In this document: in pieces, positions 1-64,000 of the stretch | How positions within the stretch are numbered: the first letter of the stretch is position 1 | How the letters are laid out: every line of letters starts with the position of its first letter | Source of the DNA: Streptomyces sp. RPA4-2 | GTDB lineage: Bacteria > Actinomycetota > Actinomycetes > Streptomycetales > Streptomycetaceae | Assembly (NCBI RefSeq): GCF_012273515.2 | Contig: NZ_CP050975.2 | Coordinates: 4,526,001 to 4,590,000, forward strand | Length of the DNA: 64,000 bases | Direction: 5' to 3' | The notes under the pieces: generated by a model | The model's input: the letters and a program-made list of their open reading frames with translations, nothing else | The model's database searches: none | What the model was told of the DNA's origin: nothing | Translations under genes and position numbers: made by a program

Positions 1-460
1 GGCCCTCGGCCGGGTCGACACGGTGGAGCAGTGCGGGTTCCTGGTGCTGCGCGGCGACCCACAGCCGATCCGCGGCGCTGATCTCGTCGTCGACCCAGAT
101 GAAGGGGCGGTGGCCGGCCCACTCCACGAGGGGGCGCGTCTTCCAGTGCAGACCCCGCGGGCCGTCGGCGACGGAGGCTTCGGGCCACTCCACCACTGGC
201 AGCCTGGGCAGCCCGATCCGTGGGGCGACGCACTCGTTGGCCTCCTCCATCCACGTCGAGGCCCACACCAGATCGCACCCGAGTGCCATCAGCCGCGGTC
301 CGACCGCGCGGTCGAGCCGTCCGAGCAACGGGTTCCCGTCATCGGGGAACACTCCGGGGCCGGGAGCAGGGGCTTGAAGCCGACCGGGCGACGCCCCGAA
401 CGGGATGAGCGGTCCGTCGACGTCGAGGAAGAGGATGGGGCGCTCCACCGCGTGGGTCAC
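1..460 (-). CDS. HAD-like hydrolase, partial (C-terminus outside window)
   Basis: Translating leftward from a GTG gives a protein opening VTHAVERPILFLDVDGPLIPFG. The stretch LFLDVDGPL is the HAD motif I (DxDGxL) with the nucleophile Asp. Later LVWASTWMEEAN fits motif II (hydrophobic then S/T) and FIWVDDEIS fits the acidic motif IV. HAD-like phosphohydrolases of this short type are common in Streptomyces and the substrate cannot be told. The gene runs off the left edge after about 153 codons, so the length is unknown. The start is my choice of GTG at 460; in-frame codons upstream offer no better start. Confidence 0.75.
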   Translation of the reverse strand, partial: MTHAVERPILFLDVDGPLIPFGASPGRLQAPAPGPGVFPDDGNPLLGRLDRAVGPRLMALGCDLVWASTWMEEANECVAPRIGLPRLPVVEWPEASVADGPRGLHWKTRPLVEWAGHRPFIWVDDEISAADRLWVAAQHQEPALLHRVDPAEG

Positions 461-614
461 GGCGGCACGATAGCCCCGCGTCGCGATGCTCGCAGCCGTG
501 GTGCGGCGCCGGCTCCCGGCTGGTCGACCGTGCGGCACCCCCGAGTGCGGGTGTTACGGCGCCGGCTCCCGCGGGCACCTCGAAGCGGTGCTTCACGCAC
601 GGTCAGTTCCAGAC

Positions 615-646
615 CGACGGGCCGACGGGCCGACGGGCCGACGGGC
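615..646. repeat. 8-bp tandem repeat, 4 copies of CGACGGGC
   Basis: Four perfect head-to-tail copies of CGACGGGC lie in the non-coding gap between the HAD-like gene and the membrane-protein gene. The gap (461-754) holds no supportable gene, only this tract and the following 16-bp repeat. Confidence 0.85.
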
Positions 647-665
647 CACCTTCTGCCGGCCGTCC

Positions 666-711
666 GGACCGTTGACCTGCGGGACCGTTGACCTGCCGGA
701 CCGTTGACCTG
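666..711. repeat. 16-bp period tandem repeat, 3 copies of GGACCGTTGACCTG
   Basis: GGACCGTTGACCTG occurs at 666-679, 682-695 and 698-711 with 2-nt spacers, giving a 16-bp period. No role is evident. It lies between two convergent gene ends. Confidence 0.85.
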
Positions 712-754
712 ACCGACCAGTGCCGTGCCGGGCGTCCAGTCCCTCGCCCCGAAG

Positions 755-1309
755 TCACCGGGCGGCGGCCTTGGCCTGGACGTGGGCGACGTAGCGGACG
801 GTGAACAGCATCGGGACGGCGAAGCCGGCGATCTGGATCAGCGTCGCGGTGATCGAGTGCGCGTTCCCGGCGTGCGCCACGAAGGCGAGTACGACGGCGG
901 TCACGGCGAAGGCCGCGGTCCAGACGGCGGTGATCACGACGTTGATCCGGATGAACGGAGCGAGCCCCCAGACCTCGCGCGGGGTGGTGCGCTTGGCGAT
1001 GCCCAGCGTGAACGGCCTGCCGATCGCCAGCGAGACACCGGCGATGACCGCCAGCGTGGCCGACGACAGGGCCGACGCGTAGTCGTGCACGCCCGAGTCA
1101 GGGTCGGCGAAGGCGATGGCGGCCAAGGCCGCGAAGAAGGCCGCGGAGCCGAACTCGATGATCAGAGCGTCGGGTTCGGCACCGGCCCGTACCTGCTGGG
1201 CGATCACCGCCACCGCGACCACCAGCGCGATCAGCGCCGCCCACTGCCAGTTCCCCGAGGGCAGCACGGCGAAGACGATCCACGGAAGGAAGGTGCGCAG
1301 GTACGACAT
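755..1309 (-). CDS. multi-pass membrane protein divergent from PadR regulator
   Basis: A 184-residue protein starting MSYLRTFLPWIVFAVLP. About six hydrophobic segments are visible (residues roughly 4-19, 24-41, 53-67, 78-96, 112-137, 146-167). No catalytic motif is seen and I do not recognise the family. The start ATG at 1309 is preceded by GGAG at good spacing; a longer version adding about 12 residues upstream is possible but would run into the promoter. It is divergent from the PadR gene, and the TGACATGTC sites between them imply PadR control, as is common for PadR-linked membrane proteins and transporters. The family assignment is open. Confidence 0.7.
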   Translation of the reverse strand: MSYLRTFLPWIVFAVLPSGNWQWAALIALVVAVAVIAQQVRAGAEPDALIIEFGSAAFFAALAAIAFADPDSGVHDYASALSSATLAVIAGVSLAIGRPFTLGIAKRTTPREVWGLAPFIRINVVITAVWTAAFAVTAVVLAFVAHAGNAHSITATLIQIAGFAVPMLFTVRYVAHVQAKAAAR

Positions 1310-1339
1310 GAGGTCTCCGCTTGCTCGGCATCTCTCTTC

Positions 1340-1378
1340 TGACATGTCGAAAGTAGAAGGTCTGCTGATGACATGTCA
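1340..1378. promoter_or_regulatory. paired TGACATGTC operator sites and divergent promoter
   Basis: TGACATGTC at 1340-1348 and the perfect palindrome TGACATGTCA at 1369-1378 lie 29 bp apart between the membrane-protein gene and padR-like gene. On the minus strand TTGACA (1379-1374), an 18-nt spacer and TACTTT form a plausible promoter for the membrane protein that both boxes overlap. ATGT/ACAT dyads are typical of PadR-family operators, so autoregulation and repression of the neighbour are likely. The binding itself is inferred. Confidence 0.6.
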
Positions 1379-1401
1379 ATACTGGAAGGTAGACTGAGCG
1401 C

Positions 1402-1914
1402 ATGAGCCTTCGACACGCACTGCTCGGGCTCCTCTCCGAGCACCCCGCCAGCGGCTACGACCTGCTGAAACTCTTCGAGACGTCGCTGGCCAACGCCTGG
1501 CCCGCGACCCAGAGCCAGATCTACACCGAGCTGACCAAACTGGCGGACGCCGGTCTGATCGCGGTGGCGGCCGAGGGCCCGCGGGGCCGCAAGGAATACG
1601 CCCTCACCGCCGAGGGACTGGCCGAACTGCGGCACTGGCTGACCGAGACCAAGCCGCAGCGGACCACCCGCAGCGACACCCTCCTGCGGGTGTTCTTCCT
1701 CGGGGTGCTGACACCGGATCAGGCGCGCGGCTACCTCACCGAGCTCATCGAGCGGGCCGACGAGGGCCACCAGGGCCTGCGTCAGCTGAAGGAGTCCATC
1801 GACTGGACCGACGACAACCTCTCGGTCTACGGCCGGATCGCTCTGGAGTACGGCCTGCGGCTCCACACCATGCACCGCGAGTGGGCCGAGTGGGCGTCCG
1901 GCCAGATCACCTGA
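1402..1914 (+). CDS. PadR family transcriptional regulator
   Basis: 170 residues. The N-terminal winged helix is typical of PadR: MSLRHALLGLLSEHPASGYDLLK, then SQIYTELTKLADAGLI and the wing GPRGRKEYALTAEGLAEL. The C-terminal half (about 95-165) is the Vir_C-type dimerisation region, rich in Leu/Glu and ending HREWAEWASGQI. PadR proteins are ligand- or stress-responsive repressors of nearby efflux or envelope genes. The adjacent divergent membrane protein is the obvious target and the boxes at 1340-1378 the probable operators. The ligand is unknown. Confidence 0.92.
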   Translation: MSLRHALLGLLSEHPASGYDLLKLFETSLANAWPATQSQIYTELTKLADAGLIAVAAEGPRGRKEYALTAEGLAELRHWLTETKPQRTTRSDTLLRVFFLGVLTPDQARGYLTELIERADEGHQGLRQLKESIDWTDDNLSVYGRIALEYGLRLHTMHREWAEWASGQIT

Positions 1915-2084
1915 CCCGTCAACTCGTGCCCCGCGAGCGCATCCACGGTGCCCCTCGGCGGCGAATGAGCCCGAGTACGTATGTGCTCGCGCCCGTCCCG
2001 ACCACGAGAACGGCCCGCTCACTCAGCCATGTACGACGAGAACACGCGCCAACTGTCCGTGACCTGGCCGCCGGGGGCTCCTCG

Positions 2085-2507
2085 ATGAAGGAAATCGTCC
2101 GCGGCTACTGGTGCGAGTGCCGGACCGAGGACCTCGCCGGGGGCGGTCCGCCGGCGCTGCTCGCGTCGATGGACACGTACTCGGCCGCGCAGGCCGACCG
2201 GTGGATAGCGGTCGCCCTGCGCACCATCACACCGGCGCTCGGCCCCGCCGCGGCGGACGAGGCCTGGGACTGGCTGTACGACGGCCGCATCGAGATGCGA
2301 CAGGCCCTGCTGCGCTCGGAACCGTGTTCGGTGTCGGTCGACAACAAGACCACCCGGCTCACCTGGACCGCCCGCCCCGTCCTCTTCCTGCCCCTCGCCC
2401 GCCGGGAGGACGCCGGCCTTCCCGACTGCGCGGACAGGTTCACACCCGGCACCGGCCGTCCCCGCCCCGTACCCGCCCCCGTCTCCTGTGAGGGACCTGC
2501 CTCATAA
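2085..2507 (+). CDS. hypothetical protein, unrecognised
   Basis: A 140-residue reading frame starting MKEIVRGYWCECRTEDLAGG. It has a compact N-terminal part with Trp, Cys and aromatic residues (WIAVALRTITPAL, EAWDWLYDGRIEMRQ, TRLTWTARPVLFLPL) and a Pro/Arg-rich tail. I do not recognise a family. Its ATG overlaps, as ATGA, the stop of a 19-codon frame starting at 2029 (MYDENTRQLSVTWPPGAPR), which could be a leader peptide or chance. Codon use is Streptomyces-like. It precedes the lipid-type cluster in the same direction, but a link is only positional. Confidence 0.45.
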   Translation: MKEIVRGYWCECRTEDLAGGGPPALLASMDTYSAAQADRWIAVALRTITPALGPAAADEAWDWLYDGRIEMRQALLRSEPCSVSVDNKTTRLTWTARPVLFLPLARREDAGLPDCADRFTPGTGRPRPVPAPVSCEGPAS

Positions 2508-2698
2508 GGACCCGTAAGAACTCGTGAGAACCCGTAAGGCCCTGTAAGGACCGCCCCCGCGCGGGACCGGCACCGTCGGGTACGCGCAGTGCACGCGTGA
2601 CCTTTCCGCCGCGTGCCCTGTTAGCGACTCTGCCCGCCGCCCACCTGCGCCAGGGAAGCCCTCATGACGATGACCAGGCCGCGTCCGGCGGTGCACCC

Positions 2699-4099
2699 GT
2701 GACCACGACGGTTCCGAGCCCCAACGCGGTCGACGGCTGCTTCCTCAGCTACGAGAGGGACGAGCCCCGGTTCCGGCCCTATGTCGGAGCGGTCCTGGAG
2801 GTGACCGGCTCCTGTCCGGGTCCGGGTCCGGTGCGGGAGCAGATCGCCGACCGTGTGGCCCGCATGCCGAGCCTCGCCTGCAAGGTGACCCGGCAGGGCC
2901 GCCGGACGGTCTGGGAGCTCGATCCCGCCTTCGACCCGCGCCATCACGTCCACGAGATCCCCGTGGAGGACGGCCGGCCCGCGCTCGGCCGGGCCGTGGA
3001 CGCGCTGCTCGGTGAGCCGATCAGCGCCGGCGCGCCCCGCTGGGGGATCTGGCTCATCCACGGCTACTCCCCCGACGGATACGCGCTGTTCTACCGCGCC
3101 CACCACGCCGCCCAGGACGGGCAGGCGGTGCTGGACGCGCTCACGGCGCTGTTCGGGGTGGGTCCCGCCGTACCTCCCCGGCAGGCCGTGGACGAGGCAC
3201 CCGGCGCCCGTGACACCGGCGGGGACCGGGATCCGCTCACGTGGGTGAGGAACATCCCGGCGCGGGCGATCGCGCAGAACGCGGCCGACACCGTACGCGG
3301 CCTGCGGTCCACCCTGACCTGGGCACCGCACCGCCCCCTCACCGGCCGGACGCGGCTGCTGTCGGCGGCCGTGCCGGTGGCCTGGCCCCGGGATGTCGCG
3401 AAGGCCCTCGGGGCCACGCCCAACGACGTCTGCCTGGCCGCGCTGGCGGAGGCGGTACGGGACTGGGTGCCCGCGGAGTGGCGGGCCCGCCCCGGACGCG
3501 GCCGGGAGCTGCACGTGGGACTGCCGGTCAGTCTCCGTCTGCCGGAGGAGCGGTTCGCGGTGGGCAACAGGGTCTCGGCCGTGCGCGTTCCGCTGTCCTA
3601 CTGGGCAAAGTCCCCGGCCGAGCGGGTGGCGGCCGTCGCCCGCGCGACCCGCCGGGTCAGGACCGAGGGGATGCGCCGGGTGCTGCGGGCACAGCTGGAG
3701 TGCCTTCCGGAGTGGCTCGTCTACCGCTTCGTCCGGCAGTCCTGCGCCGCGAGCAGCGCGGTGGACACCTCCGGACTGCTGCGTGTCCCCCGCCGGCTGG
3801 CGGTCGGGGCGGATCCGGTCGACGGGGTGGTGCCCACGCTGTTCCTGCACGGCGACCACCTCTTCGCGGTGTCGTTCCTCTCCTACCAGGGACAGGTGCG
3901 GGTGAGCTTCACCGTCGACCGGGCGCTGGACGACGTCGGTGATCTCGCCGCCTTGTGGGCCGATGCCGTCGAGCGGCTGTGGCACGACGTCACCCCCCTC
4001 GGCCCCGCCGGTAACGCCAGTAACGCCAGTAACGCCAGTAACGCCAGTAACGCCAGTACCAGAGATTCGCACGCGTCCCGTTCCAGGGAGAACTCATGA
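2699..4099 (+). CDS. wax ester synthase/diacylglycerol acyltransferase (WS/DGAT) family protein
   Basis: About 466 residues from the GTG at 2699. The condensation-fold motif HHxxxDG is present as HHAAQDG near residue 140, matching WS/DGAT enzymes, which move an acyl group from acyl-CoA to an alcohol acceptor. Further family features are the conserved GNRVSAVRVPL block and the late SYQGQVRVSFTVDRALDD block near the C-terminus. The C-terminal tail holds a tandem NAS repeat encoded by a 9-bp microsatellite. A short frame (ATG at 2664, 12 codons) with a good ribosome site ends in GTGA over this start, suggesting coupling. It overlaps the next gene by ATGA, so it is probably co-expressed with the reductase. 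Substrate unknown; the neighbours suggest a long-chain amino alcohol or similar lipid. Confidence 0.85.
   Translation: MTTTVPSPNAVDGCFLSYERDEPRFRPYVGAVLEVTGSCPGPGPVREQIADRVARMPSLACKVTRQGRRTVWELDPAFDPRHHVHEIPVEDGRPALGRAVDALLGEPISAGAPRWGIWLIHGYSPDGYALFYRAHHAAQDGQAVLDALTALFGVGPAVPPRQAVDEAPGARDTGGDRDPLTWVRNIPARAIAQNAADTVRGLRSTLTWAPHRPLTGRTRLLSAAVPVAWPRDVAKALGATPNDVCLAALAEAVRDWVPAEWRARPGRGRELHVGLPVSLRLPEERFAVGNRVSAVRVPLSYWAKSPAERVAAVARATRRVRTEGMRRVLRAQLECLPEWLVYRFVRQSCAASSAVDTSGLLRVPRRLAVGADPVDGVVPTLFLHGDHLFAVSFLSYQGQVRVSFTVDRALDDVGDLAALWADAVERLWHDVTPLGPAGNASNASNASNASNASTRDSHASRSRENS
4011..4055 (+). repeat. 9-bp microsatellite (GTAACGCCA x5) inside WS/DGAT gene
   Basis: Five perfect copies of GTAACGCCA encode NAS repeated at the protein C-terminus. 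Because the unit is a multiple of three, copy-number change would alter tail length without a frameshift. Confidence 0.9.
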
Positions 4100-5016
4100 G
4101 CACGACCGGCCCAGAAGGGTCCACCGCCCTGATCACGGGCGCCAGTTACGGCATCGGCGCCGACATCGCCCGCGCCCTCGCCGCCCGCGGCCACCACCTC
4201 GTCCTGGTGGCCCGTAGCGCCGAGCCCCTGGACCGGCTCGCGGCCGCCCTGGAAGCCGAGTTCGGGATCAGTGCCCGTCCACTGGCCGCCGACCTGAGCA
4301 CCGAGGCCGGCATGGATGCGGCCGCCGCGCGCGCGGGCGACGCCGACATCCTCGTCAACAACGCCGGTGCGGGACTCGGTCTGTCCTTCGAGCGCACGGC
4401 GTGGGAGGAGGAGCGGCGGATGCTCGCCCTCAACGTCGTCGCTCCCTCCCGGCTCGTCCACGCGGCACTGCCCGGAATGCTCCGCCGGGGCCGCGGGCGC
4501 ATCCTGAACGTCTCCTCGGTGGCCGCCACCGCGCCGGTCTGGCAGGGCACCACGTACGGCGCCTCGAAGGCGTACGCCCTGGCGCTGACCGAGTCGCTGG
4601 CCCACACGCGCCGTATCCGCACCTCGCCGGTCGCGCTGACCGCCCTCGTACTGGGACACACCGTCTCGGAATTCCACGAGCGGGCCGGTATCGCGCCGTC
4701 CCCTCCGTCGCTCACCCTCGCGTCGCCGTACGTCGCCGAGCGGGCGGTGCGGGCCATCCTCCGGCGCCGCCCGCCCGTCGTCTGTGTGCCGAGCGTCCGC
4801 TACAAAATGCTGGCCGGGCTGCTGCGTCATCTCCCGCGCCGGGTCGTCGCCCTGCCCCTCCTCGCCGACGACTTCACCGTCACCTCGTACGAGGCGCCAC
4901 GGCCGCCGTACGGGGCCGGGGAGCCGCGGACCGGTGGGCGGGAGTCAGCCGGGAGTGACGGCCAGGACGGCGTTCTGCCCGCCGAAGCCCATGGACAGCG
5001 AGAGCGCCAGCCCTAG
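4096..5016 (+). CDS. short-chain dehydrogenase/reductase (SDR)
   Basis: 306 residues. NAD(P)-binding GASYGIG lies at about residues 16-22, NNAG at about 89-92, the catalytic Ser in LNVSSVAA and YGASK (Tyr/Lys) at about 155-159. The form is a classical SDR of the DltE/YqjQ-like group, with a hydrophobic C-terminal segment (YKMLAGLLRHLPRRVVALPLL) that may be membrane-associated. The start overlaps the WS/DGAT stop (ATGA). Its last 72 nt overlap the convergent ketosynthase gene. In this setting it could reduce a 3-keto lipid intermediate made by the ketosynthase or alpha-oxoamine synthase; that role is inferred. The tail after about residue 270 is hydrophilic and may be non-essential. Confidence 0.88.
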   Translation: MSTTGPEGSTALITGASYGIGADIARALAARGHHLVLVARSAEPLDRLAAALEAEFGISARPLAADLSTEAGMDAAAARAGDADILVNNAGAGLGLSFERTAWEEERRMLALNVVAPSRLVHAALPGMLRRGRGRILNVSSVAATAPVWQGTTYGASKAYALALTESLAHTRRIRTSPVALTALVLGHTVSEFHERAGIAPSPPSLTLASPYVAERAVRAILRRRPPVVCVPSVRYKMLAGLLRHLPRRVVALPLLADDFTVTSYEAPRPPYGAGEPRTGGRESAGSDGQDGVLPAEAHGQRERQP

Positions 5017-6165
5017 CCTTCCCTGGCGGCTCTCGGCCGGGATGTCGAGGTCGATCGCCGGATCGGGTTCCTCGAGGTTGGCGGTGGGCGGAACGAGCCC
5101 CTGCTCGACGGCGAGGACGGTGAACGCCGCCTCCACCGCGCCCGCCGCTCCCAGCAGGTGCCCGGTCACCGGCTTGGTGGACGTCACCGGCGGGCGGTGC
5201 GGGAAGAGCCCGGCCAGCACCGCGGCCTCCGCCCGGTCGCCGGCCGGGGTCCCGGTGCCGTGGGCGTTGACGTGGGTCACGTCGCGCGCGCTCGCGCCGG
5301 CCTGCGCGAGGGCCTCGCGGACGGCCGTGCCGAGCCCGGTGCCGTCCGGGTGGGGGCGCACCACATGGTGCGCGTCCGAGGAGGCTCCGAAGCCACTGAT
5401 CCGGGCCCGGGTCCGGGCGCCGCGGGCACGGGCGTCGGCGCTGCGCTCCAGGACCAGCATCCCGGCCCCCTCGCCGATGACGAAGCCGTCCCGTCGCCGG
5501 TCGAAGGCGCGCGGCGCTCCGGTGGGATCGTCGAAGCGGTGCGACAGCGCGCCGATCCGGTCGAACCCGGCGACGTAGAACGGTGTGATGGCGGCGTCGG
5601 CGCCACCGGCCAGCGCGATGTCGCACCGGTCCAGGGCCAGCAGGTCCCGTGCCATACCGAGGGCGGTCGCGCCCGACGCACAGGCGGTGTTGACCGTGCA
5701 ACTGGCGCCCGAGGCACCGAACTCGATGGTCAGCTGGGCGGCCAGCGAGTTGCCCAGCGCGGCGGGCACCGCGTACGGCGACATGTCCTGCGGGCCGGCC
5801 GTCAGCAGCGCGCGGTGCTCGGACTCCAGGGTCTGGGCGCCGCCGGTGCCGGAACCCACGATCACCGCGACGCGCGCGCCGTCCCACCGTGCCGGGTCCA
5901 GGCGCGCGTCGGCCAGCGCCTCCCGCGCGGCGAGCAGCGCCAGTTGCGCACTGCGGTCGGGTCTGCGCGCCCGGGCCCCGCCGAGCCGGGCCGGGTCGAA
6001 GCCGCCCACCCGGCAGGCCAGGTGCGCCGGGACCGTCTCCTGCTCCCACGCCAGTACGGCGGTCGGCAGCCCCTTGCAGACGCGCTCCCAGCCGGGGGCC
6101 CAGCCGTCACCGGCCGGGGTCACCAGTCCGAGGCCCGTGACGCAGACGTCCTGTCGGCCGGTCAT
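4945..6165 (-). CDS. beta-ketoacyl-ACP synthase II-like condensing enzyme
   Basis: 406 residues, the usual FabF length. The catalytic triad is intact: Cys in NTACASGAT (about residue 161), His in NAHGTGTPAGD (about 299) and His in KPVTGHLLGAAGA (about 335). The C-terminal NMG-like SMGFGGQNAVL is also present. It performs decarboxylative condensation of malonyl-ACP with an acyl thioester. The ACP gene ends 7 bp upstream, with AGGTGA at the ACP stop serving as ribosome site, so the two are cotranscribed. Sequence differs from a housekeeping FabF mainly in context: it pairs with a stand-alone ACP and divergent alpha-oxoamine synthase, pointing to a specialised lipid or metabolite. It overlaps the SDR 3' end on the other strand. 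Confidence 0.92.
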   Translation of the reverse strand: MTGRQDVCVTGLGLVTPAGDGWAPGWERVCKGLPTAVLAWEQETVPAHLACRVGGFDPARLGGARARRPDRSAQLALLAAREALADARLDPARWDGARVAVIVGSGTGGAQTLESEHRALLTAGPQDMSPYAVPAALGNSLAAQLTIEFGASGASCTVNTACASGATALGMARDLLALDRCDIALAGGADAAITPFYVAGFDRIGALSHRFDDPTGAPRAFDRRRDGFVIGEGAGMLVLERSADARARGARTRARISGFGASSDAHHVVRPHPDGTGLGTAVREALAQAGASARDVTHVNAHGTGTPAGDRAEAAVLAGLFPHRPPVTSTKPVTGHLLGAAGAVEAAFTVLAVEQGLVPPTANLEEPDPAIDLDIPAESRQGRLGLALSLSMGFGGQNAVLAVTPG

Positions 6166-6172
6166 ACGGAGG

Positions 6173-6391
6173 TCACCTGGCTCCGACGAGGGCGGCCACG
6201 TCCGCGACGGTGAGGGTGGCGCCGATCTCCTCCTCCGTCACCGCCACCCCTTTCTCGCGGCGCAGGACCAGGGCCAGTTCGACGACGGCGATGGAATCCA
6301 GGCCGGCTTCCTCGCGCGTGGCGTCCGGGCTGATGTCATCCTCGGAAAGCCCAAGAGAAACAAGAACGTTTTTGAGTTCTTCGTATGACAC
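6173..6391 (-). CDS. acyl carrier protein
   Basis: 72 residues from GTG at 6391, preceded by GGAGAAAAA. The protein is acidic with four helices; the phosphopantetheine Ser lies in EEAGLDSIAVVEL (DSI instead of the usual DSL). The sequence VSYEELKNVLVSLGLSEDD reads as helix I. It sits directly upstream of the ketosynthase and 111 bp from the divergent alpha-oxoamine synthase, so it likely carries the acyl chain for both. Discrete ACPs beside serine-palmitoyltransferase-like genes are known in sphingolipid-making bacteria; that parallel is inference here. Confidence 0.92.
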   Translation of the reverse strand: MSYEELKNVLVSLGLSEDDISPDATREEAGLDSIAVVELALVLRREKGVAVTEEEIGATLTVADVAALVGAR

Positions 6392-6452
6392 TTTTTCTCC
6401 GTCGCGTGGATAGCAGGGCAGACACCTCAAAGTACCATCTCCAAGGGAACCG

Positions 6453-6469
6453 AATTCTCCGAGAGAATT
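6453..6469. promoter_or_regulatory. perfect inverted repeat AATTCTC-CGA-GAGAATT in divergent promoter
   Basis: A 17-bp dyad with 7-bp perfect arms lies in an unusually AT-rich 111-bp gap between the ACP and alpha-oxoamine synthase genes. It is a candidate operator for coordinate control of the two arms of the cluster. No cognate regulator is identified; the PadR gene 5 kb away uses a different motif. Confidence 0.55.
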
Positions 6470-6502
6470 AATGCGACAGGCGAGCGATGGGCGAACGCGG
6501 GC

Positions 6503-7837
6503 ATGGATATTCTGGAAAAGTGCCGGCCGTGGACCGCGGAGCATCTGCGGGCGACGGGACGGGACTGCTACTTCCGGGCGATCGGCGATACGTTCGACGG
6601 CACGGAGGCCGATTTCGAGGGCCGTCGGGTGGTGGTCGCCGCCTCGCACGACTACCTGGGCCTCTCCGCCGAGCCACGGGTGCGTGAGGCCGCCGTCGCC
6701 GCGGTACGGCGCTTCGGCACCTCGCTGGGAGGGTCCCGGGCGGTGAGCGGCTCGCTGGAACTGCACGAGGAGCTGGAGAACGGGCTGGCGGCGTTCCTGG
6801 GCCACGAGGCGGCCGCCGTTCTTCCCTCCGGATATCAGGCGAATTTGATGCTCGCCCCGCTCCTCGGGGACGGGGACATGGTATTCAGCGACTTTTCCAA
6901 TCATGTTTCGCTGGAAGAGGCCGTCCGTCTCGGCAGGGCGAAGGAACGCAAATTCCTGCACGGCAACCTTGATCACCTCGAGGAATTGCTCCGCACCGCC
7001 GACGGAAACGCAATCGGAAACGAAGGACCCGGAACCGGAGACGACGGGACCCGCACCGGCGGAAAGCTGATCCTCACGGACGGGGTCTTCTCGGTGGACG
7101 GGGACGTCTGCGACCTTCCCGGCCTCATGGAGCTGGCGGGCGCGCACGGGGCGCGGGTCGTCGTCGACAGTTCGCACGACCTCGGGGTGCTCGGCCCGAC
7201 CGGAGCGGGCGCCGGCGAGCACTTCGGGCTGCGTCCCGACCTCGTCACCAGCGCCCTGTCCAAGAGTCTGGCCTCGGTGGGCGGGGTGATCGCGGGCCCC
7301 GCCGAGGTGATCCGCTATCTGCGGTTCCACGCGCGGACGTCACTGTTCACCGCGGCCGCCTCACCGGCCAACGTCGCCGCCGCACTGGCCGCGCTGCGGA
7401 TCCTGCGCGCCGAACCCGAACGGCGCGTACGGGTCCTGGATCTCGCCGAGCGGCTGCACAACGGCCTGCGCGCGCTCGGCTTCGACACCGGGGCGTCCGT
7501 CACGCCGGTGGTGCCGGTGCTGGTCGCGGGACGCGAGCGGTGCATGCGCATGTGGCGGGAGCTGTTCGAGGCGGGAGTGTTCGCCGCGCCCATGGTCCAC
7601 CCGGTCGTCAGGACCGGCCGCGAGGTGCTGCGGGTCACTCTCACCGCCGCGCACACCGATGCCCAACTGGAGCGGGTCCTGGCCGCGTTCGAGCACGTGG
7701 GCCGCGCCGAGGGGGTCATCCCGGGCTCCGCGCCGGCCGCGCACACCCCGGTACGGATCGCCCGCCCGCGCGGCCCCCTGACCGCCGCGCACGACGGCGG
7801 GTCCACCGGTGCGGGAGTACGACGGGCCACCGTTTAG
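6503..7837 (+). CDS. alpha-oxoamine synthase family PLP enzyme (KBL/AONS/SPT-like)
   Basis: 444 residues, fold-type I PLP enzyme. Visible marks: ASHDYLGLS early, GTSLGGSRAVSGSLELHEELE, PSGYQANL, the VVVDSSHDLGVLGPTG block with cofactor-binding Asp and His, and the Schiff-base Lys254 in SALSKSLASVGG. The SKSLAS-GG form is closer in look to serine palmitoyltransferase-type members than to glycine C-acetyltransferase, but family assignment needs a tree. Such enzymes condense an amino acid with an acyl-CoA or acyl-ACP with loss of CO2, giving an alpha-amino ketone. A Gly/Thr-rich insertion (residues about 171-186) and a low-complexity C-tail are unusual. Divergent from ACP/KS, which would supply the acyl-ACP. 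Confidence 0.88.
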   Translation: MDILEKCRPWTAEHLRATGRDCYFRAIGDTFDGTEADFEGRRVVVAASHDYLGLSAEPRVREAAVAAVRRFGTSLGGSRAVSGSLELHEELENGLAAFLGHEAAAVLPSGYQANLMLAPLLGDGDMVFSDFSNHVSLEEAVRLGRAKERKFLHGNLDHLEELLRTADGNAIGNEGPGTGDDGTRTGGKLILTDGVFSVDGDVCDLPGLMELAGAHGARVVVDSSHDLGVLGPTGAGAGEHFGLRPDLVTSALSKSLASVGGVIAGPAEVIRYLRFHARTSLFTAAASPANVAAALAALRILRAEPERRVRVLDLAERLHNGLRALGFDTGASVTPVVPVLVAGRERCMRMWRELFEAGVFAAPMVHPVVRTGREVLRVTLTAAHTDAQLERVLAAFEHVGRAEGVIPGSAPAAHTPVRIARPRGPLTAAHDGGSTGAGVRRATV

Positions 7838-7840
7838 GGC

Positions 7841-7919
7841 CGGGGCCGTACCTGGCCGGGGCCGTACCTGGCCTCGTACCTGCCTGCCGGGAACGTACCT
7901 GGCCGGGACCGTACCTCGT
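7841..7919. repeat. imperfect tandem repeat around CCGTACCTGGCC, convergent gap
   Basis: GGGGCCGTACCTGGCC is repeated twice head to tail and followed by three degenerate GTACCTG copies, filling the gap between the alpha-oxoamine synthase and CopCD stops. No hairpin with a T-run is seen. Confidence 0.7.
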
Positions 7920-7939
7920 GCCGCCCCCGGTGCCGCGGA

Positions 7940-9888
7940 TCAGCCGATCTTCACGGTCTTCGAGACCGTGACCTGGTCGATGTCGGTGGTGCGGACCGTC
8001 GCCTTCATCGTCCAGGTGCCGGCCACCGGGAGGGTGACGCCGTCGGCCCCCCAGTAGCCGCCCCGGTTCGCCAGCTCCGCGTCGATCGGGCCGATCCGCT
8101 GGGACTCCAGGGTGAAGGTGAGGCGTAGTTCGGGCACGGTCGCGATCCCTCCGTCGGGGCCGAAGATCACGGCCTGCACGGAGTTCTCGCCCACCCGGCC
8201 CGGCGCCAGTTCGATCTGCACCTTGCCGTGACCGCCCGGGGTGCCCACGTCGAACGGGATGATCGTCGCGGCCCCCGTCTGCTGCCCCGCGGGCGCGGCG
8301 GCCGCGGCGGCCTCGGTGGCCGCACGGCCCGGCTGGGTCCCGGTGAGCAGGGTGGTGATCACCAGCACGACGATGCCGACGGTGACCTCGGCCAGCACCG
8401 AGCCCCGCAGGGCCCGCCGGTAGCGGGCGATCTCGTCGGAAGGAGGCGAGTCCGGGTCCGAACCGCCGCCGGAGAGGTCGGAGGCCGAGGCGGACGCACC
8501 GGCGGAATCGGCGTCATCGACGTCATCAGCGTCATCGGCCGACGGGTCGCCCGTCGTCGAAGCACCGGACACGGCACCGGACACGGCCCCGCTCCCGTCC
8601 ACGACGGCCGGTGTCCCGCCCCCGCCCACGACCGCCGCTGCCCCGACGGTCTCCGGCACGCGCTCGGCCACCGCCACGCGGCACGCTCCTGCGCCGCCAC
8701 CATCAGCCGCCCCGCCCAGCGACGCGAGTACGCCGCCCCCGCCAGCAGGCACAGCACCGCGATCAGCTTGACGAGGAGGAGGCGTCCGTACGAGGTCGAG
8801 GTGAGGGCGTCCCAGGAGCCGAGGCCGCGCCAGGACTGGTAGACGCCGGTGACCACCAGGACGGCGACGGAGGCGAGGGCGAGCCGGGAGAAACGGTTGA
8901 CGGTGGCCGCGGGGAGCGGTTCGGCCGACCGGTACAGCGCGGTCAGCAGCGCCGTCAGTCCGCCCAGCCACACCGCCATGGACAGCAGGTGCAGGACGGA
9001 GGAGGCCATCGCGACGGGTACCTGGATACCGGCGGAGGCGTGCTCGGCGGCGGCCCAGGTGACGGCGAGGGAGACGGTGAGCAGCGCGCCGAGCGCGAGG
9101 ACGGCGCGCTCCCGGCGGTCCGCGCGCACCGGGTAGAAGGCCACCGCCGCCAGCAGCACCAGCCGGGCCAGCAGGGTGAGGCCCGGCCGGCCGGCCAGTG
9201 TGTCGTTCAGGACGGACGGGTCGAGGGCGTCCGCGGGGCCGCTGCCGCGTTCGTAGGGTCCCCGCAGCAGCAGCAGCGCGAAGGTCGACAGGAACAGCGT
9301 CCACCAGCCCGCGAGGAGCAGCCGCCGTACCGGGCCCGGGAATCCGCAGACCAGGACGAAGGCGGCGGTCCCGATGAGCAGGGCGAGACCGCCGTACGCG
9401 ACGTAGCGCGCGATGTCGTAGAGCGTGGCGGAGACGGTGTCCCCCGCGGGGTCGACCGGGACCGGCGCGACGGACGCGGAGGGTTTGCCGATGGAGAAGG
9501 TGAAGGCGCCGGAGACCGGGTGGCTGTCCGCCGAGACGACCCGCCAGGCCACGGTGAAGGTGCCGGTGCCGAGGCCCTTGGGCAGGGTCACGCGGGCGGT
9601 GTCGGACCGTCCGTCCGCGTGCCCCGGATCGCCGGTGTGGACGCGCCGGTTGCCCGGGTCGAGCACGCGGAAGGAGTCGTCGAGGAGCCCGATCGACTCG
9701 GTGAACGTCAGGGTCACCTGGCGGGGAGCCGTCTTCAGCACGCTGCCGTCCTGGGGATCGGCACCCGTCAGCGCCGCGTGGGCGGACGCGCCGCCCACAC
9801 CGCCGAAGAGGACCAGAACCAGCACCGTGCCCAGCAGGGCCAGGCCCCGGGCCACGCGCCGTCGCTCCCGCTGTCCTCGTCCGCTCAC
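7940..9888 (-). pseudogene. CopC/CopD copper protein, frameshifted
   Basis: Read leftward from GTG at 9888 the protein has a signal peptide, then a CopC domain (SAHAALTGADPQDGSVLKTAPRQVTLTFTE, and a DSHPVSGAFTFSIG end), then a CopD membrane domain of about eight segments (AVWLGGLTALLTALY, RFSRLALASVAVLVVTGVYQSW). The N-terminal His after the predicted cleavage site and the later DSHP are CopC copper-ligand positions. After AAQER, near 8675-8690, the frame fails; the next frame continues with RVAVAERVPETVG, an acidic linker, one more membrane segment and a YtkA/FixH-like domain ending TVSKTVKIG. About 650 codons in total, normal for the fusion family. A single indel in a GC-rich stretch explains it; real mutation and sequencing error cannot be separated. 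The protein would handle periplasm-side copper. Confidence 0.8.
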
Positions 9889-9967
9889 ACGCCGTCTCCG
9901 TCTCCGTGTTTCCAGAGTTCCGTGTTTCCAGAGTCACGGATACGTACGGACGAATCCGGCGCCGTAC

Positions 9968-10636
9968 TCACTCCACCGGTGAAACGCGCGGTGCGGCCGG
10001 GGCGCCCGGGGTGCCGGGCGAACCGGTCCCGAACACCGCTTCCCGGCTCAGGAAGGCGAGCCGGGCGCGCTTCTCGGGCAAGTAGACCCCGGGAAGGTCG
10101 ATTTCGGGAAGCACGATCTCCGGGCCCGGTTCGAAGCCCTGCCGGACCAGGCGGGAGATCGCCTTCGCGTTGCGTGCGTCGGGTTCGACCACCACCCGCC
10201 GCCGGTCGAGGCCGATCAGCACGTAGGTGGTGAAGGCGGTCAGCAGCTTCGAGGACCAGCCGGGCCGGAGGCCCTCGGCTCCCGCGGGACCGATCAGCAG
10301 ATGGACCCCGATGTCGCCGGGCTCGACCTCGTAGCACTCGCTGACCCGGTCGGCCTCGGGCTCGTACGTCTGGAACAGCGCGGCGGGCTCGCCGTCCTTG
10401 ACCACGAGGAAGGCGTGGTGGGTGTCGAGCGAGTCGAGATGGAGGTAGGTCTCCAGGACCTGTTGCCTGGTGAACCCGGTCATGCCCCAGAAGCCGGCGC
10501 GCTCCTGTGTCACCCACCGGTGGATGACGTCCAGGTCGGCGCGAGGGTCGACGGGCAGGACGCGGACGGTGCCGAAGCCGGCGATCTCCTGTTCGTGCAC
10601 GGCCTCGCGGTCGGGGGCGTACGGCTCAGTGGCCAT
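9968..10636 (-). CDS. GNAT acyltransferase of the siderophore (AlcB/RhbD/DesC) type
   Basis: 222 residues. The pattern FGTVRVLPVDPRADLDVIHRWVTQERAGFWGM is the N-terminal signature of the IucB/AlcB/MbtK-like group (Acetyltransf_8), which acylates hydroxylated diamines or lysine in hydroxamate siderophore assembly. GDIGVHLLIGPAG and RVVVEPDARNAKAISRLVRQGFEPG fill the acetyl-CoA-binding core. Its ATG lies 11 nt inside the upstream hydrolase frame, so translation is coupled. A C-terminal tail (about 190-222) is Gly/Pro/Ala-rich. The locus lies behind an iron box. No NIS synthetase or decarboxylase is in the window, so the siderophore pathway is either elsewhere or incomplete. Confidence 0.8.
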   Translation of the reverse strand: MATEPYAPDREAVHEQEIAGFGTVRVLPVDPRADLDVIHRWVTQERAGFWGMTGFTRQQVLETYLHLDSLDTHHAFLVVKDGEPAALFQTYEPEADRVSECYEVEPGDIGVHLLIGPAGAEGLRPGWSSKLLTAFTTYVLIGLDRRRVVVEPDARNAKAISRLVRQGFEPGPEIVLPEIDLPGVYLPEKRARLAFLSREAVFGTGSPGTPGAPAAPRVSPVE

Positions 10637-12882
10637 GGTTCTCCTCCTTGTTCCGGTTGTTCCGGTTGTCCCGGTTACCCCGGTCGTTCCGGTCGTTCCG
10701 GCCGTTCCGGTCGTCCCGGACGGATTCCGGGGTGTCGTGCGGAGCCGGTTCCCGCTCCTCGGTCAGCCGGTTCCAGTCGGTGCGGACGGGGACCAGCGAT
10801 CCCTCGAGCCACAGGGGGAGTTGGTCACGGTGATGGGCCGAGCCGGGAACCCCGGAGGCGCCGAACGGCACCACCCAGAGGCTGTTGTCGCGGTCGGCGA
10901 GGTCCCAGACGTAGCGGGCGGCCGGACCGCGCGCGCTCAGGTCGGTGAGGCCGGGGACGGCCGAGGTGCACAGCACGCAGTCGTGGTCGCCGGCGAGCCC
11001 CGGTTCGTCGTACGCGTCGCCGGCCAGCGCCCGCCAGGGGGCGAGGCGGTGGCTGTCGCCCCAGACGCCGGGCGTCCGCGCGGCCGCCTCCTCGACGGCC
11101 GCGCGCACGAGCCCGGTGCGGTCGACGCCGTACAACTCCTCGGCCTTGAGCAGGTTTTCGAGGGCGAGGCCGATGCGGGGGAGGAGGGCGAGCCAGGGGC
11201 GGAGGATCTCGGGGTACTCGGGCGGGTCGGCCAGTACGGCGAAGACGGGGTGGGCGGCGAGCCGTCGTGCGACCGCCGCGGACCGCCGCGTAGGCCGCCG
11301 CCTCCGTGCTGTCGGCCTCCATACGGCGGTCCCAGAGCAGCAGCCGGTCGCGCAGGGCCGCCGCCCGCGGGGTCAGTCCGTCGAGGGTGGCGAGGTGGTC
11401 CAACAGGGGTGCGGCCGAGGCGAGATGGGTGTCCATGTGGACGGCCGCCATGTCCGCGGCCGGCCAGGCCGTCCTGGAGACGAGCAGGTCGCGGATGCGC
11501 GCGGCGCGGTGCGGCGGGGCGAACTCGACGCCGAGCGGGGCCGCGGGGCCGCGCTGGTTGGCCATCACGGCGATGCCGTCCTCGACCGTCCCGTACGGCA
11601 TCTCGTGCCAGCCCCGCCACTCGTGTCCGGGCTCCCAGGCGGCGACGATCCGGGTGCGGTTGTCCTCGCCGCGGACCGGAACCCGGCCCGCGACCCGGTG
11701 CAGCAGCCCGCCCACGGTGTCGGCGGCCTGGACCACGTTGACGGGTTCGGCCCAGAGGTCGAACGCCCGGTCCACGTCGGCGACTTCGCGGGCGCGCAGA
11801 AGCGGGAGCAGGGCGCTGAAGCCGAGGTCCCCGGTGACGCGGGGCGGGTAGCGGAGGCTGATGGGGCCGACGGCGCCGTGGCCGTCCGCGTCCTTTTCGC
11901 TCCCCCCGGCTCCCGCGTCGCGCCCTTCCGCCGTGCCGTGATCCGTGTCGCTCCCGCCTATGACGACCGGTCCCCGCGCGGTCTCGATCACCTCGACCTC
12001 GACCGGGGTGCCGCCCGCGACCTCGACCGTCTCCACGTGCCGGGTCGCCGCGCGCCACCGGCCGTCCGGGTCCAGTGCCTCCAGGGCCTCTCCTCCCTCC
12101 CCGGTCCGGCGCAGCCGCTCCCGGTACAGGTCCTGGTAGTCGGCCATCGCGTTGGTGATGGCCCAGGCGACGGTGCCGGTGTGGGCGAAGTGGGCGATGC
12201 CCGGGACGCCGGGGACGGCGAGGCCGACGACGTCGAACTCGGGGCAAGAGAGGTGGATCTGCTGGTAGACGCCGGGGTCCTCGATGAAGCGGTGGGGGTC
12301 GCCCGCGATGACCGGCTGCCCGGTGACGGTCCGTTCGCCGGTGACGAGCCAGCCGTTGCTGCCGGAGGTGCCCGGTCCGTCGGTGGCGAAGAGCCCCACG
12401 GCGTCGGCGCCGAGCCGCCGGACGACCTCCTCGCGCCAGAGTTTGGCGGGGAAACCCGCGAACAGGATGTGGGTGGCCAGCCAGACACCGAGCGGGGTCC
12501 AGGGCTCCCAGCGGCCCGGTACGAGTCCGGAGCGGGCGAACTCCGGTGTGCGGCGGGCGCCTTCGGCGAGCCCTTCGTTGACTCCCTCGACGTACGAGAC
12601 GACCCACTCGGCGGTCTCCGGGTCCCCGCCCTCCAGGGCGGCGAAGCATCGTCTCGCGGTGTCGTCGAGCCGGGCCCGGCGGGCGAACACGTCCCAGGCG
12701 GCCTCCCCGGCGCCGAGGAACGCGGCGGAGGTGCCCTGCGAGCGGTGCCGTTCGACCTCCAGCTGCCACGCGCGGTCGACGGCGGTGGTACGGCCCTGGG
12801 CGTGGGCGAGTTCATGCGCGCTCCCGGCACGCAGATGGGGGATCCCCCAGGGGTCACGGTAGAGCTCGGCAGTCACGGTCAT
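10626..12882 (-). pseudogene. penicillin acylase (Ntn hydrolase) family protein, disrupted by 10-bp duplication
   Basis: From ATG at 12882 (GTG 12888 possible) the frame shows the family's alpha chain (ELYRDPWGIPHLRAGSAHELAHAQGR), then GTSGSNGWLVTGERT, where the Ser of SNGW is the expected autocatalytic N-terminal nucleophile of the beta chain. GDPHR and ITNAMADYQDLY follow. At 11271-11290 the frame breaks. The next frame carries on with RRLAAHPVFAVLADPPEYPEI and ends NKEENHGH. Joined length about 750 residues, normal for the family. The tail has Arg/Asn repeats from imperfect 9-bp DNA repeats at about 10651-10720. Penicillin-amidase-like DesG proteins are reported in some desferrioxamine clusters, so a side-chain acyl exchange or deacylation role is plausible. 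As read, the gene makes a truncated product. Confidence 0.85.
11271..11290. repeat. 10-bp tandem duplication causing the acylase frameshift
   Basis: GACCGCCGCG occurs twice in direct tandem. Removing one copy restores one continuous frame reading AYAAVARRLAAHPVFAV on the minus strand. The duplication is not a multiple of three, so it explains the break fully. Confidence 0.9.
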
Positions 12883-12893
12883 CCCCACTTTCC

Positions 12894-12912
12894 TCAGGTT
12901 AGGCTAACCTAA
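12894..12912. promoter_or_regulatory. iron box (DmdR1/IdeR/DtxR operator)
   Basis: TCAGGTTAGGCTAACCTAA matches the Streptomyces iron box TTAGGTTAGGCTCACCTAA at nearly every position, with a palindromic core AGGTTAGGCTAACCT (12896-12910). It sits between the divergent acylase and siderophore-interacting genes, so Fe(II)-loaded DmdR1-type repressor should shut both sides when iron is plentiful. Confidence 0.9.
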
Positions 12913-12952
12913 CTTCAGTTGGGCGAAATCGTACGCGAGGGGTGGGGACAGG

Positions 12953-13681
12953 ATGGGTCAGGGGCACGGCTGGGAGGGCGCGGTACTCAAGCTGCTGCGC
13001 GGCAAGGACTTCACGTTCACCGTGACCCGGGCCGAGGACGTGACCCCGCACTACCGGCGGCTGCGGTTCACCGACGGCGGCATGCTCGCGGCGACCGGGG
13101 TGCACCCGACGCTGTGGGTCCGGCTGTGGTTCGACGACGCGGGCAAGCCGCACCAGCGGGCGTACACGCTGGTCGACCCCGATCCGGCGGCCGGCACCTT
13201 CGGCCTGGAGTTCGCGCTGCACGAGGGCCGCGCCTCGGACTGGGCACGGGCGGCCGGTCCCGGGGACACCATCGAGGCCACGGTCCACGGCACCGCGTTC
13301 ACGGATCCGGACCCGGCCCCCTCCCATGTCTTCGCCGTCGCCGACCCGGCCTCGCTCCCCGCCCTCAATTCCCTCCTGGACGCGATGGGGCAGGCTCCGG
13401 CGACGATCTGGTTCGAGACGGAACACGGCGTGGACGGACTCCCCTTCCGCACCGCTTCCGCCCGCCACACCGTGCGCCCGGTGCCCCGCCGCGACCAGGG
13501 CGCCCACCTCGTCACCGAGGTCAAGGCGGACCTCCCCGGCCTGCTGGAGGGCGAGTCGGACCCGTACGTCTGGATCGCCTGCGACACCGCCACGACCCGC
13601 TCCCTGACGGCGTACGTCCGCAAGGAGCTCGCCCTCCCGAAGCAGCGGGTCAACGCCATGGGCTACTGGCGTACGACCTGA
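12953..13681 (+). CDS. siderophore-interacting flavoprotein (SIP/ViuB family)
   Basis: 242 residues. The FAD-binding motif is RAYTLVDPDP (about residues 67-76), followed by the SIP C-terminal domain with DPASLPALNSLLDAM, WIACDTATTRSLTAYVRKEL and the terminal MGYWRTT, which is the family's YW end. SIPs reduce the ferric siderophore in the cytoplasm, with NAD(P)H or ferredoxin, to release iron. The first 40 bp upstream hold the iron box and an AGG-type ribosome site precedes ATG 12953. It is paired divergently with the acylase/GNAT operon, so uptake-side iron release and siderophore modification are regulated together. Confidence 0.92.
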   Translation: MGQGHGWEGAVLKLLRGKDFTFTVTRAEDVTPHYRRLRFTDGGMLAATGVHPTLWVRLWFDDAGKPHQRAYTLVDPDPAAGTFGLEFALHEGRASDWARAAGPGDTIEATVHGTAFTDPDPAPSHVFAVADPASLPALNSLLDAMGQAPATIWFETEHGVDGLPFRTASARHTVRPVPRRDQGAHLVTEVKADLPGLLEGESDPYVWIACDTATTRSLTAYVRKELALPKQRVNAMGYWRTT

Positions 13682-13752
13682 AGGGTGTCCCCTGCGAGGA
13701 CGGTGCCCCGTGCGAGGAGGCGGCGGGGCCGTCCGCGCCGGATCATCTACGC

Positions 13753-14334
13753 ATGGACATCAGCCTTCACATCGCCCAGGATCCCGACGCCGACGAACTG
13801 CTCGGCCGCAGCCCGCTCGCCGCCCTGGTCGGGATGCTGCTCGACCAGCAGGTACCGATGGAATGGGCGTTCAAGGGACCCCGCACGATCGCCGAGCGCC
13901 TCGGCACGGACGACCTGGACGCGCACGAGATCGCGGCGTACGACCCGGAGAGGTTCACCGCGCTGCTCTCGGCGAAACCGGCCGTGCACCGTTACCCCGG
14001 CTCGATGGCCAAGCGGATCCAGCAGCTGTGCCAGTACCTCGTGGAGCACTACGACGGAGACGCCGCCGCCGTCTGGAAGGACGCCGGCACGGGCGCGGAG
14101 CTCCTGCGGCGCCTCAACGAGCTGCCCGGTTTCGGCGCCCAGAAGGCGCAGATCTTCCTCGCCCTCCTCGGCAAGCAGTTCGGCGTACAGCCCAAGGGCT
14201 GGCGCGAGGCGGCGGGCGCCTACGGCGAACCGAAGGCGTTCCGCTCGGTCGCCGACATCACCGGCCCCGAGTCCCTGGCGAAGGTCCGGGCCCACAAACA
14301 GGAACTCAAGGCCGCCAAGGCCTCCGGCAAGTGA
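13753..14334 (+). CDS. HhH-GPD family protein (DNA glycosylase-like)
   Basis: 193 residues beginning MDISLHIAQDPDADELLGRSPLAALVGMLLDQQVPMEWAF. The LLDQQVPMEWAFKGP segment and the hairpin LNELPGFGAQKAQIFLALLGKQ are conserved in a Streptomyces HhH-GPD group annotated as base-excision-like. I see no clear catalytic Asp of the classical glycosylases after the hairpin, so activity is uncertain. It follows the SIP gene by 71 bp in the same direction without evident iron control. Confidence 0.8.
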   Translation: MDISLHIAQDPDADELLGRSPLAALVGMLLDQQVPMEWAFKGPRTIAERLGTDDLDAHEIAAYDPERFTALLSAKPAVHRYPGSMAKRIQQLCQYLVEHYDGDAAAVWKDAGTGAELLRRLNELPGFGAQKAQIFLALLGKQFGVQPKGWREAAGAYGEPKAFRSVADITGPESLAKVRAHKQELKAAKASGK

Positions 14335-14368
14335 CCGGTACGCTCCGGTCGGCCCGCGCCGCCTCCCT

Positions 14369-14596
14369 GGGGGCTGCCGCCCCCAGACCCCCGCTTTCGG
14401 CCTGAACGGCCTCGTCCTCAAACGCCGGACGGGCTGAAAGACACACCCCCGCCCGGAACCATCCAGAACCGGCCGCCGCGGTCCCACACCTCCAGCCCGT
14501 CCGCAACCTTCCGGCGCAGGCCCGCATATCCAGCCCGTCCGGCGATTGAGGACGAGCCCTTCGGGCGATGCGGGGGTCCAGGGGGCGCAGCCCCTT
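14369..14596. repeat. large imperfect inverted repeat of Streptomyces intergenic type
   Basis: Arms at 14369-14436 and 14531-14596 pair over about 65 bp: each contains the core CTCGTCCTCAA-CGCCGGACGGGCTG in one orientation or the other and a GGGGCTG..CCCC..ACCCCCGC block. A further partial CAGCCCGTCCG copy lies at about 14493. Beyond it 14597-14660 is a run of small GC hairpins. This family is familiar from gaps between Streptomyces genes. The rest of the 518-bp gap (14335-14852) holds no supportable gene. It may act as a terminator between HhH-GPD and the next unit. Confidence 0.75.
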
Positions 14597-14852
14597 GGCG
14601 GGGTCCGGGGCGGAGCCCCGGGGCGGGTCCGCCGGGTGGGCCACCCGGCTGGCGGGGTGGCCCCTACGGCCGAAGCATGAAACAGGGCCGCGGCACCCCC
14701 ACCGCCCCCACCGTCAACCACACGCCCCATCCGTACGCCATGAGGGCGGATCTCCGCGCCCCCGATGAACACCCTCCCGCTGAGGGGACATGACCTGACA
14801 TGAGTCCCGCCCCACCGCACCGCGCACCGCACCCGCGAGCCGGCACGCGTGG

Positions 14853-15149
14853 ATGCGGGTACTGGCCCTGCTCGTCGTCGCGTTCCTCGCCGCGGGCGCG
14901 CAGGCCGAGGCGCTCTCCGCGGCGGCCCCCGTGGCGGTCGCCGACGCATCGGGCCACGGCGCCGAACCCGACGTACTCGACACGCCGCTCCGCCCGCCCG
15001 CCCGGCCCGAGCACGGCCGCGTCGCCCCGCCGCGCCCCACGCCCGGTACCGCCCCCGGAGACCCGGACCACGCGTCCCGGCCCGGCCCCGTCGCCGCTTC
15101 GCCCACCCCCGCCCCGCACACCCCGCGCTCGGTGGTCCTGCGCTGCTGA
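14853..15149 (+). CDS. small secreted or membrane-anchored hypothetical protein
   Basis: 98 residues. The N-terminus MRVLALLVVAFLAAGAQAEA reads as a signal peptide with an AxA site. The remainder is Pro/Ala/Arg-rich with no motif, ending in a single Cys. I do not recognise it. A start further upstream is blocked by stops. Support is the signal peptide plus coding-like third-base GC; it may be lineage-specific. Confidence 0.5.
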   Translation: MRVLALLVVAFLAAGAQAEALSAAAPVAVADASGHGAEPDVLDTPLRPPARPEHGRVAPPRPTPGTAPGDPDHASRPGPVAASPTPAPHTPRSVVLRC

Positions 15150-15200
15150 CAGATCCGGTCGATCAGCGGATCAGGTACCAGCGAACGCAAGGACACAGTC

Positions 15201-15380
15201 ATGCCCAACGACCCGTACGCGGTCCTGCGCGCCCTGCTGCGCGCGGAAGCCGCACGCAACGCGCCCAAGCCGAACCCGGACGCCGTCCGGCCGCCCGGAC
15301 CGGACGAGGGCCGGGACACCGCGTCCCCCTCGGCTCTGGCATCCCCGGCGGCCGCACCGAGGAAGCGCGGGCGCGGCTAG
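15201..15380 (+). CDS. small hypothetical protein (59 aa)
   Basis: Starts MPNDPYAVLRALLRAEAARNA and ends APRKRGRG. AAGGA lies 6-10 nt upstream of the ATG. It has an amphipathic Ala/Arg/Leu N-terminal helix followed by Pro-rich sequence. I do not recognise a family; similar short Arg-tailed proteins occur in streptomycetes. Confidence 0.55.
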   Translation: MPNDPYAVLRALLRAEAARNAPKPNPDAVRPPGPDEGRDTASPSALASPAAAPRKRGRG

Positions 15381-15479
15381 GCGCCCACGGAGACCGGAAC
15401 GGCCGTCCCGCACCGGGACGGCCGTCCTTCCAGCCCTGTCCGCCCTCGCGGCCGGGCGGCGCGAAGGGGCGGGCACGTC

Positions 15480-17123
15480 CTACCTTCTGCGGCGGGCCGT
15501 CCCGAAGAGGGAGCGGGTGATCTCCCGCCCGATCTGCGTCCCCACCGACCGCGCCAGGGACTTGAACACACCGCTGGCGACGACCTGCTGGACGACCGAC
15601 GTCTCCTCCTTGGGGCGGCCCTTCGCGGGCGTCCTCCCCGGCGAAGGCGCGGCTTCCCCGGCAGCCCTCGCGCGTGCGGCCTCCTGAGCGGTGAGCCTCT
15701 CGTAGGCGGACTCGCGATCGACCACCTGCGCGTACCGCCCGTACAGCGAGGACTCCCGCACCGCCCGGTCCAGCGCGTCCGCGTCGACCGGGCCCATCAG
15801 GGACCCCGGGGCCCGCAGCCGGGTCGCCGCGACCGGTGTCGGCGCGCCCTTCTCGCTCAGCACGGTCACCACGGCCTCGCCGATGCCGAGCGCGGTGAGG
15901 ACCTCCTCCAGGTCGTACCGGGAGTCCGGGAAGGTCCTCACCGTCGCCTTCAGCGCCTTCTGGTCGTCCGGTGTGAAGGCGCGCAGCGCGTGCTGGACAC
16001 GGTTGCCGAGCTGCGCGAGGACGTCGGCCGGCACGTCCTTCGGGGTCTGGGTCACGAAGAAGACGCCGACCCCTTTCGAGCGAATGAGACGGACCGTCTG
16101 CGTGATGGACTCCAGGAAGGCCTTCGACGCGCCGGTGAAGAGCAGATGCGCCTCGTCGAAGAAGAAGACCAGCTTCGGCTTGTCGGCGTCGCCGACCTCC
16201 GGGAGGTCGTGGAAGAGGTCCGCGAGCATCCACATCAGGAAGGTCGAGAAGAGCTGTGGTCGGTCCTGGACCTCGGGGAGTTCGAGGACGGAGACCAGGC
16301 CGCGCCCGTCCGGCGCCGTCCGCAGCAGCTCGCCGGTGTCGAACTCCGGTTCCCCGAAGAACGGGCTCATGCCCTGCGCCTCGAACGCGGTGAGGGAGCG
16401 CAGGATCACCCCGGCCGTCGCCGTCGACAGCCCGCCGATCCCCTTCAGCTCCTGCTTGCCCTCGTCCGAGCTCAGGAACGCGACGACCGCGCGCAGGTCC
16501 TTGAGGTCGACCAGTTCGAGGCCCTTCTGGTCGGCGTAGTGGAAGATCAGGCCGAGGGACTGCTCCTGGGTCTGGTTGAGCTGGAGCACCTTCGACAGCA
16601 GCACTGGGCCGAAGCTGGTGACCGTGGCCCGTACGGGGATGCCGTGACCCAGACCCCCCAGCGCGAGGAACTCGGCAGGGCAGCCGGCCGGCGTCCACGT
16701 CTGCTGGACCTCCTCGGCCCGCGCCCGCACCTTCTCCCGCTCCGCGCCCGGCTCCGAGATCCCGGACATGTCGCCCTTGACGTCGGCCAGGAACACGGGC
16801 ACGCCCTGGGCCGACAGCTGTTCGGCGATCAGCTGCAGCGTCTTGGTCTTGCCGGTACCGGTGGCACCCGCGACCAGGCCGTGCCGGTTGAGCATGGGCA
16901 GCGGGATGCGGATCTGCGCGTCCGGCAGACACCGCCCGTCCCAGAGCAGGGCGCCCAGGTCGAGAGCGGGTCCGGCGAAGGCGTATCCGGCGGCGATCCT
17001 CAGGGCCTCGGCGGGCAGCGCGGCTCCCCCGCTCACCGCTTCCGGCCCGGTGGCCGCTTCGCCGCTCACCCGTTCAGGTGCAGCTGTCGGAGGCGTCCCC
17101 GACCCGGTGTCACTGTCACTCAT
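15480..17123 (-). CDS. HerA-like P-loop ATPase (DUF853, YjgR family)
   Basis: 547 residues. Walker A is GATGTGKTKT near residue 91, Walker B is KLVFFFDEAHLLF near residue 325, followed by QTVRLIRSKGVGVFFVTQTPKDVP with the sensor Gln/Thr. The C-terminus has a basic tail GREITRSLFGTARRRR. The family is related to HerA/FtsK DNA translocases, but its function is unproven. It stands alone, divergent from the next gene. Confidence 0.92.
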   Translation of the reverse strand: MSDSDTGSGTPPTAAPERVSGEAATGPEAVSGGAALPAEALRIAAGYAFAGPALDLGALLWDGRCLPDAQIRIPLPMLNRHGLVAGATGTGKTKTLQLIAEQLSAQGVPVFLADVKGDMSGISEPGAEREKVRARAEEVQQTWTPAGCPAEFLALGGLGHGIPVRATVTSFGPVLLSKVLQLNQTQEQSLGLIFHYADQKGLELVDLKDLRAVVAFLSSDEGKQELKGIGGLSTATAGVILRSLTAFEAQGMSPFFGEPEFDTGELLRTAPDGRGLVSVLELPEVQDRPQLFSTFLMWMLADLFHDLPEVGDADKPKLVFFFDEAHLLFTGASKAFLESITQTVRLIRSKGVGVFFVTQTPKDVPADVLAQLGNRVQHALRAFTPDDQKALKATVRTFPDSRYDLEEVLTALGIGEAVVTVLSEKGAPTPVAATRLRAPGSLMGPVDADALDRAVRESSLYGRYAQVVDRESAYERLTAQEAARARAAGEAAPSPGRTPAKGRPKEETSVVQQVVASGVFKSLARSVGTQIGREITRSLFGTARRRR

Positions 17124-17285
17124 GTCAGGCCCCTGTTCCCCGTTGCTCGCCGGTCCGGGTGTGCCCGGCAGGTTCCGGGCAGACAGGGAGAGTTACCGGT
17201 TCGCCCGGATTTACAACGTCTTTTCCAGCGTCGCACTCCGTCGCCATGGCTGCGCCCGGAAGGTCTGGGCCGGTAGGCTTTCCGT

Positions 17286-17582
17286 GTGATCTTCAAGCGC
17301 ATCGGCAACGGCCGGCCATACCCCGACCACGGCCGGGAAAGCACCCGGCAGTGGGCGGACGTCGCACCGCGCCCGGTCCGCCTCGATCAGCTCGTGACGA
17401 CCAAGGGCCAGCTGGATCTGGAGACCCTCCTCGCGGAGGACTCCACCTTCTACGGCGACCTCTTCGCGCACGTCGTGAAGTGGCAGGGCGATCTGTACCT
17501 CGAGGACGGTCTGCACCGCGCCGTCCGCGCCGCGCTGCAGCAGCGCCAGGTGCTCCACGCCCGCGTCCTCGAGCTGGGCTAG
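17286..17582 (+). CDS. conserved Streptomyces protein with ParB-like DGxHR motif
   Basis: 98 residues from GTG. The sequence contains VVKWQGDLYLEDGLHRAVRAALQQRQVLHARVLEL; the DGLHR element resembles the DGxHR of ParB/sulfiredoxin folds. I recall close relatives being labelled VapB-like antitoxin, but no toxin gene is adjacent and the motif argues for the ParB-like reading. It precedes the LytR_C gene by 122 bp, in the same direction. Confidence 0.7.
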   Translation: MIFKRIGNGRPYPDHGRESTRQWADVAPRPVRLDQLVTTKGQLDLETLLAEDSTFYGDLFAHVVKWQGDLYLEDGLHRAVRAALQQRQVLHARVLELG

Positions 17583-17704
17583 CACCCGCCCGACCGGGGT
17601 CTCGCCCGCTCGAGCGGGCGAAGGTTGACCCTTTTGGGTTGGACTGCGTGCGGGTCAATGATCATTTAGTAGGCATCGCCGCCGCGGCACACTACGCTGC
17701 GCCC

Positions 17705-18364
17705 ATGAGCATGCTCACTCCCCCTGGCATGGGCGGCCAGTACCGGATCACGGGGGACAAGTACCCACGGATGCGCCGGCCCCGAGGGCGCCGCAGGCTC
17801 GTGTTCCTGGTCGTCGTCTCCGTCACCGCGCTCGGGCTGATCGGGTGGGGAACCCTGCAGCTCATCGACGTCTTCACGGGCGGCGGTGACAAGGCCACGG
17901 CGGCCGGCACCAAGGCGCACTGCGCGCCCGGTCCGTCGGCCAAGGCGTCCACGGCCGCGGTGTCCACCGCCGCCGGCGCCCTGCCCCAGCCCGGCAAGAT
18001 CACGGTCAACGTCCTGAACGCCACGCCCCGCAGCGGGCTCGCCAAGGACACCGCCGACGAGCTGAAGAAGCGCGGGTTCCGCATCGGTGACGTGGGCAAC
18101 GCGCCGAAGGCGTACGACAAGAAGGTCGCCGGCCCCGGGCTGCTCCTCGGCTCCACGGCCGCCGTCAAGGCCGCGCTGCCGGTCCTCGGCACCCAGCTCT
18201 CCGGCGCCCAGCTGAAGGCCGACGGCCGGACGCGGGCGGACCGGGTCGACCTCATCATCGGCACCGGCTTCACGTCGCTCACGAAGAAGGAGGACGCCGA
18301 CAAGGCGCTGGCCCTCCTGGCCGAGCCGAGACCGGACTCCTCCACCGAGCCGAAGAACTGCTGA
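17705..18364 (+). CDS. LytR C-terminal domain membrane protein
   Basis: 219 residues: a basic cytoplasmic N-terminus (RMRRPRGRRR), one membrane segment (residues about 32-52, LVFLVVVSVTALGLIGWGTLQLI) and an extracellular LytR_C domain from ITVNVLNATPRSGLAKDTADELKKRGFRIGDVGNA. LytR_C domains are found next to LCP cell-wall ligases; here the LCP domain is absent. It is followed by a strong terminator hairpin. Confidence 0.88.
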   Translation: MSMLTPPGMGGQYRITGDKYPRMRRPRGRRRLVFLVVVSVTALGLIGWGTLQLIDVFTGGGDKATAAGTKAHCAPGPSAKASTAAVSTAAGALPQPGKITVNVLNATPRSGLAKDTADELKKRGFRIGDVGNAPKAYDKKVAGPGLLLGSTAAVKAALPVLGTQLSGAQLKADGRTRADRVDLIIGTGFTSLTKKEDADKALALLAEPRPDSSTEPKNC

Positions 18365-18451
18365 CCGCCGGACGGCGCGACACGCGCCGCCGACGGCACC
18401 GCACACCCCGAACACACCGCACACCGCACACCGCACACCCCGAAACGAACC

Positions 18452-18480
18452 GAAGGTCCCGCGTCGGACGCGGGACCTTC
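18452..18480. terminator. perfect 14-bp stem hairpin after the LytR_C gene
   Basis: GAAGGTCCCGCGTC and its exact complement are separated by one nucleotide. It is bidirectional in form, lying between the LytR_C and upp genes, which converge. A CACACCG tract (about 18411-18438) precedes it. Confidence 0.8.
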
Positions 18481-18653
18481 GACGGCTTCACGGGCCGGGC
18501 GGCGGTGCGCAGGCCCAGGTCGCCCCTGGGCCCTTGCCGCCGGTGCCGGGCGGAGGCAGCGTCATGGGGCACCGTCGCACCGGCGCGGGGCGGCGGACGG
18601 ACCGGCGGACGGCGGCAGACCGCGGCCGCGGCGGCCCGGCCGACCGGCCGGTC

Positions 18654-19289
18654 CTACTCGGCGGCCCCGTACATCCGGTCGCCGGCGTCGCCCAGGCCGG
18701 GCACGATGTAGCCGCTCTCGTTCAGACGTTCGTCGACCGACGCCGTGACGACGGTGACGGGCGTCCCCGCGAGCTCGCGCTCCAGGACCTCGACGCCCTC
18801 CGGGGCGGCCAGCAGCACGACGGCGGTGACGTCGTCGGCGCCGCGCTTGATCAGTTCCTGGATCGCCGCGACGAGCGTGCCGCCGGTGGCCAGCATCGGG
18901 TCCAGGACGTAGACCTGGCGCCCGGAGAGGTCGTCCGGCATCCGGGTCGCGTACGTGGACGCCTGGAGGGTCTCCTCGTCGCGCACCATGCCCAGGAAGC
19001 CCACCTCGGCGGTCGGCAGCAGCCGCACCATGCCGTCGAGCATGCCGAGGCCCGCGCGCAGGATCGGCACGACCAGCGGGCGCGGATAGGACAGCTTGAC
19101 GCCCGTCGTGGAGGCCACCGGGGTCACGATGTCGACCTGCTCGGTGCGCACGTCCCTGGTGGCCTCGTAGGCGAGCAGGGTGACCAGCTCGTCGGCGAGC
19201 CGCCGGAAGGTCGCGGAGTCGGTGCGCCGGTCGCGCAGGGTGGTGAGCTTATGGGCGACCAGGGGGTGGTCGACGACGTGGAGACGCAT
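18654..19289 (-). CDS. upp: uracil phosphoribosyltransferase
   Basis: 211 residues from ATG 19289 ([16 protein letters not shown]). The PRPP loop is [13 protein letters not shown] (about residues 130-142), and the uracil-binding [16 protein letters not shown] is at the C-terminus. It salvages uracil to UMP. It lies close to tadA and the sigF region, as in other streptomycetes. Confidence 0.97.
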
Positions 19290-19385
19290 GCCCACAACAG
19301 TAGCCGGGCCCCCGTGTCGCTCGCGCTGGCATCAAACCGGCCGTCCGAGGGAAGGCGGGAGGGACGAACCTGGGGTGGTGTGCGT

Positions 19386-19670
19386 ATGCCGGACCGGGAA
19401 GAGAAGTCCCCGGAGCAGTCCATGCAGCCGAAGCAGCCGAAACGCCCGGCGCGACCCGAGCGACCCGAGCGATCCGAGCCGCCGGCGCGGTGGCCGGAGC
19501 GGCCGGTCCAGCGGCCGGAGCAGGAGACGGACGCCCAGCGAAGGCGGCGCCGGGCCCAGTTCCTCCGTGAACTCACCGAGGCGCGCGAACTGCGCGACCG
19601 TGTCCAGCCACGCCGCGCCAAGGTCGCCCGCCTGCGCCACGCCATGCGCATGCGCACCTTCCGCTGGTAG
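19386..19670 (+). CDS. small basic/proline-rich conserved Streptomyces protein
   Basis: 94 residues. The N-terminal half has RPERPERSEPP-type repeats; the C-terminal half is a charged helix ending AKVARLRHAMRMRTFRW, which looks conserved rather than low-complexity. Function unknown. It is divergent from upp, 96 bp away. Confidence 0.6.
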   Translation: MPDREEKSPEQSMQPKQPKRPARPERPERSEPPARWPERPVQRPEQETDAQRRRRRAQFLRELTEARELRDRVQPRRAKVARLRHAMRMRTFRW

Positions 19671-19908
19671 CTCGCGGGGATCGCCCACGCCGTGAGGGCG
19701 TAGACATGCACGCGCGACGCCAAGGGCCGCGTACGATCCGCTGGTAGCGATCAAAAGAGGCAGACACAGCAGGCCGAAGACATCCCCTGAGCGCTCTGTT
19801 TCTGCCACGATTCCGAGTGGGCGGGGTCTCGGAGCAGCACTCCCCGCCCATCAACCTCCGCCGGGGGGACCCCCAACCGGCACGCCTATGACCAGTGGGA
19901 GAGTCACG

Positions 19909-20448
19909 GTGTACTTCGCCGCACTGCTCGCGCGCACCGAAGACGGGTGGGAAGCGAGCGACACAGAGCTCGACGATGTGGAGACCCTGTCGGATCTGAC
20001 CGACCTGGCCCGTGAAGCCTCGGAGGAGGACACGGTGCTGGTACTCATCGAGCAGGAGGACGCGTGGTTCGGCGTCGTCCGCGTGGACGGCGAGGAGGAC
20101 CCTCGTATCTACGTCTCGGATGCGGCAGCCGCCGCCCGCAGCTCGTACGGCGAGATCCTGCTCACGGACGAACTACTAGGACGGGATCCGGGCGACGACG
20201 ACGCCGACCTGGACTCCCTCGACCTGGACGGCACCGAGGACGGTGAGCCCGACGACGCACACGACTCCGACGACGAGGACGAGACCGTGACCGACGAGGC
20301 CGTCTCGCACAGCCCCGTCGGGGACCGCGAGATCCTCGCCGACCTCGGGGTGAGCGAGAAGGAACTGCTCGCCCTGGACGAAGGCGACGCGCTCAGCACG
20401 ATCGCCGACGCCCTGGGGGCGGCGGAGGTCCTGGAGACCGTCCGCTAG
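19909..20448 (+). CDS. tRNA adenosine deaminase-associated acidic protein
   Basis: 179 residues starting VYFAALLARTEDGWEASDTELDDVE. I chose GTG 19909 because GGGAGAG lies 6 nt upstream; ATG 19888 would add seven residues. The middle is an Asp/Glu tract (about residues 95-125), flanked by the conserved N-terminal domain and a C-terminal SEKELLALDEGDALSTIADALG. It is always found beside tadA in streptomycetes and ends 22 bp before it here. Biochemical role is not known. Confidence 0.88.
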   Translation: MYFAALLARTEDGWEASDTELDDVETLSDLTDLAREASEEDTVLVLIEQEDAWFGVVRVDGEEDPRIYVSDAAAAARSSYGEILLTDELLGRDPGDDDADLDSLDLDGTEDGEPDDAHDSDDEDETVTDEAVSHSPVGDREILADLGVSEKELLALDEGDALSTIADALGAAEVLETVR

Positions 20449-20470
20449 TTCCCCGGGTTAGGTTTCCCGG

Positions 20471-20962
20471 GTGAGCGGCACAACAGAGACCCTTCCACGA
20501 GATCCGGTACGCGACCGCTGGCGGGCCGCGATGCGGCTCGCCCTGGACGAGGCCGACCGGGCCGTCCGGGGCGGGGACGTCCCCGTCGGCGCCGTCGTGC
20601 TGTCCACGGACGGTACGACGGTGCTCGCCGCCGGACACAACGAGCGTGAGGCCACGGGTGATCCGACGGCGCACGCCGAGGTGCTCGCGATCCGCGGGGC
20701 CGCCCAGCGGCTCGGCGAGTGGCGGCTGTCCGGCTGCACGCTCGTCGTCACCCTGGAGCCCTGCGCGATGTGCGCGGGGGCGCTGGTGCAGTCCCGGGTG
20801 GACCGGGTGGTCTTCGGTGCCCGGGACGAGAAGGCGGGCGCCGCCGGCTCCGTCTGGGACCTCGTACGCGACCGCCGGCTCAACCACCGGCCCGAGGTGA
20901 TCGGCGGTGTGCTCGACGAGGAGTGCGGCCGTCTCCTCACCGGATTCTTCCGCTCCCGCTGA
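20471..20962 (+). CDS. tadA: tRNA(Arg) adenosine-34 deaminase
   Basis: 163 residues. The zinc-deaminase motifs are PTAHAEVLAIRGAAQ (HAE, catalytic Glu) and TLEPCAMCAGALVQSRVDRVVFGA (PCxxC). It converts A34 of tRNA-Arg(ACG) to inosine. That tRNA is itself in this window at 59276-59348. GTG 20471 is the likely start; an internal ATG at 20531 would remove part of the first helix. Confidence 0.95.
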   Translation: MSGTTETLPRDPVRDRWRAAMRLALDEADRAVRGGDVPVGAVVLSTDGTTVLAAGHNEREATGDPTAHAEVLAIRGAAQRLGEWRLSGCTLVVTLEPCAMCAGALVQSRVDRVVFGARDEKAGAAGSVWDLVRDRRLNHRPEVIGGVLDEECGRLLTGFFRSR

Positions 20963-21024
20963 ACCCCCGTGGGTGCGGGAAACGGATTTCGGACCACGGC
21001 CCACCTTGGGGTAAGGTCTCTCTC

Positions 21025-21109
21025 GGTAGCGTGTCCGAGCGGCCGAAGGAGCTCGCCTCGAAAGCGAGTGTGGCGCAAGTCACCGAGGGTTCAAATCCCT
21101 CCGCTACCG
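21025..21109 (+). tRNA. tRNA-Ser(CGA)
   Basis: 85 nt. Acceptor arms GGTAGCG / CGCTACC pair fully; anticodon loop CTCGAAA gives CGA within stem CTCGC/GCGAG; the long class II variable arm and T-loop GGTTCAAATCC are intact. CCA is not encoded. It is the integration target: the 3' 54 nt of the tRNA are part of the 55-bp att core, so the gene is rebuilt after insertion. Confidence 0.97.
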
Positions 21110-21110
21110 C
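21056..21110 (+). repeat. attL core (55-bp direct repeat, left copy)
   Basis: Identical base for base to 33435-33489. The bases just outside differ (g vs a before, a vs t after), so 55 bp is the exact identity. It covers the anticodon loop to the 3' end of tRNA-Ser. Confidence 0.95.
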
Positions 21111-21118
21111 AGGTAGAC

Positions 21119-21149
21119 GAAGGGTCCGGTTCTTTGAGCCGGACCCTTC
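21119..21149 (+). terminator. hairpin supplied by the element behind tRNA-Ser
   Basis: GAAGGGTCCGG..CCGGACCCTTC, an 11-bp stem just downstream of attL. It replaces the native terminator, which the insertion displaced to 33496-33521. Confidence 0.75.
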
Positions 21150-21158
21150 GTGCATCCT

Positions 21159-21178
21159 CCGTCTCAGTTTCCGTCTCA
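21159..21178 (+). repeat. left integrase arm-type repeat
   Basis: CCGTCTCAGTTTCCGTCTCA, identical and in the same orientation at 33309-33328. Each is two CCGTCTCA octamers spaced by GTTT. In the circular form they would flank attP on both sides, as arm-type integrase or Xis sites do. The role is inferred. Confidence 0.6.
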
Positions 21179-21241
21179 GTTGGCCGGTCGAGCGACCAAA
21201 AACCCCTACGGTCCGGACGCTTTGCCCCCTACGCTCCACGT

Positions 21242-21946
21242 GTGGATCGCGACTGGATGCAGCAACGGCTCGAAGCGTTCGCTGACCTCATCACCGAGTA
21301 CTGGCGTGTCCGGCAAGTCAACGGTGATACGTCAGGGACGAAGAATCGAATGTACGAGGCCGAGCCCACAGTGGTGAAGATCCTGCGGAGCATCGATCCT
21401 CGAATTCCAGACTCAGGGGTGCTTGGGGAGACCGAATGGGGCGGCCTGGCCATCAGCGAAACCGAGGTCCGGCGCGGTCTGGGCATCCTGGCCGACATGG
21501 ATGAGTGGAAGACTCGATTGGCGCCAGACGCTCCGTCTCTCCCCGCCGATGGCTTCCACCCGTGGGTGTGGGACGCCGCGCACACCTTCTGGGAGTCCGA
21601 CCACTATCGAGCCGCCGTCCACGCTGCCGCCACGTCGATTAACGCCCACCTTCAGAACAAACTGGGTCGACGTGATCTATCGGATGCCAAGCTGGTCCAA
21701 GAAGCCCTGAGCGACAAGGCGCCTGAGCCCGGCAAACCTCGGCTTCGGATACCGGGTGATCCAAAAGATCCAGGGGTGCAGACACGGCAGCGGGGCGCTC
21801 TACAGCTCGGCCAAGGCGCTTACTTCGCGCTCCGAAACCCTGCCGCCCACGAAACTGGCGACCTGCCAGAGCAGGAGGCTTTGGAGCAGTTGGCCACGTT
21901 CAGCACGGTGGCGCGACTCATCGATCAGTGCCAGGTCGTGACTTGA
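21242..21946 (+). CDS. TIGR02391/Ymh family protein with RX4H motif
   Basis: 234 residues from GTG 21242 (VDRDWMQQRLEAFADLITEYW). The C-terminal half carries the family block FHPWVWDAAHTFWESDHYRAAVHAAATSINAH, with LQLGQGAYFALRNPAAHETG near residue 200. RNPAAH fits the RX4-6H RNase motif of HEPN proteins. Ymh proteins are rare, scattered and found with mobile elements; relation to HEPN toxins is a known suggestion, and toxin or anti-phage action here is inference. It is convergent with the integrase, the first gene inside attL. Lower GC than chromosomal neighbours. Confidence 0.8.
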   Translation: MDRDWMQQRLEAFADLITEYWRVRQVNGDTSGTKNRMYEAEPTVVKILRSIDPRIPDSGVLGETEWGGLAISETEVRRGLGILADMDEWKTRLAPDAPSLPADGFHPWVWDAAHTFWESDHYRAAVHAAATSINAHLQNKLGRRDLSDAKLVQEALSDKAPEPGKPRLRIPGDPKDPGVQTRQRGALQLGQGAYFALRNPAAHETGDLPEQEALEQLATFSTVARLIDQCQVVT

Positions 21947-21984
21947 GCGGATGGGGTCAGATCGTGAGACCTGCCCCCATCCGC

Positions 21985-23259
21985 TTACCTGGTCGATACG
22001 AGCGCTCCAGCGGCTCCGTCGTCGGGCCCGTCTCCATCCGCGTCCCAGATAAGACCGTCGACCCGTCGGGCGACGTCATTCCTGACCGAGTCGACCATGT
22101 GTTGGTACCGCGCGGCCATAGCGGTGGTAGACCAACCCATAAGGCCCATAACGGCCCGTTCGGAGACTCCGAGAATCAGAAGCACCGTTGCAGCGGTGTG
22201 ACGCGCATCATGCAGTCGACCGTCTCGCACCTTGGCGTCCGTGAGTAGATCCTTCCAGTCGTCGTAGTCGGTACGGGGAGGCGTGCCCCGCCCAACTGGC
22301 GTAGCGAAGAGCCAGCCCTCATCCGTCCAGTCCTGCCCCGCTGCGTCGCGTTCGGCATCCTGCTTGGCCCTGTGCGTCTTCAGCAGGTCTACGAGTTGCG
22401 CCGGCAGACCCACCGCCCGTCGGCCCGCACGCGATTTCGTGTCCGCCGTCTCGGGGTTGGTCCGTTCGCGCTGCGGGCAATAGCCGGCCTTTCTGCCGCA
22501 TGTGTCGCCGCACCCGTGGGCGTAGTGCGGGCGGCGACGGCTCCGACGCACCATCAGCACCCCATTGCGCAGGTCCACATCAGCCCACTTCAGGCCGAGA
22601 GCTTCCCCCTGTCGGAGCCCGAGAGCCAGGGCTACGGCCCAGCGGGCAGAGTTCCGACGATCGTCGGCGGTCCGAAGCAGTCGTTGAACTTCTGTGACGG
22701 TGTAGGGCTCGATCTCCTCTTCGCTCAGACGAGGAGCCTTGGCGAGCTGCACCGGATTGCGCGTGAGGTGACCGCGCCGTACCGCCTCATTCAGTGCAGT
22801 CCGAAAGGTGCGGTGGATCTGATGGATCGTTCCGGCCCTGCGACCAGCGGCCTGCATCTTTCCGTAGAACCGCTCGATGTGCTCAGGTCCGAGCTTGTCC
22901 AGACGGTGTGCTCCAAGAGCGGGGATCAGGTGCTTCCGCACTGCAACGCCGTATCCCACCATCGTGTTCTCGTTGACGGCCAACGGGGCGATGCTTTCAA
23001 CCCAATGGGTCAGCCACGTCTCTACCGTCCAGGCTCGCCCGACCTTCCGAACGGTGCCGCCGTCCCGCTGCTTCTCCAGTTCGCGGACAGCCGCCGTCAC
23101 CTCAGCACGGGTCTTGCGTTCGACATGGCGACGATCCGGCTTGCCGTTGTCGCGGATTCCGACGGTGACGCGGCCGTGCCACTTGCCATCCTTGCCCAGG
23201 TAGATGGACGAACGGCCGTTGGGCTGCCGGGTGCGCTTGTCGTTCTTCTCTTCTGCCAT
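21985..23259 (-). CDS. tyrosine recombinase (site-specific integrase)
   Basis: 424 residues. N-terminal SAM-like core-binding domain (TVETWLTHWVESIAPLAVNENT), then the catalytic domain with Arg in ALGLRQGEALGLKW, HDARHTAATVLL (H-x-x-R), a Trp replacing the second His in MGWSTTAMAARYQHM, which also holds the nucleophile Tyr. A Cys/His insertion HGCGDTCGRKAGYC resembles the zinc-like loop of AICE integrases. It acts on the 55-bp core. Located next to attL with xis directly upstream (9-bp gap). Confidence 0.96.
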   Translation of the reverse strand: MAEEKNDKRTRQPNGRSSIYLGKDGKWHGRVTVGIRDNGKPDRRHVERKTRAEVTAAVRELEKQRDGGTVRKVGRAWTVETWLTHWVESIAPLAVNENTMVGYGVAVRKHLIPALGAHRLDKLGPEHIERFYGKMQAAGRRAGTIHQIHRTFRTALNEAVRRGHLTRNPVQLAKAPRLSEEEIEPYTVTEVQRLLRTADDRRNSARWAVALALGLRQGEALGLKWADVDLRNGVLMVRRSRRRPHYAHGCGDTCGRKAGYCPQRERTNPETADTKSRAGRRAVGLPAQLVDLLKTHRAKQDAERDAAGQDWTDEGWLFATPVGRGTPPRTDYDDWKDLLTDAKVRDGRLHDARHTAATVLLILGVSERAVMGLMGWSTTAMAARYQHMVDSVRNDVARRVDGLIWDADGDGPDDGAAGALVSTR

Positions 23260-23268
23260 GGGTACTCC

Positions 23269-23514
23269 TCAGGCTGCCGCTGCGGCGGTCATAGGGGCGG
23301 GGCGGCGCTGCGTCTTGCGGCGGCGGGTGACGAACTCAGGTACGGCATCGGCCGGGACCCTGCGGAGGTGGCCGACTGTGATGGACTCCAGCTCTCCCGA
23401 GCTGACGAACCGGTAGCAGAGAGTTCGGCCGATTCGGAGGCGGCGGGCAGCCTCTTCAACGGTCAGCAGCACGAGCGTTGGATCGAATGCGTCGTCAAGG
23501 TGGACCGTGTCCAT
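23269..23514 (-). CDS. excisionase (MerR-like helix-turn-helix)
   Basis: 81 residues with the binding-domain pattern LLTVEEAARRLRIGRTLCYRFVSSGELESITVGHLRRVPADAV, typical of Xis/AlpA-like DNA-binding proteins. It ends 9 bp before the integrase start, so the pair is cotranscribed. It directs excision. Confidence 0.92.
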   Translation of the reverse strand: MDTVHLDDAFDPTLVLLTVEEAARRLRIGRTLCYRFVSSGELESITVGHLRRVPADAVPEFVTRRRKTQRRPAPMTAAAAA

Positions 23515-23568
23515 GCAGAGATCTCCTTGAGGCAGAAAGCAGGAGGGTGCTCCGGGGCTCTCAGAAGT

Positions 23569-23746
23569 CCGCTACATCCGCTACGCCGCTACATCGCAGG
23601 TCAGCGGCATGATTTTTGTAGCGGAGGGGCTGGATGTAGCGGCTACGGCCGTTTCGGGGCGCGTGGCCGTAGCCGCTACATCGGGAGTTGCCGCTACAGA
23701 TTCAGGGGCTCTGAGCTGGGGTGTAGCGGTGTAGCGGATGTAGCGG
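23569..23746. repeat. iteron-like array: ten TGTAGCGG/CCGCTACA octamers
   Basis: Exact or one-off copies at 23569, 23578 (CCGCTACG), 23586, 23617, 23635, 23673, 23691, 23722, 23730 and 23739, in both orientations. They fill the gap between xis and the DUF3631 gene and run into its 3' coding end. Clustered octamers beside a replication gene are what an origin or Rep-binding region looks like. Candidate oriV; inferred. Confidence 0.7.
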
Positions 23747-24851
23747 CCCCAGGGGGCGGGCAGTACCGGGACCAGGCGTCTTCGAGGTCTTTGGCGAAGA
23801 AGCCTTTGAGGACTCCGCCGGCAGTACGGATGTTGCGGGAGACGATCGGGTCTCCGTCGCCGGTGACGTAGTCGCTGAGCATTTTGGACAGACGCCGGTT
23901 GTCGAGAGGCTTGCCGTTGAGGTCGGCCCACGGGGCGTCGTCGAGGGCGTTGAGGCGGTCGAGGATGGCGACGGTGGGCAGGCGGTCGATGCCGATGAGG
24001 ACGTGGTCGCGCAGGTCGGTCAGGAGACGGATGCCGATGCTGCCCTTGTCGTTGGCACGCGAGGCGGTGACCAGGGCCACGCAGGCCATTCGTGCTCGCT
24101 CTGGCCAGTCGCCCCCAGCGGCATCCGCGACCGCGAGCAGGGGTTCCCAGACGTCCGCCGGACGGTCGGTGACTCCGTCCGGCAGGGCGGGGAAGGCACC
24201 GGAGACGCGCTTTTCTACGGACTCCGCCCACTTGGCGAGGCGGTCGCGGATCTGGTTGCCCTCGCGCACGTGGATGCGCGAGCGGAAGGGCTCTGCCTTC
24301 TCGTTCCTGGCCCGTCGTCGCATGCGGATGATGACCGAGCGGGTGAGGATCGTGTCGGGCAGGGAGCCGAGTCCGGCGACGGCAACGGCGCAGTACGAGG
24401 GAAAGCCCTGTACTTGCTGGTTGGAACCGTCCCCGACGCACCGGTACATGACGCGTCCACGTGCGTGGCCTGCGTTGATGAATCCCCGGAGTTGCTCGTT
24501 GTCGCCGGCTTTGGGGCCGAAGACGGTGTCGATCTCGTCGAACAGGATGGTGGGCCGGCCGCCGTCGATGCCGGCGACGGCCCGGAACAGGGCGGCGGCG
24601 GATGCGTCTGCTGCGGCCATGGAGCGCGGCACGAGGGTTTCGACGACGTCCAGCGCCCGCGACTTCCCCGACCCGGGTTCGGGTGAGAGGAAAGCGAGGC
24701 GGGGGGTGGAGTCGAATGCGTCGAGCATGTGGGCGTGTGCGTCCCACAAGGCCACGGCGACGTAGGCGGCTTCGAGGGGGAAGACGTTGAAGCGACGGTG
24801 GAAGGCTTCCACCTCGTCGAGCAGCGCGGCCCCGTCGATGATGTCGGTCAT
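23694..24851 (-). CDS. DUF3631 P-loop protein (AICE replication helicase-like)
   Basis: 385 residues from ATG 24851, overlapping the upstream stop by ATGA. Walker A LSPEPGSGKSRALDVV is near residue 50, Walker B PTILFDEIDTVFG near 100, followed by RCVGDGSNQQVQGFPSYCAVAVAGLGSLPDTILTRSVIIRMRRR. DUF3631 is the C-terminal part of primase-helicase-type replication proteins in actinobacterial elements. Here it is split from the Prim-Pol gene, with one small gene between. The C-terminus, ATSATPLHPSSEP, is encoded by the iteron repeats. Confidence 0.85.
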   Translation of the reverse strand: MTDIIDGAALLDEVEAFHRRFNVFPLEAAYVAVALWDAHAHMLDAFDSTPRLAFLSPEPGSGKSRALDVVETLVPRSMAAADASAAALFRAVAGIDGGRPTILFDEIDTVFGPKAGDNEQLRGFINAGHARGRVMYRCVGDGSNQQVQGFPSYCAVAVAGLGSLPDTILTRSVIIRMRRRARNEKAEPFRSRIHVREGNQIRDRLAKWAESVEKRVSGAFPALPDGVTDRPADVWEPLLAVADAAGGDWPERARMACVALVTASRANDKGSIGIRLLTDLRDHVLIGIDRLPTVAILDRLNALDDAPWADLNGKPLDNRRLSKMLSDYVTGDGDPIVSRNIRTAGGVLKGFFAKDLEDAWSRYCPPPGAATSATPLHPSSEPLNL

Positions 24852-25261
24852 GCGGCGGCCCTCCCTTCGGTCAGCGCGACAGGTGATCCGGTGCACTCCT
24901 TGGCCCGGTGGTAGTCGTAATCGGCGATCAGGGCGGCGACGTCGTCGGCGCCGCGCGCCGTGTCGGTGAGCCCGCACGAGCAGGCGTAGGCGGCCGTGGG
25001 GGTGTCGCCGTACCGCTTCGACCAGCGGGCACCGTCGTTGGCGTGGCGGTAGACCGGCGGGGCGAAGATCCGGATACCGGGGCGGTCCGGTGTCGGGCCA
25101 CCCGCGCCGACCGGGTGCGGGTCAGGGCGAATAGCAATGGGGACGCCTTCGGCGGCGCCCTTCGGTTCGCCCACAGCCGCGATGTCCACAGGCTGTGGAG
25201 CGGCGGGCGGGCCGTCCAGGGTGATGATGCTCTTCAGAGGCGGATGCCGGCGGGTGCTCAT
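24848..25261 (-). CDS. small hypothetical protein between Prim-Pol and DUF3631 genes
   Basis: 137 residues, starting MSTRRHPPLKSIITLDGPPAA. It overlaps both neighbours by ATGA, so it is translationally coupled into the replication module. The Pro-rich N-terminal half is followed by YACSCGLTDTARGADDVAALIADYDYHRAKECTG, with Cys and His residues that might bind zinc. I do not recognise it. Confidence 0.7.
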   Translation of the reverse strand: MSTRRHPPLKSIITLDGPPAAPQPVDIAAVGEPKGAAEGVPIAIRPDPHPVGAGGPTPDRPGIRIFAPPVYRHANDGARWSKRYGDTPTAAYACSCGLTDTARGADDVAALIADYDYHRAKECTGSPVALTEGRAAA

Positions 25262-26172
25262 GCCGTCCGCCGACTGTTCTGGTTGTGGGCGATGGACCAG
25301 TCCAGTGCGCTGCGAAGGGTGGAGCGGCACTCGGACGCGGACAGTCCGGTCGCCTCGCCCGCCCCCTGAAGAGCCTGTTCCACCACGTTCCGGGGGAGGT
25401 CGCCCCACGCGACGAACCGTCCCAGGGCTCGCGCCGCCCGGAACAACCGAGCCTCGCGCGAGCCGTGTTGGGCCCCGGCGACGTTCCGCGTCTCGTTGGC
25501 GAGTGCTACATCCGCGTATCGGTTGGATTGCCCCGCTACGGCCACTGAGGGCGCCTGTGCGGCCTTGGGGGCCGGTTTGAGGATGCTCAGTAGCCATGCG
25601 GGCACCGGGGTCGCCACGGGGCCGCTGGCGACTTCGTAGGGTCCGGTGGGGGTGATGCTGCCCGCGGCGACGACGTAGCCGCCCCATGCGCGTGTGTCGA
25701 CCAACAGGGCGATGGTTCCTGCCGTGTTGGTCAGTCGCGCCCCCGCCGGCGCGGTGAAGTACAGGTGGCTGCCGCCGCTTGCGGTCCGGGTCCGGTAGGT
25801 GTCGGGGACGGCATGGCCGGTGCGCTCGCAGAGCGCTCCAAAGGTCGCCGCGCCGCCAGGCGCGCCCTTGTTGCTGTTGTCCTTGGGCACGTCGAGGTCG
25901 ACCACCAGCAGCCCGGAAGGGCCGGTGGCGATACCGATGTTGAACGGCCCGCGGGACCAGGTGGCCCGGATACGGTCCGGGTCGGTAGTGGCGCGCTGCT
26001 CCCACTTGCGGTGGCCCGCCGCGCACACACCGGTGCGCGGGCAGGACGCTTCCCCGTGCAGGGCGGGGCGCTTCGTGGCGGGGCGCAGGGGGAAGACGTG
26101 CCAGCCGCGTTCCGCGGCGGTTAGAGCTGCGGCGAGTAAGGCCTCTCGCCGACTGTCGGTCGGTTGCGTCAT
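25258..26172 (-). CDS. bifunctional DNA primase/polymerase (Prim-Pol)
   Basis: 304 residues. ERGWHVFPLRPATKRPALHGEAS is the Prim-Pol N-terminal signature, LLVVDLDVPKDN carries the metal-binding Asp pair, and SGGSHLYFTAPAG plus DTRAWGGYVVAAGSITPTGPYEV are later motifs. The first Cys/His motif (SCPRTGVCAAGHRKW) is also typical. Primes and copies DNA at replication start; found as RepPP in AICEs. Confidence 0.93.
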   Translation of the reverse strand: MTQPTDSRREALLAAALTAAERGWHVFPLRPATKRPALHGEASCPRTGVCAAGHRKWEQRATTDPDRIRATWSRGPFNIGIATGPSGLLVVDLDVPKDNSNKGAPGGAATFGALCERTGHAVPDTYRTRTASGGSHLYFTAPAGARLTNTAGTIALLVDTRAWGGYVVAAGSITPTGPYEVASGPVATPVPAWLLSILKPAPKAAQAPSVAVAGQSNRYADVALANETRNVAGAQHGSREARLFRAARALGRFVAWGDLPRNVVEQALQGAGEATGLSASECRSTLRSALDWSIAHNQNSRRTA

Positions 26173-26260
26173 GCTGGGTGACCTCCGCAGGTCTGTTGAG
26201 GACTGGAGACAAGGGCGGCCCCGCGACTTTGGCGAGACGAGGGGGCCGCCCTTGGCGTAG

Positions 26261-26725
26261 CTAGCTGTAGAAGCGGTTGCGCTTGATCACGGCCTTGTGG
26301 ATGTTGACCGTCGTCCCGCCCTTCGAGTCGGAGGCGGAGAAGATCTGTACGGCGATCCATCCGCCGAAGATCACGGCGGCGAGGATGATGAGTTGGGTGA
26401 TGAGGGCGGTGAGTGCGGCGATGAACGTCGTCAGGAGCAGCAGCCCGCCGCACACCGCGGCGAACCCGACGCCCCCGAGCGCGACGTTCACGGCCGCACG
26501 AGACACGGCCGGCTTGGCGACGACCGGTTCGGGCTGTATGGGGTTGATGGCGTATCCGGTGACGACTCGCCCGTCCGGCAGGACGACGCTCGCCACGCTC
26601 GGGACACTGCCCGGCTGCACCGGAACGAGGGGCGCCGGGATCACGGCGGCGGGCGTGAGTGGGGTGGGCCGGTGGACGTCCACGGCGGTCTCGTACCGGC
26701 CGTGGGGGGCGTGTTCGGGGTACAT
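26261..26725 (-). CDS. spread-type membrane protein (Spd-like)
   Basis: 154 residues: a Pro-rich cytoplasmic N-terminus and two membrane segments (about residues 78-104 and 106-130, ending IILAAVIFGGWIAVQIFSA). Short two-segment proteins at this position in pSAM2-like elements are called Spd proteins and take part in intramycelial spread. Assigned by form and place. Confidence 0.65.
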   Translation of the reverse strand: MYPEHAPHGRYETAVDVHRPTPLTPAAVIPAPLVPVQPGSVPSVASVVLPDGRVVTGYAINPIQPEPVVAKPAVSRAAVNVALGGVGFAAVCGGLLLLTTFIAALTALITQLIILAAVIFGGWIAVQIFSASDSKGGTTVNIHKAVIKRNRFYS

Positions 26726-26817
26726 GCGGAATCCCTTCGCGATGCGGTGCAGGGAGGCGGGACCACCCCCTTGCGGGGTCGCTGTTGAGGGGTGTTTCGG
26801 GGGTCTGACCTGCGGTC

Positions 26818-26930
26818 CTCCCTGACTCCCTGAGCGATCATTTGTGCAGCTCAGGGGCAGGGAGGCGGGTCAGGGAGGGGGTCAGGGAGTTCTCCCTGTC
26901 TCCCTGCCCGGGGCGGGGTCGGCTCCCTGT
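26818..26930. repeat. eight CTCCCTG/CAGGGAG octamers: candidate clt/TRS
   Basis: CTCCCTGA twice in tandem at 26818-26833; GCAGGGAG at 26857, TCAGGGAG at 26870 and 26882; CTCCCTGT and CTCCCTGC in tandem at 26892-26907; CTCCCTGT at 26923. They end at the tra stop codon. TraB-type translocases recognise 8-bp repeats (TRS) in a clt locus often found downstream of traB. Identity inferred. Confidence 0.65.
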
Positions 26931-29038
26931 CATCCTTCGGCGGAAGCGGAACCCTCGTCGTCGCGGTTGGCGAGCGAGCGCAGGACGCGGTCACGGCTGA
27001 CGACCATGACCCCGTCGGACTTGTGCGGCTCCGCGCCGGCGTCGTCCAGGACGCGCTTGAGGTCGATGAACGACCAACCGCCGTAAGCGTCCGTGCTCAG
27101 CGCCGCGAGGCGGGCCAGCACGTCCTTGGTCCGCACGCGCGACTTGTCCCCGAGGACGCTCGCGATGTCGGCGAGAGGGTCGCGGTCCTCACCGCGCTCG
27201 ATCAGGGTCAGGGTGGTGACTCCATCGCGCAGTGCCTTGGCGCGGTCGGCGATGGCGGTTGCGTCTTCGGTGCTGATGTAGTGCGTGCGGACCGTGATGG
27301 ACGACTGGCCGGCCGGGATGGCGATGCCGTCCGACGCGACGACGACCGTGCCCTTGTCGAGCCCGGGGCGCAGCAGGTTCGGCGCGGCCCCACCGTCGAC
27401 TGCCTTGTCTCCGAGCGCCATGCGCGCTTGGGACTCGGTGCCCAGGGCGAGGGAGGCGCGGGTGTGGGCACCCTCGCGGACCAGCTTGGGCAGGTTCTCG
27501 TTCGTCGGGTCCTGGGTGCCCTGCCACATCAGGACGTTGACGGCCCGTCCCTGGTTGTGGATCTTCCGGACGGCCATGAAGTACCGGGAGTTGGCCTTCG
27601 AGCCGCCGTAGGGGCGCTTGGCCTCATCCTTGGCCGGGCACATGAACGCGACCTGCGCCTCATCCACGATCACGATCAGCGCCGGGAACTGCGTGCCGGG
27701 CGGTGCCTGGATGCGGCGGTTCATCTCTTCCACCGCGTCTTCCAGCATCTCCGTGACCTGGATGACGTGCTCGTCGGTCGGTCCCTGGATCAGCCTCGTT
27801 GCGAGCCCGTCGCACATGGCCCAGTCGCCGACGCCCTTGAGGTCCCCGACCCAGAACTCCACCGTCCGGTCAAGCGCCAGCCACAGCGCGAGGGAGCGCA
27901 GGGCCGCGGTCTTGCCCTGGTTGGACAGACCCGTGATCAGGAGGTGGCGCTGAAACAGGCTCAGGCTCGCCGCGTCACCGCGCAGGTCCTGCCCCCACGG
28001 GGCGCGGCCCTTGGCGTAGTCGGCGGTCATCGTCTCGTCGGTGACCAGCGGAGACGGGCCGATCGGCTCATCGAGCGCCCCGGAGTCCGCGATCCACAGC
28101 CGCACCGTCCGGGCAGCGACGGGGATCATGATGAACACTTCGTGCTCGTGCCGGGTCAGGTTCTCGGCAAGCTTCCGGCGCCGGTTCTGCACCTCGATCG
28201 TGGACACCCCGGACGGGAGCGTCACGTCGACTTCCACGCCGCATCCGGCGATCCTGATCGGCCCGAGCATGCTCGCGCCGGCGTCTCCCATCTCCTTGAT
28301 GGCGTTGCGGAGCGGGGCGACTCCGAGATCCCGGAGTGCCTTGATGACGATCGACGGGGTGATGGGCTCGCCCTCACCGTTCTTGATGTTCGCCGGCAGC
28401 GCCCACGCGGGGGCCGCGTGCTGCTTGCTCCCGACCGCCCACAGGGCGAGCAGGGCGAGGAACGGGCCGATCGTGATCGCGGGCCCCCACACGACCTGAA
28501 CGATCCAGATCAGCAGGTTGATGAAGTCGACGGCCGCCATCAGCGGAGTGACGACGTCACTGACGTCCTTGGTCGCAATCGCCATGACGATGCCGAGGGC
28601 GACCAGTCCGCCTATGCCCATGCCGGTGCCGGCCGCGATGCCCTTCGCCGCGTCGATCGGGGAGGTGAGCAGGTCCATGCGGCGGCGGTGCCGGGCGTCG
28701 CGGTAGCGCTGCCCGCGCTCTTCCCACTCGGCTGCGAGTTCCATGTTCCCCGCGGCTTCGGCGGTGCGCATGTACCGCTCGTAGCGGGCGGCTGTGCGGC
28801 CGTCCCACGCCCGGCGACCGACGATCCGCGCGCCCCCGACCACGTACAGGCTGTGGCGGGCAGCGGCGCGGGCGGTCGTCTTCGTGTGGTCGTGCGTGAT
28901 GACGTGCTTGACGGCCCGTCCGGAGCGGACCCACAACGGCAGGGGCGCCGGCGGGGCGGGTTCGGGGACCACGGTCAGGGTGGTGACGGTGGCCGGCTCG
29001 TTGGTGTCCTTGTGCAGGTGGACGACGTTCTCGGTCAT
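26930..29038 (-). CDS. FtsK/SpoIIIE-type conjugative translocase (TraB-like)
   Basis: 702 residues. Three to four membrane segments in residues about 115-205 (GMGIGGLVALGIVMAIA; FINLLIWIVQVVW; FLALLALWAVG), then the motor: Walker A LLITGLSNQGKTAALRSL near residue 365 and Walker B ALIVIVDEAQVAF near 460. A C-terminal winged-helix-like part (TKDVLARLAAL.. GGWSFIDLKRVLDD) matches the gamma-like DNA-reading domain. It pumps double-stranded element DNA between mycelia. The start overlaps slightly the region after the peptidase gene stop. Octamers at its 3' end are the likely binding sites. Confidence 0.92.
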   Translation of the reverse strand: MTENVVHLHKDTNEPATVTTLTVVPEPAPPAPLPLWVRSGRAVKHVITHDHTKTTARAAARHSLYVVGGARIVGRRAWDGRTAARYERYMRTAEAAGNMELAAEWEERGQRYRDARHRRRMDLLTSPIDAAKGIAAGTGMGIGGLVALGIVMAIATKDVSDVVTPLMAAVDFINLLIWIVQVVWGPAITIGPFLALLALWAVGSKQHAAPAWALPANIKNGEGEPITPSIVIKALRDLGVAPLRNAIKEMGDAGASMLGPIRIAGCGVEVDVTLPSGVSTIEVQNRRRKLAENLTRHEHEVFIMIPVAARTVRLWIADSGALDEPIGPSPLVTDETMTADYAKGRAPWGQDLRGDAASLSLFQRHLLITGLSNQGKTAALRSLALWLALDRTVEFWVGDLKGVGDWAMCDGLATRLIQGPTDEHVIQVTEMLEDAVEEMNRRIQAPPGTQFPALIVIVDEAQVAFMCPAKDEAKRPYGGSKANSRYFMAVRKIHNQGRAVNVLMWQGTQDPTNENLPKLVREGAHTRASLALGTESQARMALGDKAVDGGAAPNLLRPGLDKGTVVVASDGIAIPAGQSSITVRTHYISTEDATAIADRAKALRDGVTTLTLIERGEDRDPLADIASVLGDKSRVRTKDVLARLAALSTDAYGGWSFIDLKRVLDDAGAEPHKSDGVMVVSRDRVLRSLANRDDEGSASAEG

Positions 29039-29054
29039 GTGGAGCGTCTCCTGT

Positions 29055-29609
29055 TCAGGCGTGGGAGCCGGGGACGATGCGGTTGGCGAGGTGCTCGTAG
29101 CCGTAGGCTTCGGCCTCTTCCTGGTCGACGAGCCAGTTGTGTTCGCGGGCGTCGCGGCGGGATTGCCGCTCGATGCCGAACCCGGCTCGGGTGTTGGCCA
29201 CGACCCGCTCGAACACGCCCTTGCGGCTGAACTGCATGGCGTGGGTGAGTTCGTGGACGAGCGTCACGGCGAACGCTTCGGGGGTGGGGTGCTTGTCGAC
29301 GTCGATGATGATCAGCGCGCTCTTGTCCGGGCGCGGGATCGCGCGGGCCTGGATCTCGCGGGCCAACTTGCGGGCGTCGCGCTCGGCACGGCTGAGGGTG
29401 CGCCGATCCAGGGCGCCGGCGAGGGCGATGTCGGCGGCGGCCATCGCTTCGGCCATGCCGCGTTCGTTGGTGAGGATCACCTCGACGTCCGGCATCCGGC
29501 CCGGCACCGCGCGGTTCACCACTGGCACGGCCTGTTCCGTCAGCCGTTTCGCGGTGCGCGTGGTCGAGCCGTATCCGGGGATCTTGTGCGTGCTCACGGT
29601 CGTCTTCAC
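29055..29609 (-). CDS. HExxH metallopeptidase-like protein in tra operon
   Basis: 184 residues from GTG 29609, with GGAG upstream. FAVTLVHELTHAMQFSRKG holds a HExxH zinc motif near residue 124; EHNWLVDQEEAEAYGYEHLA downstream offers the third ligand Glu. Nothing suggests a signal peptide, so it is cytosolic, like ImmA/IrrE-type or SprT-type peptidases, but the family is not recognised. It lies 16 bp upstream of the translocase gene. A role in antirepressor-like regulation or processing of a transfer protein is possible but unproved. Confidence 0.72.
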   Translation of the reverse strand: MKTTVSTHKIPGYGSTTRTAKRLTEQAVPVVNRAVPGRMPDVEVILTNERGMAEAMAAADIALAGALDRRTLSRAERDARKLAREIQARAIPRPDKSALIIIDVDKHPTPEAFAVTLVHELTHAMQFSRKGVFERVVANTRAGFGIERQSRRDAREHNWLVDQEEAEAYGYEHLANRIVPGSHA

Positions 29610-29638
29610 ACGAGTCTCCGAGAGGGGAAAGCCGCAGG

Positions 29639-30019
29639 TCACGCGGCAGCAGATTCGGCGGTGATGCACAGACCACAGATGCCGTACCGGGTCGACAGGC
29701 AGTAGCTGTAAGTGATCCGGCAGCGGGGGCAGGTGCGGCGGGCGAGCATCGCCAACGCGAGCGCGCCCCACTTCCGCGACGTCATCGGCCGGACGGGCTT
29801 GGCCAGGTCGAGCCGGTAGAGGTAGGAGACGCGGACCCCGCCTTGGCGGCGGTTGACGCGCATGACCTGCGCGGCGATCTCCTGCCCGCCCGGACGTAGA
29901 CCGCGGGCCCGTAACTGCCGGCGGGTGGCCAGTCCGTCCGGGGCCAGGCGCCACGGGTAGGTCGGTATCCCGTAGCGGGCACCGGACGGGTCGAAGCACT
30001 TGCCCCACGCGGCGGACAT
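29639..30019 (-). CDS. RRQRL-motif zinc-binding protein
   Basis: 126 residues. It has LATRRQLRARGLRPGGQEIAAQVM, the RRQ-L motif of this AICE-associated family, and near the C-terminus a Cys4 knuckle CPRCRITYSYCLSTRYGICGLC. Role not known; it is nearly always beside tra/rep genes of actinobacterial elements. Overlaps the DUF2637 stop by 1 nt. Confidence 0.85.
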   Translation of the reverse strand: MSAAWGKCFDPSGARYGIPTYPWRLAPDGLATRRQLRARGLRPGGQEIAAQVMRVNRRQGGVRVSYLYRLDLAKPVRPMTSRKWGALALAMLARRTCPRCRITYSYCLSTRYGICGLCITAESAAA

Positions 30020-30924
30020 CAGACGGCCGCCTTAGCGGCCCGCTCGCCGCGCAGGGTGTCCCGCAGCGTCCGGGCGTTGACCGGTGAGGTGTGGACCGCG
30101 AGGCGGATTCCTTCGGCGGTGAGCTTCGCGTCCGGCCAGTCGGCGGTGACGCGCCGTGCCTCATCGAGCAGTTGATCCGGGGTGCGCTTCGGCCGGCTCG
30201 ATCGAGCGACTGCGGGGACCCGACCGGTCGCCCGACGAGGGCGGGTCGACTCCGCAGCAGCCACCGACCGCCGCTCGATTGGCGTTGTGGGAATCGGGGC
30301 GGTGGGAGTCGGGACGGGCTTGAGGGGGAGCGTCGACTTCTCGAACGGAACGGTCACGGGATCGGGCATCCGTAGGGGCGCCGTAGCGACCGGGGCGGGG
30401 GTCGATTCTGCGAGGTCAGCCGTAGACCGTTTGCTCACGGTCTCGGTAGATTTCTCCGCATTCGCGACCGGGGCCGGAATCGGCTCCGTGGTCGGGGTGG
30501 GGCGGTGGTGGAGGACCTTGGCGACCAGATCGGAGCCGAAGTAGATCGACCCGACCGGAAGCGAGGTGGCTAGCAGGACGAGGGCGTAGTTGGCGGGGTC
30601 CCAGTCGGCGAGCCGTCCCCAGTCGACCGTGGCACCGTGCAGCTTGGGGATGAGTCCGTGGACGTAGTTGAGGACCAGCGAAGCGGCGGTGTAGGTACCC
30701 AGGACCCGCAACGCGAACGTCCTTGCCTGGTCAGTCAGGACCAGAGTCGCGACCAGGGCCAGGGCCATCAGGCCGTCGACCACGAACGGGTAGAGCGTCG
30801 CGGCCGTGTCATCCGCGCCGATCGCGGTGGCAATGTCCCGCAGCGCGTTCCAGGACACCCGGAACGCCATGGCGACCACGACCACCAGAGCGAGGACTAA
30901 CAGGCCCTTGCCCCACCGGTTCAT
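30019..30924 (-). CDS. DUF2637 membrane protein
   Basis: 301 residues from ATG 30924. Four membrane segments in the first 120 residues (LLVLALVVVVAMAFRVSW; LYPFVVDGLMALALVATLVL; LRVLGTYTAASLVLNYVHG; YALVLLATSLPVGSIYFGSDL), a long Pro/Thr/Ser linker, and a C-terminal winged-helix-like part (DEARRVTADWPDAKLTAEGIRLAVHTSPVNARTLRDTL). DUF2637 proteins are standard in AICEs and plasmids of Streptomyces, probably linking membrane to DNA. Overlaps DUF6284 gene by ATGA. Confidence 0.9.
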   Translation of the reverse strand: MNRWGKGLLVLALVVVVAMAFRVSWNALRDIATAIGADDTAATLYPFVVDGLMALALVATLVLTDQARTFALRVLGTYTAASLVLNYVHGLIPKLHGATVDWGRLADWDPANYALVLLATSLPVGSIYFGSDLVAKVLHHRPTPTTEPIPAPVANAEKSTETVSKRSTADLAESTPAPVATAPLRMPDPVTVPFEKSTLPLKPVPTPTAPIPTTPIERRSVAAAESTRPRRATGRVPAVARSSRPKRTPDQLLDEARRVTADWPDAKLTAEGIRLAVHTSPVNARTLRDTLRGERAAKAAV

Positions 30925-31184
30925 GCCGCGCCGCCGACTGCGTCGGTGGTGCGGTTGGCGATGACGCGGTACTCGGTGAGGACCCGGGCCAGGGCCCGGC
31001 GGACGCGGCGGGTGTCGACCTCGTTCGGGGTGTGGTCCATGGCGATGATCTGCGCGTCGATCAGGTCGACGTCCGCCAGGATCAGCGGCATCTCCTGCTC
31101 GATGGCGTCCAGTTCCGCATCCGTGGGTTCGTTCCAGTCGGCGAACGCGGTAACGGCTTCCTGAACAGTGACGATGGGGTTCAT
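30921..31184 (-). CDS. DUF6284 family protein
   Basis: 87 residues, helical and acidic: EPTDAELDAIEQEMPLILADVDLIDAQIIAMDHTPNEVDTRRVRRALARVL. This pattern matches a short protein family that pairs with DUF2637. Function unknown. In the leftward transfer/replication operon. Confidence 0.8.
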   Translation of the reverse strand: MNPIVTVQEAVTAFADWNEPTDAELDAIEQEMPLILADVDLIDAQIIAMDHTPNEVDTRRVRRALARVLTEYRVIANRTTDAVGGAA

Positions 31185-31275
31185 TGGGTCGTGTTCTCCC
31201 TAGTCGGTGGTACGGCCCGAAGCGGCTCCGGTGCGGGAACACCGGAGCCGCGCGCCGTTGTGGGGTGAGGTCAGG

Positions 31276-31455
31276 TCAGTCGGTGAGGGTGATGCCGGTG
31301 GCCGGCCGGTTCTGGCTGGCCAGCTCGTTGCGGATCGCGGTCGTCGCGTCCGCCTTGCTCACCGGGTGGTCGAAGCGCGCGGTGTCACTGACCTGCTCCC
31401 GGTTGCCGGTGCTCAGGTCGGTGACGGTCGCGGTGAAGCTGTGGTCCCTCTTCAT
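31276..31455 (-). CDS. first gene of the leftward operon, 59-aa hypothetical
   Basis: MKRDHSFTATVTDLSTGNREQVSDTARFDHPVSKADATTAIRNELASQNRPATGITLTD-like content: a small beta-rich protein without Cys. A ribosome site (GGGAGAG) precedes ATG 31455. I do not recognise a family, but similar small proteins precede DUF6284 in related elements. Confidence 0.65.
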   Translation of the reverse strand: MKRDHSFTATVTDLSTGNREQVSDTARFDHPVSKADATTAIRNELASQNRPATGITLTD

Positions 31456-31696
31456 GTGCTCTCTCCCGTCCGTGCCGGGACTCTTCCGGCTCCCTGCCAC
31501 CCCGCCCGTACGACACCCGACGAACGGGACCGGACGGGCGGGGGAGGCAACCGGCCGCAGCCATTGAGCTGCGGAAAGGCTGGTCGCGCTGTACCGCGCA
31601 CCGGGACAGAACCGATGCGTGCCCGCCCTCTTGTACGAGGTGGGGCGGGCTTACCTGTCGACCCATCGACCGCCCGTGTGCAGGCGGCTGGATCGG

Positions 31697-31772
31697 CACA
31701 CTGTTGAGTTCTCAACCAACGAGCGCTCCCTTCGTACTCACCCCTTGCAGGGCTTTCCTCCGGACGCGGCGA
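31697..31772 (-). promoter_or_regulatory. rRNA-leader boxA-like antitermination element
   Basis: On the minus strand the region reads GGGTGAGTACGAAGGGAGCG, then TTGGTTGAGAACTCAACAGTG (dyad GTTGAGTTCTCAAC, 31703-31716). It closely resembles the TTTGAGAACTCAACAG leader upstream of actinobacterial 16S rRNA genes. It lies 5' of the whole leftward operon (31455 to 21985), so it may let polymerase read through about 9.5 kb. The 454-bp gap 31456-31909 holds this and the GTACGA boxes, no gene. Confidence 0.55.
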
Positions 31773-31774
31773 AC

Positions 31775-31888
31775 CTGTACGAAAGAGCCGTACGTGACAC
31801 CCCGTACGACTTGTCTGGAGGAGTGCCGTGCCATGAGGTTGCACGACAGGTGCTTGGAGAGTCAAGCCCCCTGGTCTAACTTGTACGG
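31775..31888. promoter_or_regulatory. GTACGA-type boxes at the GntR promoter
   Basis: CTGTACGA (31775), GCCGTACGT (31787), CCCGTACGA (31801) and TTGTACGG (31881) occur upstream of the GntR gene, and TTGTACGA (31631) in the leftward leader. The last one overlaps the likely -10 region (TCTAAC). They are candidate operators for the GntR protein, as KorSA controls pra in pSAM2. Inferred. Confidence 0.5.
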
Positions 31889-31909
31889 AGGAGCTGGAGT
31901 AGAGGAGAC

Positions 31910-32689
31910 ATGCCACCGATGCGACGCGGTATGACCAAGGCACAGGAAATCGCCTATGACCTGCGCGAACAGATCGTGTCCGGAGGGCTGAGGGGCGGAG
32001 AGGCCCTGCCCAGCGAGTCAAAGATGATGACCGAGTACGGCTACAGCCGTGAGACGGTCCGCGCCGGCGTCCGCCTCTTGATCGAGGAAGGCTTGGTCGT
32101 CACAGGCCAGGGCCAGGGGAAGTACGTCCGCGAGGACTACCCACCCGTCGTGTGGAACTGGACGACGCTGGAAAGCCGCAGTCGTCATGCCACCGCCGTG
32201 GAAGGACGGACCGCAGGCGACCAATGGGCAAGCGCGGTCGCGGAGGACGGGAAAGCCCCCCGGCAAGAGATCACGGTGTCAATCGTGGAGCCCCCGCCGC
32301 ACGTTCGCGAGTGCCTCGAACTCCCCGTAGAGGGTTTGGCCGTGGCTCGGAAGCGAATCCGGTACATAGACAATCGGCCCTACGCCCTCGCCGACTCGTA
32401 CTTCCCTCAGGATCTCGTGACCGGTACACCTCTGATGGAGCCTCGCGACGTCTCTGCACCGGGCGGCATCTTGGCTTCGGTCGGACTCGTGCAGGTCAAG
32501 TACAGGGACGAAATCTCAGTCCGCATGCCAACGCGACGGGAGGCGGAACTTCTTGCCCTACCTGCGGCAACGCCCGTCGCAGAGCACACCAGAACCGGCT
32601 ATGACGCGGACAGTCGCCCACTCCGCTGCATGGTCACAATCCTCCCCGGAGACAGGCACAAGATCCTCTATGAAGTCAGCACGGACTGA
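31910..32689 (+). CDS. GntR family repressor with UTRA domain (KorSA-like)
   Basis: 259 residues. Winged helix: AQEIAYDLREQIVSGGLRGGEALPSESKMMTEYGYSRETVRAGVRLLIEEGLV; UTRA ligand-binding domain from about residue 100 (EITVSIVEPPPHVRECLELP.. YALADSYFPQDL). Such proteins silence transfer and replication genes of AICEs. Faces away from the leftward operon over the shared control region. Its 3' end overlaps the next gene by 20 nt. Confidence 0.92.
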   Translation: MPPMRRGMTKAQEIAYDLREQIVSGGLRGGEALPSESKMMTEYGYSRETVRAGVRLLIEEGLVVTGQGQGKYVREDYPPVVWNWTTLESRSRHATAVEGRTAGDQWASAVAEDGKAPRQEITVSIVEPPPHVRECLELPVEGLAVARKRIRYIDNRPYALADSYFPQDLVTGTPLMEPRDVSAPGGILASVGLVQVKYRDEISVRMPTRREAELLALPAATPVAEHTRTGYDADSRPLRCMVTILPGDRHKILYEVSTD

Positions 32690-33398
32690 GTACCTCCGCC
32701 CCGCAGCTGCGGAGGACATACCCATCCTTATGACTCTGCGGTCAGAGGCAGAGGGATGGTTGCGCACGAAAGGCACCGACCAGTGGAGCGACCCCGAGAC
32801 TGGTGAGCGAGCGATTACCAAATGGCACGCCAACATAGACGAGGGACGTGCCTGGGTTGTGGTCGGCGAGCACGACAAAGTGCTGGCGACAGTCAGTCGG
32901 GGTGCCGTTGATCGGGATTTCTGGACAAACGCTGATCGCCCCGAGTCGGCCCTCTACCTCTACAAGTTGATCGTTGCCCGCGAGGCGGCAGGCCGGCATC
33001 TCGGCACCCGAATCATCGACTGGATGTCTCGCCTGGCAGCCTTGGAAGGTCGAACGTGGGTTCGCATCGACACGTGGCGAACAAACACGGGCCTGCACTC
33101 CTACTACGAGCGTCTGGGCTTCGAGCACGTACGCACGGAAGCACCCCCTCACAGACGTTCGGGATGGCTTGCTCAACGGCCCGCGGGGGATATCGCGCTG
33201 CCTCACGACCTGCTCTCGGTGACTCCGGACACGGGTGAGCGCCGCAACGCGACCGGGATTCCCAAGGGCCACACGGGGGCTGAAATGCCTGGCCAGCGAG
33301 AGGCGGCCCCGTCTCAGTTTCCGTCTCATTCACCCTCGTCCGCAGATGTCCACGGCGGTGCACGCACCGGGCAGGAGTACAGGAATGAACGAGGCTGA
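32670..33398 (+). CDS. GNAT family N-acetyltransferase (AICE cargo)
   Basis: 242 residues from ATG 32670. GNAT core: YLRPAAAEDIPILMTLRSEAEGWLRTKGTDQWS at the N-terminus, YLYKLIVAREAAGRHLGTRIIDWMSRLA for acetyl-CoA binding, and TNTGLHSYYERLGFEHV at the end of the fold. Residues after about 175 are a hydrophilic tail that runs over the right arm repeat, so its end may be fixed by DNA needs. Substrate unknown. Coupled to GntR; pSAM2-like elements keep an accessory gene here. Confidence 0.88.
   Translation: MKSARTEYLRPAAAEDIPILMTLRSEAEGWLRTKGTDQWSDPETGERAITKWHANIDEGRAWVVVGEHDKVLATVSRGAVDRDFWTNADRPESALYLYKLIVAREAAGRHLGTRIIDWMSRLAALEGRTWVRIDTWRTNTGLHSYYERLGFEHVRTEAPPHRRSGWLAQRPAGDIALPHDLLSVTPDTGERRNATGIPKGHTGAEMPGQREAAPSQFPSHSPSSADVHGGARTGQEYRNERG
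33309..33328 (+). repeat. right integrase arm-type repeat
   Basis: CCGTCTCAGTTTCCGTCTCA, identical to 21159-21178. It lies 106 bp inside attR, within the GNAT coding tail. The left copy lies 48 bp inside attL. Confidence 0.6.
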
Positions 33399-33434
33399 AC
33401 GGCCACGGATCACGCTCTGACCAGCGCGAACAGA

Positions 33435-33489
33435 CCTCGAAAGCGAGTGTGGCGCAAGTCACCGAGGGTTCAAATCCCTCCGCTACCGC
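33435..33489 (+). repeat. attR core (55-bp direct repeat, right copy)
   Basis: Exact copy of 21056-21110: the 3' 54 nt of tRNA-Ser(CGA) plus one base. No 5' half of a tRNA is present here, so this side is a fragment. Confidence 0.95.
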
Positions 33490-33495
33490 TTGATG

Positions 33496-33521
33496 AGGGC
33501 CCCGTCGAAAGACGGGGCCCT
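33496..33521 (+). terminator. displaced native terminator of tRNA-Ser
   Basis: AGGGCCCCGTC-GAAA-GACGGGGCCCT followed by TTTGTG, 6 nt after attR. In an empty chromosome it would follow the tRNA directly. The following stretch 33522-33836 holds no gene that I can support. Confidence 0.85.
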
Positions 33522-33836
33522 TTGTGCGTATCCCGCCACTGGGGGCCGGGGGAAGCGACGTGCGGGACACGCCGCCGCCCCGGCGGGGGCGGGCCTCAAG
33601 TCCGCGCCGCGGGTTCGGAGGAATCCCGTGGCGTGGACCCCGCAGTGAGGTCCGTCCCCGGCCCTGCGGGCTCCCGACCGCCGGACTCGGCTCCATCCTG
33701 CGCCTGGGCGGCCGTGTACGGGACCGGCAAAAGGCCCCGGTCAGCAGGCCGTTGGTCCATAAAAAGGGCGTGAAGGTTACACTCGCCGCCGGCAACAGGG
33801 GGCCCACCGGGCGCAGCAGTCACAGGGGAGGCCGCG

Positions 33837-34016
33837 ATGGCGGTGAATTCGAAGAAGATCGCCGTCTATGTGCTCGTGGTCTTCGCGCTGTACGTGATCA
33901 TCACGGATCCGGCGAAGGCGGCCGACTACGTCCAGATAGGGTTTGAGGGCATTTCGACCGCCGCTCGGTCCGTCGGCGACTTCATGACGTGGATCGCCGA
34001 CGGAGCCAAGAACTGA
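33837..34016 (+). CDS. small single-span membrane protein (59 aa)
   Basis: MAVNSKKIAVYVLVVFALYVIITDPAKAADYVQIGFEGISTAARSVGDFMTWIADGAKN in part: a membrane segment at residues 8-23 followed by an amphipathic C-terminal region. GGGGAGG lies 7-13 nt upstream of ATG 33837. Conserved-looking in streptomycetes at this place before the Dabb gene; function unknown. Confidence 0.75.
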   Translation: MAVNSKKIAVYVLVVFALYVIITDPAKAADYVQIGFEGISTAARSVGDFMTWIADGAKN

Positions 34017-34050
34017 GCGGAGACCCGCGCCGCACCACCAGGGAGTGCCC

Positions 34051-34344
34051 GTGATCCGCCATCTGGTCCTCTTCAAGCTCAACGAGGGCGTCGAGCGCGA
34101 CGACCCGCGGGTCGTCGAGGGCGTGGCCGCCTTCCGCGCGCTCGGCGACCTGATCCCCGATCTGCGGTTCTGGGAATGCGACTGGAACATCACCGACCGG
34201 CCCATCGCGTACGACTTCGCGATCAACTCCGCGGTCGACGACGCGGACGCCCTGCAGCGGTACTTGGAGCATCCGGCGCATCAGGCGGGCGTCGCGCTGT
34301 GGCGCGAGTTCGCGACCTGGGTGATCGCCGACTACCCGTTCTGA
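34051..34344 (+). CDS. Dabb (stress-responsive A/B barrel) family protein
   Basis: 97 residues. VIRHLVLFKLNEGVE is the Dabb N-terminal beta strand with the conserved His; LIPDLRFWECDWNI and YDFAINSAVDDADALQRYLEHPAHQ complete the ferredoxin-like barrel. GTG 34051 is chosen because AGGGAG lies 6 nt upstream; GTG 34045 is also possible. Biochemical role unknown. Followed by a terminator. Confidence 0.9.
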   Translation: MIRHLVLFKLNEGVERDDPRVVEGVAAFRALGDLIPDLRFWECDWNITDRPIAYDFAINSAVDDADALQRYLEHPAHQAGVALWREFATWVIADYPF

Positions 34345-34359
34345 GCCACGCGCCCCGGA

Positions 34360-34385
34360 GCCCCCCGCCACGACCGGCGGGGGGC
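34360..34385 (+). terminator. rho-independent terminator after Dabb gene
   Basis: GCCCCCCGCC-ACGACC-GGCGGGGGGC, 10-bp stem then TTCTTC. Confidence 0.85.
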
Positions 34386-34488
34386 TTCTTCGCGTCACGG
34401 GCCCCCAACTCTCCACAATTCCCGCTCAACACGGCTTTATGCGGTGCTTGCACACAGTGCACATGTCTTGTGATGCTATGACCGCTTT

Positions 34489-34517
34489 TGACGGATGAGT
34501 TGACGGATCTGACGGAT
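34489..34517. promoter_or_regulatory. three TGACGGAT direct repeats before sigF
   Basis: TGACGGAT at 34489, 34501 and 34510, 20-48 bp upstream of the sigF start. Spacing is 12 and 9 bp. They could be an activator site or leader element; the role is not known. Confidence 0.45.
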
Positions 34518-34536
34518 GATAGAGGTGGAGTTGACC

Positions 34537-35541
34537 GTGCCGGCCAGTACTGCGCCTCAAGCACCGCCCCAGGAACCGACGGCGCCTCTGGAGCGGGCTC
34601 CGCTCCACGAACAGGCGCCTCCCCAGGAGCGGGCACCCCTCCAGGAACAGCCGGCACCTCCCCAGGAGCGGGCCCAGGTCCTGGAACAGCCGTCACCGCT
34701 CGAGGACCGGGCCCCGGAGCAGGAGCGCGCTCCTGAGGAGGAGCAGGCCCCGTTCCCGGCAGCCGCCCCCGAGCGCCGCCGCGGTGCCGACACCCGGGCC
34801 CTCACCCAGGTGCTCTTCGGCCGCCTCAAGACGCTGGAGCCGGGCACCGCGGAGCACGACCGCGTGCGCGGGGCGCTCATCGAGGCGAACCTGCCGCTCG
34901 TCCGCTACGCCGCCGCCCGCTTCCGCAGCCGCAACGAGCCCATGGAGGACGTGGTCCAGGTCGGGACCATCGGCCTCATCAACGCGATCGACCGCTTCGA
35001 CCCGGAGCGGGGTGTGCAGTTCCCGACCTTCGCGATGCCGACGGTCGTCGGCGAGATCAAGCGGTACTTCCGCGACAACGTCCGCACCGTCCACGTACCC
35101 CGTCGGCTGCACGAGCTGTGGGTGCAGGTGAACAGCGCCACCGAGGACCTGACGACGGCCTTCGGGCGCACGCCCACGACCGCCGAGATCGCCGAGCGGC
35201 TGCGCATCACCGAGGAGGAGGTGCTGTCCTGCATCGAGGCCGGGCGCTCGTACCACGCGACCTCCCTGGAGGCGGCCCAGGAGGGCGACGGGCTGCCGGG
35301 ACTGCTCGACCGGCTCGGCTACGAGGACCCCGCGCTCGACGGGGTGGAACACCGCGACCTCGTACGCCACCTGCTCGTGCAACTGCCCGAACGCGAACAG
35401 CGGATCCTTCTGCTGCGCTACTACAGCAATCTGACGCAGTCACAGATCAGCGCCGAGCTGGGTGTTTCCCAGATGCATGTGTCAAGGCTCCTCGCCCGCA
35501 GCTTCGCCCGACTTCGATCCGCAAACAGGATCGAGGCGTAA
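34537..35541 (+). CDS. sigF: RNA polymerase sigma factor SigF (SigB family)
   Basis: 334 residues from GTG 34537 (GGTGGAG 7 nt upstream; [11 protein letters not shown]). Residues about 20-85 are Pro/Gln/Glu repeats ([15 protein letters not shown]), longer than I recall for S. coelicolor SigF. Region 2: [63 protein letters not shown]; region 3: [30 protein letters not shown]; region 4: [39 protein letters not shown]. SigF drives late spore maturation. Next to sigN, as in S. coelicolor. Confidence 0.92.
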
Positions 35542-35641
35542 CCGGTAAGAGCGAATCGCTCAGAGGTTCCTTTTCCGGCGGTTCAGCCGTGAAAAGCCGT
35601 CAGACCCCCTTTTTCCAGGGCCTATTCACCCTCTCCATGTC

Positions 35642-35674
35642 GACATGTCACTACAGCGTGTTGCCGACATGTGA
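35642..35674. promoter_or_regulatory. two GACATGT boxes upstream of sigN
   Basis: GACATGTCA (35642-35650) and GACATGTGA (35666-35674), 24 bp apart, lie in the 244-bp gap before sigN. They look like a regulator pair. The octamer GACATGTC also occurs at the PadR locus, perhaps by chance. Confidence 0.4.
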
Positions 35675-35785
35675 CATTCTGCCGGAAGCGCGTTTGCCGC
35701 GGCCTCCCGACCGGTATTCAGGTGGAGGCTGCGTTCCTCCGACGGGAGCGTCCGCCGCGACCGTCCGCGACCCAAAGGGGGTGGC

Positions 35786-36730
35786 ATGTCCGCAGACCAG
35801 GGCAGCTCGAAGGTGCTCACGCTCACGAAGAGCGACTCGGAGCCCGACGCGCTTCACGCAGTCGGCGTCGACGTCGTCGACGTCGTCGATACGGTCGACG
35901 TATCGGCCCTTCCGGCCCCGGACGCCGTCCCGGCCGCTCCGGCCGTCCAGGCCGCTCCGACCTCGGAAGCCATCGACACCCGCACCCTGTCCCGCTCCCT
36001 GTTCCTGCGGCTCGCCGCACTCGGTGAGAACAGCCCGGAGCGCGGCTACGTACGGGACACACTCATCGAGCTGAACCTCCCGCTCGTCCGGTACGCGGCG
36101 GCCCGCTTCCGCTCCCGCAACGAGCCGATGGAGGACATCGTCCAGGTCGGCACCATCGGCCTGATCAAGGCGATCGACCGCTTCGACTGCGAACGCGGGG
36201 TGGAGTTCCCGACGTTCGCGATGCCCACCGTCGTGGGCGAGATCAAGCGCTTCTTCCGCGACACGTCGTGGTCGGTCCGGGTACCGCGCCGCCTCCAGGA
36301 GCTGCGGCTCGCCCTCACCAAGGCCAGCGACGAGCTCTCCCAGAAGCTCGACCGCTCCCCGACGGTCGCCGAACTCGCCTCCGTACTGGGCGTGTCCGAG
36401 GAGGACGTGGTCGACGGCCTGGCCGTGGGCAACGCGTACACGGCGTCCTCGCTGGACTCTCCGGCCCCCGAGGACGACGGCGGCGAGGGCTCCCTCGCGG
36501 ACCGCCTCGGCTACGAGGACACGGCCCTGGAGGGCGTCGAGTACCGCGAGTCGCTGAAGCCGCTGCTCGCCAAGCTCCCGCCCCGCGAGCGCCGCATCAT
36601 CATGCTGCGCTTCTTCGCGAACATGACCCAGTCGCAGATCGGCGAGGAGGTCGGCATCTCCCAGATGCACGTCTCCCGGCTGCTCACCCGGACCCTCGCC
36701 CAGCTGCGCGAAGGACTCATCTCCGACTGA
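35786..36730 (+). CDS. sigN: RNA polymerase sigma factor SigN-like (SigB family)
   Basis: 314 residues. The N-terminus is Val/Asp-repeat ([12 protein letters not shown]). Region 2: [63 protein letters not shown]; region 4: [45 protein letters not shown]. It is about 60% identical to SigF by eye. Gene order (Dabb, sigF, sigN) fits the S. coelicolor SCO4035-SCO4034 region. Assignment to SigN is by synteny and I am less sure of the symbol than the family. Confidence 0.85.
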
Positions 36731-36797
36731 GGAGCCGGCACGGGAGAACGACCTCCCGAGCCTTCATAATTGACGGCCCGTCAGTCACACTGGCGCG

Positions 36798-37565
36798 ATG
36801 CGTCGAGCGGGTCGAGCGACTTGTGATCCTGGCCGTCGAGGCGCCCTGGTGGGCGCCTCGACGGCTTTGGTGTGTCTGGGCGCCGTGCTGACCGCCTGCG
36901 GGAGCGGCGGGGGCGGCGGCCATGTCGCGGCGGGAGTGCCCGGGGGGTCCGGGAGAGCCGTGGCCCCCACCGGGGACGTCTCCCTGGCCCCCCTGGCCGG
37001 GGAGGGGGCTTCGCACCCCGGGAAGGACCCCCGCGAGGGCACCGGGGCGGCCGGTGACGGGACGGCTCCGGCCGCCGGGAGTCCGGGGCCGCCGGGACCG
37101 TCCACGGGCCTCGCGGGAAAGGGGGCGGGCGGTGGCGCCGGGAACGGCGGACCTCCGCCGCCGTCCTCCGCGGGCGGCGACCCGGGACACGCGCGGGCGA
37201 GTACCGGCGGTACGCCGACGCCTGCCCCGCCGACGCGCTCGGCACCGTCCACGCCGGCGCCCGCCGCCGTCGAGGTGGGCGCACCCGAGCGGGAGGCCAC
37301 CGGTCAGCGCTGGTGCGAGAAGGTGACCCTCTCCTTCCGCAACACCGGTGGCACCGCGGTGAGTTCGGGCACGGTGACCCTCGGGACGCACATCATCGGC
37401 GCGCTCGGGATCGACTGGGCCACGATCGGGTCGACGCGGGACCTGCCCGCGCCGATCGCCCCGGGAGTGGGCACCAGGAAGTCCTGGACGGTGTGCGTCG
37501 ACGCGTGGCGTGTGCCGTGGGGCATGCACATCGAGACGCGGGACGTGTCCGTCCAGTGGAAGTGA
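36798..37565 (+). CDS. lipoprotein with long Gly/Pro linker
   Basis: 255 residues. Signal peptide with lipobox LTAC at residues about 31-34, then about 110 residues of Gly/Pro/Ala-rich linker, then a C-terminal domain (EREATGQRWCEKVTLSFRNTGGTAVSSGTVTLGTHIIGALGIDWATIGSTRDLPAPIAPG) resembling a beta-sandwich with two Cys. It is membrane anchored outside. Function unknown. Confidence 0.78.
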   Translation: MRRAGRATCDPGRRGALVGASTALVCLGAVLTACGSGGGGGHVAAGVPGGSGRAVAPTGDVSLAPLAGEGASHPGKDPREGTGAAGDGTAPAAGSPGPPGPSTGLAGKGAGGGAGNGGPPPPSSAGGDPGHARASTGGTPTPAPPTRSAPSTPAPAAVEVGAPEREATGQRWCEKVTLSFRNTGGTAVSSGTVTLGTHIIGALGIDWATIGSTRDLPAPIAPGVGTRKSWTVCVDAWRVPWGMHIETRDVSVQWK

Positions 37566-37589
37566 CCCGCCGCTACCGGCGGGGCGTGC

Positions 37590-37790
37590 TCACGACAGGG
37601 CGAGCCATGCCACGGCGGCCACGACCGCCACGGCGACGACGATGCCGATGATGAGGCCGATGCGGGGACCCGCGGGGGCGGCCACCTGCTGCTGCTGACG
37701 GGCCTGGGGGCCCTCGTCGACGAAAGCGCGGAACATCTGGGTGCTACCCGCGGGGTCGTAGTTGCCCTCGGGGCCCTGGGTGTTTGCCAT
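37590..37790 (-). CDS. small tail-anchored membrane protein (66 aa)
   Basis: Starts MANTQGPEGNYDPAGSTQMFRAFVDEG, with one membrane segment at the C-terminus (IGLIIGIVVAVAVVAAVAWLAL). The N-terminal part is cytoplasmic. Such FMRAFV-type small proteins are widespread in streptomycetes; function unknown. Convergent with the lipoprotein gene. Confidence 0.8.
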   Translation of the reverse strand: MANTQGPEGNYDPAGSTQMFRAFVDEGPQARQQQQVAAPAGPRIGLIIGIVVAVAVVAAVAWLALS

Positions 37791-37955
37791 GGCCCAGGAC
37801 CCTAGCGAATAGCCGCGGCCCGCCCAAGTGCGGGGCCCCTCCGGGACGCGACCGGGCCTCACAGCGGACTCTCAGTCTGACACCCCTCTCACCAGCAAGT
37901 TTACGTTTGCCAATACGTGCCTTTGCCATGTTTTTATCCCGGCGGGGACCGCTTC

Positions 37956-38000
37956 GTTTGCCTGCGGCAACCAACTGCATTTATGGTTGCCCCAAGCAAC
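37956..38000. promoter_or_regulatory. two MarR-type dyads (TTGCC..GGCAA, GTTGC..GCAAC)
   Basis: GTTTGCC-TGC-GGCAAC (37956-37971) and GTTGC-CCCAA-GCAAC (37986-38000), 30 bp apart centre to centre, lie 17-60 bp before the MarR start. Additional TTTGCC half-sites at about 37907 and 37923. Likely autoregulatory sites for the MarR/efflux operon. Confidence 0.6.
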
Positions 38001-38016
38001 GAATAATGGAGGGGCG

Positions 38017-38526
38017 ATGGCCGAGCGGGCGCAGTACGAGGAGTTGGCTCGTCAGCTCAGTGCCATCGGCGCCGTGAAGAGGGAGCTGGCGCGGATCCTG
38101 CCGCACGACTGCCCGGCGGGTTCCGCCGCCGTGCTGACGCTGCTGGGCCGCCACGGCGACATGCGGATGAGCAAGCTCGCCGAGCTGCTCGCCGTGGACA
38201 TGTCCGTGACCAGCCGCCATGTCGCGCACGTCGCCGACCGGGGCTGGATCGAACGCCTCCCCGACCCGGCCGACAAGCGCTCGCGCATCCTGCGTCTCAC
38301 CGGCGCCGGGCTCGCGCGGCTCGACGAGCTCTCCCAGCGCTCCTCGCAGCTCTTCGCCGACCGGCTCAGCGACTGGTCCGACCAGGAGGTCGGGCTGCTC
38401 AGCAACCTGATGGGCCGGCTGCGCGAGAGCTTCGGCGACTGCCGCGCCACCCAGCGGCCCCCCTGTCCCCCTGAAGTACAGGCAGTTCACGCAACAGAAC
38501 CGACCACCACCCGTACACCCGCGTAA
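38017..38526 (+). CDS. MarR family regulator of adjacent efflux gene
   Basis: 169 residues from ATG 38017, GGAGGGG upstream. Winged helix: SAAVLTLLGRHGDMRMSKLAELLAVDMSVTSRHVAHVADRGWIERLPDPADKRSRILRLTGAG. It ends 28 bp before the MFS gene and will be cotranscribed. It probably represses the pump and itself until a drug binds. C-terminal 30 residues are Pro/Thr-rich. Confidence 0.92.
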   Translation: MAERAQYEELARQLSAIGAVKRELARILPHDCPAGSAAVLTLLGRHGDMRMSKLAELLAVDMSVTSRHVAHVADRGWIERLPDPADKRSRILRLTGAGLARLDELSQRSSQLFADRLSDWSDQEVGLLSNLMGRLRESFGDCRATQRPPCPPEVQAVHATEPTTTRTPA

Positions 38527-38554
38527 GCACACGAAGCACTAGAGAAGGAAGCCC

Positions 38555-41086
38555 ATGGCAACGACCACACCAGCCGGTGTGCGGGCTCACGCCAAGCACG
38601 GAGGTGGGTCCTCCGACGGCGCTCCGATGACACACCGGCAGATCATGGAGGCGCTCTCCGGGCTGCTCCTCGGCATGTTCGTCGCGATCCTGTCGTCGAC
38701 GATCGTCACCAACGCCCTGCCCGAGATCGTCGGCGACCTGGGCGGCGGCCAGTCCGCCTACACCTGGGTCGTCACCGCCGCGCTGCTCTCCATGACCGCG
38801 GCCACGCCCCTGTGGGGCAAGCTCTCCGACCTGTACAGCAAGAAGGCGCTCGTACAGATAGCCCTGATCATCTACGTCCTCGGATCCGCCGCCGCGGGTC
38901 TGTCGCAGAACGCCGGCATGCTGATCGCCTGCCGCGTGGTCCAGGGCATCGGCGTCGGCGGTCTGTCCGCCCTCGCCCAGATCGTCATGGCGGCGATGAT
39001 CTCCCCGCGCGAGCGCGGCCGCTACTCCGGCTACCTCGGCGCGACCTTCGCCGTCGCAACCGTCGGCGGTCCGCTGCTCGGCGGCGTCATCACCGACACC
39101 TCGTGGCTCGGCTGGCGCTGGTGCTTCTACGTCGGTGTGCCGTTCGCGGTCATCGCGCTCATCGTGCTGCAGAAGACCCTGCACCTGCCCGTCGTGAAGC
39201 GGGAAGTCAAGGTGGACTGGGGCGGCGCGTTCTTCATCTCGGCCGCGGTCTCGCTGCTGCTGGTCTGGGTCACCTTCGCCGGTGACAAGTACGACTGGAT
39301 GTCGTGGCAGACCGCCGCGATGGTCGGCGGCGCGATCCTTCTCGGCGCGGTCTTCGTGCTCGTCGAGTCCAAGGCGAGCGAGCCGATCATCCCGCTGCGG
39401 CTGTTCCGCAACCGCACCATCACCCTCTCCTCCCTCGCCTCGCTCTTCGTGGGCGTCGCGATGTTCACCGGCACGGTCTTCTTCAGCCAGTACTTCCAGC
39501 TGGCCCGTGACAAGTCCCCGACCATGTCGGGCGTCATGACCATCCCGATGATCGGCGGCCTGTTCGTCGCCTCCACGGTCTCCGGCCAGGTCATCACCAA
39601 GACCGGCCGGTGGAAGTACTGGCTGGTCAGCGGCGGCGCCCTGATCACCGCGGGCCTGGGTCTGCTGGGCACCATCCGCTACGACACGACCTACTGGCAC
39701 GTCGCGATCTTCATGGCGCTGCTGGGCCTCGGCATCGGTATGACGATGCAGAACCTGGTGCTGTCCACGCAGAACCAGGTGGCGCCGTCCGACCTCGGCT
39801 CCGCCAGCTCCACGGTGACGTTCTTCCGCTCCCTCGGCGGCGCGATCGGCGTCTCCGCGCTGGGCGCGATCATGTCCACCCGGATCACCGACTACGTCAA
39901 GGACGGCCTGGCCGGCCTCGACCCCAAGTACGCGGCCGCGGCGGCCTCTTCCGGCACCGGCACCATCCCGGACATGGACGCCCTGCCCGCCCCGCTGCGC
40001 ACCCTCCTGGAGAGCGCGTACGGCCACGGCATCGCGGACGTCTTCATGATCGCCTCCGTGCTGGCACTGCTCGCCTTCTTCGTCATGCTGTTCATCAAGG
40101 AGGTCCCGCTGCGGACCTCGGGCGCGCTGGCACAGGCGGCCCAGGCCGCGCAGGCCGACGCGGGGGTTCCCGCCGTCGCCGCCGAGCAGGAGGCCCCGGG
40201 CCGGGCCGTCCCCGCGACGAACGCCCTGACGAACACCTCGGCGGACACCGAGCCCGCGCCGGAGGGCACCCAGCGACTCGCCGCCGTCGCCACGGCGACG
40301 AGGGAGAGCGCCCCGGCGCCCGCCGGCGGGATCCCGGTCCGCGGTCACGTCCGCGGCGCCGAGAGCGCGCCGGTGCCGCGGGCCGCGGTCACGCTGATCT
40401 CGCTCGCGGGACGGCAACTGGGCCGGTCGGTCGCACAGGCCGACGGCTCCTACGCGGTGGACGCGCCCGGCACGGGTTCGTACGTCCTGATCGCCTCCGC
40501 CGACGGCTTCCAGCCGCAGGCCTCGACGATCGTCGTGAACGGCGAGCCGGTGGCGTACGACATCCTGCTGAGCGGCACGAGCGGGCTGAGCGGGCTCGTG
40601 CGGGCCGCCATCACCGGGACCCCGGTCAAGGACGCCATGGTCATCGTGACCGATGTGCGCGGCGACGTGCTGGCCACCGGGACCACCGGTGAGCAGGGCG
40701 AGTTCGCCTTCGCCGAGCTGGTGCCCGGACCGGTGACCGTCGCCGTGAACGCGGCGGGACACCGTCCGCAGGCGCTGCCCGTCGAGGTCGGCGGCGCCGG
40801 GGTCACCCGGGTCGAGGTCGAACTCCGCGCCGGCGCCGAGCTCCAGGGTGTCGTCAGGGCGCCCGGCGGCCCGCTGCCGGACGCGCGGGTCACGCTGGTC
40901 GACGCGGCCGGCAACGTGATCGGCACGGCGCGCACCGGCACGGACGGCGCGTACGCCTTCACCGACCTGGACGGCGGCGAGTACACGGTCATCGCGACGG
41001 GCTACCCGCCGGTGGCCACCGCGCTGACCGTCGGCGGTCGCGGTGTCGACGACCACGACATCGAACTCGCCCACCCCGGCGAGTAA
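38555..41086 (+). CDS. DHA2-type MFS efflux pump with three C-terminal Ig-like repeats
   Basis: 843 residues. The first 510 form a 14-segment DHA2 transporter: motif A GKLSDLYSKK, VVQGIGVGGLSALAQIVMAAMISPRERGRYSGYLG, motif C-like ATVGGPLLGGVITD. After a linker, three CarboxypepD_reg/Cna-B-like repeats follow (about 590-670, 672-757, 758-840), each with VTLISLAGRQ.. DGSYAVDAPGTGSYVLIASADGFQP-type blocks. DHA2 pumps export drugs or dyes by proton antiport. The appended repeats are not a usual part of the family and may face the outside. Under MarR control. Confidence 0.9.
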   Translation: MATTTPAGVRAHAKHGGGSSDGAPMTHRQIMEALSGLLLGMFVAILSSTIVTNALPEIVGDLGGGQSAYTWVVTAALLSMTAATPLWGKLSDLYSKKALVQIALIIYVLGSAAAGLSQNAGMLIACRVVQGIGVGGLSALAQIVMAAMISPRERGRYSGYLGATFAVATVGGPLLGGVITDTSWLGWRWCFYVGVPFAVIALIVLQKTLHLPVVKREVKVDWGGAFFISAAVSLLLVWVTFAGDKYDWMSWQTAAMVGGAILLGAVFVLVESKASEPIIPLRLFRNRTITLSSLASLFVGVAMFTGTVFFSQYFQLARDKSPTMSGVMTIPMIGGLFVASTVSGQVITKTGRWKYWLVSGGALITAGLGLLGTIRYDTTYWHVAIFMALLGLGIGMTMQNLVLSTQNQVAPSDLGSASSTVTFFRSLGGAIGVSALGAIMSTRITDYVKDGLAGLDPKYAAAAASSGTGTIPDMDALPAPLRTLLESAYGHGIADVFMIASVLALLAFFVMLFIKEVPLRTSGALAQAAQAAQADAGVPAVAAEQEAPGRAVPATNALTNTSADTEPAPEGTQRLAAVATATRESAPAPAGGIPVRGHVRGAESAPVPRAAVTLISLAGRQLGRSVAQADGSYAVDAPGTGSYVLIASADGFQPQASTIVVNGEPVAYDILLSGTSGLSGLVRAAITGTPVKDAMVIVTDVRGDVLATGTTGEQGEFAFAELVPGPVTVAVNAAGHRPQALPVEVGGAGVTRVEVELRAGAELQGVVRAPGGPLPDARVTLVDAAGNVIGTARTGTDGAYAFTDLDGGEYTVIATGYPPVATALTVGGRGVDDHDIELAHPGE

Positions 41087-41095
41087 CAGGAAACC

Positions 41096-41146
41096 CCGGC
41101 CCGTGGGACGCGCGCTCCGAGCGGAGGCCGTGCTCCCACGGGCCGG
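41096..41146. terminator. 13-bp stem hairpin between MFS and YceI genes
   Basis: CCGGCCCGTGGGA (41096-41108) pairs perfectly with TCCCACGGGCCGG (41134-41146), loop 25 nt. No T-run. May attenuate rather than stop read-through into YceI. Confidence 0.6.
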
Positions 41147-41176
41147 TTCATGTGCAAGACAGGCAGGAGAAACGGG

Positions 41177-41998
41177 ATGGGACTGACCGCACGGATTCGT
41201 ACGCGGGACGGATGGGCCGTGTCGCACGCGGTCGTCACGGTGACCGACATGACCGGGACACAGGTGCTGCGGGCGGAGGCGGACGCCGAGGGCGCCGTCC
41301 GGGACGCCGGTGCGCTGACGCCCGGCGCGTACACCGTGATCGTCACCGCGGTCGGGTACGCGCCCGCCGCCTCCAGCGCGATCGTCACGGCGGGCGGCCG
41401 TGCCGAGGTCGGCACCGTGGTCCTCGCCCGGCAGGGCGGCACCGAGCTGCCGCCGCCCGGCCCGTGGACCGTCGATCCCGCCCACTCCTCGGTGGGGGCC
41501 GTCGCCCAGCACCTGGGCATCTCCAGCGTGCACGGCAGGTTCACCGCCTTCTCGGCCACCATCGAGATCGCCCCGGACGAGGTGGCCAAGTCCCGGGTGG
41601 AGGCGGTGATCCAGGCGGCCTCCATCGACACCGGCAACGCGATGCGTGACGGCCATCTGAGGTCCCCCGACTTCCTGGACGTCGAGACGTACCCGCTGAT
41701 CACCTACCGGTCCACCGGCCTGACCCCGGCCGGCTCCGACCGCTGGACCGTCCACGGCGAGCTCACCCTGCACGGCGTCGTACGCCCGGTGGACCTGGAC
41801 CTCGCCTACCTGGGCACGGGCGCGGACCCGTGGGGCGGCACCCGCGCGGCCTTCCGGGCGACGGCACAACTCCACCGCGAGGACTTCGCGATGAACTACA
41901 ACCAGGTCGTCCAGGCGGGCATCTCCGCGATCGGCACCACGCTGAAGGTGGAGCTGGACGTGCAGGCGGTGCAGGGCGCGGCGTTGCCCCAGATGTGA
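41177..41998 (+). CDS. YceI family protein with N-terminal Ig-like domain
   Basis: 273 residues from ATG 41177 (AGGAGA 8 nt upstream). Residues 1-85 are an Ig-like CarboxypepD_reg domain (VSHAVVTVTDMTGTQVL.. GALTPGAYTVIVTAVGYAPAASS) much like the repeats of the upstream pump. From PPPGPWTVDPAHSSVGAVAQHLGISSVHGRFTAF the YceI lipocalin-like barrel follows. YceI proteins bind isoprenoids or amphipathic lipids. The shared domain and order suggest a functional link with the pump. Confidence 0.88.
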   Translation: MGLTARIRTRDGWAVSHAVVTVTDMTGTQVLRAEADAEGAVRDAGALTPGAYTVIVTAVGYAPAASSAIVTAGGRAEVGTVVLARQGGTELPPPGPWTVDPAHSSVGAVAQHLGISSVHGRFTAFSATIEIAPDEVAKSRVEAVIQAASIDTGNAMRDGHLRSPDFLDVETYPLITYRSTGLTPAGSDRWTVHGELTLHGVVRPVDLDLAYLGTGADPWGGTRAAFRATAQLHREDFAMNYNQVVQAGISAIGTTLKVELDVQAVQGAALPQM

Positions 41999-42056
41999 GG
42001 TGACACCCCCCGCGGCGCCCCGTTCCCGGGCGCGGGACAGCCCTTAGGCTGCCCCC

Positions 42057-42527
42057 ATGGCACCGAACATCGCGACGAACACCTCCGTATCCCGCGACGA
42101 ACTGCTCGACTTCGTCCGCCCCCGCCACCGCGCCATCCTGCTCACCCGCCGGGCCGACGGCAGCCCCCAGGGCTCGCCGTTGACCTGCGGGGTCGACGAC
42201 GCGGGCCGCGTCGTCGTCTCGACGTACCCCGAGCGCGCCAAGACCCGCAACGCCAAGCGGGACGAGCGGGTCAGCCTGATCGTGCTGAGCGACGAGTGGA
42301 ACGGGCCGTGGGTCCAGATCGACGGCACCGCCGAGGTCATCGACCCGCCGGACTCCGTCGAACCGCTCGTCGAGTACTACCGGAACATCGCGGGCGAGCA
42401 CCCGGACTGGGACGAGTACCGCGCGGCGATGCTCAAGCAGGGGAAGGCGATCATCCGGATCACCCCCGAGAAGTGGGGTCCGGTCGCGACGGGCGGTTTC
42501 CCGGCGCGTCTGGCGTCGCAGGAGTAG
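42057..42527 (+). CDS. PPOX-class F420-dependent enzyme
   Basis: 156 residues. The split-barrel fold: FVRPRHRAILLTRRADGSPQGSPLTCGVDDAGRVVVSTYPERAKTRNAKRDERVSLIVLSDEWNGPWVQIDGTAEVI, a pattern of the Rv1155-like family that uses F420. Substrate unknown. Single gene with a short leader. Confidence 0.85.
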   Translation: MAPNIATNTSVSRDELLDFVRPRHRAILLTRRADGSPQGSPLTCGVDDAGRVVVSTYPERAKTRNAKRDERVSLIVLSDEWNGPWVQIDGTAEVIDPPDSVEPLVEYYRNIAGEHPDWDEYRAAMLKQGKAIIRITPEKWGPVATGGFPARLASQE

Positions 42528-42587
42528 CCGGGGAGCACCCCGGAGTCGCCGGTGCGCGGCGGGCGACGTCCGCCTCGGACAGAACGA

Positions 42588-43373
42588 CTAGGGCGTGTCC
42601 GCGCCGCGGGCCACCATGGTCTCGATGCCCGCGATCAGTGTCTCCAGGGCGAACGTGAAGTCCCGTTCGCGCATCTCCTCGACCGTGTCGCCGCCGCGGG
42701 CCTCCATCAGGTCCGCGGCGCTCTCGAAGTTGGCCGAGAACTGCGGCTGTTCACTGATCGTGCTCATGGCCTGGCGGAAGTACTCCTCCTGGCTCATGCC
42801 CGCCGAGGCGCAGCGCTGCACGAAGTGGCCCTCGATGGTGCCGAAGCCGTACACGAACTGGAAGACCGCCGAGAGCGCGCCCATCTGGCCGTGCGGGGGC
42901 AGGCCCGTGCTGCGGACCACCTTCTGGACGCAGAGCGAGAAGGCCATGGAGTGCGGGCCGATGTTCAGGAACGTGCCGATGAGCGGTGACACCCAGGGGT
43001 GCCGGACCAGCAGCGCGCGGTAGCCGGTGGCCACGGACCGCAGCTGGTCCCGCCAGTCCTCGCCCGACTCGGCGTCGGGCAGCCCCAGTTCGCCGAAGAC
43101 CGCGTCGAGGGCGAGTTCGAGCAGGTCGTCCTTGGTGTCCACGTACCAGTACACGGACATCGCGGTGACGTTCAGTTCGGCGGCCAGCCGTCGCATGGAG
43201 AACCGCGCCATCCCCTCGGCGTCCAGCAGCCGTACCGTGACCTCGGTGATCCGGTCCCGGTCGAGCCCCGAGGGCTGACCACCGCCGCGTGCCGCACCGC
43301 CCCGGGGGGCCTTTCCCTCCAGCCAGACACTGGTCCGCGCCGGACGCTCGGCCCGGCCGGCTGCCCTCACCAT
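42588..43373 (-). CDS. TetR family regulator (TetR_C class)
   Basis: 261 residues. HTH: LDRDRITEVTVRLLDAEGMARFSMRRLAAELNVTAMSVYWYVDTKDDLLELALDAVFGEL, which is the TetR(drug) form. The C-terminal ligand domain follows (YRALLVRHPWVSPLIGTFLNIGP). A basic N-terminal tail of about 38 residues is unusual. Target not identified; no efflux gene is divergent from it. The 260-bp gap upstream carries only a GCGCGC-type dyad and the following hairpin. Confidence 0.9.
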   Translation of the reverse strand: MVRAAGRAERPARTSVWLEGKAPRGGAARGGGQPSGLDRDRITEVTVRLLDAEGMARFSMRRLAAELNVTAMSVYWYVDTKDDLLELALDAVFGELGLPDAESGEDWRDQLRSVATGYRALLVRHPWVSPLIGTFLNIGPHSMAFSLCVQKVVRSTGLPPHGQMGALSAVFQFVYGFGTIEGHFVQRCASAGMSQEEYFRQAMSTISEQPQFSANFESAADLMEARGGDTVEEMRERDFTFALETLIAGIETMVARGADTP

Positions 43374-43570
43374 GGCGTACCTTCCTCGGAACGGGGGACT
43401 GCGGTCACTCGCGACGGCGGGCCGGAACGCTCCGGTCCGTCCTCCCTGATGCTAAGCGCGCTTTGCGCGGAAACCGCCCTCGCGGAGTCTGCCCTCTCCG
43501 CACGCCGTAGCAACGCCGCGGCCCGGCGGTCCGCCGATCCCCGTGCCGCCGGTGAGGCGCGGAACGGAAC

Positions 43571-43610
43571 GGGCGGTGGCCCGGAGCTCGATCGCTCCGG
43601 GCCACCGCCC
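43571..43610. terminator. perfect 17-bp stem terminator
   Basis: GGGCGGTGGCCCGGAGC-TCGATC-GCTCCGGGCCACCGCCC, at the 3' end of the leftward glycosyltransferase operon. Confidence 0.85.
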
Positions 43611-43634
43611 GGTGAGTGCCTCGGGGTCGGTTCG

Positions 43635-45956
43635 TCAGCTCGTCGGCCGCGTCAGGTCGTAGAAGGTGGCCGAACCGACGGTCACCTTCTTGAAGTTGGC
43701 CGTGACCCACGAGCTGATCCGGGAGGAGGCGGAGGCGGTGCCCGAGGCGCCGCCGCCACCCATACCGCCGCCCATGCCGCCGCCCGAGATGAAGTAGTGG
43801 ATCCTGCCGTCGGCCACGTACTTCTTGAACTGGGCCAGAGTCGGGGACGGATCGGTGCCGTTGAAGCCGCCGATCGCCATCACCGGCTTCCCGGTGGCCA
43901 GTTGGTAGCTCGCCGAGTTCTGGGAGCCGATGGCCGCGGCCGCCCAGGTGTAGTCGTCGGCGTTCTTCGACAGCAGCGTCCTGGCCGCGGAGCCGACGTT
44001 CGCGCCGTTCAGCAGACCGCCGGCGCCGCCTGCGCCCATGCGGCCGTCACCCGTGCCACCGCCGGGCATGCCGCCCTGCCGGTTCTGGCCCTGGGTACCG
44101 CCCTTGCCCTGGGTGTTCCCGTTGCCCTGCTGGCTCCCGCCGGGGAAGCCACCGGTCCCGCCCGTCGGGGGTCCGCCCGTGCCACCGCCCTGCTGCCCGC
44201 CCTGTTGCCCGTTCTGCTGGGTGCCGTTGCCGTTCTGCTGGGTGCCGTTGCCGTTCGGCTGGTTCCGGCCGCCGCCGGGGAAGCCGCCCCGCATACCGCC
44301 GCCGGGACCGCCGCGACCGCCCATCGTGCTCGCCCCGGACGGACCGGCCGTCACGATGGAGCCGGAGTGCCCGGTGTTCACCGTGGAGAGCGTGTACGCC
44401 GTCGGGCCCGCGAGCGCGGCCACGAAGCCCAACCCCGCGGCCACGAGCGCCAGATGGCGGCCGAGCCGGGTCACGAAGACCAGGCCGAGCGCGCCCGTCA
44501 GACCGCCGACGAGGACCAGCCACTTGAGCCAGGGCAGGTAGTCGGGGGTGCGGTTGAGGAGGACGTACCCCCAGGCCGCGGACGCGGTGACCGCACCGGC
44601 CAGGGTGAGCGACGCCCACACCTTCCCCCGCTCCTCCCACAGCACCGTCGCGCCCATGCCGACGACGGCCGCGATGTAGGGCGCCAGGGCCACCGTGTAG
44701 TACTGGTGGAAGATGCCGGCCATGTAGCTGAAGACGGCCATGGTCATCAGCAGCGAGCCGCCCCAGGCCAGGAACGAGCCGCGGGTCAGGTCGGTCCGCC
44801 CCGCCTTCCGGGTGAGGACGAGGCCGGCCACCAGCAGGATCAGGGCCGCCGGCAGGAGCCACGAGATCTGGCCGCCGATCTCGGAGTTGAACATCCGGTT
44901 CCAGCCGGTCTCGCCCCACATCCCGGTGCCACCACCGCCACCGCCACCGCCACCGCCGACGCTGCCTGTCTCGTCGCCGTTGATGCGGCCGAGACCGTTG
45001 TAGCCGAAGGTCAGCTCCAGGAACGAGTTGTTCTGCGAGCCGCCGATGTACGGGCGCGAGGACGCGGGCCACAGCTCCACGATCGCGACCCACCAGCCGC
45101 CGGCGACGAGCATCGCGCCCGCCGAGAGGCCGATCTGCGCGAACCGCTTCCGCACGCTCACCGGCGCGCAGACCGCGTACAGCACGGCCAGCGGCGGCAG
45201 GATCAGGAACGCCTGGAGCGTCTTGGCGAGGAACGCGAAGCCCACCGCGACGCCCGCCCACACGAGCCACTTCGTCCGGCCGTCCTCCAGAGCGCGGATC
45301 ACGCAGTAGACCGTGACGGTCATCAGCAGCGCGAGCATCGCGTCCGGGTTGTTGAACCGGAACATCAGCGCGGCGACGGGAGTCAGCGCACAGACCGCGC
45401 CCGCGATCAGACCGGCCGCCGGGCTGAACCGGCGGCGCAGGGCCGCGTACAGGACACCGACCGTGGCGACGCCCATGACCACCTCGGGGACGAGGATCGC
45501 CCACGAGCTGAGGCCGAAGATCCGCACCGACAGGGCCATCGGCCACAGCGAGGCCGGGGGCTTGTCGACGGTGATGGCGTTGGCGGAGTCGAGCGAGCCG
45601 AAGAAGAAGGCCTTCCAGCTCTGGCTGCCGGCCTGGACGGCCGCCGAATAGAAGGAGTTGGCGTAGCCGGAGGCGCTCAGGCCGTAGAGGTAGAGCAGCG
45701 CGGTGGCGACGAGCAGTCCGGCGAAGGCGGGGCGCACCCAGCGCGGGTCCTCGGGCCGGCCTCGCCGGACGCGGTGGAGGAAGGGCCGCCGGGGTTCACC
45801 GGGCCCGGGAAGGGCGCCGGGTGCGGAGGGCTCTCGCTGGGGCGTATCGCCCTGGCCGGTCGGCGGACGTCGCACGGGCGCCGGCTCCGCGGAGGGATGC
45901 GCGTCGGGCTGACGGCTCATGTCGGGCTGACGGCTCGTGTCGGGCTGAGTGGTCAT
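43635..45956 (-). CDS. ArnT-like/GT39 membrane mannosyltransferase
   Basis: 773 residues. Membrane segments from about residue 75 on; first loop with the acidic pair in DSANAITVDKPPASLWPM, next AALRRRFSPAAGLIAGAVCALTPVAALMFRFNNPDAMLALLMTVTVY. These are PMT/ArnT-type marks (lipid-linked sugar transfer on the outside). Between about 550 and 650 is a Gly/Asn/Gln low-complexity region, then an extracellular C-terminal domain. Operon with GT2/GtrA (ATGA overlap), HK and RR. It would use the undecaprenyl-sugar formed by the upstream GT2/GtrA. Confidence 0.88.
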   Translation of the reverse strand: MTTQPDTSRQPDMSRQPDAHPSAEPAPVRRPPTGQGDTPQREPSAPGALPGPGEPRRPFLHRVRRGRPEDPRWVRPAFAGLLVATALLYLYGLSASGYANSFYSAAVQAGSQSWKAFFFGSLDSANAITVDKPPASLWPMALSVRIFGLSSWAILVPEVVMGVATVGVLYAALRRRFSPAAGLIAGAVCALTPVAALMFRFNNPDAMLALLMTVTVYCVIRALEDGRTKWLVWAGVAVGFAFLAKTLQAFLILPPLAVLYAVCAPVSVRKRFAQIGLSAGAMLVAGGWWVAIVELWPASSRPYIGGSQNNSFLELTFGYNGLGRINGDETGSVGGGGGGGGGGTGMWGETGWNRMFNSEIGGQISWLLPAALILLVAGLVLTRKAGRTDLTRGSFLAWGGSLLMTMAVFSYMAGIFHQYYTVALAPYIAAVVGMGATVLWEERGKVWASLTLAGAVTASAAWGYVLLNRTPDYLPWLKWLVLVGGLTGALGLVFVTRLGRHLALVAAGLGFVAALAGPTAYTLSTVNTGHSGSIVTAGPSGASTMGGRGGPGGGMRGGFPGGGRNQPNGNGTQQNGNGTQQNGQQGGQQGGGTGGPPTGGTGGFPGGSQQGNGNTQGKGGTQGQNRQGGMPGGGTGDGRMGAGGAGGLLNGANVGSAARTLLSKNADDYTWAAAAIGSQNSASYQLATGKPVMAIGGFNGTDPSPTLAQFKKYVADGRIHYFISGGGMGGGMGGGGASGTASASSRISSWVTANFKKVTVGSATFYDLTRPTS

Positions 45957-47497
45957 CGTGCGTCCCTCGGATCGTGATCGTGCGGGCGCACCGGCTGCAG
46001 TTGCATGGTGGCGTCCCCCCAGGTGCGGTCCGCGGCGTCACGGGCGCGGAACTCGTCGGTGTCGTGGGTGTTGTCGTAGGCGTTGCCGTACGCGCTGTCG
46101 TACGCGCTGTCGTGCGCGGATCGCGTCGCCGCCGGGAGAGGGGACCCTTGTGGATGCCGGGGGCCCTGCCGGGCCGGGGCCGTCGCGTACGAGGGCTGGG
46201 CCGGGGCCGGGGTGTGCGACGCCACCACCGTGGACGACGTACCGTCGCTCGTGCCGTCGCGCCGGTCCGGGAAGACCCAGGCGCGGAAGAGCAGGAACCG
46301 CAGCACGGTCGCCGCCAGATTGGCGGCGATCAGAACCGACAGCTCGGTGGAGTGCGCCGGGCTGCTCGTGGCCGCGTTCAGAGCGGCGAGCGATCCGCTG
46401 GTGAGCGCGAGGCCGATACCGAAGACGACCAGGCCCTGCGCCTGATGGCGGACCGCGCCGCCACGGCCGCGGACCCCGAAGGTCAGCCGCCGGTTGGCGG
46501 CGGTGTTGGCGACCGCCGAGACCAGCAGGGCGAGCGCGTTGGCGGCCTGTGAGCCGGAGAAGGACCGGAAGCCGTTGTAGAGCAACAGGTAGAAGAGCGT
46601 GGACAGGGCGCCCACCACGCAGAATCCGACCAGTTGGCGGGCGAGGCCCCCCGGCACGTCGGTCAGGTCGCGGTCGCGCGGGTCGTCCCCGAAGGGCCGC
46701 GCGAGCCGGTCCAGCGGCAGCGATCCGGTGCCGAGGGCGCGCCCCACGCGCCACACGCCCTTCAGGTCGTCGGTCGCCGTCCGCACGAGGTGCACCGTCG
46801 AGTCCGGGTCGTCGACCCAGTCGACCGGCACCTCGTGGATACGCAGCCCGGCACGCTCGGCGAGCACCAGCATCTCGGTGTCGAAGAACCAGCCGGTGTC
46901 CTCGACCAGCGGCAGCAGCACCTGCGCGACATCACGGCGGATCGCCTTGAAACCGCACTGCGCGTCCGAGAAGCGGGCCTGCAGCGAGCCGCGCAGGATC
47001 AGGTTGTAGCCGCGGCTGATGAACTCCCGCTTGGCGCCGCGCACCACACGCGAACTCCGGGCGAGCCGGGAGCCGATGGCGAGGTCGGAGTGGCCCGAGA
47101 TCAGCGGAGCCACCAGCGGCAGCAGGGCGTTGAGATCGGTGGACAGGTCGACGTCCATGTAGGCGAGGACCGGGGCGTCCGAGGCCGACCACACGGTGTG
47201 CAGCGCGCGTCCTCGGCCCTTCTGTTCGAGCCGGCGGGACCGGACCTCCGGTATCCGCGACTCCAGGCGTGCGGCCACCCGGGGAGTGGTGTCCGTCGAC
47301 GCGTTGTCCGCGACCGTGATGCGGAACGGGTACGGGAAGGTGCGCTCGAGATGCTCGTGGAGTCTCACCACACACCGCTGGAGGTCCTTCTCCTCGTTGT
47401 AGACGGGGATCACTACGTCCAGGACAGGCGTACCGGCGGACCCGGCCGGGAGGTGCTCCCGCGCCGGCAGGTCGCCGGGAGAAGAGTCGGTTCGCAT
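45953..47497 (-). CDS. bifunctional GT2 glycosyltransferase/GtrA flippase-like protein
   Basis: 514 residues. GT2 domain (about 28-260): VLDVVIPVYNEEKDLQRCV, TVADNASTDTTPRVA, LAYMDVDLSTDLNALLPLVAPL, DAQCGFKAIRRDVA. Then a GtrA domain (about 290-410) with four membrane segments (QLVGFCVVGALSTLFYLLLYNGF; ANALALLVSAVANTAANRRLTFG). The tail is Ala/Tyr/Asp-rich. Makes polyprenyl-phosphate sugar and may flip it for the next enzyme. Coupled by overlap to the GT39 gene. Confidence 0.92.
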   Translation of the reverse strand: MRTDSSPGDLPAREHLPAGSAGTPVLDVVIPVYNEEKDLQRCVVRLHEHLERTFPYPFRITVADNASTDTTPRVAARLESRIPEVRSRRLEQKGRGRALHTVWSASDAPVLAYMDVDLSTDLNALLPLVAPLISGHSDLAIGSRLARSSRVVRGAKREFISRGYNLILRGSLQARFSDAQCGFKAIRRDVAQVLLPLVEDTGWFFDTEMLVLAERAGLRIHEVPVDWVDDPDSTVHLVRTATDDLKGVWRVGRALGTGSLPLDRLARPFGDDPRDRDLTDVPGGLARQLVGFCVVGALSTLFYLLLYNGFRSFSGSQAANALALLVSAVANTAANRRLTFGVRGRGGAVRHQAQGLVVFGIGLALTSGSLAALNAATSSPAHSTELSVLIAANLAATVLRFLLFRAWVFPDRRDGTSDGTSSTVVASHTPAPAQPSYATAPARQGPRHPQGSPLPAATRSAHDSAYDSAYGNAYDNTHDTDEFRARDAADRTWGDATMQLQPVRPHDHDPRDAR

Positions 47498-47511
47498 GGG
47501 AACGACTCTGG

Positions 47512-49167
47512 TCAGACGCCCTGTCGCACCCATGTGGTGGCACTGTGCTGTGGCTGTGAGTGCCGTTGCGCCTTTGTTTCCACGGTGGTTCGCGGGGTCG
47601 TTTCCACGACCGGGTCGTCGGCGAGCGCGGGCAGGTGCAGGGTGAACACCGTCCTGCCCGGCACGCTGTCGACGGTGACGGCGCCCCCGTGCGCGGAGGC
47701 GACGGCCTGCACGATGGCGAGCCCGAGACCGGTCGAGCCGGAGGCGCGGGAGCGCGAGGAGTCGCCGCGCGCGAAGCGTTCGAAGACGCGCGGCAGCAGT
47801 CCGGGCGGGATGCCGGGTCCGTCGTCCTGGACGTCCACGCACAGCCACGGTCCGTGCCGGTGCACGCGTGCGGTGACGGTCGTACCGGGCGGGGTGTGCG
47901 TCCTGGCGTTCGCGAACAGGTTGACCATGACCTGTTGCAGACGGGCGGCGTCCGCGAGGACCAGCGCGGGTTCCTCCGGCAGTTCGAGCCGCCAGTCGTG
48001 GTCGCGGCCGGCCGCCCGTGCGTCACTCACGGCGTCGATGACGAGCGGTACGAGGTCGGTGCCGTCGTACTGGAGCGGGCGTCCGGCGTCGAGGCGTGCG
48101 AGCAGCAGCAGGTCCTCCACCAGCCCGGTCATCCGGCCGGCCTCGGACTCGATCCGGCCGAGGGCGTGCCGGGTGTCGGGCCCGGTCTCCTCGCGGCCGC
48201 GTCTGGTCAGCTCGGCATAACCCCGGATCGACGCCAGCGGTGTACGCAGCTCATGACTCGCGTCCGCGACGAACTGCCGCACGCGCGTCTCGCTCTGCTG
48301 ACGTGCGTGCAGGGCGCTGTGGATGTGGTCGAGCATGCGGTTGAGCGCGGCGCCGACCTGGCCGACCTCGGTGTGCGGGTCGGCCTCCGACTCCGGGACC
48401 CGCTCGTAGAGGGTGACCTCGCCGGTGTGCAGGGGGAGTTCGGAGACACGGGTGGCGGTGGAGGCGACCTTGCGCAGGGGGCGCAGGGCGAGCCCGACGA
48501 GGACGCTGCCGGCGATACCGGCGGCGATGAGACCGGCGGCGGTGACGCTGACCTCGACGAGGATCAGGGTGTCGACGGTGTTGGTGACGGTCCTGGTGGG
48601 GATGGCGACGTAGTAGGCACCCCGGAAGCCTTCCTGGTACTTGACGCGGTACTCGCCGAGGCCCGGGACGTCCACGGTGTGCGTGCCCGTCCTCGGCACG
48701 GTGGCGAGCGCGGCCTTCTGGGCGGCGCCGAGCTCCTTGGTGCCCATGTCCGGGACGTCGCCGACGGCGGTGGTGTCCTGCTGCTCGGAGACGACCGCCC
48801 GGGTGATCACGCCGTTCGACACGGCGGCGCCGATGGTGTCCTCCTGGTTCGGCCCCCTGGTGAGGAAGTCGAAGACGTCGGTCGACACGATGCCGGCGCC
48901 GTCGGACCGGGCGTTCGGGGGTATCCCGGTGCCACCGGCCTGGTTCCCGCCCCCCGGTTTGAACAGGCCGGCGGCGCGCTTGGCGACCTCCCCCAGCGTG
49001 CCGTCCAGCTGCTGGTACAGATGCGAGCGCAGCGCGAGGGTCGTCACCGTACCGATCACCGCGCACACCACCGCGATCAGCGTCACCGCGGAGACGACGA
49101 GCCGCGTCCGCAGTGTGCGTGGCTGTCGTCCCCGCCCCCGCCCACGCGGCCGTCGTCGTCCGCTCAT
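47512..49167 (-). CDS. sensor histidine kinase
   Basis: 551 residues. Two membrane segments (about 22-45 and 185-207) flank an extracellular sensor of about 140 residues with a GTKELGAAQKAAL segment. HAMP (LRPLRKVASTATRVSELP), HisKA with phospho-His in VADASHELRTPLASIRGYAELT, and HATPase_c (NLFANARTHTPPGTTV; DDGPGIPPGLLPRVFERF; GSTGLGLAIVQAVASAHGG). It overlaps the response regulator by ATGA. Signal unknown; the operon partners suggest an envelope stimulus. Confidence 0.95.
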   Translation of the reverse strand: MSGRRRPRGRGRGRQPRTLRTRLVVSAVTLIAVVCAVIGTVTTLALRSHLYQQLDGTLGEVAKRAAGLFKPGGGNQAGGTGIPPNARSDGAGIVSTDVFDFLTRGPNQEDTIGAAVSNGVITRAVVSEQQDTTAVGDVPDMGTKELGAAQKAALATVPRTGTHTVDVPGLGEYRVKYQEGFRGAYYVAIPTRTVTNTVDTLILVEVSVTAAGLIAAGIAGSVLVGLALRPLRKVASTATRVSELPLHTGEVTLYERVPESEADPHTEVGQVGAALNRMLDHIHSALHARQQSETRVRQFVADASHELRTPLASIRGYAELTRRGREETGPDTRHALGRIESEAGRMTGLVEDLLLLARLDAGRPLQYDGTDLVPLVIDAVSDARAAGRDHDWRLELPEEPALVLADAARLQQVMVNLFANARTHTPPGTTVTARVHRHGPWLCVDVQDDGPGIPPGLLPRVFERFARGDSSRSRASGSTGLGLAIVQAVASAHGGAVTVDSVPGRTVFTLHLPALADDPVVETTPRTTVETKAQRHSQPQHSATTWVRQGV

Positions 49168-49904
49168 GACACCGCGGGCTTGATCAGGTAACCGGCTCCG
49201 CGCCGGGTGTGGATCATCGGCTCGCGCCCCGCGTCTATCTTGCGGCGCAGATACGAGATGTACAGCTCGACGACGTTGGCCTGGCCGCCGAAGTCGTAGG
49301 ACCACACGCGGTCGAGTATCTGCGCCTTGCTGAGCACGCGCCGGGGGTTGCGCATGAGGAAGCGGAGCAGTTCGAACTCGGTCGCGGTGAGGTGGATGCT
49401 GTCCCCGGCGCGGAACACCTCGTGGCTGTCCTCGTCGAGGGTGAGATCCCCGACGACCAGCGTCGAGTCGGAGCGCCGGTCGGCGGCACCGGAGCGGCGG
49501 ATCAGCCCGCGCAGCCTCGCCACGACCTCTTCCAGGCTGAACGGCTTGGTGACGTAGTCGTCACCGCCGGCCGTCAGACCGGCGATGCGGTCCTCGACGG
49601 CGTCCTTCGCGGTGAGGAAGAGGACGGGCACGTCCGGCAGTTCACGGCGCAGCCGCCCCAGGACCGCGAGCCCGTCCATGTCGGGCAGCATCATGTCCAG
49701 CACCACGGCGTCGGGGCGGAACTCGCGCGCGCTCTGCACCGCTCCCTGTCCGTCACCCGCGCTACGGATCTGCCACCCTTCGTAACGAAGGGCCATGGAC
49801 AGGAGTTCGGTGATCGACAGCTCGTCGTCCACCACCAGGACTCGGACGGGGCTCCCGTCCGGCCTCAGCAGTTCGGTACGCCCCTGGGGCGAGGTCGTGG
49901 TCAT
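49164..49904 (-). CDS. OmpR/PhoB-type response regulator
   Basis: 246 residues from ATG 49904. Receiver: VRVLVVDDELSITELLSMALRYEGW with Asp in DAVVLDMMLPDMDGLAVLGRL; TAKD and KPF present. DNA-binding winged helix: DSIHLTATEFELLRFLMRNPRRVLSKAQILDRVWSYDFGGQANVVELYISYLRRKID. It heads the operon with HK, GT2/GtrA and GT39, so it may activate its own transcription. Confidence 0.95.
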   Translation of the reverse strand: MTTTSPQGRTELLRPDGSPVRVLVVDDELSITELLSMALRYEGWQIRSAGDGQGAVQSAREFRPDAVVLDMMLPDMDGLAVLGRLRRELPDVPVLFLTAKDAVEDRIAGLTAGGDDYVTKPFSLEEVVARLRGLIRRSGAADRRSDSTLVVGDLTLDEDSHEVFRAGDSIHLTATEFELLRFLMRNPRRVLSKAQILDRVWSYDFGGQANVVELYISYLRRKIDAGREPMIHTRRGAGYLIKPAVS

Positions 49905-50002
49905 AGCGGACACCTTGCTGGGCGCCGCTGAGAGCATCCTTTCGGAGACCTGTGATTTTTCTGAGAAACGCACAGGCGCCTCTCAGCGAACTCCTGGGAG
50001 GA

Positions 50003-50995
50003 TCAGGCGGTTCCCGGGGCGCCTCCGGGCGGGGGTGCGACGCCGTCCGCGCGCGGGGGAGCGATCCCGAAGAGACGCGCCCCGTTCTCATAGCAGACCG
50101 CCCGCAGCCAGTCGTCGCCCAGCTCGAGCCGTTCCAGGGCGTGCAGTTGATGGGCGTAGGGATACGGGATGTTCGGGAAGTCGGTCCCGAGCAGGATCCG
50201 GTCGCCGAGGGCGGCGAGCCGGGCCGACGCCTCCCGTGGGAACGGCGCGAGCCGCTCGCTGAAGTCCGTGAACGCCATCGTCGTGTCGAACCGCACCTCC
50301 GCGTACCGCTCGGCGAGACGGAGGAACTCCTCGTACTCGGGCATCCCCAGGTGCGCGACGATCAGCCGCAGCCGGGGGTGCCGGGCGAGGACCCGGCCGG
50401 CCGGCTCGGGCCCGGTGTACTTGCCGGGCGTCGGTCCGGACCCGCAGTGCATCACCACGGGGATCCCGGCCTCGGCGAGCAGCCCCCAACTGGAGTCGAG
50501 GAGCGGGTCGGCCGGGTCGTACGCGCCCACCTGGACGTGTGCCTTGAAGACGCGGGCGCCCTGTTCCACCGCCTCCCGCACATACGCCTCGACGTCCGGC
50601 TCGGGGAAGAGGGTGGCGGTGTGGAGGCAGTCGGGCGTGCGGCGGGCGAAGTCGACGGCCCAGGAGTTGAGCCATCGCGCCATGCCGGGCTTGTGCGGAT
50701 AGAGCATCGCGGTGAAGGCCCGTACGCCGAACTCCCGGATCAACGCCAGCCGTTCGTCCTCGTCGCCGCGGTAGGTGATGGGCCATTCGATGCCGCCGGT
50801 CAGCGGGCCGAGGCCGTCGAAGTAGTCCCACACCTTGCGCAGGACCCGCTCGGGCATGAAATGGGTGTGGACGTCGACGAGGCCCGGGAGACCGAGCCGC
50901 TCCCAGAATCGCCGTACGTCCTCCCCGTCAGCCGTGCGCGGACCGGACCCCCCGCCGCGCTGGACGTCGACGGGTGTCCGGGGTTGATCGCTCAT
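50003..50995 (-). CDS. amidohydrolase family protein (ACMSD-like)
   Basis: 330 residues from ATG 50995. Metal ligands: VDVHTHFMPERVLRKVWDYFD (HxH), VVMHCGSGPTPGKYTGP, LIVAHLGMPEYEEF and GTDFPNIPYPY (Asp). Family of amidohydrolase 2 decarboxylases/hydrolases; substrate unknown. Single transcript, next gene convergent-like with another direction. Confidence 0.88.
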   Translation of the reverse strand: MSDQPRTPVDVQRGGGSGPRTADGEDVRRFWERLGLPGLVDVHTHFMPERVLRKVWDYFDGLGPLTGGIEWPITYRGDEDERLALIREFGVRAFTAMLYPHKPGMARWLNSWAVDFARRTPDCLHTATLFPEPDVEAYVREAVEQGARVFKAHVQVGAYDPADPLLDSSWGLLAEAGIPVVMHCGSGPTPGKYTGPEPAGRVLARHPRLRLIVAHLGMPEYEEFLRLAERYAEVRFDTTMAFTDFSERLAPFPREASARLAALGDRILLGTDFPNIPYPYAHQLHALERLELGDDWLRAVCYENGARLFGIAPPRADGVAPPPGGAPGTA

Positions 50996-51101
50996 GTCGC
51001 CCACCATGGTCGTAGGTGTCACCGCCGGTCCACCCCCTTTCCCCAAAGAACCCCGAGGAGGCCGACTCCTGACCTCACGCTCCCGGCCGCCGAGCGCCCC
51101 C

Positions 51102-51923
51102 TCAGAACAGCCCGTCCTGCACCACGGCGTCCTCCGCCTCACGGAACTCCCGTACGGGTACGGTGAATCCGCTCGCCCCCGCGGCCAGGTCCCACCCGGT
51201 CATGAGCCGGGTGTCGAGGACGACCACTCCCCTCGCGGTCGCCAGATGCAGATCGGGGCCGGCGGCCGCCACCAGCTCACCGCTCACCGCGCCGCCTCCG
51301 GTCAGCTCGCTCACGGCGCCCACGGCTGCCGGGACTCCGTCGAGCCCGAACACCTCCACGTGGTCGACGGCCCGGAACGGCGCCCGCTCCAGGGAGTCGG
51401 GCCAGCCGTCGAGCTCCGCGACGCGCGCGTGCAGTTGCCGGATCTCCTCCAGCCGCTCGGCCGCGTCCGGCAGCGCCGACCGCACCCTTCGCTTGTCGGC
51501 GTACCGGATCCGGTCCGGCACCCCGAGCGCGGCCCGCAGCAACTCCTCGGTCCGCCGCGCGGCCATCAACGGCCCCTCCCCCAGCCAGCTGAAACAGAGG
51601 GCTCCCTGCTCCAGCAGTCGCGCCGAGCCGCGTGCCGAGCCGGTGATGCCGACCTTCACCATCCCCGGTCCGAACCAGGCGAGATACACGCGGTACGGAC
51701 GCGGGTCGTCGGCCATCGTGTCGGCGGCCACGGAGTGCGCACGGTCCAGGCGCGCGCACTCCTCGCACCGGGCCCCCGTACTGCGCCCCGAGACGGCCGC
51801 CCGCACGGGGCACGCGTTCCCCCGGGCCCCCACGCACGCCCGGCCGCCGCCGTCCGCCACGGTGAAGGCGACACGCTTCCCCGTGGTCAGCGCGCTCTCC
51901 CGCCCGCCACCCCACACCAGCAC
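51102..51923 (-). CDS. DUF2797 family protein
   Basis: 273 residues. Zinc-like Cys pattern NACPVRAAVSGRSTGARCEECARLDR near residue 40, then YRVYLAWFGPGMVKVGITGSARGSARLLEQGALCFSWLGEGPLMAARRTEELL, which resembles a GIY-YIG nuclease core. The family is uncharacterised. Its start GTG/ATG choice at 51923 is not strong; the next ATG is far inside. Confidence 0.85.
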   Translation of the reverse strand: MLVWGGGRESALTTGKRVAFTVADGGGRACVGARGNACPVRAAVSGRSTGARCEECARLDRAHSVAADTMADDPRPYRVYLAWFGPGMVKVGITGSARGSARLLEQGALCFSWLGEGPLMAARRTEELLRAALGVPDRIRYADKRRVRSALPDAAERLEEIRQLHARVAELDGWPDSLERAPFRAVDHVEVFGLDGVPAAVGAVSELTGGGAVSGELVAAAGPDLHLATARGVVVLDTRLMTGWDLAAGASGFTVPVREFREAEDAVVQDGLF

Positions 51924-52087
51924 GGGACCGCCCGCCTAAGCCACCGCAGACCCGAACATCTCCACGTCTGTGCCATCACTCACGAGCGTAGGCGCTGCCA
52001 CTGACAACGCGCCCGGCCCGCCCACGCCCACCCTCGAACTCCTCTGCGCGTACGCCTCTGCACGTACGCACCGCTCCCGCGGAGTCA

Positions 52088-52912
52088 TCACCGGCGGCTT
52101 CTCGCCCCGGCCCCCGCCCCCATCCGCCCGGCGATCCGGTCCAACGACTCGGCCATGCGTCCCAGGGCGGCCGCCATCGCGTCCTGGCTCCGGGCGATCA
52201 TCTCCTGTCTGCGCCCGATCACCTCCTGGCTTCGCGCGAGCGCGTCCTGGCCCCGGGACACGGCACGCCGGCCACGGCCGGACTCCCGCAGCGGCCGGTT
52301 CGGCTCCGCGGCCGGCCTTTCGCACCGGGCCGCCGGCCGGTTGCCCTCGGCCGCCGATCTGTCGCGCTCGGTCACCAGGGCGTTACGCACCGCCGCCCGC
52401 GCCGCGAGTGCCTCGTCCGCCAGGATGTTCCGCCCCTCGAGCCGTACGAGGGCATCGGCGACCTGCTGAGGCACGGCGTAGGCGACGCCCCCGTCGGAGG
52501 CGGGTTGCACGGGGGCCGGTTCGAGGGCGTGGCAGCCGTCGCGCTGGATGCTCACGACGGCCTCGGCCGCCCACGCCTTGAAGGGCTCGCACTCGGGCTT
52601 GGCACACCCGTTGACGAGCCTGACGAGCCCCTGCAGATTCACCATCGTCATCGACTTCTTGAGTCTGTGACCTGCGATCCTGCTCAAGGCGTCCGCGCCG
52701 TGGACGCTTCGCGCAAGGTCCTCCAGACTCTGCCGGCACTCTGCCGCGACATGCCGGAGAAGGGCCTGGCGGGTGTTCGTGTACCCGAGGACCCTGGCCA
52801 CGTCCGCCGCCGGAAACCAGTGCTCCCCGTCCGCCGACGTCACCCTCCGCACCCGCGCCCCGGTCGCCGCGAACACGAAGTCGTTGATGTCGATCGCGTC
52901 CTGCTCGTACAT
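52088..52912 (-). CDS. Bro-N domain protein (antirepressor-like)
   Basis: 274 residues. N-terminal Bro-N: FVFAATGARVRRVTSADGEHWFPAADVARVLGYTNTRQALLRHV, VNLQGLVRLVNGCAKPECEPFKAWAAEAVVSIQRDG. The second half is a heptad-like helical region with RSQEVIGRRQEMIARSQDAMAAALGRMAESLDRIAGRM, which looks like a coiled coil. Bro-N proteins are phage antirepressors, but streptomycetes have fixed chromosomal copies; no phage genes are near. Function unknown. Confidence 0.85.
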   Translation of the reverse strand: MYEQDAIDINDFVFAATGARVRRVTSADGEHWFPAADVARVLGYTNTRQALLRHVAAECRQSLEDLARSVHGADALSRIAGHRLKKSMTMVNLQGLVRLVNGCAKPECEPFKAWAAEAVVSIQRDGCHALEPAPVQPASDGGVAYAVPQQVADALVRLEGRNILADEALAARAAVRNALVTERDRSAAEGNRPAARCERPAAEPNRPLRESGRGRRAVSRGQDALARSQEVIGRRQEMIARSQDAMAAALGRMAESLDRIAGRMGAGAGARSRR

Positions 52913-53108
52913 CGAGCATCACCTCCACGCCGGAAATTAGGCGAGGAAGCATGCAACTCCCGTAGAAATCAATGATGTTCACCCAATAGGCGACAGAAGG
53001 ATCGATTCGGCGCAAGTGCCCCACCCCAAAGGCCCGCCGGCCGGACCGGGCCGGCACGTCAGGTGGGCCGGAGACCCCTTCCGGGCGGGAAGGGTCCGAG
53101 GCCGGGCG

Positions 53109-53561
53109 TCACGCACCCGGCGCTCGGCCGCCGGCTTCGTGTCGGCGCACCTGCTCGATGAGACGGCGCAGGGACGCACGGGCACCGGCGATCTCTCCCG
53201 GCGGAATGTCGGCGGCGAATGTGCGGTGGACCTCGTCGGCGCGGGCCGTGATCCCGTTCAGCACGCGACGACCGTCGGGCGTGAGGGCCAGGAGCGGCGA
53301 ACCGCGGTGATCGGGATTGGGCCCGAAGGCGGCGAGGCCCTCAGCAACGAGATCGTTCGCGACGCGCTGGACCCCTTGCCGGGTGACGCCGAGGCGGCGG
53401 GCCGCCTGTGCCACGGTCTGCGAACTCCCGGAAACAGCGCTCAGCAGTTGCCAGCGGGCTTGCGTCTGCCCCTCGGTCGCGGCGATCGCCTCACCTGACC
53501 TGCGCAGGAGTCCGGCCGCCTCGAACACGTCCGCCACCAGCAACGCGATCTCGTCCGGCAT
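53109..53561 (-). CDS. MarR family regulator
   Basis: 150 residues. ARWQLLSAVSGSSQTVAQAARRLGVTRQGVQRVANDLVAEGLAAFGPNPDHRGSPLLALTPDGRRVLNGI is a MarR winged helix. It is divergent from the DUF1398 gene over the palindrome at 53579-53594. Confidence 0.93.
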   Translation of the reverse strand: MPDEIALLVADVFEAAGLLRRSGEAIAATEGQTQARWQLLSAVSGSSQTVAQAARRLGVTRQGVQRVANDLVAEGLAAFGPNPDHRGSPLLALTPDGRRVLNGITARADEVHRTFAADIPPGEIAGARASLRRLIEQVRRHEAGGRAPGA

Positions 53562-53578
53562 GCCACACCCTCCTCAAT

Positions 53579-53594
53579 TGACAACATGTTGTCA
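53579..53594. promoter_or_regulatory. 16-bp perfect palindrome, MarR operator
   Basis: TGACAACATGTTGTCA lies 18 bp upstream of the MarR start and includes TTGACA-like -35 elements on both strands. It should bind the MarR dimer and control both genes. Confidence 0.75.
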
Positions 53595-53658
53595 CTCTGT
53601 GAACCTACTGTCAGTATAGGAAGCGAAGGCCTGCCCGATCACCCTCCCCGGAGACGCC

Positions 53659-54072
53659 ATGAACACCGCGACCGACCGCCTGCGGGCCGCCTTGGACCGC
53701 GCCGCCGCCATCCGCCCCAAGGAGGGCGGGTTCCCGTATCTCGCGGAAGCCCTGCGGCAGGCCGGGGTCACCCGCTGCCGGATGGCCGTGCCGTCGAACA
53801 CCATGCTGTACCTCACCGACGCCGGACCCGTCGCCGTCCAGAGCGAACCCCTGGTCGCCGGCATGGTCGACGTCACGCCGTTCGACCGCCGGGCGCTCCT
53901 CACCGCACTCCGTGTCGACCAGGCAGGCGACAGCACGTTTCCCGAGTTCGTCCAGGGCTGCTGGGAGGCCGGCGTCGTCCGGTACGACGTCGACCTCGAT
54001 GCGCGACAGTGCGTCTACTACGGAGCCGACGGCGACAGCTACACCGAGACCTACCAGGCCGTCGAGATCTGA
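53659..54072 (+). CDS. DUF1398 family protein (YbcV-like)
   Basis: 137 residues. FPYLAEALRQAGVTRCRMAVPSNTMLYLTDAGPVAVQSEPLVAGMVDVTPFDRRALLTALRVDQAGDSTFPEFVQGCWEAGVVRYDVDLDARQCVYYGADGDSYTE is the family pattern. Role unknown. Probably regulated by the divergent MarR. Confidence 0.9.
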   Translation: MNTATDRLRAALDRAAAIRPKEGGFPYLAEALRQAGVTRCRMAVPSNTMLYLTDAGPVAVQSEPLVAGMVDVTPFDRRALLTALRVDQAGDSTFPEFVQGCWEAGVVRYDVDLDARQCVYYGADGDSYTETYQAVEI

Positions 54073-54096
54073 CGAGCCGCGTCTCGGACACCCCTG

Positions 54097-54214
54097 TCCG
54101 TACGGCCCGGAAATATCCGTACGGCCCGGAAACGCGAGAGGCCCCGGATCCCTCCGGAGCCTCTCACCTGTGTGCACTCGGCAGGATGCGAACCCGCAGC
54201 CTGCTGATCCGCAG
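54097..54214. repeat. tRNA-Arg 3' fragment, terminator copy and 17-bp direct repeats
   Basis: TCCGTACGGCCCGGAAA occurs twice (54097-54113, 54116-54132). Then GAGAGGCCCCGG..CCGGAGCCTCTC hairpin, then 54168-54214 matches 59271-59317, the 3' half of tRNA-Arg(ACG), at about 42 of 48 positions. A second decayed copy of the hairpin edge lies at 56947-56976 (27 of 30 identical to 54119-54148). It marks an old integration end. Confidence 0.65.
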
Positions 54215-54219
54215 GACCG

Positions 54220-54465
54220 TCAGTCCGTGGGGCGGGGCAGTACGGCGAGGGCGGTGCGGGCTATGTCCGCCAGCCTCTCCTCGTCCGCTCCGGCTTTACC
54301 CAGCGCTTCGATGCCGCGCAGTACGGCGAGCACCAGCGCGGCCAGCTTTCCGGGGTCCGCGTCCGCGGCGAGGTCGCCGTTGCGCTGGCAGGCCGCGATG
54401 TCGTCCTCCAGCAGCACGCGCAGCGCCTCGACGACCGCCCGCGCCCGCTCGGCCACCGTCTTGTC
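54220..54465 (-). pseudogene. TetR regulator C-terminal fragment
   Basis: About 80 residues remain: AERARAVVEALRVLLEDDIAACQRNGDLAADADPGKLAALVLAVLRGIEALGKAGADEERLADIARTALAVL in reading, which is the ligand-domain end of a TetR protein. The HTH is missing; the sequence upstream (54466 on) belongs to another gene. A truncated gene at a junction. Confidence 0.7.
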
Positions 54466-54476
54466 GTGTTCAGTAG

Positions 54477-54593
54477 TTCGAGGGTGAACTCATCAAGAGG
54501 ATCCACGTCTACGTGGACCCGGATTTCGCCAACACGCATGCCGAAGGGGTGGCTTGCGGCAAGTCGGTGCAGGACAGCATCGCCACCCTGTAG
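54477..54593 (+). pseudogene. SnoaL/NTF2-like protein C-terminal fragment
   Basis: The frame opens immediately after a stop with FEGELIKRIHVYVDPDFANTHAEGV and closes at 54593 after about 38 residues. It resembles the end of SnoaL-like (NTF2 fold) proteins. No start codon or first part is present. It abuts the TetR fragment head to head, so a rearrangement joined two truncated genes here. Confidence 0.4.
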
Positions 54594-54679
54594 TCACCAG
54601 CCTCTCCCACTCCAGCCGCGGCCCCGCCCGAGTGACCTACCTCACGGGAACTGCCCCGGTACACCTGACAGGTACCTGT

Positions 54680-55318
54680 GTGAAGCAATCCATGCGAGCT
54701 CGTCTGCGAGCCGGCGATCCAGAAGCCTTCCGCCAGCTTTTCCAGGAACTGGGCCAGGCGATCTACGCGCACGCCTACAGAGCCACGGGCGACTGGTCGG
54801 CGGCCGAGGACGCGGTGTCACTGACGTTTCTGGAAGTGTGGCGTCTGCGGGAGCGACTGGAGGAGGGGGACGAGAGTGTCCGCCCCTGGGTCTACGGCAT
54901 CGCCACCAACGTCCTGCGCAACCGCGGACGTTCAGCGCGCAAACACCAACTGACCCTGGCTCGCTTCCCCGCACCGGACACCGTGCCGGATTTCTCCGAC
55001 GAGGTCGCTGAACGCATCGACGACGGTGAAAGACTCGCGGCGGCCAGAGCAGCGGTGACCAAGCTGCGCCGCGGTGACCGCGACGTCTTCATGCTGTGCG
55101 TCTGGTCCGACCTCAGCTACACCGCGGCATCCGAAGCACTCGGCATCCCGGTCGGCACCGTGCGCTCCCGGCTGTCGCGAGCACGTACCCGTCTGCTCAA
55201 ACTGACGGAGCAAGAACTACGACGCGCGAAAAAAAGAGTGGAACCCCCTGCGGACTTCCGACAGATACAGGGCGACCGCACACCCGCGGTCCGGTCGATA
55301 CAGGAGAAAGCTCGATGA
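54680..55318 (+). CDS. ECF RNA polymerase sigma factor
   Basis: 212 residues from GTG 54680. Region 2: DPEAFRQLFQELGQAIYAHAYRATGDWSAAEDAVSLTFLEVWRLRERL and VRPWVYGIATNVLRNRGRS; region 4: RRGDRDVFMLCVWSDLSYTAASEALGIPVGTVRSRLSRARTRLLKL. The next gene overlaps by ATGA, the usual pairing with an anti-sigma or CU044-type partner. Located within the eroded tRNA-Arg island, but looks intact. Confidence 0.92.
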   Translation: MKQSMRARLRAGDPEAFRQLFQELGQAIYAHAYRATGDWSAAEDAVSLTFLEVWRLRERLEEGDESVRPWVYGIATNVLRNRGRSARKHQLTLARFPAPDTVPDFSDEVAERIDDGERLAAARAAVTKLRRGDRDVFMLCVWSDLSYTAASEALGIPVGTVRSRLSRARTRLLKLTEQELRRAKKRVEPPADFRQIQGDRTPAVRSIQEKAR

Positions 55319-56376
55319 ACGCTCCGAAGAATGGTGAAGAGGTCGAGCGCCAGGAGCTGTCCCACCTGCTGCCGCGCCCCGGCACACCTGGTCTCTCTCC
55401 CGCCCGGTCTCAACGTCTCGAGGAATATCTGATGCAGGAAGTCACCCAGATCGGCGCGCAGGCGCAGCCGTCTCCCGCCGCGAAGCGCGGTATGCCGCGC
55501 TGGAGCCTGATCGCCGCGCCGGTCGCGGCCCTGGCCGTCGCCGCGGCCGTCGCCGTCAACGTCACCGGCGCCGGCTCGACCCCCGACGACGACAGCGTGG
55601 CCATGGCATCGGTCATCACGGTGCAGCCCGCCTCGGCCCACGGCGCCACGGCTTTCCTGAGCCAGGTCGCGGACGCGGCGAGCAAGCAGAAGACCCCGTC
55701 CGTGGGCGCCCACCAGTTCATCTACGTCAAGAGCAAGGTCGGCTTCACCCACCAGATCAAACAGCGCACCATCGGCGGTCCCGCCAAGCTCGACGCCGTC
55801 CACCAGCGCGAGGTGTGGCTTGCTGCCGACCCCTCCAAGGACGGCCTCATCCACGAGGGCGGCGAGAACATCACGATCCACAACAGCGGCGCCGGCGTGG
55901 TCAACCCCGACGAAGCGTCCCAGCCCCCGAGGCCGGGCACCGTCCCCCAGATCGCCTCGCTGTCCACGAACCCCGACGCGCTGCTGAAGCAGATCTACTC
56001 CGCCACCCGTGGCGAGGCCCCCGGCAAGGACGCGGCCGCGTTCAACTGGGTCGGCGAGACGGTGTCCGAGTCGATCGTCCCCGGAGACGTGGCTTCCGCC
56101 ATCTGGCGGGCCGCCGCGAAGATCCCCGGCGTCGTCCTCGTCAAGGACGCCACCGACGCGGCCGGCCGCCACGGCGAAGCCATCGCCCACGTCTCCAACG
56201 GCGAGCGCACCGAGTACATCTTCGACCGCAACACCCACCTGTTCCTCGGAGAGCGCAGCTACCTCATCAAGGACACCCCGATGGGCAAGGCAGGCATGCT
56301 CACCGGCACCAGCGCGGTCCTCTCCCGCGCCGTCGTGAACAAGATGGGCGACCTTCCCGCAGGCACCCGCGCCTGA
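55315..56376 (+). CDS. CU044_5270 family membrane protein, partner of ECF sigma
   Basis: 353 residues. Cytoplasmic N-terminus of about 60 residues, one membrane segment (WSLIAAPVAALAVAAAVAVNV), then an extracytoplasmic domain: AHQFIYVKSKVGFTHQIK, QREVWLAADPSKDGLIHE, YIFDRNTHLFLGERSYLIKD. CU044_5270 proteins are always next to ECF genes and seem to act like anti-sigma partners. ATGA overlap with sigma. Confidence 0.88.
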   Translation: MNAPKNGEEVERQELSHLLPRPGTPGLSPARSQRLEEYLMQEVTQIGAQAQPSPAAKRGMPRWSLIAAPVAALAVAAAVAVNVTGAGSTPDDDSVAMASVITVQPASAHGATAFLSQVADAASKQKTPSVGAHQFIYVKSKVGFTHQIKQRTIGGPAKLDAVHQREVWLAADPSKDGLIHEGGENITIHNSGAGVVNPDEASQPPRPGTVPQIASLSTNPDALLKQIYSATRGEAPGKDAAAFNWVGETVSESIVPGDVASAIWRAAAKIPGVVLVKDATDAAGRHGEAIAHVSNGERTEYIFDRNTHLFLGERSYLIKDTPMGKAGMLTGTSAVLSRAVVNKMGDLPAGTRA

Positions 56377-56526
56377 CCCCCGCACCACCCAACCGGCTGA
56401 CCATCACCCAGCAGCCGGGCGGACCCGTCCCCCGACCGACGCCATTACGGCCGACTGCGCCGCGAAAGGCCGGGCACACGGCGATGCGCAGCCGGCCCAT
56501 CGATCGGGCAAGTGAGGGGCACGCTT

Positions 56527-56718
56527 CTAGTCGTCGAGCCATGGGCCTCGGGTGATGTGTCTGTGAAGTCGCTCGTCCAGGCAGCTCAGGTGGGCCCAGA
56601 CGAACTGTGTGCTCTGTTCCCCGGCCCGCGTGATCGTCAGTGTGACGCCATCACCGGAGAGGCCGACGTCGGTGGTTTCCATACAGAACGCGCAGCTCAT
56701 TCGCTCCTCGGTGGTCAT
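56527..56718 (-). CDS. small putative zinc-binding protein (63 aa)
   Basis: From ATG 56718: MTTEERMSCAFCMETTDVGLSGD.. TITRAGEQSTQFVWAHLSCLDERLHRHI. CxxC plus HxxC would make a zinc site. I recall similar small proteins in streptomycetes. Ending 56527. Longer versions upstream are possible but have poor codon use. Confidence 0.6.
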   Translation of the reverse strand: MTTEERMSCAFCMETTDVGLSGDGVTLTITRAGEQSTQFVWAHLSCLDERLHRHITRGPWLDD

Positions 56719-57109
56719 CTGGCGAATGTAGTCCGCGATGTGCGGATCGAGTTCGGTGCAGGGCTTGGACCGGAGCTGCTCCAGGTCACCGACATGCCGG
56801 CGTCCGCCGACTCCCCACGCCTGTCCCATCCCGTCTGCCGTCGGCCCAGACTCCGTGGAACGTGGTTCAGGATGTCGCGCGGCGATCGGCAAACCCTCTG
56901 ACGCCAAGGGCGGTACGGGCCAACACCGTTGCTGCACTTCGCTGCTGTACAGCGCGGAAACGCAAGAGGCCCCGGACCTGCGGCTCGCTCGTGAAGTCGT
57001 AACCTGCCGGATCAGCCGGACGCCAGATCCGGCCCGCCAACGACAGACAGGTCTTGAAGGCGGTCCTGCGCGAGCGACCCTGGGTTCACATCCCACACCC
57101 ACCGCGCAA

Positions 57110-57154
57110 CAACACGGCCCCCTGACCGGACGAGACGGTCAGGGGGCCGTGTTG
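57110..57154. terminator. 18-bp perfect stem hairpin after tRNA-like fragment
   Basis: CAACACGGCCCCCTGACC and its complement with a 9-nt loop. It resembles a tRNA terminator. Confidence 0.75.
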
Positions 57155-57622
57155 TCGCGCGGATGGGGCACGGGCAGCTTCTGATCCGTAGCTCCAGCCG
57201 GATCTCATCAAGGGGAATCGCCCTACCAGTGGTCGTGGTGATCGCAGCGCCAGCCGTACTGGTGACGCTTGATTTTGGTGGGGCGCCACCAACCCCGCCC
57301 GGGCCCGGCCAGCGATACCGCTGAAGCCGACACTTGCGCCGCCCGACGACCAGTGACACGCCAGAGGCCCCGGTCGCCCCACCTTTGAGATCTGTGAACG
57401 TCATTGGTCACGACACGCCGATCCTCTGCTGAAGAAATTCCCCGCTACGTCAGAAAACGGCCCGGGGGCGACAGAGCGACGGCACACAAACGCCGGCGTC
57501 GCGCAGGTAATGAAACCTGATAAATGAACATAAAACGTGGCGAAACGCTGCACTCTGCATCCTGTCCCGGGAGACGGCTCCGCGTTCGAGCAGGCTTGCT
57601 CTCCTCGGTCGGACAAAGTGTT

Positions 57623-57680
57623 GAAACGGGCCTCGTGCGTGGGTCGCCGCTGCGGCGAGGGATGTGCCGGGGCCCGTTTC
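57623..57680. terminator. branched hairpin downstream of RTX-like gene
   Basis: GAAACGGGCC (57623-57632) pairs with GGCCCGTTTC (57671-57680); an inner stem TCGCCG-CTG-CGGCGA (57644-57658) forms a second arm. It lies just after the stop of the leftward gene. Confidence 0.6.
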
Positions 57681-57718
57681 TGATGTTCGTCGATCAGGTC
57701 GGAGGCGTGTGGGGTGGG

Positions 57719-58996
57719 TCAGAAGCAGCCGGGTCCGGTGGAGGGGTTGAAGCAGGCGTTGGTGCCGGGGCCGCCGTCGTTGGTGTTGGTGCCGGGGCCG
57801 CCGAAGAGCGCGTCGTTGCCGGGACCGCCGAAGAGGGCGTCGTTGCCGTTCCCGCCGTTCAGGGTGTCGGTGCCGTTGCCGCCCTCGATGCGGTCGTTGC
57901 CGTCGCCGCCGGTGAGGGAGTCGTTGCCGTCGCCGCCGCAGATGATGTCGTTGCCACCGCGGCCGTCGACCACGTCGTTGCCGCCGAGACCGAAGATCAC
58001 GTCATTGCCGGGAGTGCCGATCAGGACGTTGTTGCCGTTGGTGCCGGTGATGGTGGGCGTGGCGGTCGCGCAGGTGGGGGGCGCCGGCTCGTAGGTGATG
58101 GTCACCTGGGCCGGCCCCGCGGCGGGAGCGGAGGTACCACCCGTTGGGACGCGGTTCGACGCACCGCCGCCACCACCGGGACCGAAAGCGGGAGGAAAAG
58201 AAAGACGGTTGCAGCCTCCGCCGCCGCCTCCGCCGAACCAGCCGCCCCCGCCTCCGCCCGCCCCGAAGTTGCCTCCGCCGTTGCCGCCCGCACCGCCCGT
58301 GCCCGGAGTGCCGGATGTACCACCGGAACCGGGGCATACGGCTCCGCCTGCGCCGCCGGCTGTCTGGGTTCCGCCGCCTCCGCCCTGGCCGCTGTTCGTT
58401 CTGCTGCCGCCGGCACCCCCGGTGATTCCGGCGTCTCCGCCGGTGGCCTCCGGGTTGAGGAAATTGGTGGGGACGCCGCTTCCTCCGCCGCCTCCGCCGC
58501 CCGCGACGATGAGGCGGGGGTCAGTGCCGGGGACGCCGGTCAGGGTGCAGCCGGGGCCGGCCGAGCTGCAGGTGCGGACATCACTGGAACCGCCGCCGGC
58601 ACCGCCCGTAGTCGCCGATCCGCCGCCGGCGCCCCCGCCCGTGCCGACGTTGACATAGAGGGTGGTGGTGCTCGGCGGCACGGTGACGGTGCCGGTGACG
58701 GTGGCGCCGTTGCCTCCTGTGCCGCCGCTGGGACCGTTCTGGCCTGCGGCGCCGGTGGCGGTGACGGTCAGTTGGGTGACGCCGGACGGGACGGTGAAGG
58801 GCTGGTCGGCGCCCGCGTTGAAGGTGACGGTCACGGGCACCGCCGCCGCGGCGGGCGTGGCCGAGGGCACCACCAGGGCCGCCGGCAGCGCCACCGTGGC
58901 GAGCAGCACGGCAGCACGCCTGGCCGGACGCCTCCGCTCACCCGCGGCTCCGGTGCCACGTCGATGAAGAATGGCGTGTTGCAGGGTCGGTCTCAC
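57719..58996 (-). CDS. secreted Gly-rich protein with RTX-type calcium-binding repeats
   Basis: 425 residues from GTG 58996 (GGAG 9 nt upstream). Signal peptide [24 protein letters not shown], then a beta-rich start ([36 protein letters not shown]), a Gly-rich body with Cys, and a C-terminal array of GGxGxD-like nonapeptides ([54 protein letters not shown]). RTX repeats bind calcium on export. No catalytic domain is visible; maybe a surface or matrix protein. No type I export genes are near. Confidence 0.88.
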
Positions 58997-59234
58997 GATG
59001 GGGACTCCTCGACAAAGAGCGCGGCACTCAGCACGTGCCACGGTCGTCGGTTGGTGTTCAGGCCCCTGCCGGGACCGCCCGACGATCAAGCCACAGCCAC
59101 CCTGCGCGGCCGTACAGACACACCGTCATACCGCCCGCGATCAACCGACCAGACGCTGCCGGTCCCCTCTTGTCGCCTGCTACGACCTTGCGCTGCCGGG
59201 ATGCCGGGATGCCGAAATGTCATCCGCAGACGTC

Positions 59235-59267
59235 AAAGGCCCCGCCGGGCGAACCGGCGGGGCCTTT
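59235..59267 (-). terminator. tRNA-Arg terminator
   Basis: AAAGGCCCCGCCGG-GCGAA-CCGGCGGGGCCTTT, 14-bp stem, reads leftward out of tRNA-Arg. Confidence 0.88.
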
Positions 59268-59275
59268 GAGCTGTG

Positions 59276-59348
59276 TGCACTCGGCAGGATTCGAACCTGC
59301 AACCTTCTGATCCGTAGTCAGATGCTCTATCCGTTAAGCTACGAGTGC
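59276..59348 (-). tRNA. tRNA-Arg(ACG)
   Basis: 73 nt on the minus strand: GCACTCG..CGAGTGC acceptor, anticodon loop CTACGGA (ACG) in stem TCTGA/TCAGA, T-loop GGTTCGAATCC. CCA not encoded. The A34 is the TadA substrate. A 48-bp copy of the 3' half is at 54168. Confidence 0.97.
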
Positions 59349-59497
59349 TTGTTCTCTTGTTGTACCGCTGTCTCGCTTCCGGGCTTTCGACCCGCTCGCG
59401 GCGACAGGAAGAACATTACATGACTGCCGCCGCCATGTGAAATCCATTGGCCGCACCCCTTGTGACCTGGGCAAACACGCTTCCGTGGCCGGTAACG

Positions 59498-59531
59498 CCG
59501 AAGCCCCGGTCCAGAGGGACCGGGGCTTCGG
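59498..59531 (-). terminator. tRNA-Ser(GCT) terminator
   Basis: CCGAAGCCCCGGTCC-AGAG-GGACCGGGGCTTCGG, 15-bp perfect stem, leftward from tRNA-Ser(GCT). Confidence 0.88.
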
Positions 59532-59540
59532 ATCTTGCTG

Positions 59541-59631
59541 CGGAGGCGGAGGGATTTGAACCCTCGATGGGCTTTAAGGCCCAAACCGCATTAGCAGTGC
59601 GGCGCCATAGACCGGACTAGGCGACGCCTCC
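59541..59631 (-). tRNA. tRNA-Ser(GCT)
   Basis: 91 nt on the minus strand: GGAGGCG..CGCCTCC acceptor, anticodon loop CTGCTAA (GCT), long variable arm and T-loop GGTTCAAATCC. No CCA encoded. Confidence 0.97.
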
Positions 59632-59799
59632 AGCACTACCGCCCGCGCGAGCGCGAGTGGTGCGTTGCAGATGATGACACAGCCGGGTGGGCTGTCACCA
59701 ATCGGCTCCTACGGTACTAGGCAGGCGGGCCGCAGAGCAAAGTCCCCCAGGCCTCGGGGCGTCGCGCAACCGCGTGGGGCGCGGGGCGTTAGTCAGGTC

Positions 59800-60513
59800 A
59801 TGTCGCGTCGTTCCGCCCCCACCCCTCGGTCCTCCCCCGTCTCTCCGTCCTCCCTGTTCTCCCCCTCCTCCTTGTTCTCTCTGCCCTCCCTGTCCCCCCT
59901 GTCCCCCCTGTCCTCCTTCGCCTCTCTGTTCTCTCCCGGCCCTCGCTCCTCTTCTTCCGTCTCCCCGCGGCCCTCTTCCGTCCATCGGCCTCCCCTCACC
60001 TCCCGGCTCGCGGTCGCCGCCGCCGTGTCCGTCTCCGCCGTGCTGTCCGCCGTGCCCGCCGCCGCGCACGCCGACACCGCGCCGGGAGAAGGCCCGCACA
60101 CGGGGGCCACGCGCCCGCAGGAACCCCGTACGGGGGCCGCCCCCGCCGTTCTGATGCCCCCGCCGGTCCGCGCGGAGGACTCCGGGGACCGGCTGACCGT
60201 CACCGTCCGCCACCTGGGAGACACCGACGGCCGGACGTACGAGCTGCGGTGTCATCCGGCCGGCGGCAGTCACCCCACCCCCGAGCAGGCGTGCGAGACG
60301 CTCGACCGGCGGACGACCTGGGGGAAGGACCCCTTCGCCCCCGTCGCGCCCGGCACCCTCTGCACGATGCTCTACGGCGGTCCGGCCACCGCCCATGTGA
60401 CCGGGACCTGGGCCGGCCGGCCCGTCGACGCCCGGTTCGACCGCGCCGACGGGTGCCAGATCGCCCGCTGGGACGCCCTGGTGCCGCTGCTGCCTGACAC
60501 CGGCGGGCAGTGA
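59800..60513 (+). CDS. subtilisin inhibitor-like (SSI) protein with long low-complexity N-terminus
   Basis: 237 residues from ATG 59800. The first 65 residues are Ser/Pro/Leu/Phe repeats encoded by a polypyrimidine tract. Then a signal-like hydrophobic part (LAVAAAVSVSAVLSAVPAAAHA). The SSI domain has RLTVTVRHLGDTDGRTYELRCHPAGGSHPTPEQACETLDR, LCTMLYGGPATAHVTGTWAGRPVDARFDRADGCQIARWDALVPLL. By alignment to SSI (CPMVY) the reactive bond is Met-Leu in CTMLY. The four Cys are present. Inhibits secreted serine proteases. The far upstream start is needed because no closer ATG/GTG is usable. Confidence 0.82.
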   Translation: MSRRSAPTPRSSPVSPSSLFSPSSLFSLPSLSPLSPLSSFASLFSPGPRSSSSVSPRPSSVHRPPLTSRLAVAAAVSVSAVLSAVPAAAHADTAPGEGPHTGATRPQEPRTGAAPAVLMPPPVRAEDSGDRLTVTVRHLGDTDGRTYELRCHPAGGSHPTPEQACETLDRRTTWGKDPFAPVAPGTLCTMLYGGPATAHVTGTWAGRPVDARFDRADGCQIARWDALVPLLPDTGGQ

Positions 60514-60798
60514 CGCGGTGCCGCTGCCGGACACCGGCGGGCCGCGTCGCGGTGGCCACTGCCGGACCGCACCGGCCCCCCCGACGGGGGGCACAGCAGG
60601 ATCATGGCCGGGGGAGGGCGAAATGCACGCTCACAGGTTCTACGTCTCATCCGCGTCGGTTCTGCGTGCGACCTCCCTCTCATCCGGCATCGCGAGCGCA
60701 GCCTCTGCCCGTAGACTCCCTCGCGTGACACGCTGCGGGCAGGTTGGCAAGATGGCCCTCGCGGTCGGCAAGGTGCGGTAACAGGGAGGAAGCGTCTC

Positions 60799-63372
60799 GT
60801 GAGCAGCAGGCCATCCCGAGGCGCTGCTCGCCTCGCAGCCATACTGGACGCCCTGCCCGACGCGTTGGTGCTGGTCAACGCCAATGGGACCGTCGTCAAC
60901 GCCAACACCATCGCCCTGGAGGCCTTCGAGGCCCCGGGCACCGCTCTGGTGGGACGGGGCCTGCTCGATCTGCTTCCGCAGTTCGACTCGCGGCTGATCC
61001 CCGGGTCCATGCGCAGGCCCGACACCATCGACGAGCGCGGGCGGACCAAGCCGACCCGGATGGTCGCGCGGCGGACCGACGGGAGCGAGTTCCCGGTCGA
61101 GGTCACCAGCGCGAATCTGGAGGACGGCCAGCAGGCCTACGACAGCCACGGCTACACCGCCGACGAACTGCTCATGCTCGTCGTACGCGACCTGTCGGGC
61201 ACCGTCGACACCGAGGCCGAACTCGCGCGCTCACAACGCCAGACCGAGATGATCCTGCGGGCCGCGGCCGAGGGCGTCGTCGGGACGGACACGGACGGGC
61301 GGGTCGTCCTGGTCAATCCGGCGGCCGCCCAGATACTCGGATACCGGGCCAGCGACCTCGGCGGCCAGGACCTGCACTCCCTCATCCTGCACTCGCGCGC
61401 CGACGGTGAGACCTTCGCGTACGAGGAGTCCCCGCTCGCCGACACCCTGCGCTCCGGACGCAAGCACCGGGTGCGCGGGCAGGTGCTGTGGTCCAAGTCC
61501 GGGGACAGGGTTCCGGTCGACCTCACGACCGCTCCGGTCCGGGACGGGGACCAGCTCGTCGGCGCCGTGATGACCTTCACCGACCGCCGGCCGTACGACA
61601 CCCTCGTCGAGGAGAAGGACACCGAGGCCACCCGGCACGCCGAGGAACTCGCACGGATCGCTGAGGAGCACGCCGAGGAACTCGACGCGCTGCGCGAACG
61701 GCACGCGGCCGAGCTGGCCGAGGTGGGCGAGCGGCACGAGGAGGAACTCGCCGCGGGCGACGACCGGTACGCGGCGCTCGGGGAGCGCGAGAAGGACCGC
61801 TACGAGGCGCTGGCCGCCCGGCACGACCAGCTGCTCGCCGTGCTCGGGCAGTCCCTGCGCGGGCCGCTCGACCAGCTGCGCGGCGAGCTGTCGAAGCTCG
61901 CCGCCGACGACGCCGGTCAACTGTGGCCCGAGGCCAACCAGGTCCTGCACCACCTCGCCGCCGGCTACTCGCGGATCACGACGCTGGTCGACAACGTGCT
62001 CGGCTACCAGCGGCTCGACTCCGGCGCCGAGCAGATCGTCCGTACCAACGTCATGCTCGACGCGGTCGTCGCGGCAGGTGTCGACGGCGCCGTCGAACTG
62101 ATCGGGCCCGGACGCGTGCAGTTCGCCGTGCACGCGCCGCCCATCGAGGCCCAGGTCGACGCCGGGCTGCTGGCGAGGGCCCTCGCGCACCTCGTCGCGG
62201 ACGTCGCGGGCGTCGACGCGACCGGCAACACACCGGTGTCCGCGGGCGGCTACATGGACAACACCGTCGTGGTCGCGGCGGCGCAGCGCGGCGAGGTCGT
62301 ACGGATCGAGGTGCGCGGGCCGTACGCCGGGGGAGACCCGGTGCACGAGCCGATCGTGCGCGGGATCGTGCGCGCGCACGGCGGTGTGCTGCAGACGCAC
62401 GAGGTGCCCGGCATGAGCGGCAGCGCGTTCGTACTGGAAGTGCCCATCGGCACCGGCGCCGGGTCGGTCGCGCCCCCCGTCACGGCGATGCCGCAGATCG
62501 AGGCACCGGCCTCCACCGGCGCCGAGATCGCGCTGCCCGAGCAGGCCTCGCACCAGGGTGGTGGCAGGCGGCGGGCCCGGCGGTCCTCCGTGGACGCCTT
62601 CCTGGAGAGCGAGGTCGCGGCCGCGGAGCCGGTGGCGCCCGAGAGCGGCGCGGTCGCACCCACCGGACGGCGCCGCCGGCGCACGGCCGGTGAGCAGGAC
62701 ACCGGCGAGGCGTCCGTGCCCGCGCAGGGGTCCGGCGCCGAGCTCTCCGGTGACGACGGCTCCGGTGGTACCGGCCGCCGGCGCGGACGGCCGAGTGCCG
62801 TCGAGGACGCGGGTGACGGCGGGACCGAGGCCGTCTCGGAGGGCGCGGTCGTCATGGCGGGCGAGCACGGGGCGGGGACCGCGGCCGTGGGTACGGGGCT
62901 GGGCGGGACGGTGCCTCCGCAGGGAGTGCCCGTGCCGTCCGGGTCGTCCGGATCCGGGTCGTCCGGGCGGCGTGCCCGGCGCGACGGCGAACAGCACGCG
63001 CTGCCGGCCGCGCTCCCCGTGGCCGCCGGCGCCCCGAACACTCCGGGCGCGCAGGTCGCGACGAGCGCATCGGGCGACCAGGGGCTTCGCGAGGCCGGCG
63101 GGTCCGCCGAGGGTTCCGGTACGCAGGCCGGTGGGCGGCGCCGGCGCGCGCTGGCCGCCGCTGCCGAACGCGCCGCGGCCGCGCAGGAGACCGGTGCCCG
63201 TCCCGTGTTCGCGCTGCCCCCCGCGGACGCGGACCGCTCACCCGAGTACATCCAGGCCCAGCAGGCACAGCAGGCCCAACTCGCCCAGCAGCGGCTCCTG
63301 GAGCAGGGCGGTGACGCGGGCGCCGGGTACGACCACGGCGACGTAGGCCGTCACGACGTGATGTCCGCTTAA
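60799..63372 (+). CDS. PAS-domain histidine-kinase-like sensory protein (first part)
   Basis: 857 residues from GTG 60799 (AGGGAGGAAG upstream). PAS 1: LAAILDALPDALVLVNANGTVVNANTIALEAF (about 10-125); PAS 2: QTEMILRAAAEGVVGTDTDGRVVLVNPAAAQILGYRASDL (about 150-270). A coiled coil (RHAEELARIAEEHAEELDALRERHAAELAEVGER) follows, and a HisKA/HATPase-like region (RGPLDQLRGELSKL.. AGYSRITTLVDNVLGY) without the canonical phospho-His motif and with degenerate ATP-binding boxes. The rest is long Ala/Gly/Arg linker. As read the frame stops at 63372, but coding content goes on. Confidence 0.8.
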   Translation: MSSRPSRGAARLAAILDALPDALVLVNANGTVVNANTIALEAFEAPGTALVGRGLLDLLPQFDSRLIPGSMRRPDTIDERGRTKPTRMVARRTDGSEFPVEVTSANLEDGQQAYDSHGYTADELLMLVVRDLSGTVDTEAELARSQRQTEMILRAAAEGVVGTDTDGRVVLVNPAAAQILGYRASDLGGQDLHSLILHSRADGETFAYEESPLADTLRSGRKHRVRGQVLWSKSGDRVPVDLTTAPVRDGDQLVGAVMTFTDRRPYDTLVEEKDTEATRHAEELARIAEEHAEELDALRERHAAELAEVGERHEEELAAGDDRYAALGEREKDRYEALAARHDQLLAVLGQSLRGPLDQLRGELSKLAADDAGQLWPEANQVLHHLAAGYSRITTLVDNVLGYQRLDSGAEQIVRTNVMLDAVVAAGVDGAVELIGPGRVQFAVHAPPIEAQVDAGLLARALAHLVADVAGVDATGNTPVSAGGYMDNTVVVAAAQRGEVVRIEVRGPYAGGDPVHEPIVRGIVRAHGGVLQTHEVPGMSGSAFVLEVPIGTGAGSVAPPVTAMPQIEAPASTGAEIALPEQASHQGGGRRRARRSSVDAFLESEVAAAEPVAPESGAVAPTGRRRRRTAGEQDTGEASVPAQGSGAELSGDDGSGGTGRRRGRPSAVEDAGDGGTEAVSEGAVVMAGEHGAGTAAVGTGLGGTVPPQGVPVPSGSSGSGSSGRRARRDGEQHALPAALPVAAGAPNTPGAQVATSASGDQGLREAGGSAEGSGTQAGGRRRRALAAAAERAAAAQETGARPVFALPPADADRSPEYIQAQQAQQAQLAQQRLLEQGGDAGAGYDHGDVGRHDVMSA

Positions 63373-64000
63373 GCTCGGCCGACGAGCACACTCCGCCCCA
63401 GCCGCATCCCGCTTCCGGACCGTCGGGTAGCGCCACGCACAGCAGGCACCGGCCCAGCCGGGCACGATCCCGCCGGGTGCGATCCCGTCGCCCCAGGTCC
63501 AGTCGGCGCCGGTCCAGCGCGGTGCCCTCCCGCCCGGCCCGATGGGCGCACCCGCGCAAGGCGGCGTCCCGGCGCAGTCGCCCCCCGTGCCGGGGTTCCC
63601 CGCGCAGGCCCGGCCCGCCGCTGCCGCCGCGCCCGCGGCCCTGGCCTGGCTTACCCCGAACACCGAGGACACCTCCGGTGCCGGGACCCCCGCCGCCGTA
63701 CGGCCGGGCGCCCCCGCGGCCCCGGTACCTCCCGCCGTGGCCGCCCCCCGGCCGCAGCCCCGACCGGAGAGCCCCGCACCGGGCACGCCCCTCCCGCCCG
63801 AACTGCCCGCGCAGCCCCCAGGCCCAGCCTCCGCTGCGGCCTCAGCCGCAGGCGCAGGCACGGATCGCCCAGCCGCTGCCCGCCGAGGCCGCCGCGCCCG
63901 TCGACCCCAACTCCACGCAGGGCCGGGCGATCAGCGTGCGCACGCTGGGGCAGGGTGTCCCGTTCGCCCGCCAGGCCGCCGCGAACGGATCGCAGGCGCC
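63373..64000 (+). pseudogene. continuation of the PAS protein in shifted frames, runs off window
   Basis: After the stop, coding sense continues in other frames: about 63363-63440 (DEHTPPQPHPASGPSG), 63431-63830 (QQAPAQPGTIPPGAIPSPQVQSAPVQRG.. AALAWLTPNTEDTSGAG), and 63830-64000 (VDPNSTQGRAISVRTLGQGVPFARQAA). The last block is conserved in Streptomyces homologues as I recall them. Three or so indels are needed to read it as one protein. Sequencing errors are likely at such density; decay is the alternative. Confidence 0.6.

What the first reader, a model, noticed from the sequence alone, without database searches (positions are those of the whole stretch)
2699..7837. Compact five-gene lipid cluster: alpha-oxoamine synthase, ACP, ketosynthase, reductase and WS/DGAT
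These enzyme types together would build an acyl-ACP, condense it with an amino acid to an alpha-amino ketone, reduce the ketone, and O- or N-acylate the product. That is the logic of sphingoid/ceramide synthesis, where a discrete ACP beside serine palmitoyltransferase is known in some bacteria. I know of no described Streptomyces pathway with this set. Seen: intact catalytic residues in all five (AOS Lys254, KS C-H-H, ACP DSI, SDR YxxxK, WS/DGAT HHxxxDG), overlapping starts and a shared divergent promoter. Inferred: the product.
Basis: partly seen in the sequence, partly recalled or inferred. Interest (0 to 1): 0.8.

Follow-up and report, generated by a model that had tools for sequence, protein, structure and literature searches.

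The report
Streptomyces sphingolipid-like cluster, unusual acyltransferase
Five neighbouring genes in a Streptomyces probably build an acylated, ceramide-like lipid, using an acyl-attaching gene set that relatives also use beside terpene genes, in place of the usual bacterial ceramide enzyme.

Summary
The five genes are real, with intact catalytic motifs, and the layout recurs in two genomes of another genus. The oxoamine synthase (AOS) groups with solved serine palmitoyltransferases (SPT); trees joining its clade to KBL or BioF are rejected. Its other actinobacterial relatives look like canonical ceramide operons: in 17 of 18 genomes the AOS abuts a GNAT acyltransferase (bCerS-like) and 15 of 18 loci carry a CerR-like epimerase. 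The window's clade ("group I", 5 genomes) has no GNAT match genome-wide and no such epimerase at the locus; an SDR is there instead, and 4 of 5 loci have a WS/DGAT-type acyltransferase with its own ACP and ketosynthase (KS). That ACP-KS-WS/DGAT set is kin to one standing beside drimane-type terpene cyclases in 7 of 7 loci. I read the cluster as AOS+SDR making a sphingoid-type amino alcohol and ACP-KS-WS/DGAT acylating it. Amino acid, acyl source and N- versus O-acylation are inferred. New variant of a known kind.

The parts
2699..4099 (+). WS/DGAT-type (condensation-like fold) acyltransferase, 466 aa, motif YRAHHAAQDGQA
4096..5016 (+). SDR ketoreductase, 306 aa, TGASYGIG and YGASK
   Evidence: Pfam PF00106; best NCBIfam mycolate reductase NF040690, 139 bits, cut-off 380; found with the AOS in group I loci, degraded in relative L042
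4945..6165 (-). FabF-type ketosynthase, 406 aa, C162/H302/H336
   Evidence: Pfam; NF005589 FabF subfamily 400 bits, cut-off 387; TIGR03150 406 bits, cut-off 494; motifs; trees
6173..6391 (-). discrete acyl carrier protein, 72 aa, DSI
   Evidence: PF00550 37.2 bits, cut-off 20.8; motif
6392..6502 (.). 111-bp divergent intergenic region ACP<>AOS (presumed promoters)
   Evidence: layout; length and sequence poorly conserved in 3 group I relatives; no sigma-70 consensus
6503..7837 (+). alpha-oxoamine synthase, SPT-like, 444 aa; H134, D222, H225, K254, R377 conserved; clade-specific H49 and A251

Best explanation
A two-module cluster for an acylated sphingoid-type lipid. Module 1: the AOS (SPT-like, PLP) condenses an amino acid, probably serine or alanine, with a long-chain acyl thioester from general metabolism to a 2-amino-3-ketone, and the SDR reduces the ketone to an amino alcohol. 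Module 2, an acylation cassette: the KS extends an acyl chain on the cluster's own ACP, the general fatty acid synthase reduces it, and the WS/DGAT-type enzyme transfers the acyl group to the amine or hydroxyl of the amino alcohol, giving a ceramide-like amide or an ester. Shown: gene content, catalytic motifs, SPT-clade placement of the AOS, absence of a match to the GNAT of related clusters, common descent of KS and WS/DGAT (and sequence kinship of the ACP) with a cassette in terpene clusters. Inferred: every substrate, the order of steps, acyl-ACP as donor, N- or O-acylation, and the product.
For: AOS in one clade with two solved SPTs and L001, 97/93*; its actinobacterial/myxobacterial clade joined with KBL, BioF or KBL+Tth AOS rejected, p-AU 1.8e-5, 7.6e-5, 4.7e-5. 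SPT catalytic residues conserved (roles from passages of PMC6148460). GNAT next to the AOS in 17 of 18 non-group-I actinobacterial AOS genomes and no match in 5 of 5 group I genomes. CerR-like epimerase in 15 of 18 non-group-I and 0 of 5 group I loci. The one non-group-I genome without GNAT, G120 (L048, 11-kb contig), likewise has a WS/DGAT (of the group II kind), an SDR and a KS fragment by the AOS and no epimerase, a second case of the same swap. KS, ACP and WS/DGAT in 4 of 5 group I loci and 7 of 7 terpene-cyclase loci; all 7 terpene-type KS and group I in one 17-row clade, 100/99*, group I nested inside; WS/DGATs of both kinds in one clade, 99*. WS/DGAT and AOS rows share a contig length in 10 cases (31 AOS and 24 WS/DGAT rows compared). 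WS/DGAT of 56% or more found in only 2 of 392 genus genomes, both with a group I AOS.
Against: G090 (L043) has a group I AOS and an SDR but no KS, ACP or WS/DGAT match within the fetched 20 kb, next to a fatty acid desaturase, so the acylation cassette is not obligatory. The SDR of relative L042 is degraded. AOS misses the curated SPT cut-offs: 314 of 640 bits for NF047600, where BioF ties at 313.9. The clade-specific H49 and A251 may mean another amino acid. Group II clusters hold GNAT and a more distant WS/DGAT together (3 of 4 loci), so a WS/DGAT can add to the GNAT rather than replace it. More distant WS/DGATs are common: 70 of 392 genus genomes at E 1e-20 or better, and the own genome has a second one at 30%, so N-acylation or O-acylation elsewhere cannot be excluded. 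No product is known.
Confidence: 0.55

Rival explanations
1. KS and ACP make a special acyl-ACP that is the substrate of the AOS, and the WS/DGAT then uses ordinary acyl-CoA.
For: ACP and KS are divergent from, and next to, the AOS in all four group I loci that have them; an ACP gene directly precedes the AOS in Roseomonas mucosa; a different KS lineage and an ACP accompany the AOS in group II.
Against: The same ACP-KS-WS/DGAT set occurs with a terpene cyclase and no AOS in 7 of 7 loci; in 3 of 10 second-tier WS/DGAT loci a FabF-like KS at 50-51% is also nearby, without AOS; 14 of 18 non-group-I AOS loci have a GNAT and no match to the window's KS or ACP.
Confidence: 0.25
2. The AOS is no SPT: it uses another amino acid, and the aminoketone is reduced or cyclised to a non-sphingoid product.
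For: Group I AOS has H49 (17 of 17; 58 N and 2 Y in 60 other rows) and A251 (17 of 17; 60 of 60 others T) near the active site (by pattern, H49 in 28 of 31 database rows, 3 unread); SPT and BioF models tie.
Against: Clade placement; catalytic residues intact; position 49 is Tyr in the solved Sphingomonas SPT 2x8u, so it varies in true SPTs; sister operons carry GNAT plus epimerase as in ceramide synthesis.
Confidence: 0.15
3. WS/DGAT is purely an O-acyltransferase, leaving a free amine or a base N-acylated elsewhere.
For: The WS/DGAT family is named for O-acylation; in terpene clusters the acceptor would be a hydroxyl if the product is drimenol-like (inferred); condensation-like acyltransferases also stand in GNAT-bearing operons (L068 by Pfam; NZ_CP108712.1), where they must do something other than replace the GNAT.
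Against: No match to the GNAT anywhere in the group I genomes, so N-acylation would lack its usual enzyme.
Confidence: 0.35
4. Chance neighbours without a joint pathway.
For: Convergent and divergent transcription rather than one operon; patchy distribution (13 of 392 genus genomes with an AOS at E 1e-100 or better, 3 of them group I).
Against: Same layout in two genomes of another genus at 60-78% identity.
Confidence: 0.04

Closest known systems
Bacterial ceramide pathway Spt-bCerS-CerR (Caulobacter type; also reported for several Actinobacteria)
   Same: SPT-clade AOS; a ketoreductase; an acyltransferase; a discrete ACP occurs next to the AOS in some bacteria (Roseomonas). Sister Streptomyces operon on NZ_CP108712.1: AOS-GNAT-epimerase-condensation domain, overlapping genes
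   Different: No match to the GNAT in the whole genome and no such epimerase at the locus; SDR and WS/DGAT instead; own KS
PfSgaAB, PKS-derived sphingolipids of Pseudomonas fluorescens (PMC12134224, passages)
   Same: Chain-building enzyme plus AOS with SPT activity as a secondary-metabolite route
   Different: There an iterative type I PKS; here discrete KS and ACP, plus an acyltransferase
Drimane-type clusters of Streptomyces (cav cluster, PMC11035983, passages)
   Same: Terpene-cyclase loci L145-L151 match its class II cyclase logic (Nudix and P450 seen by Pfam in L147) and share the ACP-KS-WS/DGAT set with the window
   Different: The window has AOS+SDR in place of the cyclase; the passages seen name no ketosynthase or acyl carrier protein for the cav cluster
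WS/DGAT wax ester and triacylglycerol synthases (TIGR02946; PDB 6chj, 7nxg)
   Same: Fold and HHxxxDG
   Different: Below the family cut-off (148.6 of 310 bits); motif YRAHHAAQDG; clade apart from the 10 more distant WS/DGAT rows in the tree

Membership tests
Serine palmitoyltransferase (AOS family) | PLP-site residues equivalent to SpSPT His159, Asp231, His234, Lys265, Arg390 | tested here: met
   H134, D222, H225, K254, R377 by alignment; roles in PMC6148460 passages
Serine palmitoyltransferase (AOS family) | Groups with characterised SPTs, not KBL/BioF | tested here: met
   (ALAS and CqsA not in the tree)
Serine palmitoyltransferase (AOS family) | Score above NCBIfam SPT equivalog cut-offs | tested here: not met
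   NF047600 314 of 640; NF047599 284 of 500; NF047603 216 of 670 bits. Hence filed as SPT-like AOS, not as SPT
Serine palmitoyltransferase (AOS family) | Uses serine and a long-chain acyl thioester | not testable with these tools
   needs enzyme assay
Bacterial ceramide pathway Spt-bCerS-CerR | GNAT-type N-acyltransferase (bCerS-like) | tested here: not met
   no match in the own genome and in 0 of 5 group I genomes, against 17 of 18 other AOS-bearing actinobacteria. Query was an actinobacterial GNAT; Caulobacter bCerS itself was not compared
Bacterial ceramide pathway Spt-bCerS-CerR | CerR-like NAD epimerase at the locus | tested here: not met
   0 of 5 group I loci, 15 of 18 others; rest of the genome not searched for it
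PKS-AOS (SgaAB type) | Iterative type I PKS next to the AOS | tested here: not met
   only a discrete KS and ACP
WS/DGAT family | WS_DGAT Pfam domains and HHxxxDG | tested here: met
   H135 H136 D140 G141 invariant in 34 aligned sequences
WS/DGAT family | TIGR02946 subfamily cut-off | tested here: not met
   148.6 of 309.95 bits
Drimane-type terpene cluster | class II terpene cyclase | tested here: not met
   no tblastn match to the L147 cyclase in the first 25 kb of the window

The most novel reading that the evidence does not exclude
The WS/DGAT-type enzyme is a third, unrelated solution to ceramide formation: fed by its own KS and ACP it N-acylates the sphingoid base, having displaced the GNAT-type bacterial ceramide synthase after an acylation cassette passed from terpene clusters to sphingolipid clusters of Streptomycetaceae.
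Probability: 0.3. Interest if true: 0.8.

Novelty: new variant of a known kind. Interest (0 to 1): 0.6.

Why it matters
[quoted passage not shown] It also shows a movable ACP-KS-acyltransferase set used on two quite different scaffolds, which makes the function of uncharacterised WS/DGAT homologues in actinomycete clusters testable, and warns that searches which demand bCerS and CerR will miss such producers.

Tried and rejected
Promoter and terminator consensus scan found nothing. The divergent region is too variable among four loci to name an operator. PDB sequence search for the GNAT gave nothing. Contig-length coincidence is only a proxy, since each row lists one contig. AU tests on group I alone reject any partner, SPTs included, because they break the actinobacterial clade, and are not used; the test of the whole clade is. 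There the clade plus the two SPTs alone is not rejected (p 0.083), and with L001 it is the free tree. Group II KS is not the same KS: a tree holding group I and group II KS together is rejected (p-AU 1.9e-7), so KS and ACP came beside an AOS twice. KS relatives at 58-61% (L152-L157, 6 loci) lie in another conserved cluster (domains scanned in L156 only: desaturase, class III aminotransferase, AurF-like) with neither AOS nor WS/DGAT match. Close-relative scan: 4 of 120 genomes with an AOS at E 1e-90 or better, only the own one group I, so the cluster is not a clade-wide trait. The GNAT match in Bacteroidota is weaker evidence than it looks: the two Bacteroidales AOS kept in the careful tree fall outside the SPT clade. 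Genome scans score only a few first-look candidates per genome (4), so misses are possible. The gene caller for neighbourhoods was a home-made GC-frame script that miscalls some genes; presence and absence were therefore taken from tblastn, which can miss distant ACPs. The WS/DGAT tree is 'quick' (SH-aLRT only). That 7xq4 is a drimenyl diphosphate synthase is recalled; PDB calls it SQHop_cyclase_C domain-containing protein.

Papers: PMC12134224, PMC12979504, PMC11334938, PMC11087976, PMC11035983 and PMC6148460 were seen as passages and search listings only; Stankeviciute 2022 and Wang 2020 were not held and are known from passages and the reference list of PMC12134224 and recall.
Full report
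What is there. Five intact genes lie between 2699 and 7837: WS/DGAT-type acyltransferase and SDR on the plus strand (4-bp overlap), KS and ACP on the minus strand (KS convergent with the SDR, 72-bp 3' overlap), and the AOS on the plus strand, 111 bp from the ACP start. The window is G000:C1:4526001-4590000 of a 9.86-Mb one-contig genome; the closest named database relatives of the AOS, WS/DGAT and KS are Streptomyces and Kitasatospora proteins.

What the AOS is. Its own genome also has a true KBL (656 bits, cut-off 460) and a BioF-like ORF beside a biotin-synthase-like ORF (name by position and tree), so the cluster AOS is a third paralogue. NCBIfam cannot place it: SPT-CFB 314.1 and BioF 313.9 bits, both under cut-off. 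The tree can: in a careful 42-row tree the AOS, its actinobacterial and myxobacterial relatives, the solved SPTs 3a2b and 2x8u and L001 form one side of a branch with 97/93 support. Holding the 30-row actinobacterial/myxobacterial clade together with KBL, with KBL plus Thermus AOS and L025, or with BioF is rejected (p-AU 1.8e-5, 4.7e-5, 7.6e-5); together with the two SPTs it is not (p 0.083). Residues equivalent to His159, Asp231, His234, Lys265 and Arg390 of SpSPT are kept (roles from passages of PMC6148460). Two positions are fixed in the window's clade and differ elsewhere: His49 (17 of 17; 58 N and 2 Y among 60 other rows) and Ala251, three before the active-site Lys (17 of 17; Thr in 60 of 60 others). 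The solved Sphingomonas SPT has Tyr at position 49, so this alone does not exclude SPT activity, but the amino acid is open. In the window the His-Ala-Ser triad, called strictly conserved in PMC6148460, reads His-Val-Ser (of 31 group I database rows 15 have V, 16 A).

What the neighbours of related AOS genes show. I fetched neighbourhoods from 12 further genomes of the genus and 9 of the family, and had a 4.2-kb stretch of one class member (L075). With the window that is 23 AOS loci. Five form group I in the AOS trees: the window, L042, L066 and L067 with KS, ACP and WS/DGAT (SDR intact in the window, L066 and L067, degraded in L042), and L043 with AOS and SDR only. L066 and L067 are of another genus, probably Kitasatospora (their contig lengths equal those of Kitasatospora rows). 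The other 18 loci are of a different kind. A 377-aa GNAT (PF00583 in L049) abuts the AOS: the whole-genome search found it in 17 of these 18 genomes, each time next to the AOS, the exception being G120. A CerR-like NAD epimerase is there in 15 of 18. A named example is the plasmid of Streptomyces sp. NBC_01001, with AOS, GNAT, epimerase and condensation-domain protein in overlapping genes. GNAT homologues were also found in 6 of 7 genomes of other phyla that I picked from the 25 loci (23-34% identity; not in the Stutzerimonas), though the Bacteroidales AOS tested lie outside the SPT clade, and in Roseomonas mucosa about 10 kb from an ACP-AOS pair. The actinobacterial operons are what one expects of Spt-bCerS-CerR clusters, described for several Actinobacteria (PMC12134224 passage); direct comparison with Caulobacter bCerS was not possible.

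The key contrast. None of the five group I genomes (own, G090, G108, G534, G546) has any GNAT match, in a search that found it in 17 of the other 18 actinobacteria. In four of the five loci a WS/DGAT enzyme stands instead, from a sharply bounded family: 23 proteins at 53% identity or more, then a drop from E 6e-118 to 3e-33. In 392 genus genomes a WS/DGAT of 56% or more was found only in the own genome and G108, both group I, while distant WS/DGATs (E 1e-20 or better) occur in 70 of 392 and the own genome has a second one at 30%. G120, the one other AOS genome without GNAT, also has a WS/DGAT (nearer to group II's), an SDR match and a KS fragment at its locus and no epimerase. AOS and WS/DGAT rows share a contig length in 10 cases, AOS and KS in 8, all three in 6 (31, 24 and 25 rows compared).

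Where KS, ACP and WS/DGAT come from. Searching the family with the KS gave 20 of 297 genomes at E 1e-135 or better; of the 18 places outside group I, I fetched 13. Seven (L145-L151) have KS (64-73%), ACP (54-62%) and a WS/DGAT (29-32% to the window's) with a terpene cyclase and no AOS; the other six (L152-L157) have neither AOS, WS/DGAT nor cyclase matches. The cyclase has SQHop domains (3 of 3 tested), DVDD in 7 of 7, and, for L147, closest solved structures 8zg1 and 7xq4 (7xq4 recalled as drimenyl diphosphate synthase). A NUDIX gene and a P450 accompany it in L147, as in the published drimane cluster (PMC11035983 passages). In a careful tree all seven terpene-type KS and the group I KS form one clade (100/99), with group I nested among the terpene-type ones (terpene-type KS not one group in 200 of 200 bootstrap trees; the nesting branch itself has 86/80), while group II KS and the own paralogue L114 stand apart. 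Group I and terpene-type WS/DGATs form a clade (99*, quick tree) apart from group II and the more distant WS/DGATs and share YRAHHA(A/F)QDG in the five group I and five terpene-type copies read. So ACP-KS-WS/DGAT is best seen as a movable acylation set, probably taken over from terpene clusters. Of 10 second-tier WS/DGAT loci, 3 also have a FabF-like KS (50-51%) nearby and none an AOS.

Novelty. Sphingoid chemistry by an SPT-clade AOS is known; a version without a match to the bCerS-like GNAT and CerR-like epimerase, with an acylation set shared with terpene clusters, was not found in print in my searches, which cover open-licence papers only and of which I read listings and passages.

Noticed in passing
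10626-12888 (-): A penicillin-amidase family gene is split over two reading frames: 10825-12888 matches profile positions 2-504, 10626-11135 positions 556-673. Frameshift or sequencing error; not mended.
   Followed up: partly
4006-4058: 9-bp tandem repeat, 5.9 copies, in the coding 3' end of the WS/DGAT gene, giving an (Asn-Ala-Ser) run in the low-confidence C-terminal tail.
   Followed up: partly
7838-7916: 16-bp imperfect tandem repeat, 5 copies, starting right after the AOS stop codon.
   Followed up: no
L005:7163-11137: Verrucomicrobia IMCC26134: KS and AOS matches in one long open frame, suggesting a PKS-AOS fusion.
   Followed up: no
L112:4769-13011: Streptomyces sp. NBC_00523 plasmid: AOS (36%) with KS, MaoC, AMP-ligase, carrier protein, KASIII and SDR, a different discrete-enzyme AOS cluster.
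   Followed up: no
L111:5121-9158: Streptomyces sp. NBC_00158 plasmid: SDR-AOS fusion beside a large ketosynthase protein, like an AOS-ended type I PKS.
   Followed up: no
L152-L157: A conserved cluster with KS 58-61% like the window's and a small ACP; in L156 also desaturase, LPG-synthase-like protein, AurF-like oxygenase (weak), class III aminotransferase and aldehyde dehydrogenase.
   Followed up: partly
L043:6001-11102: Group I AOS and SDR without KS/ACP/WS-DGAT, next to a fatty acid desaturase and an FAD/2Fe-2S reductase.
   Followed up: partly
1402-1914 (+): PadR-family regulator upstream of the cluster; a PadR gene also lies upstream of the AOS operon on NZ_CP108712.1. Kinship not tested.
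   Followed up: no
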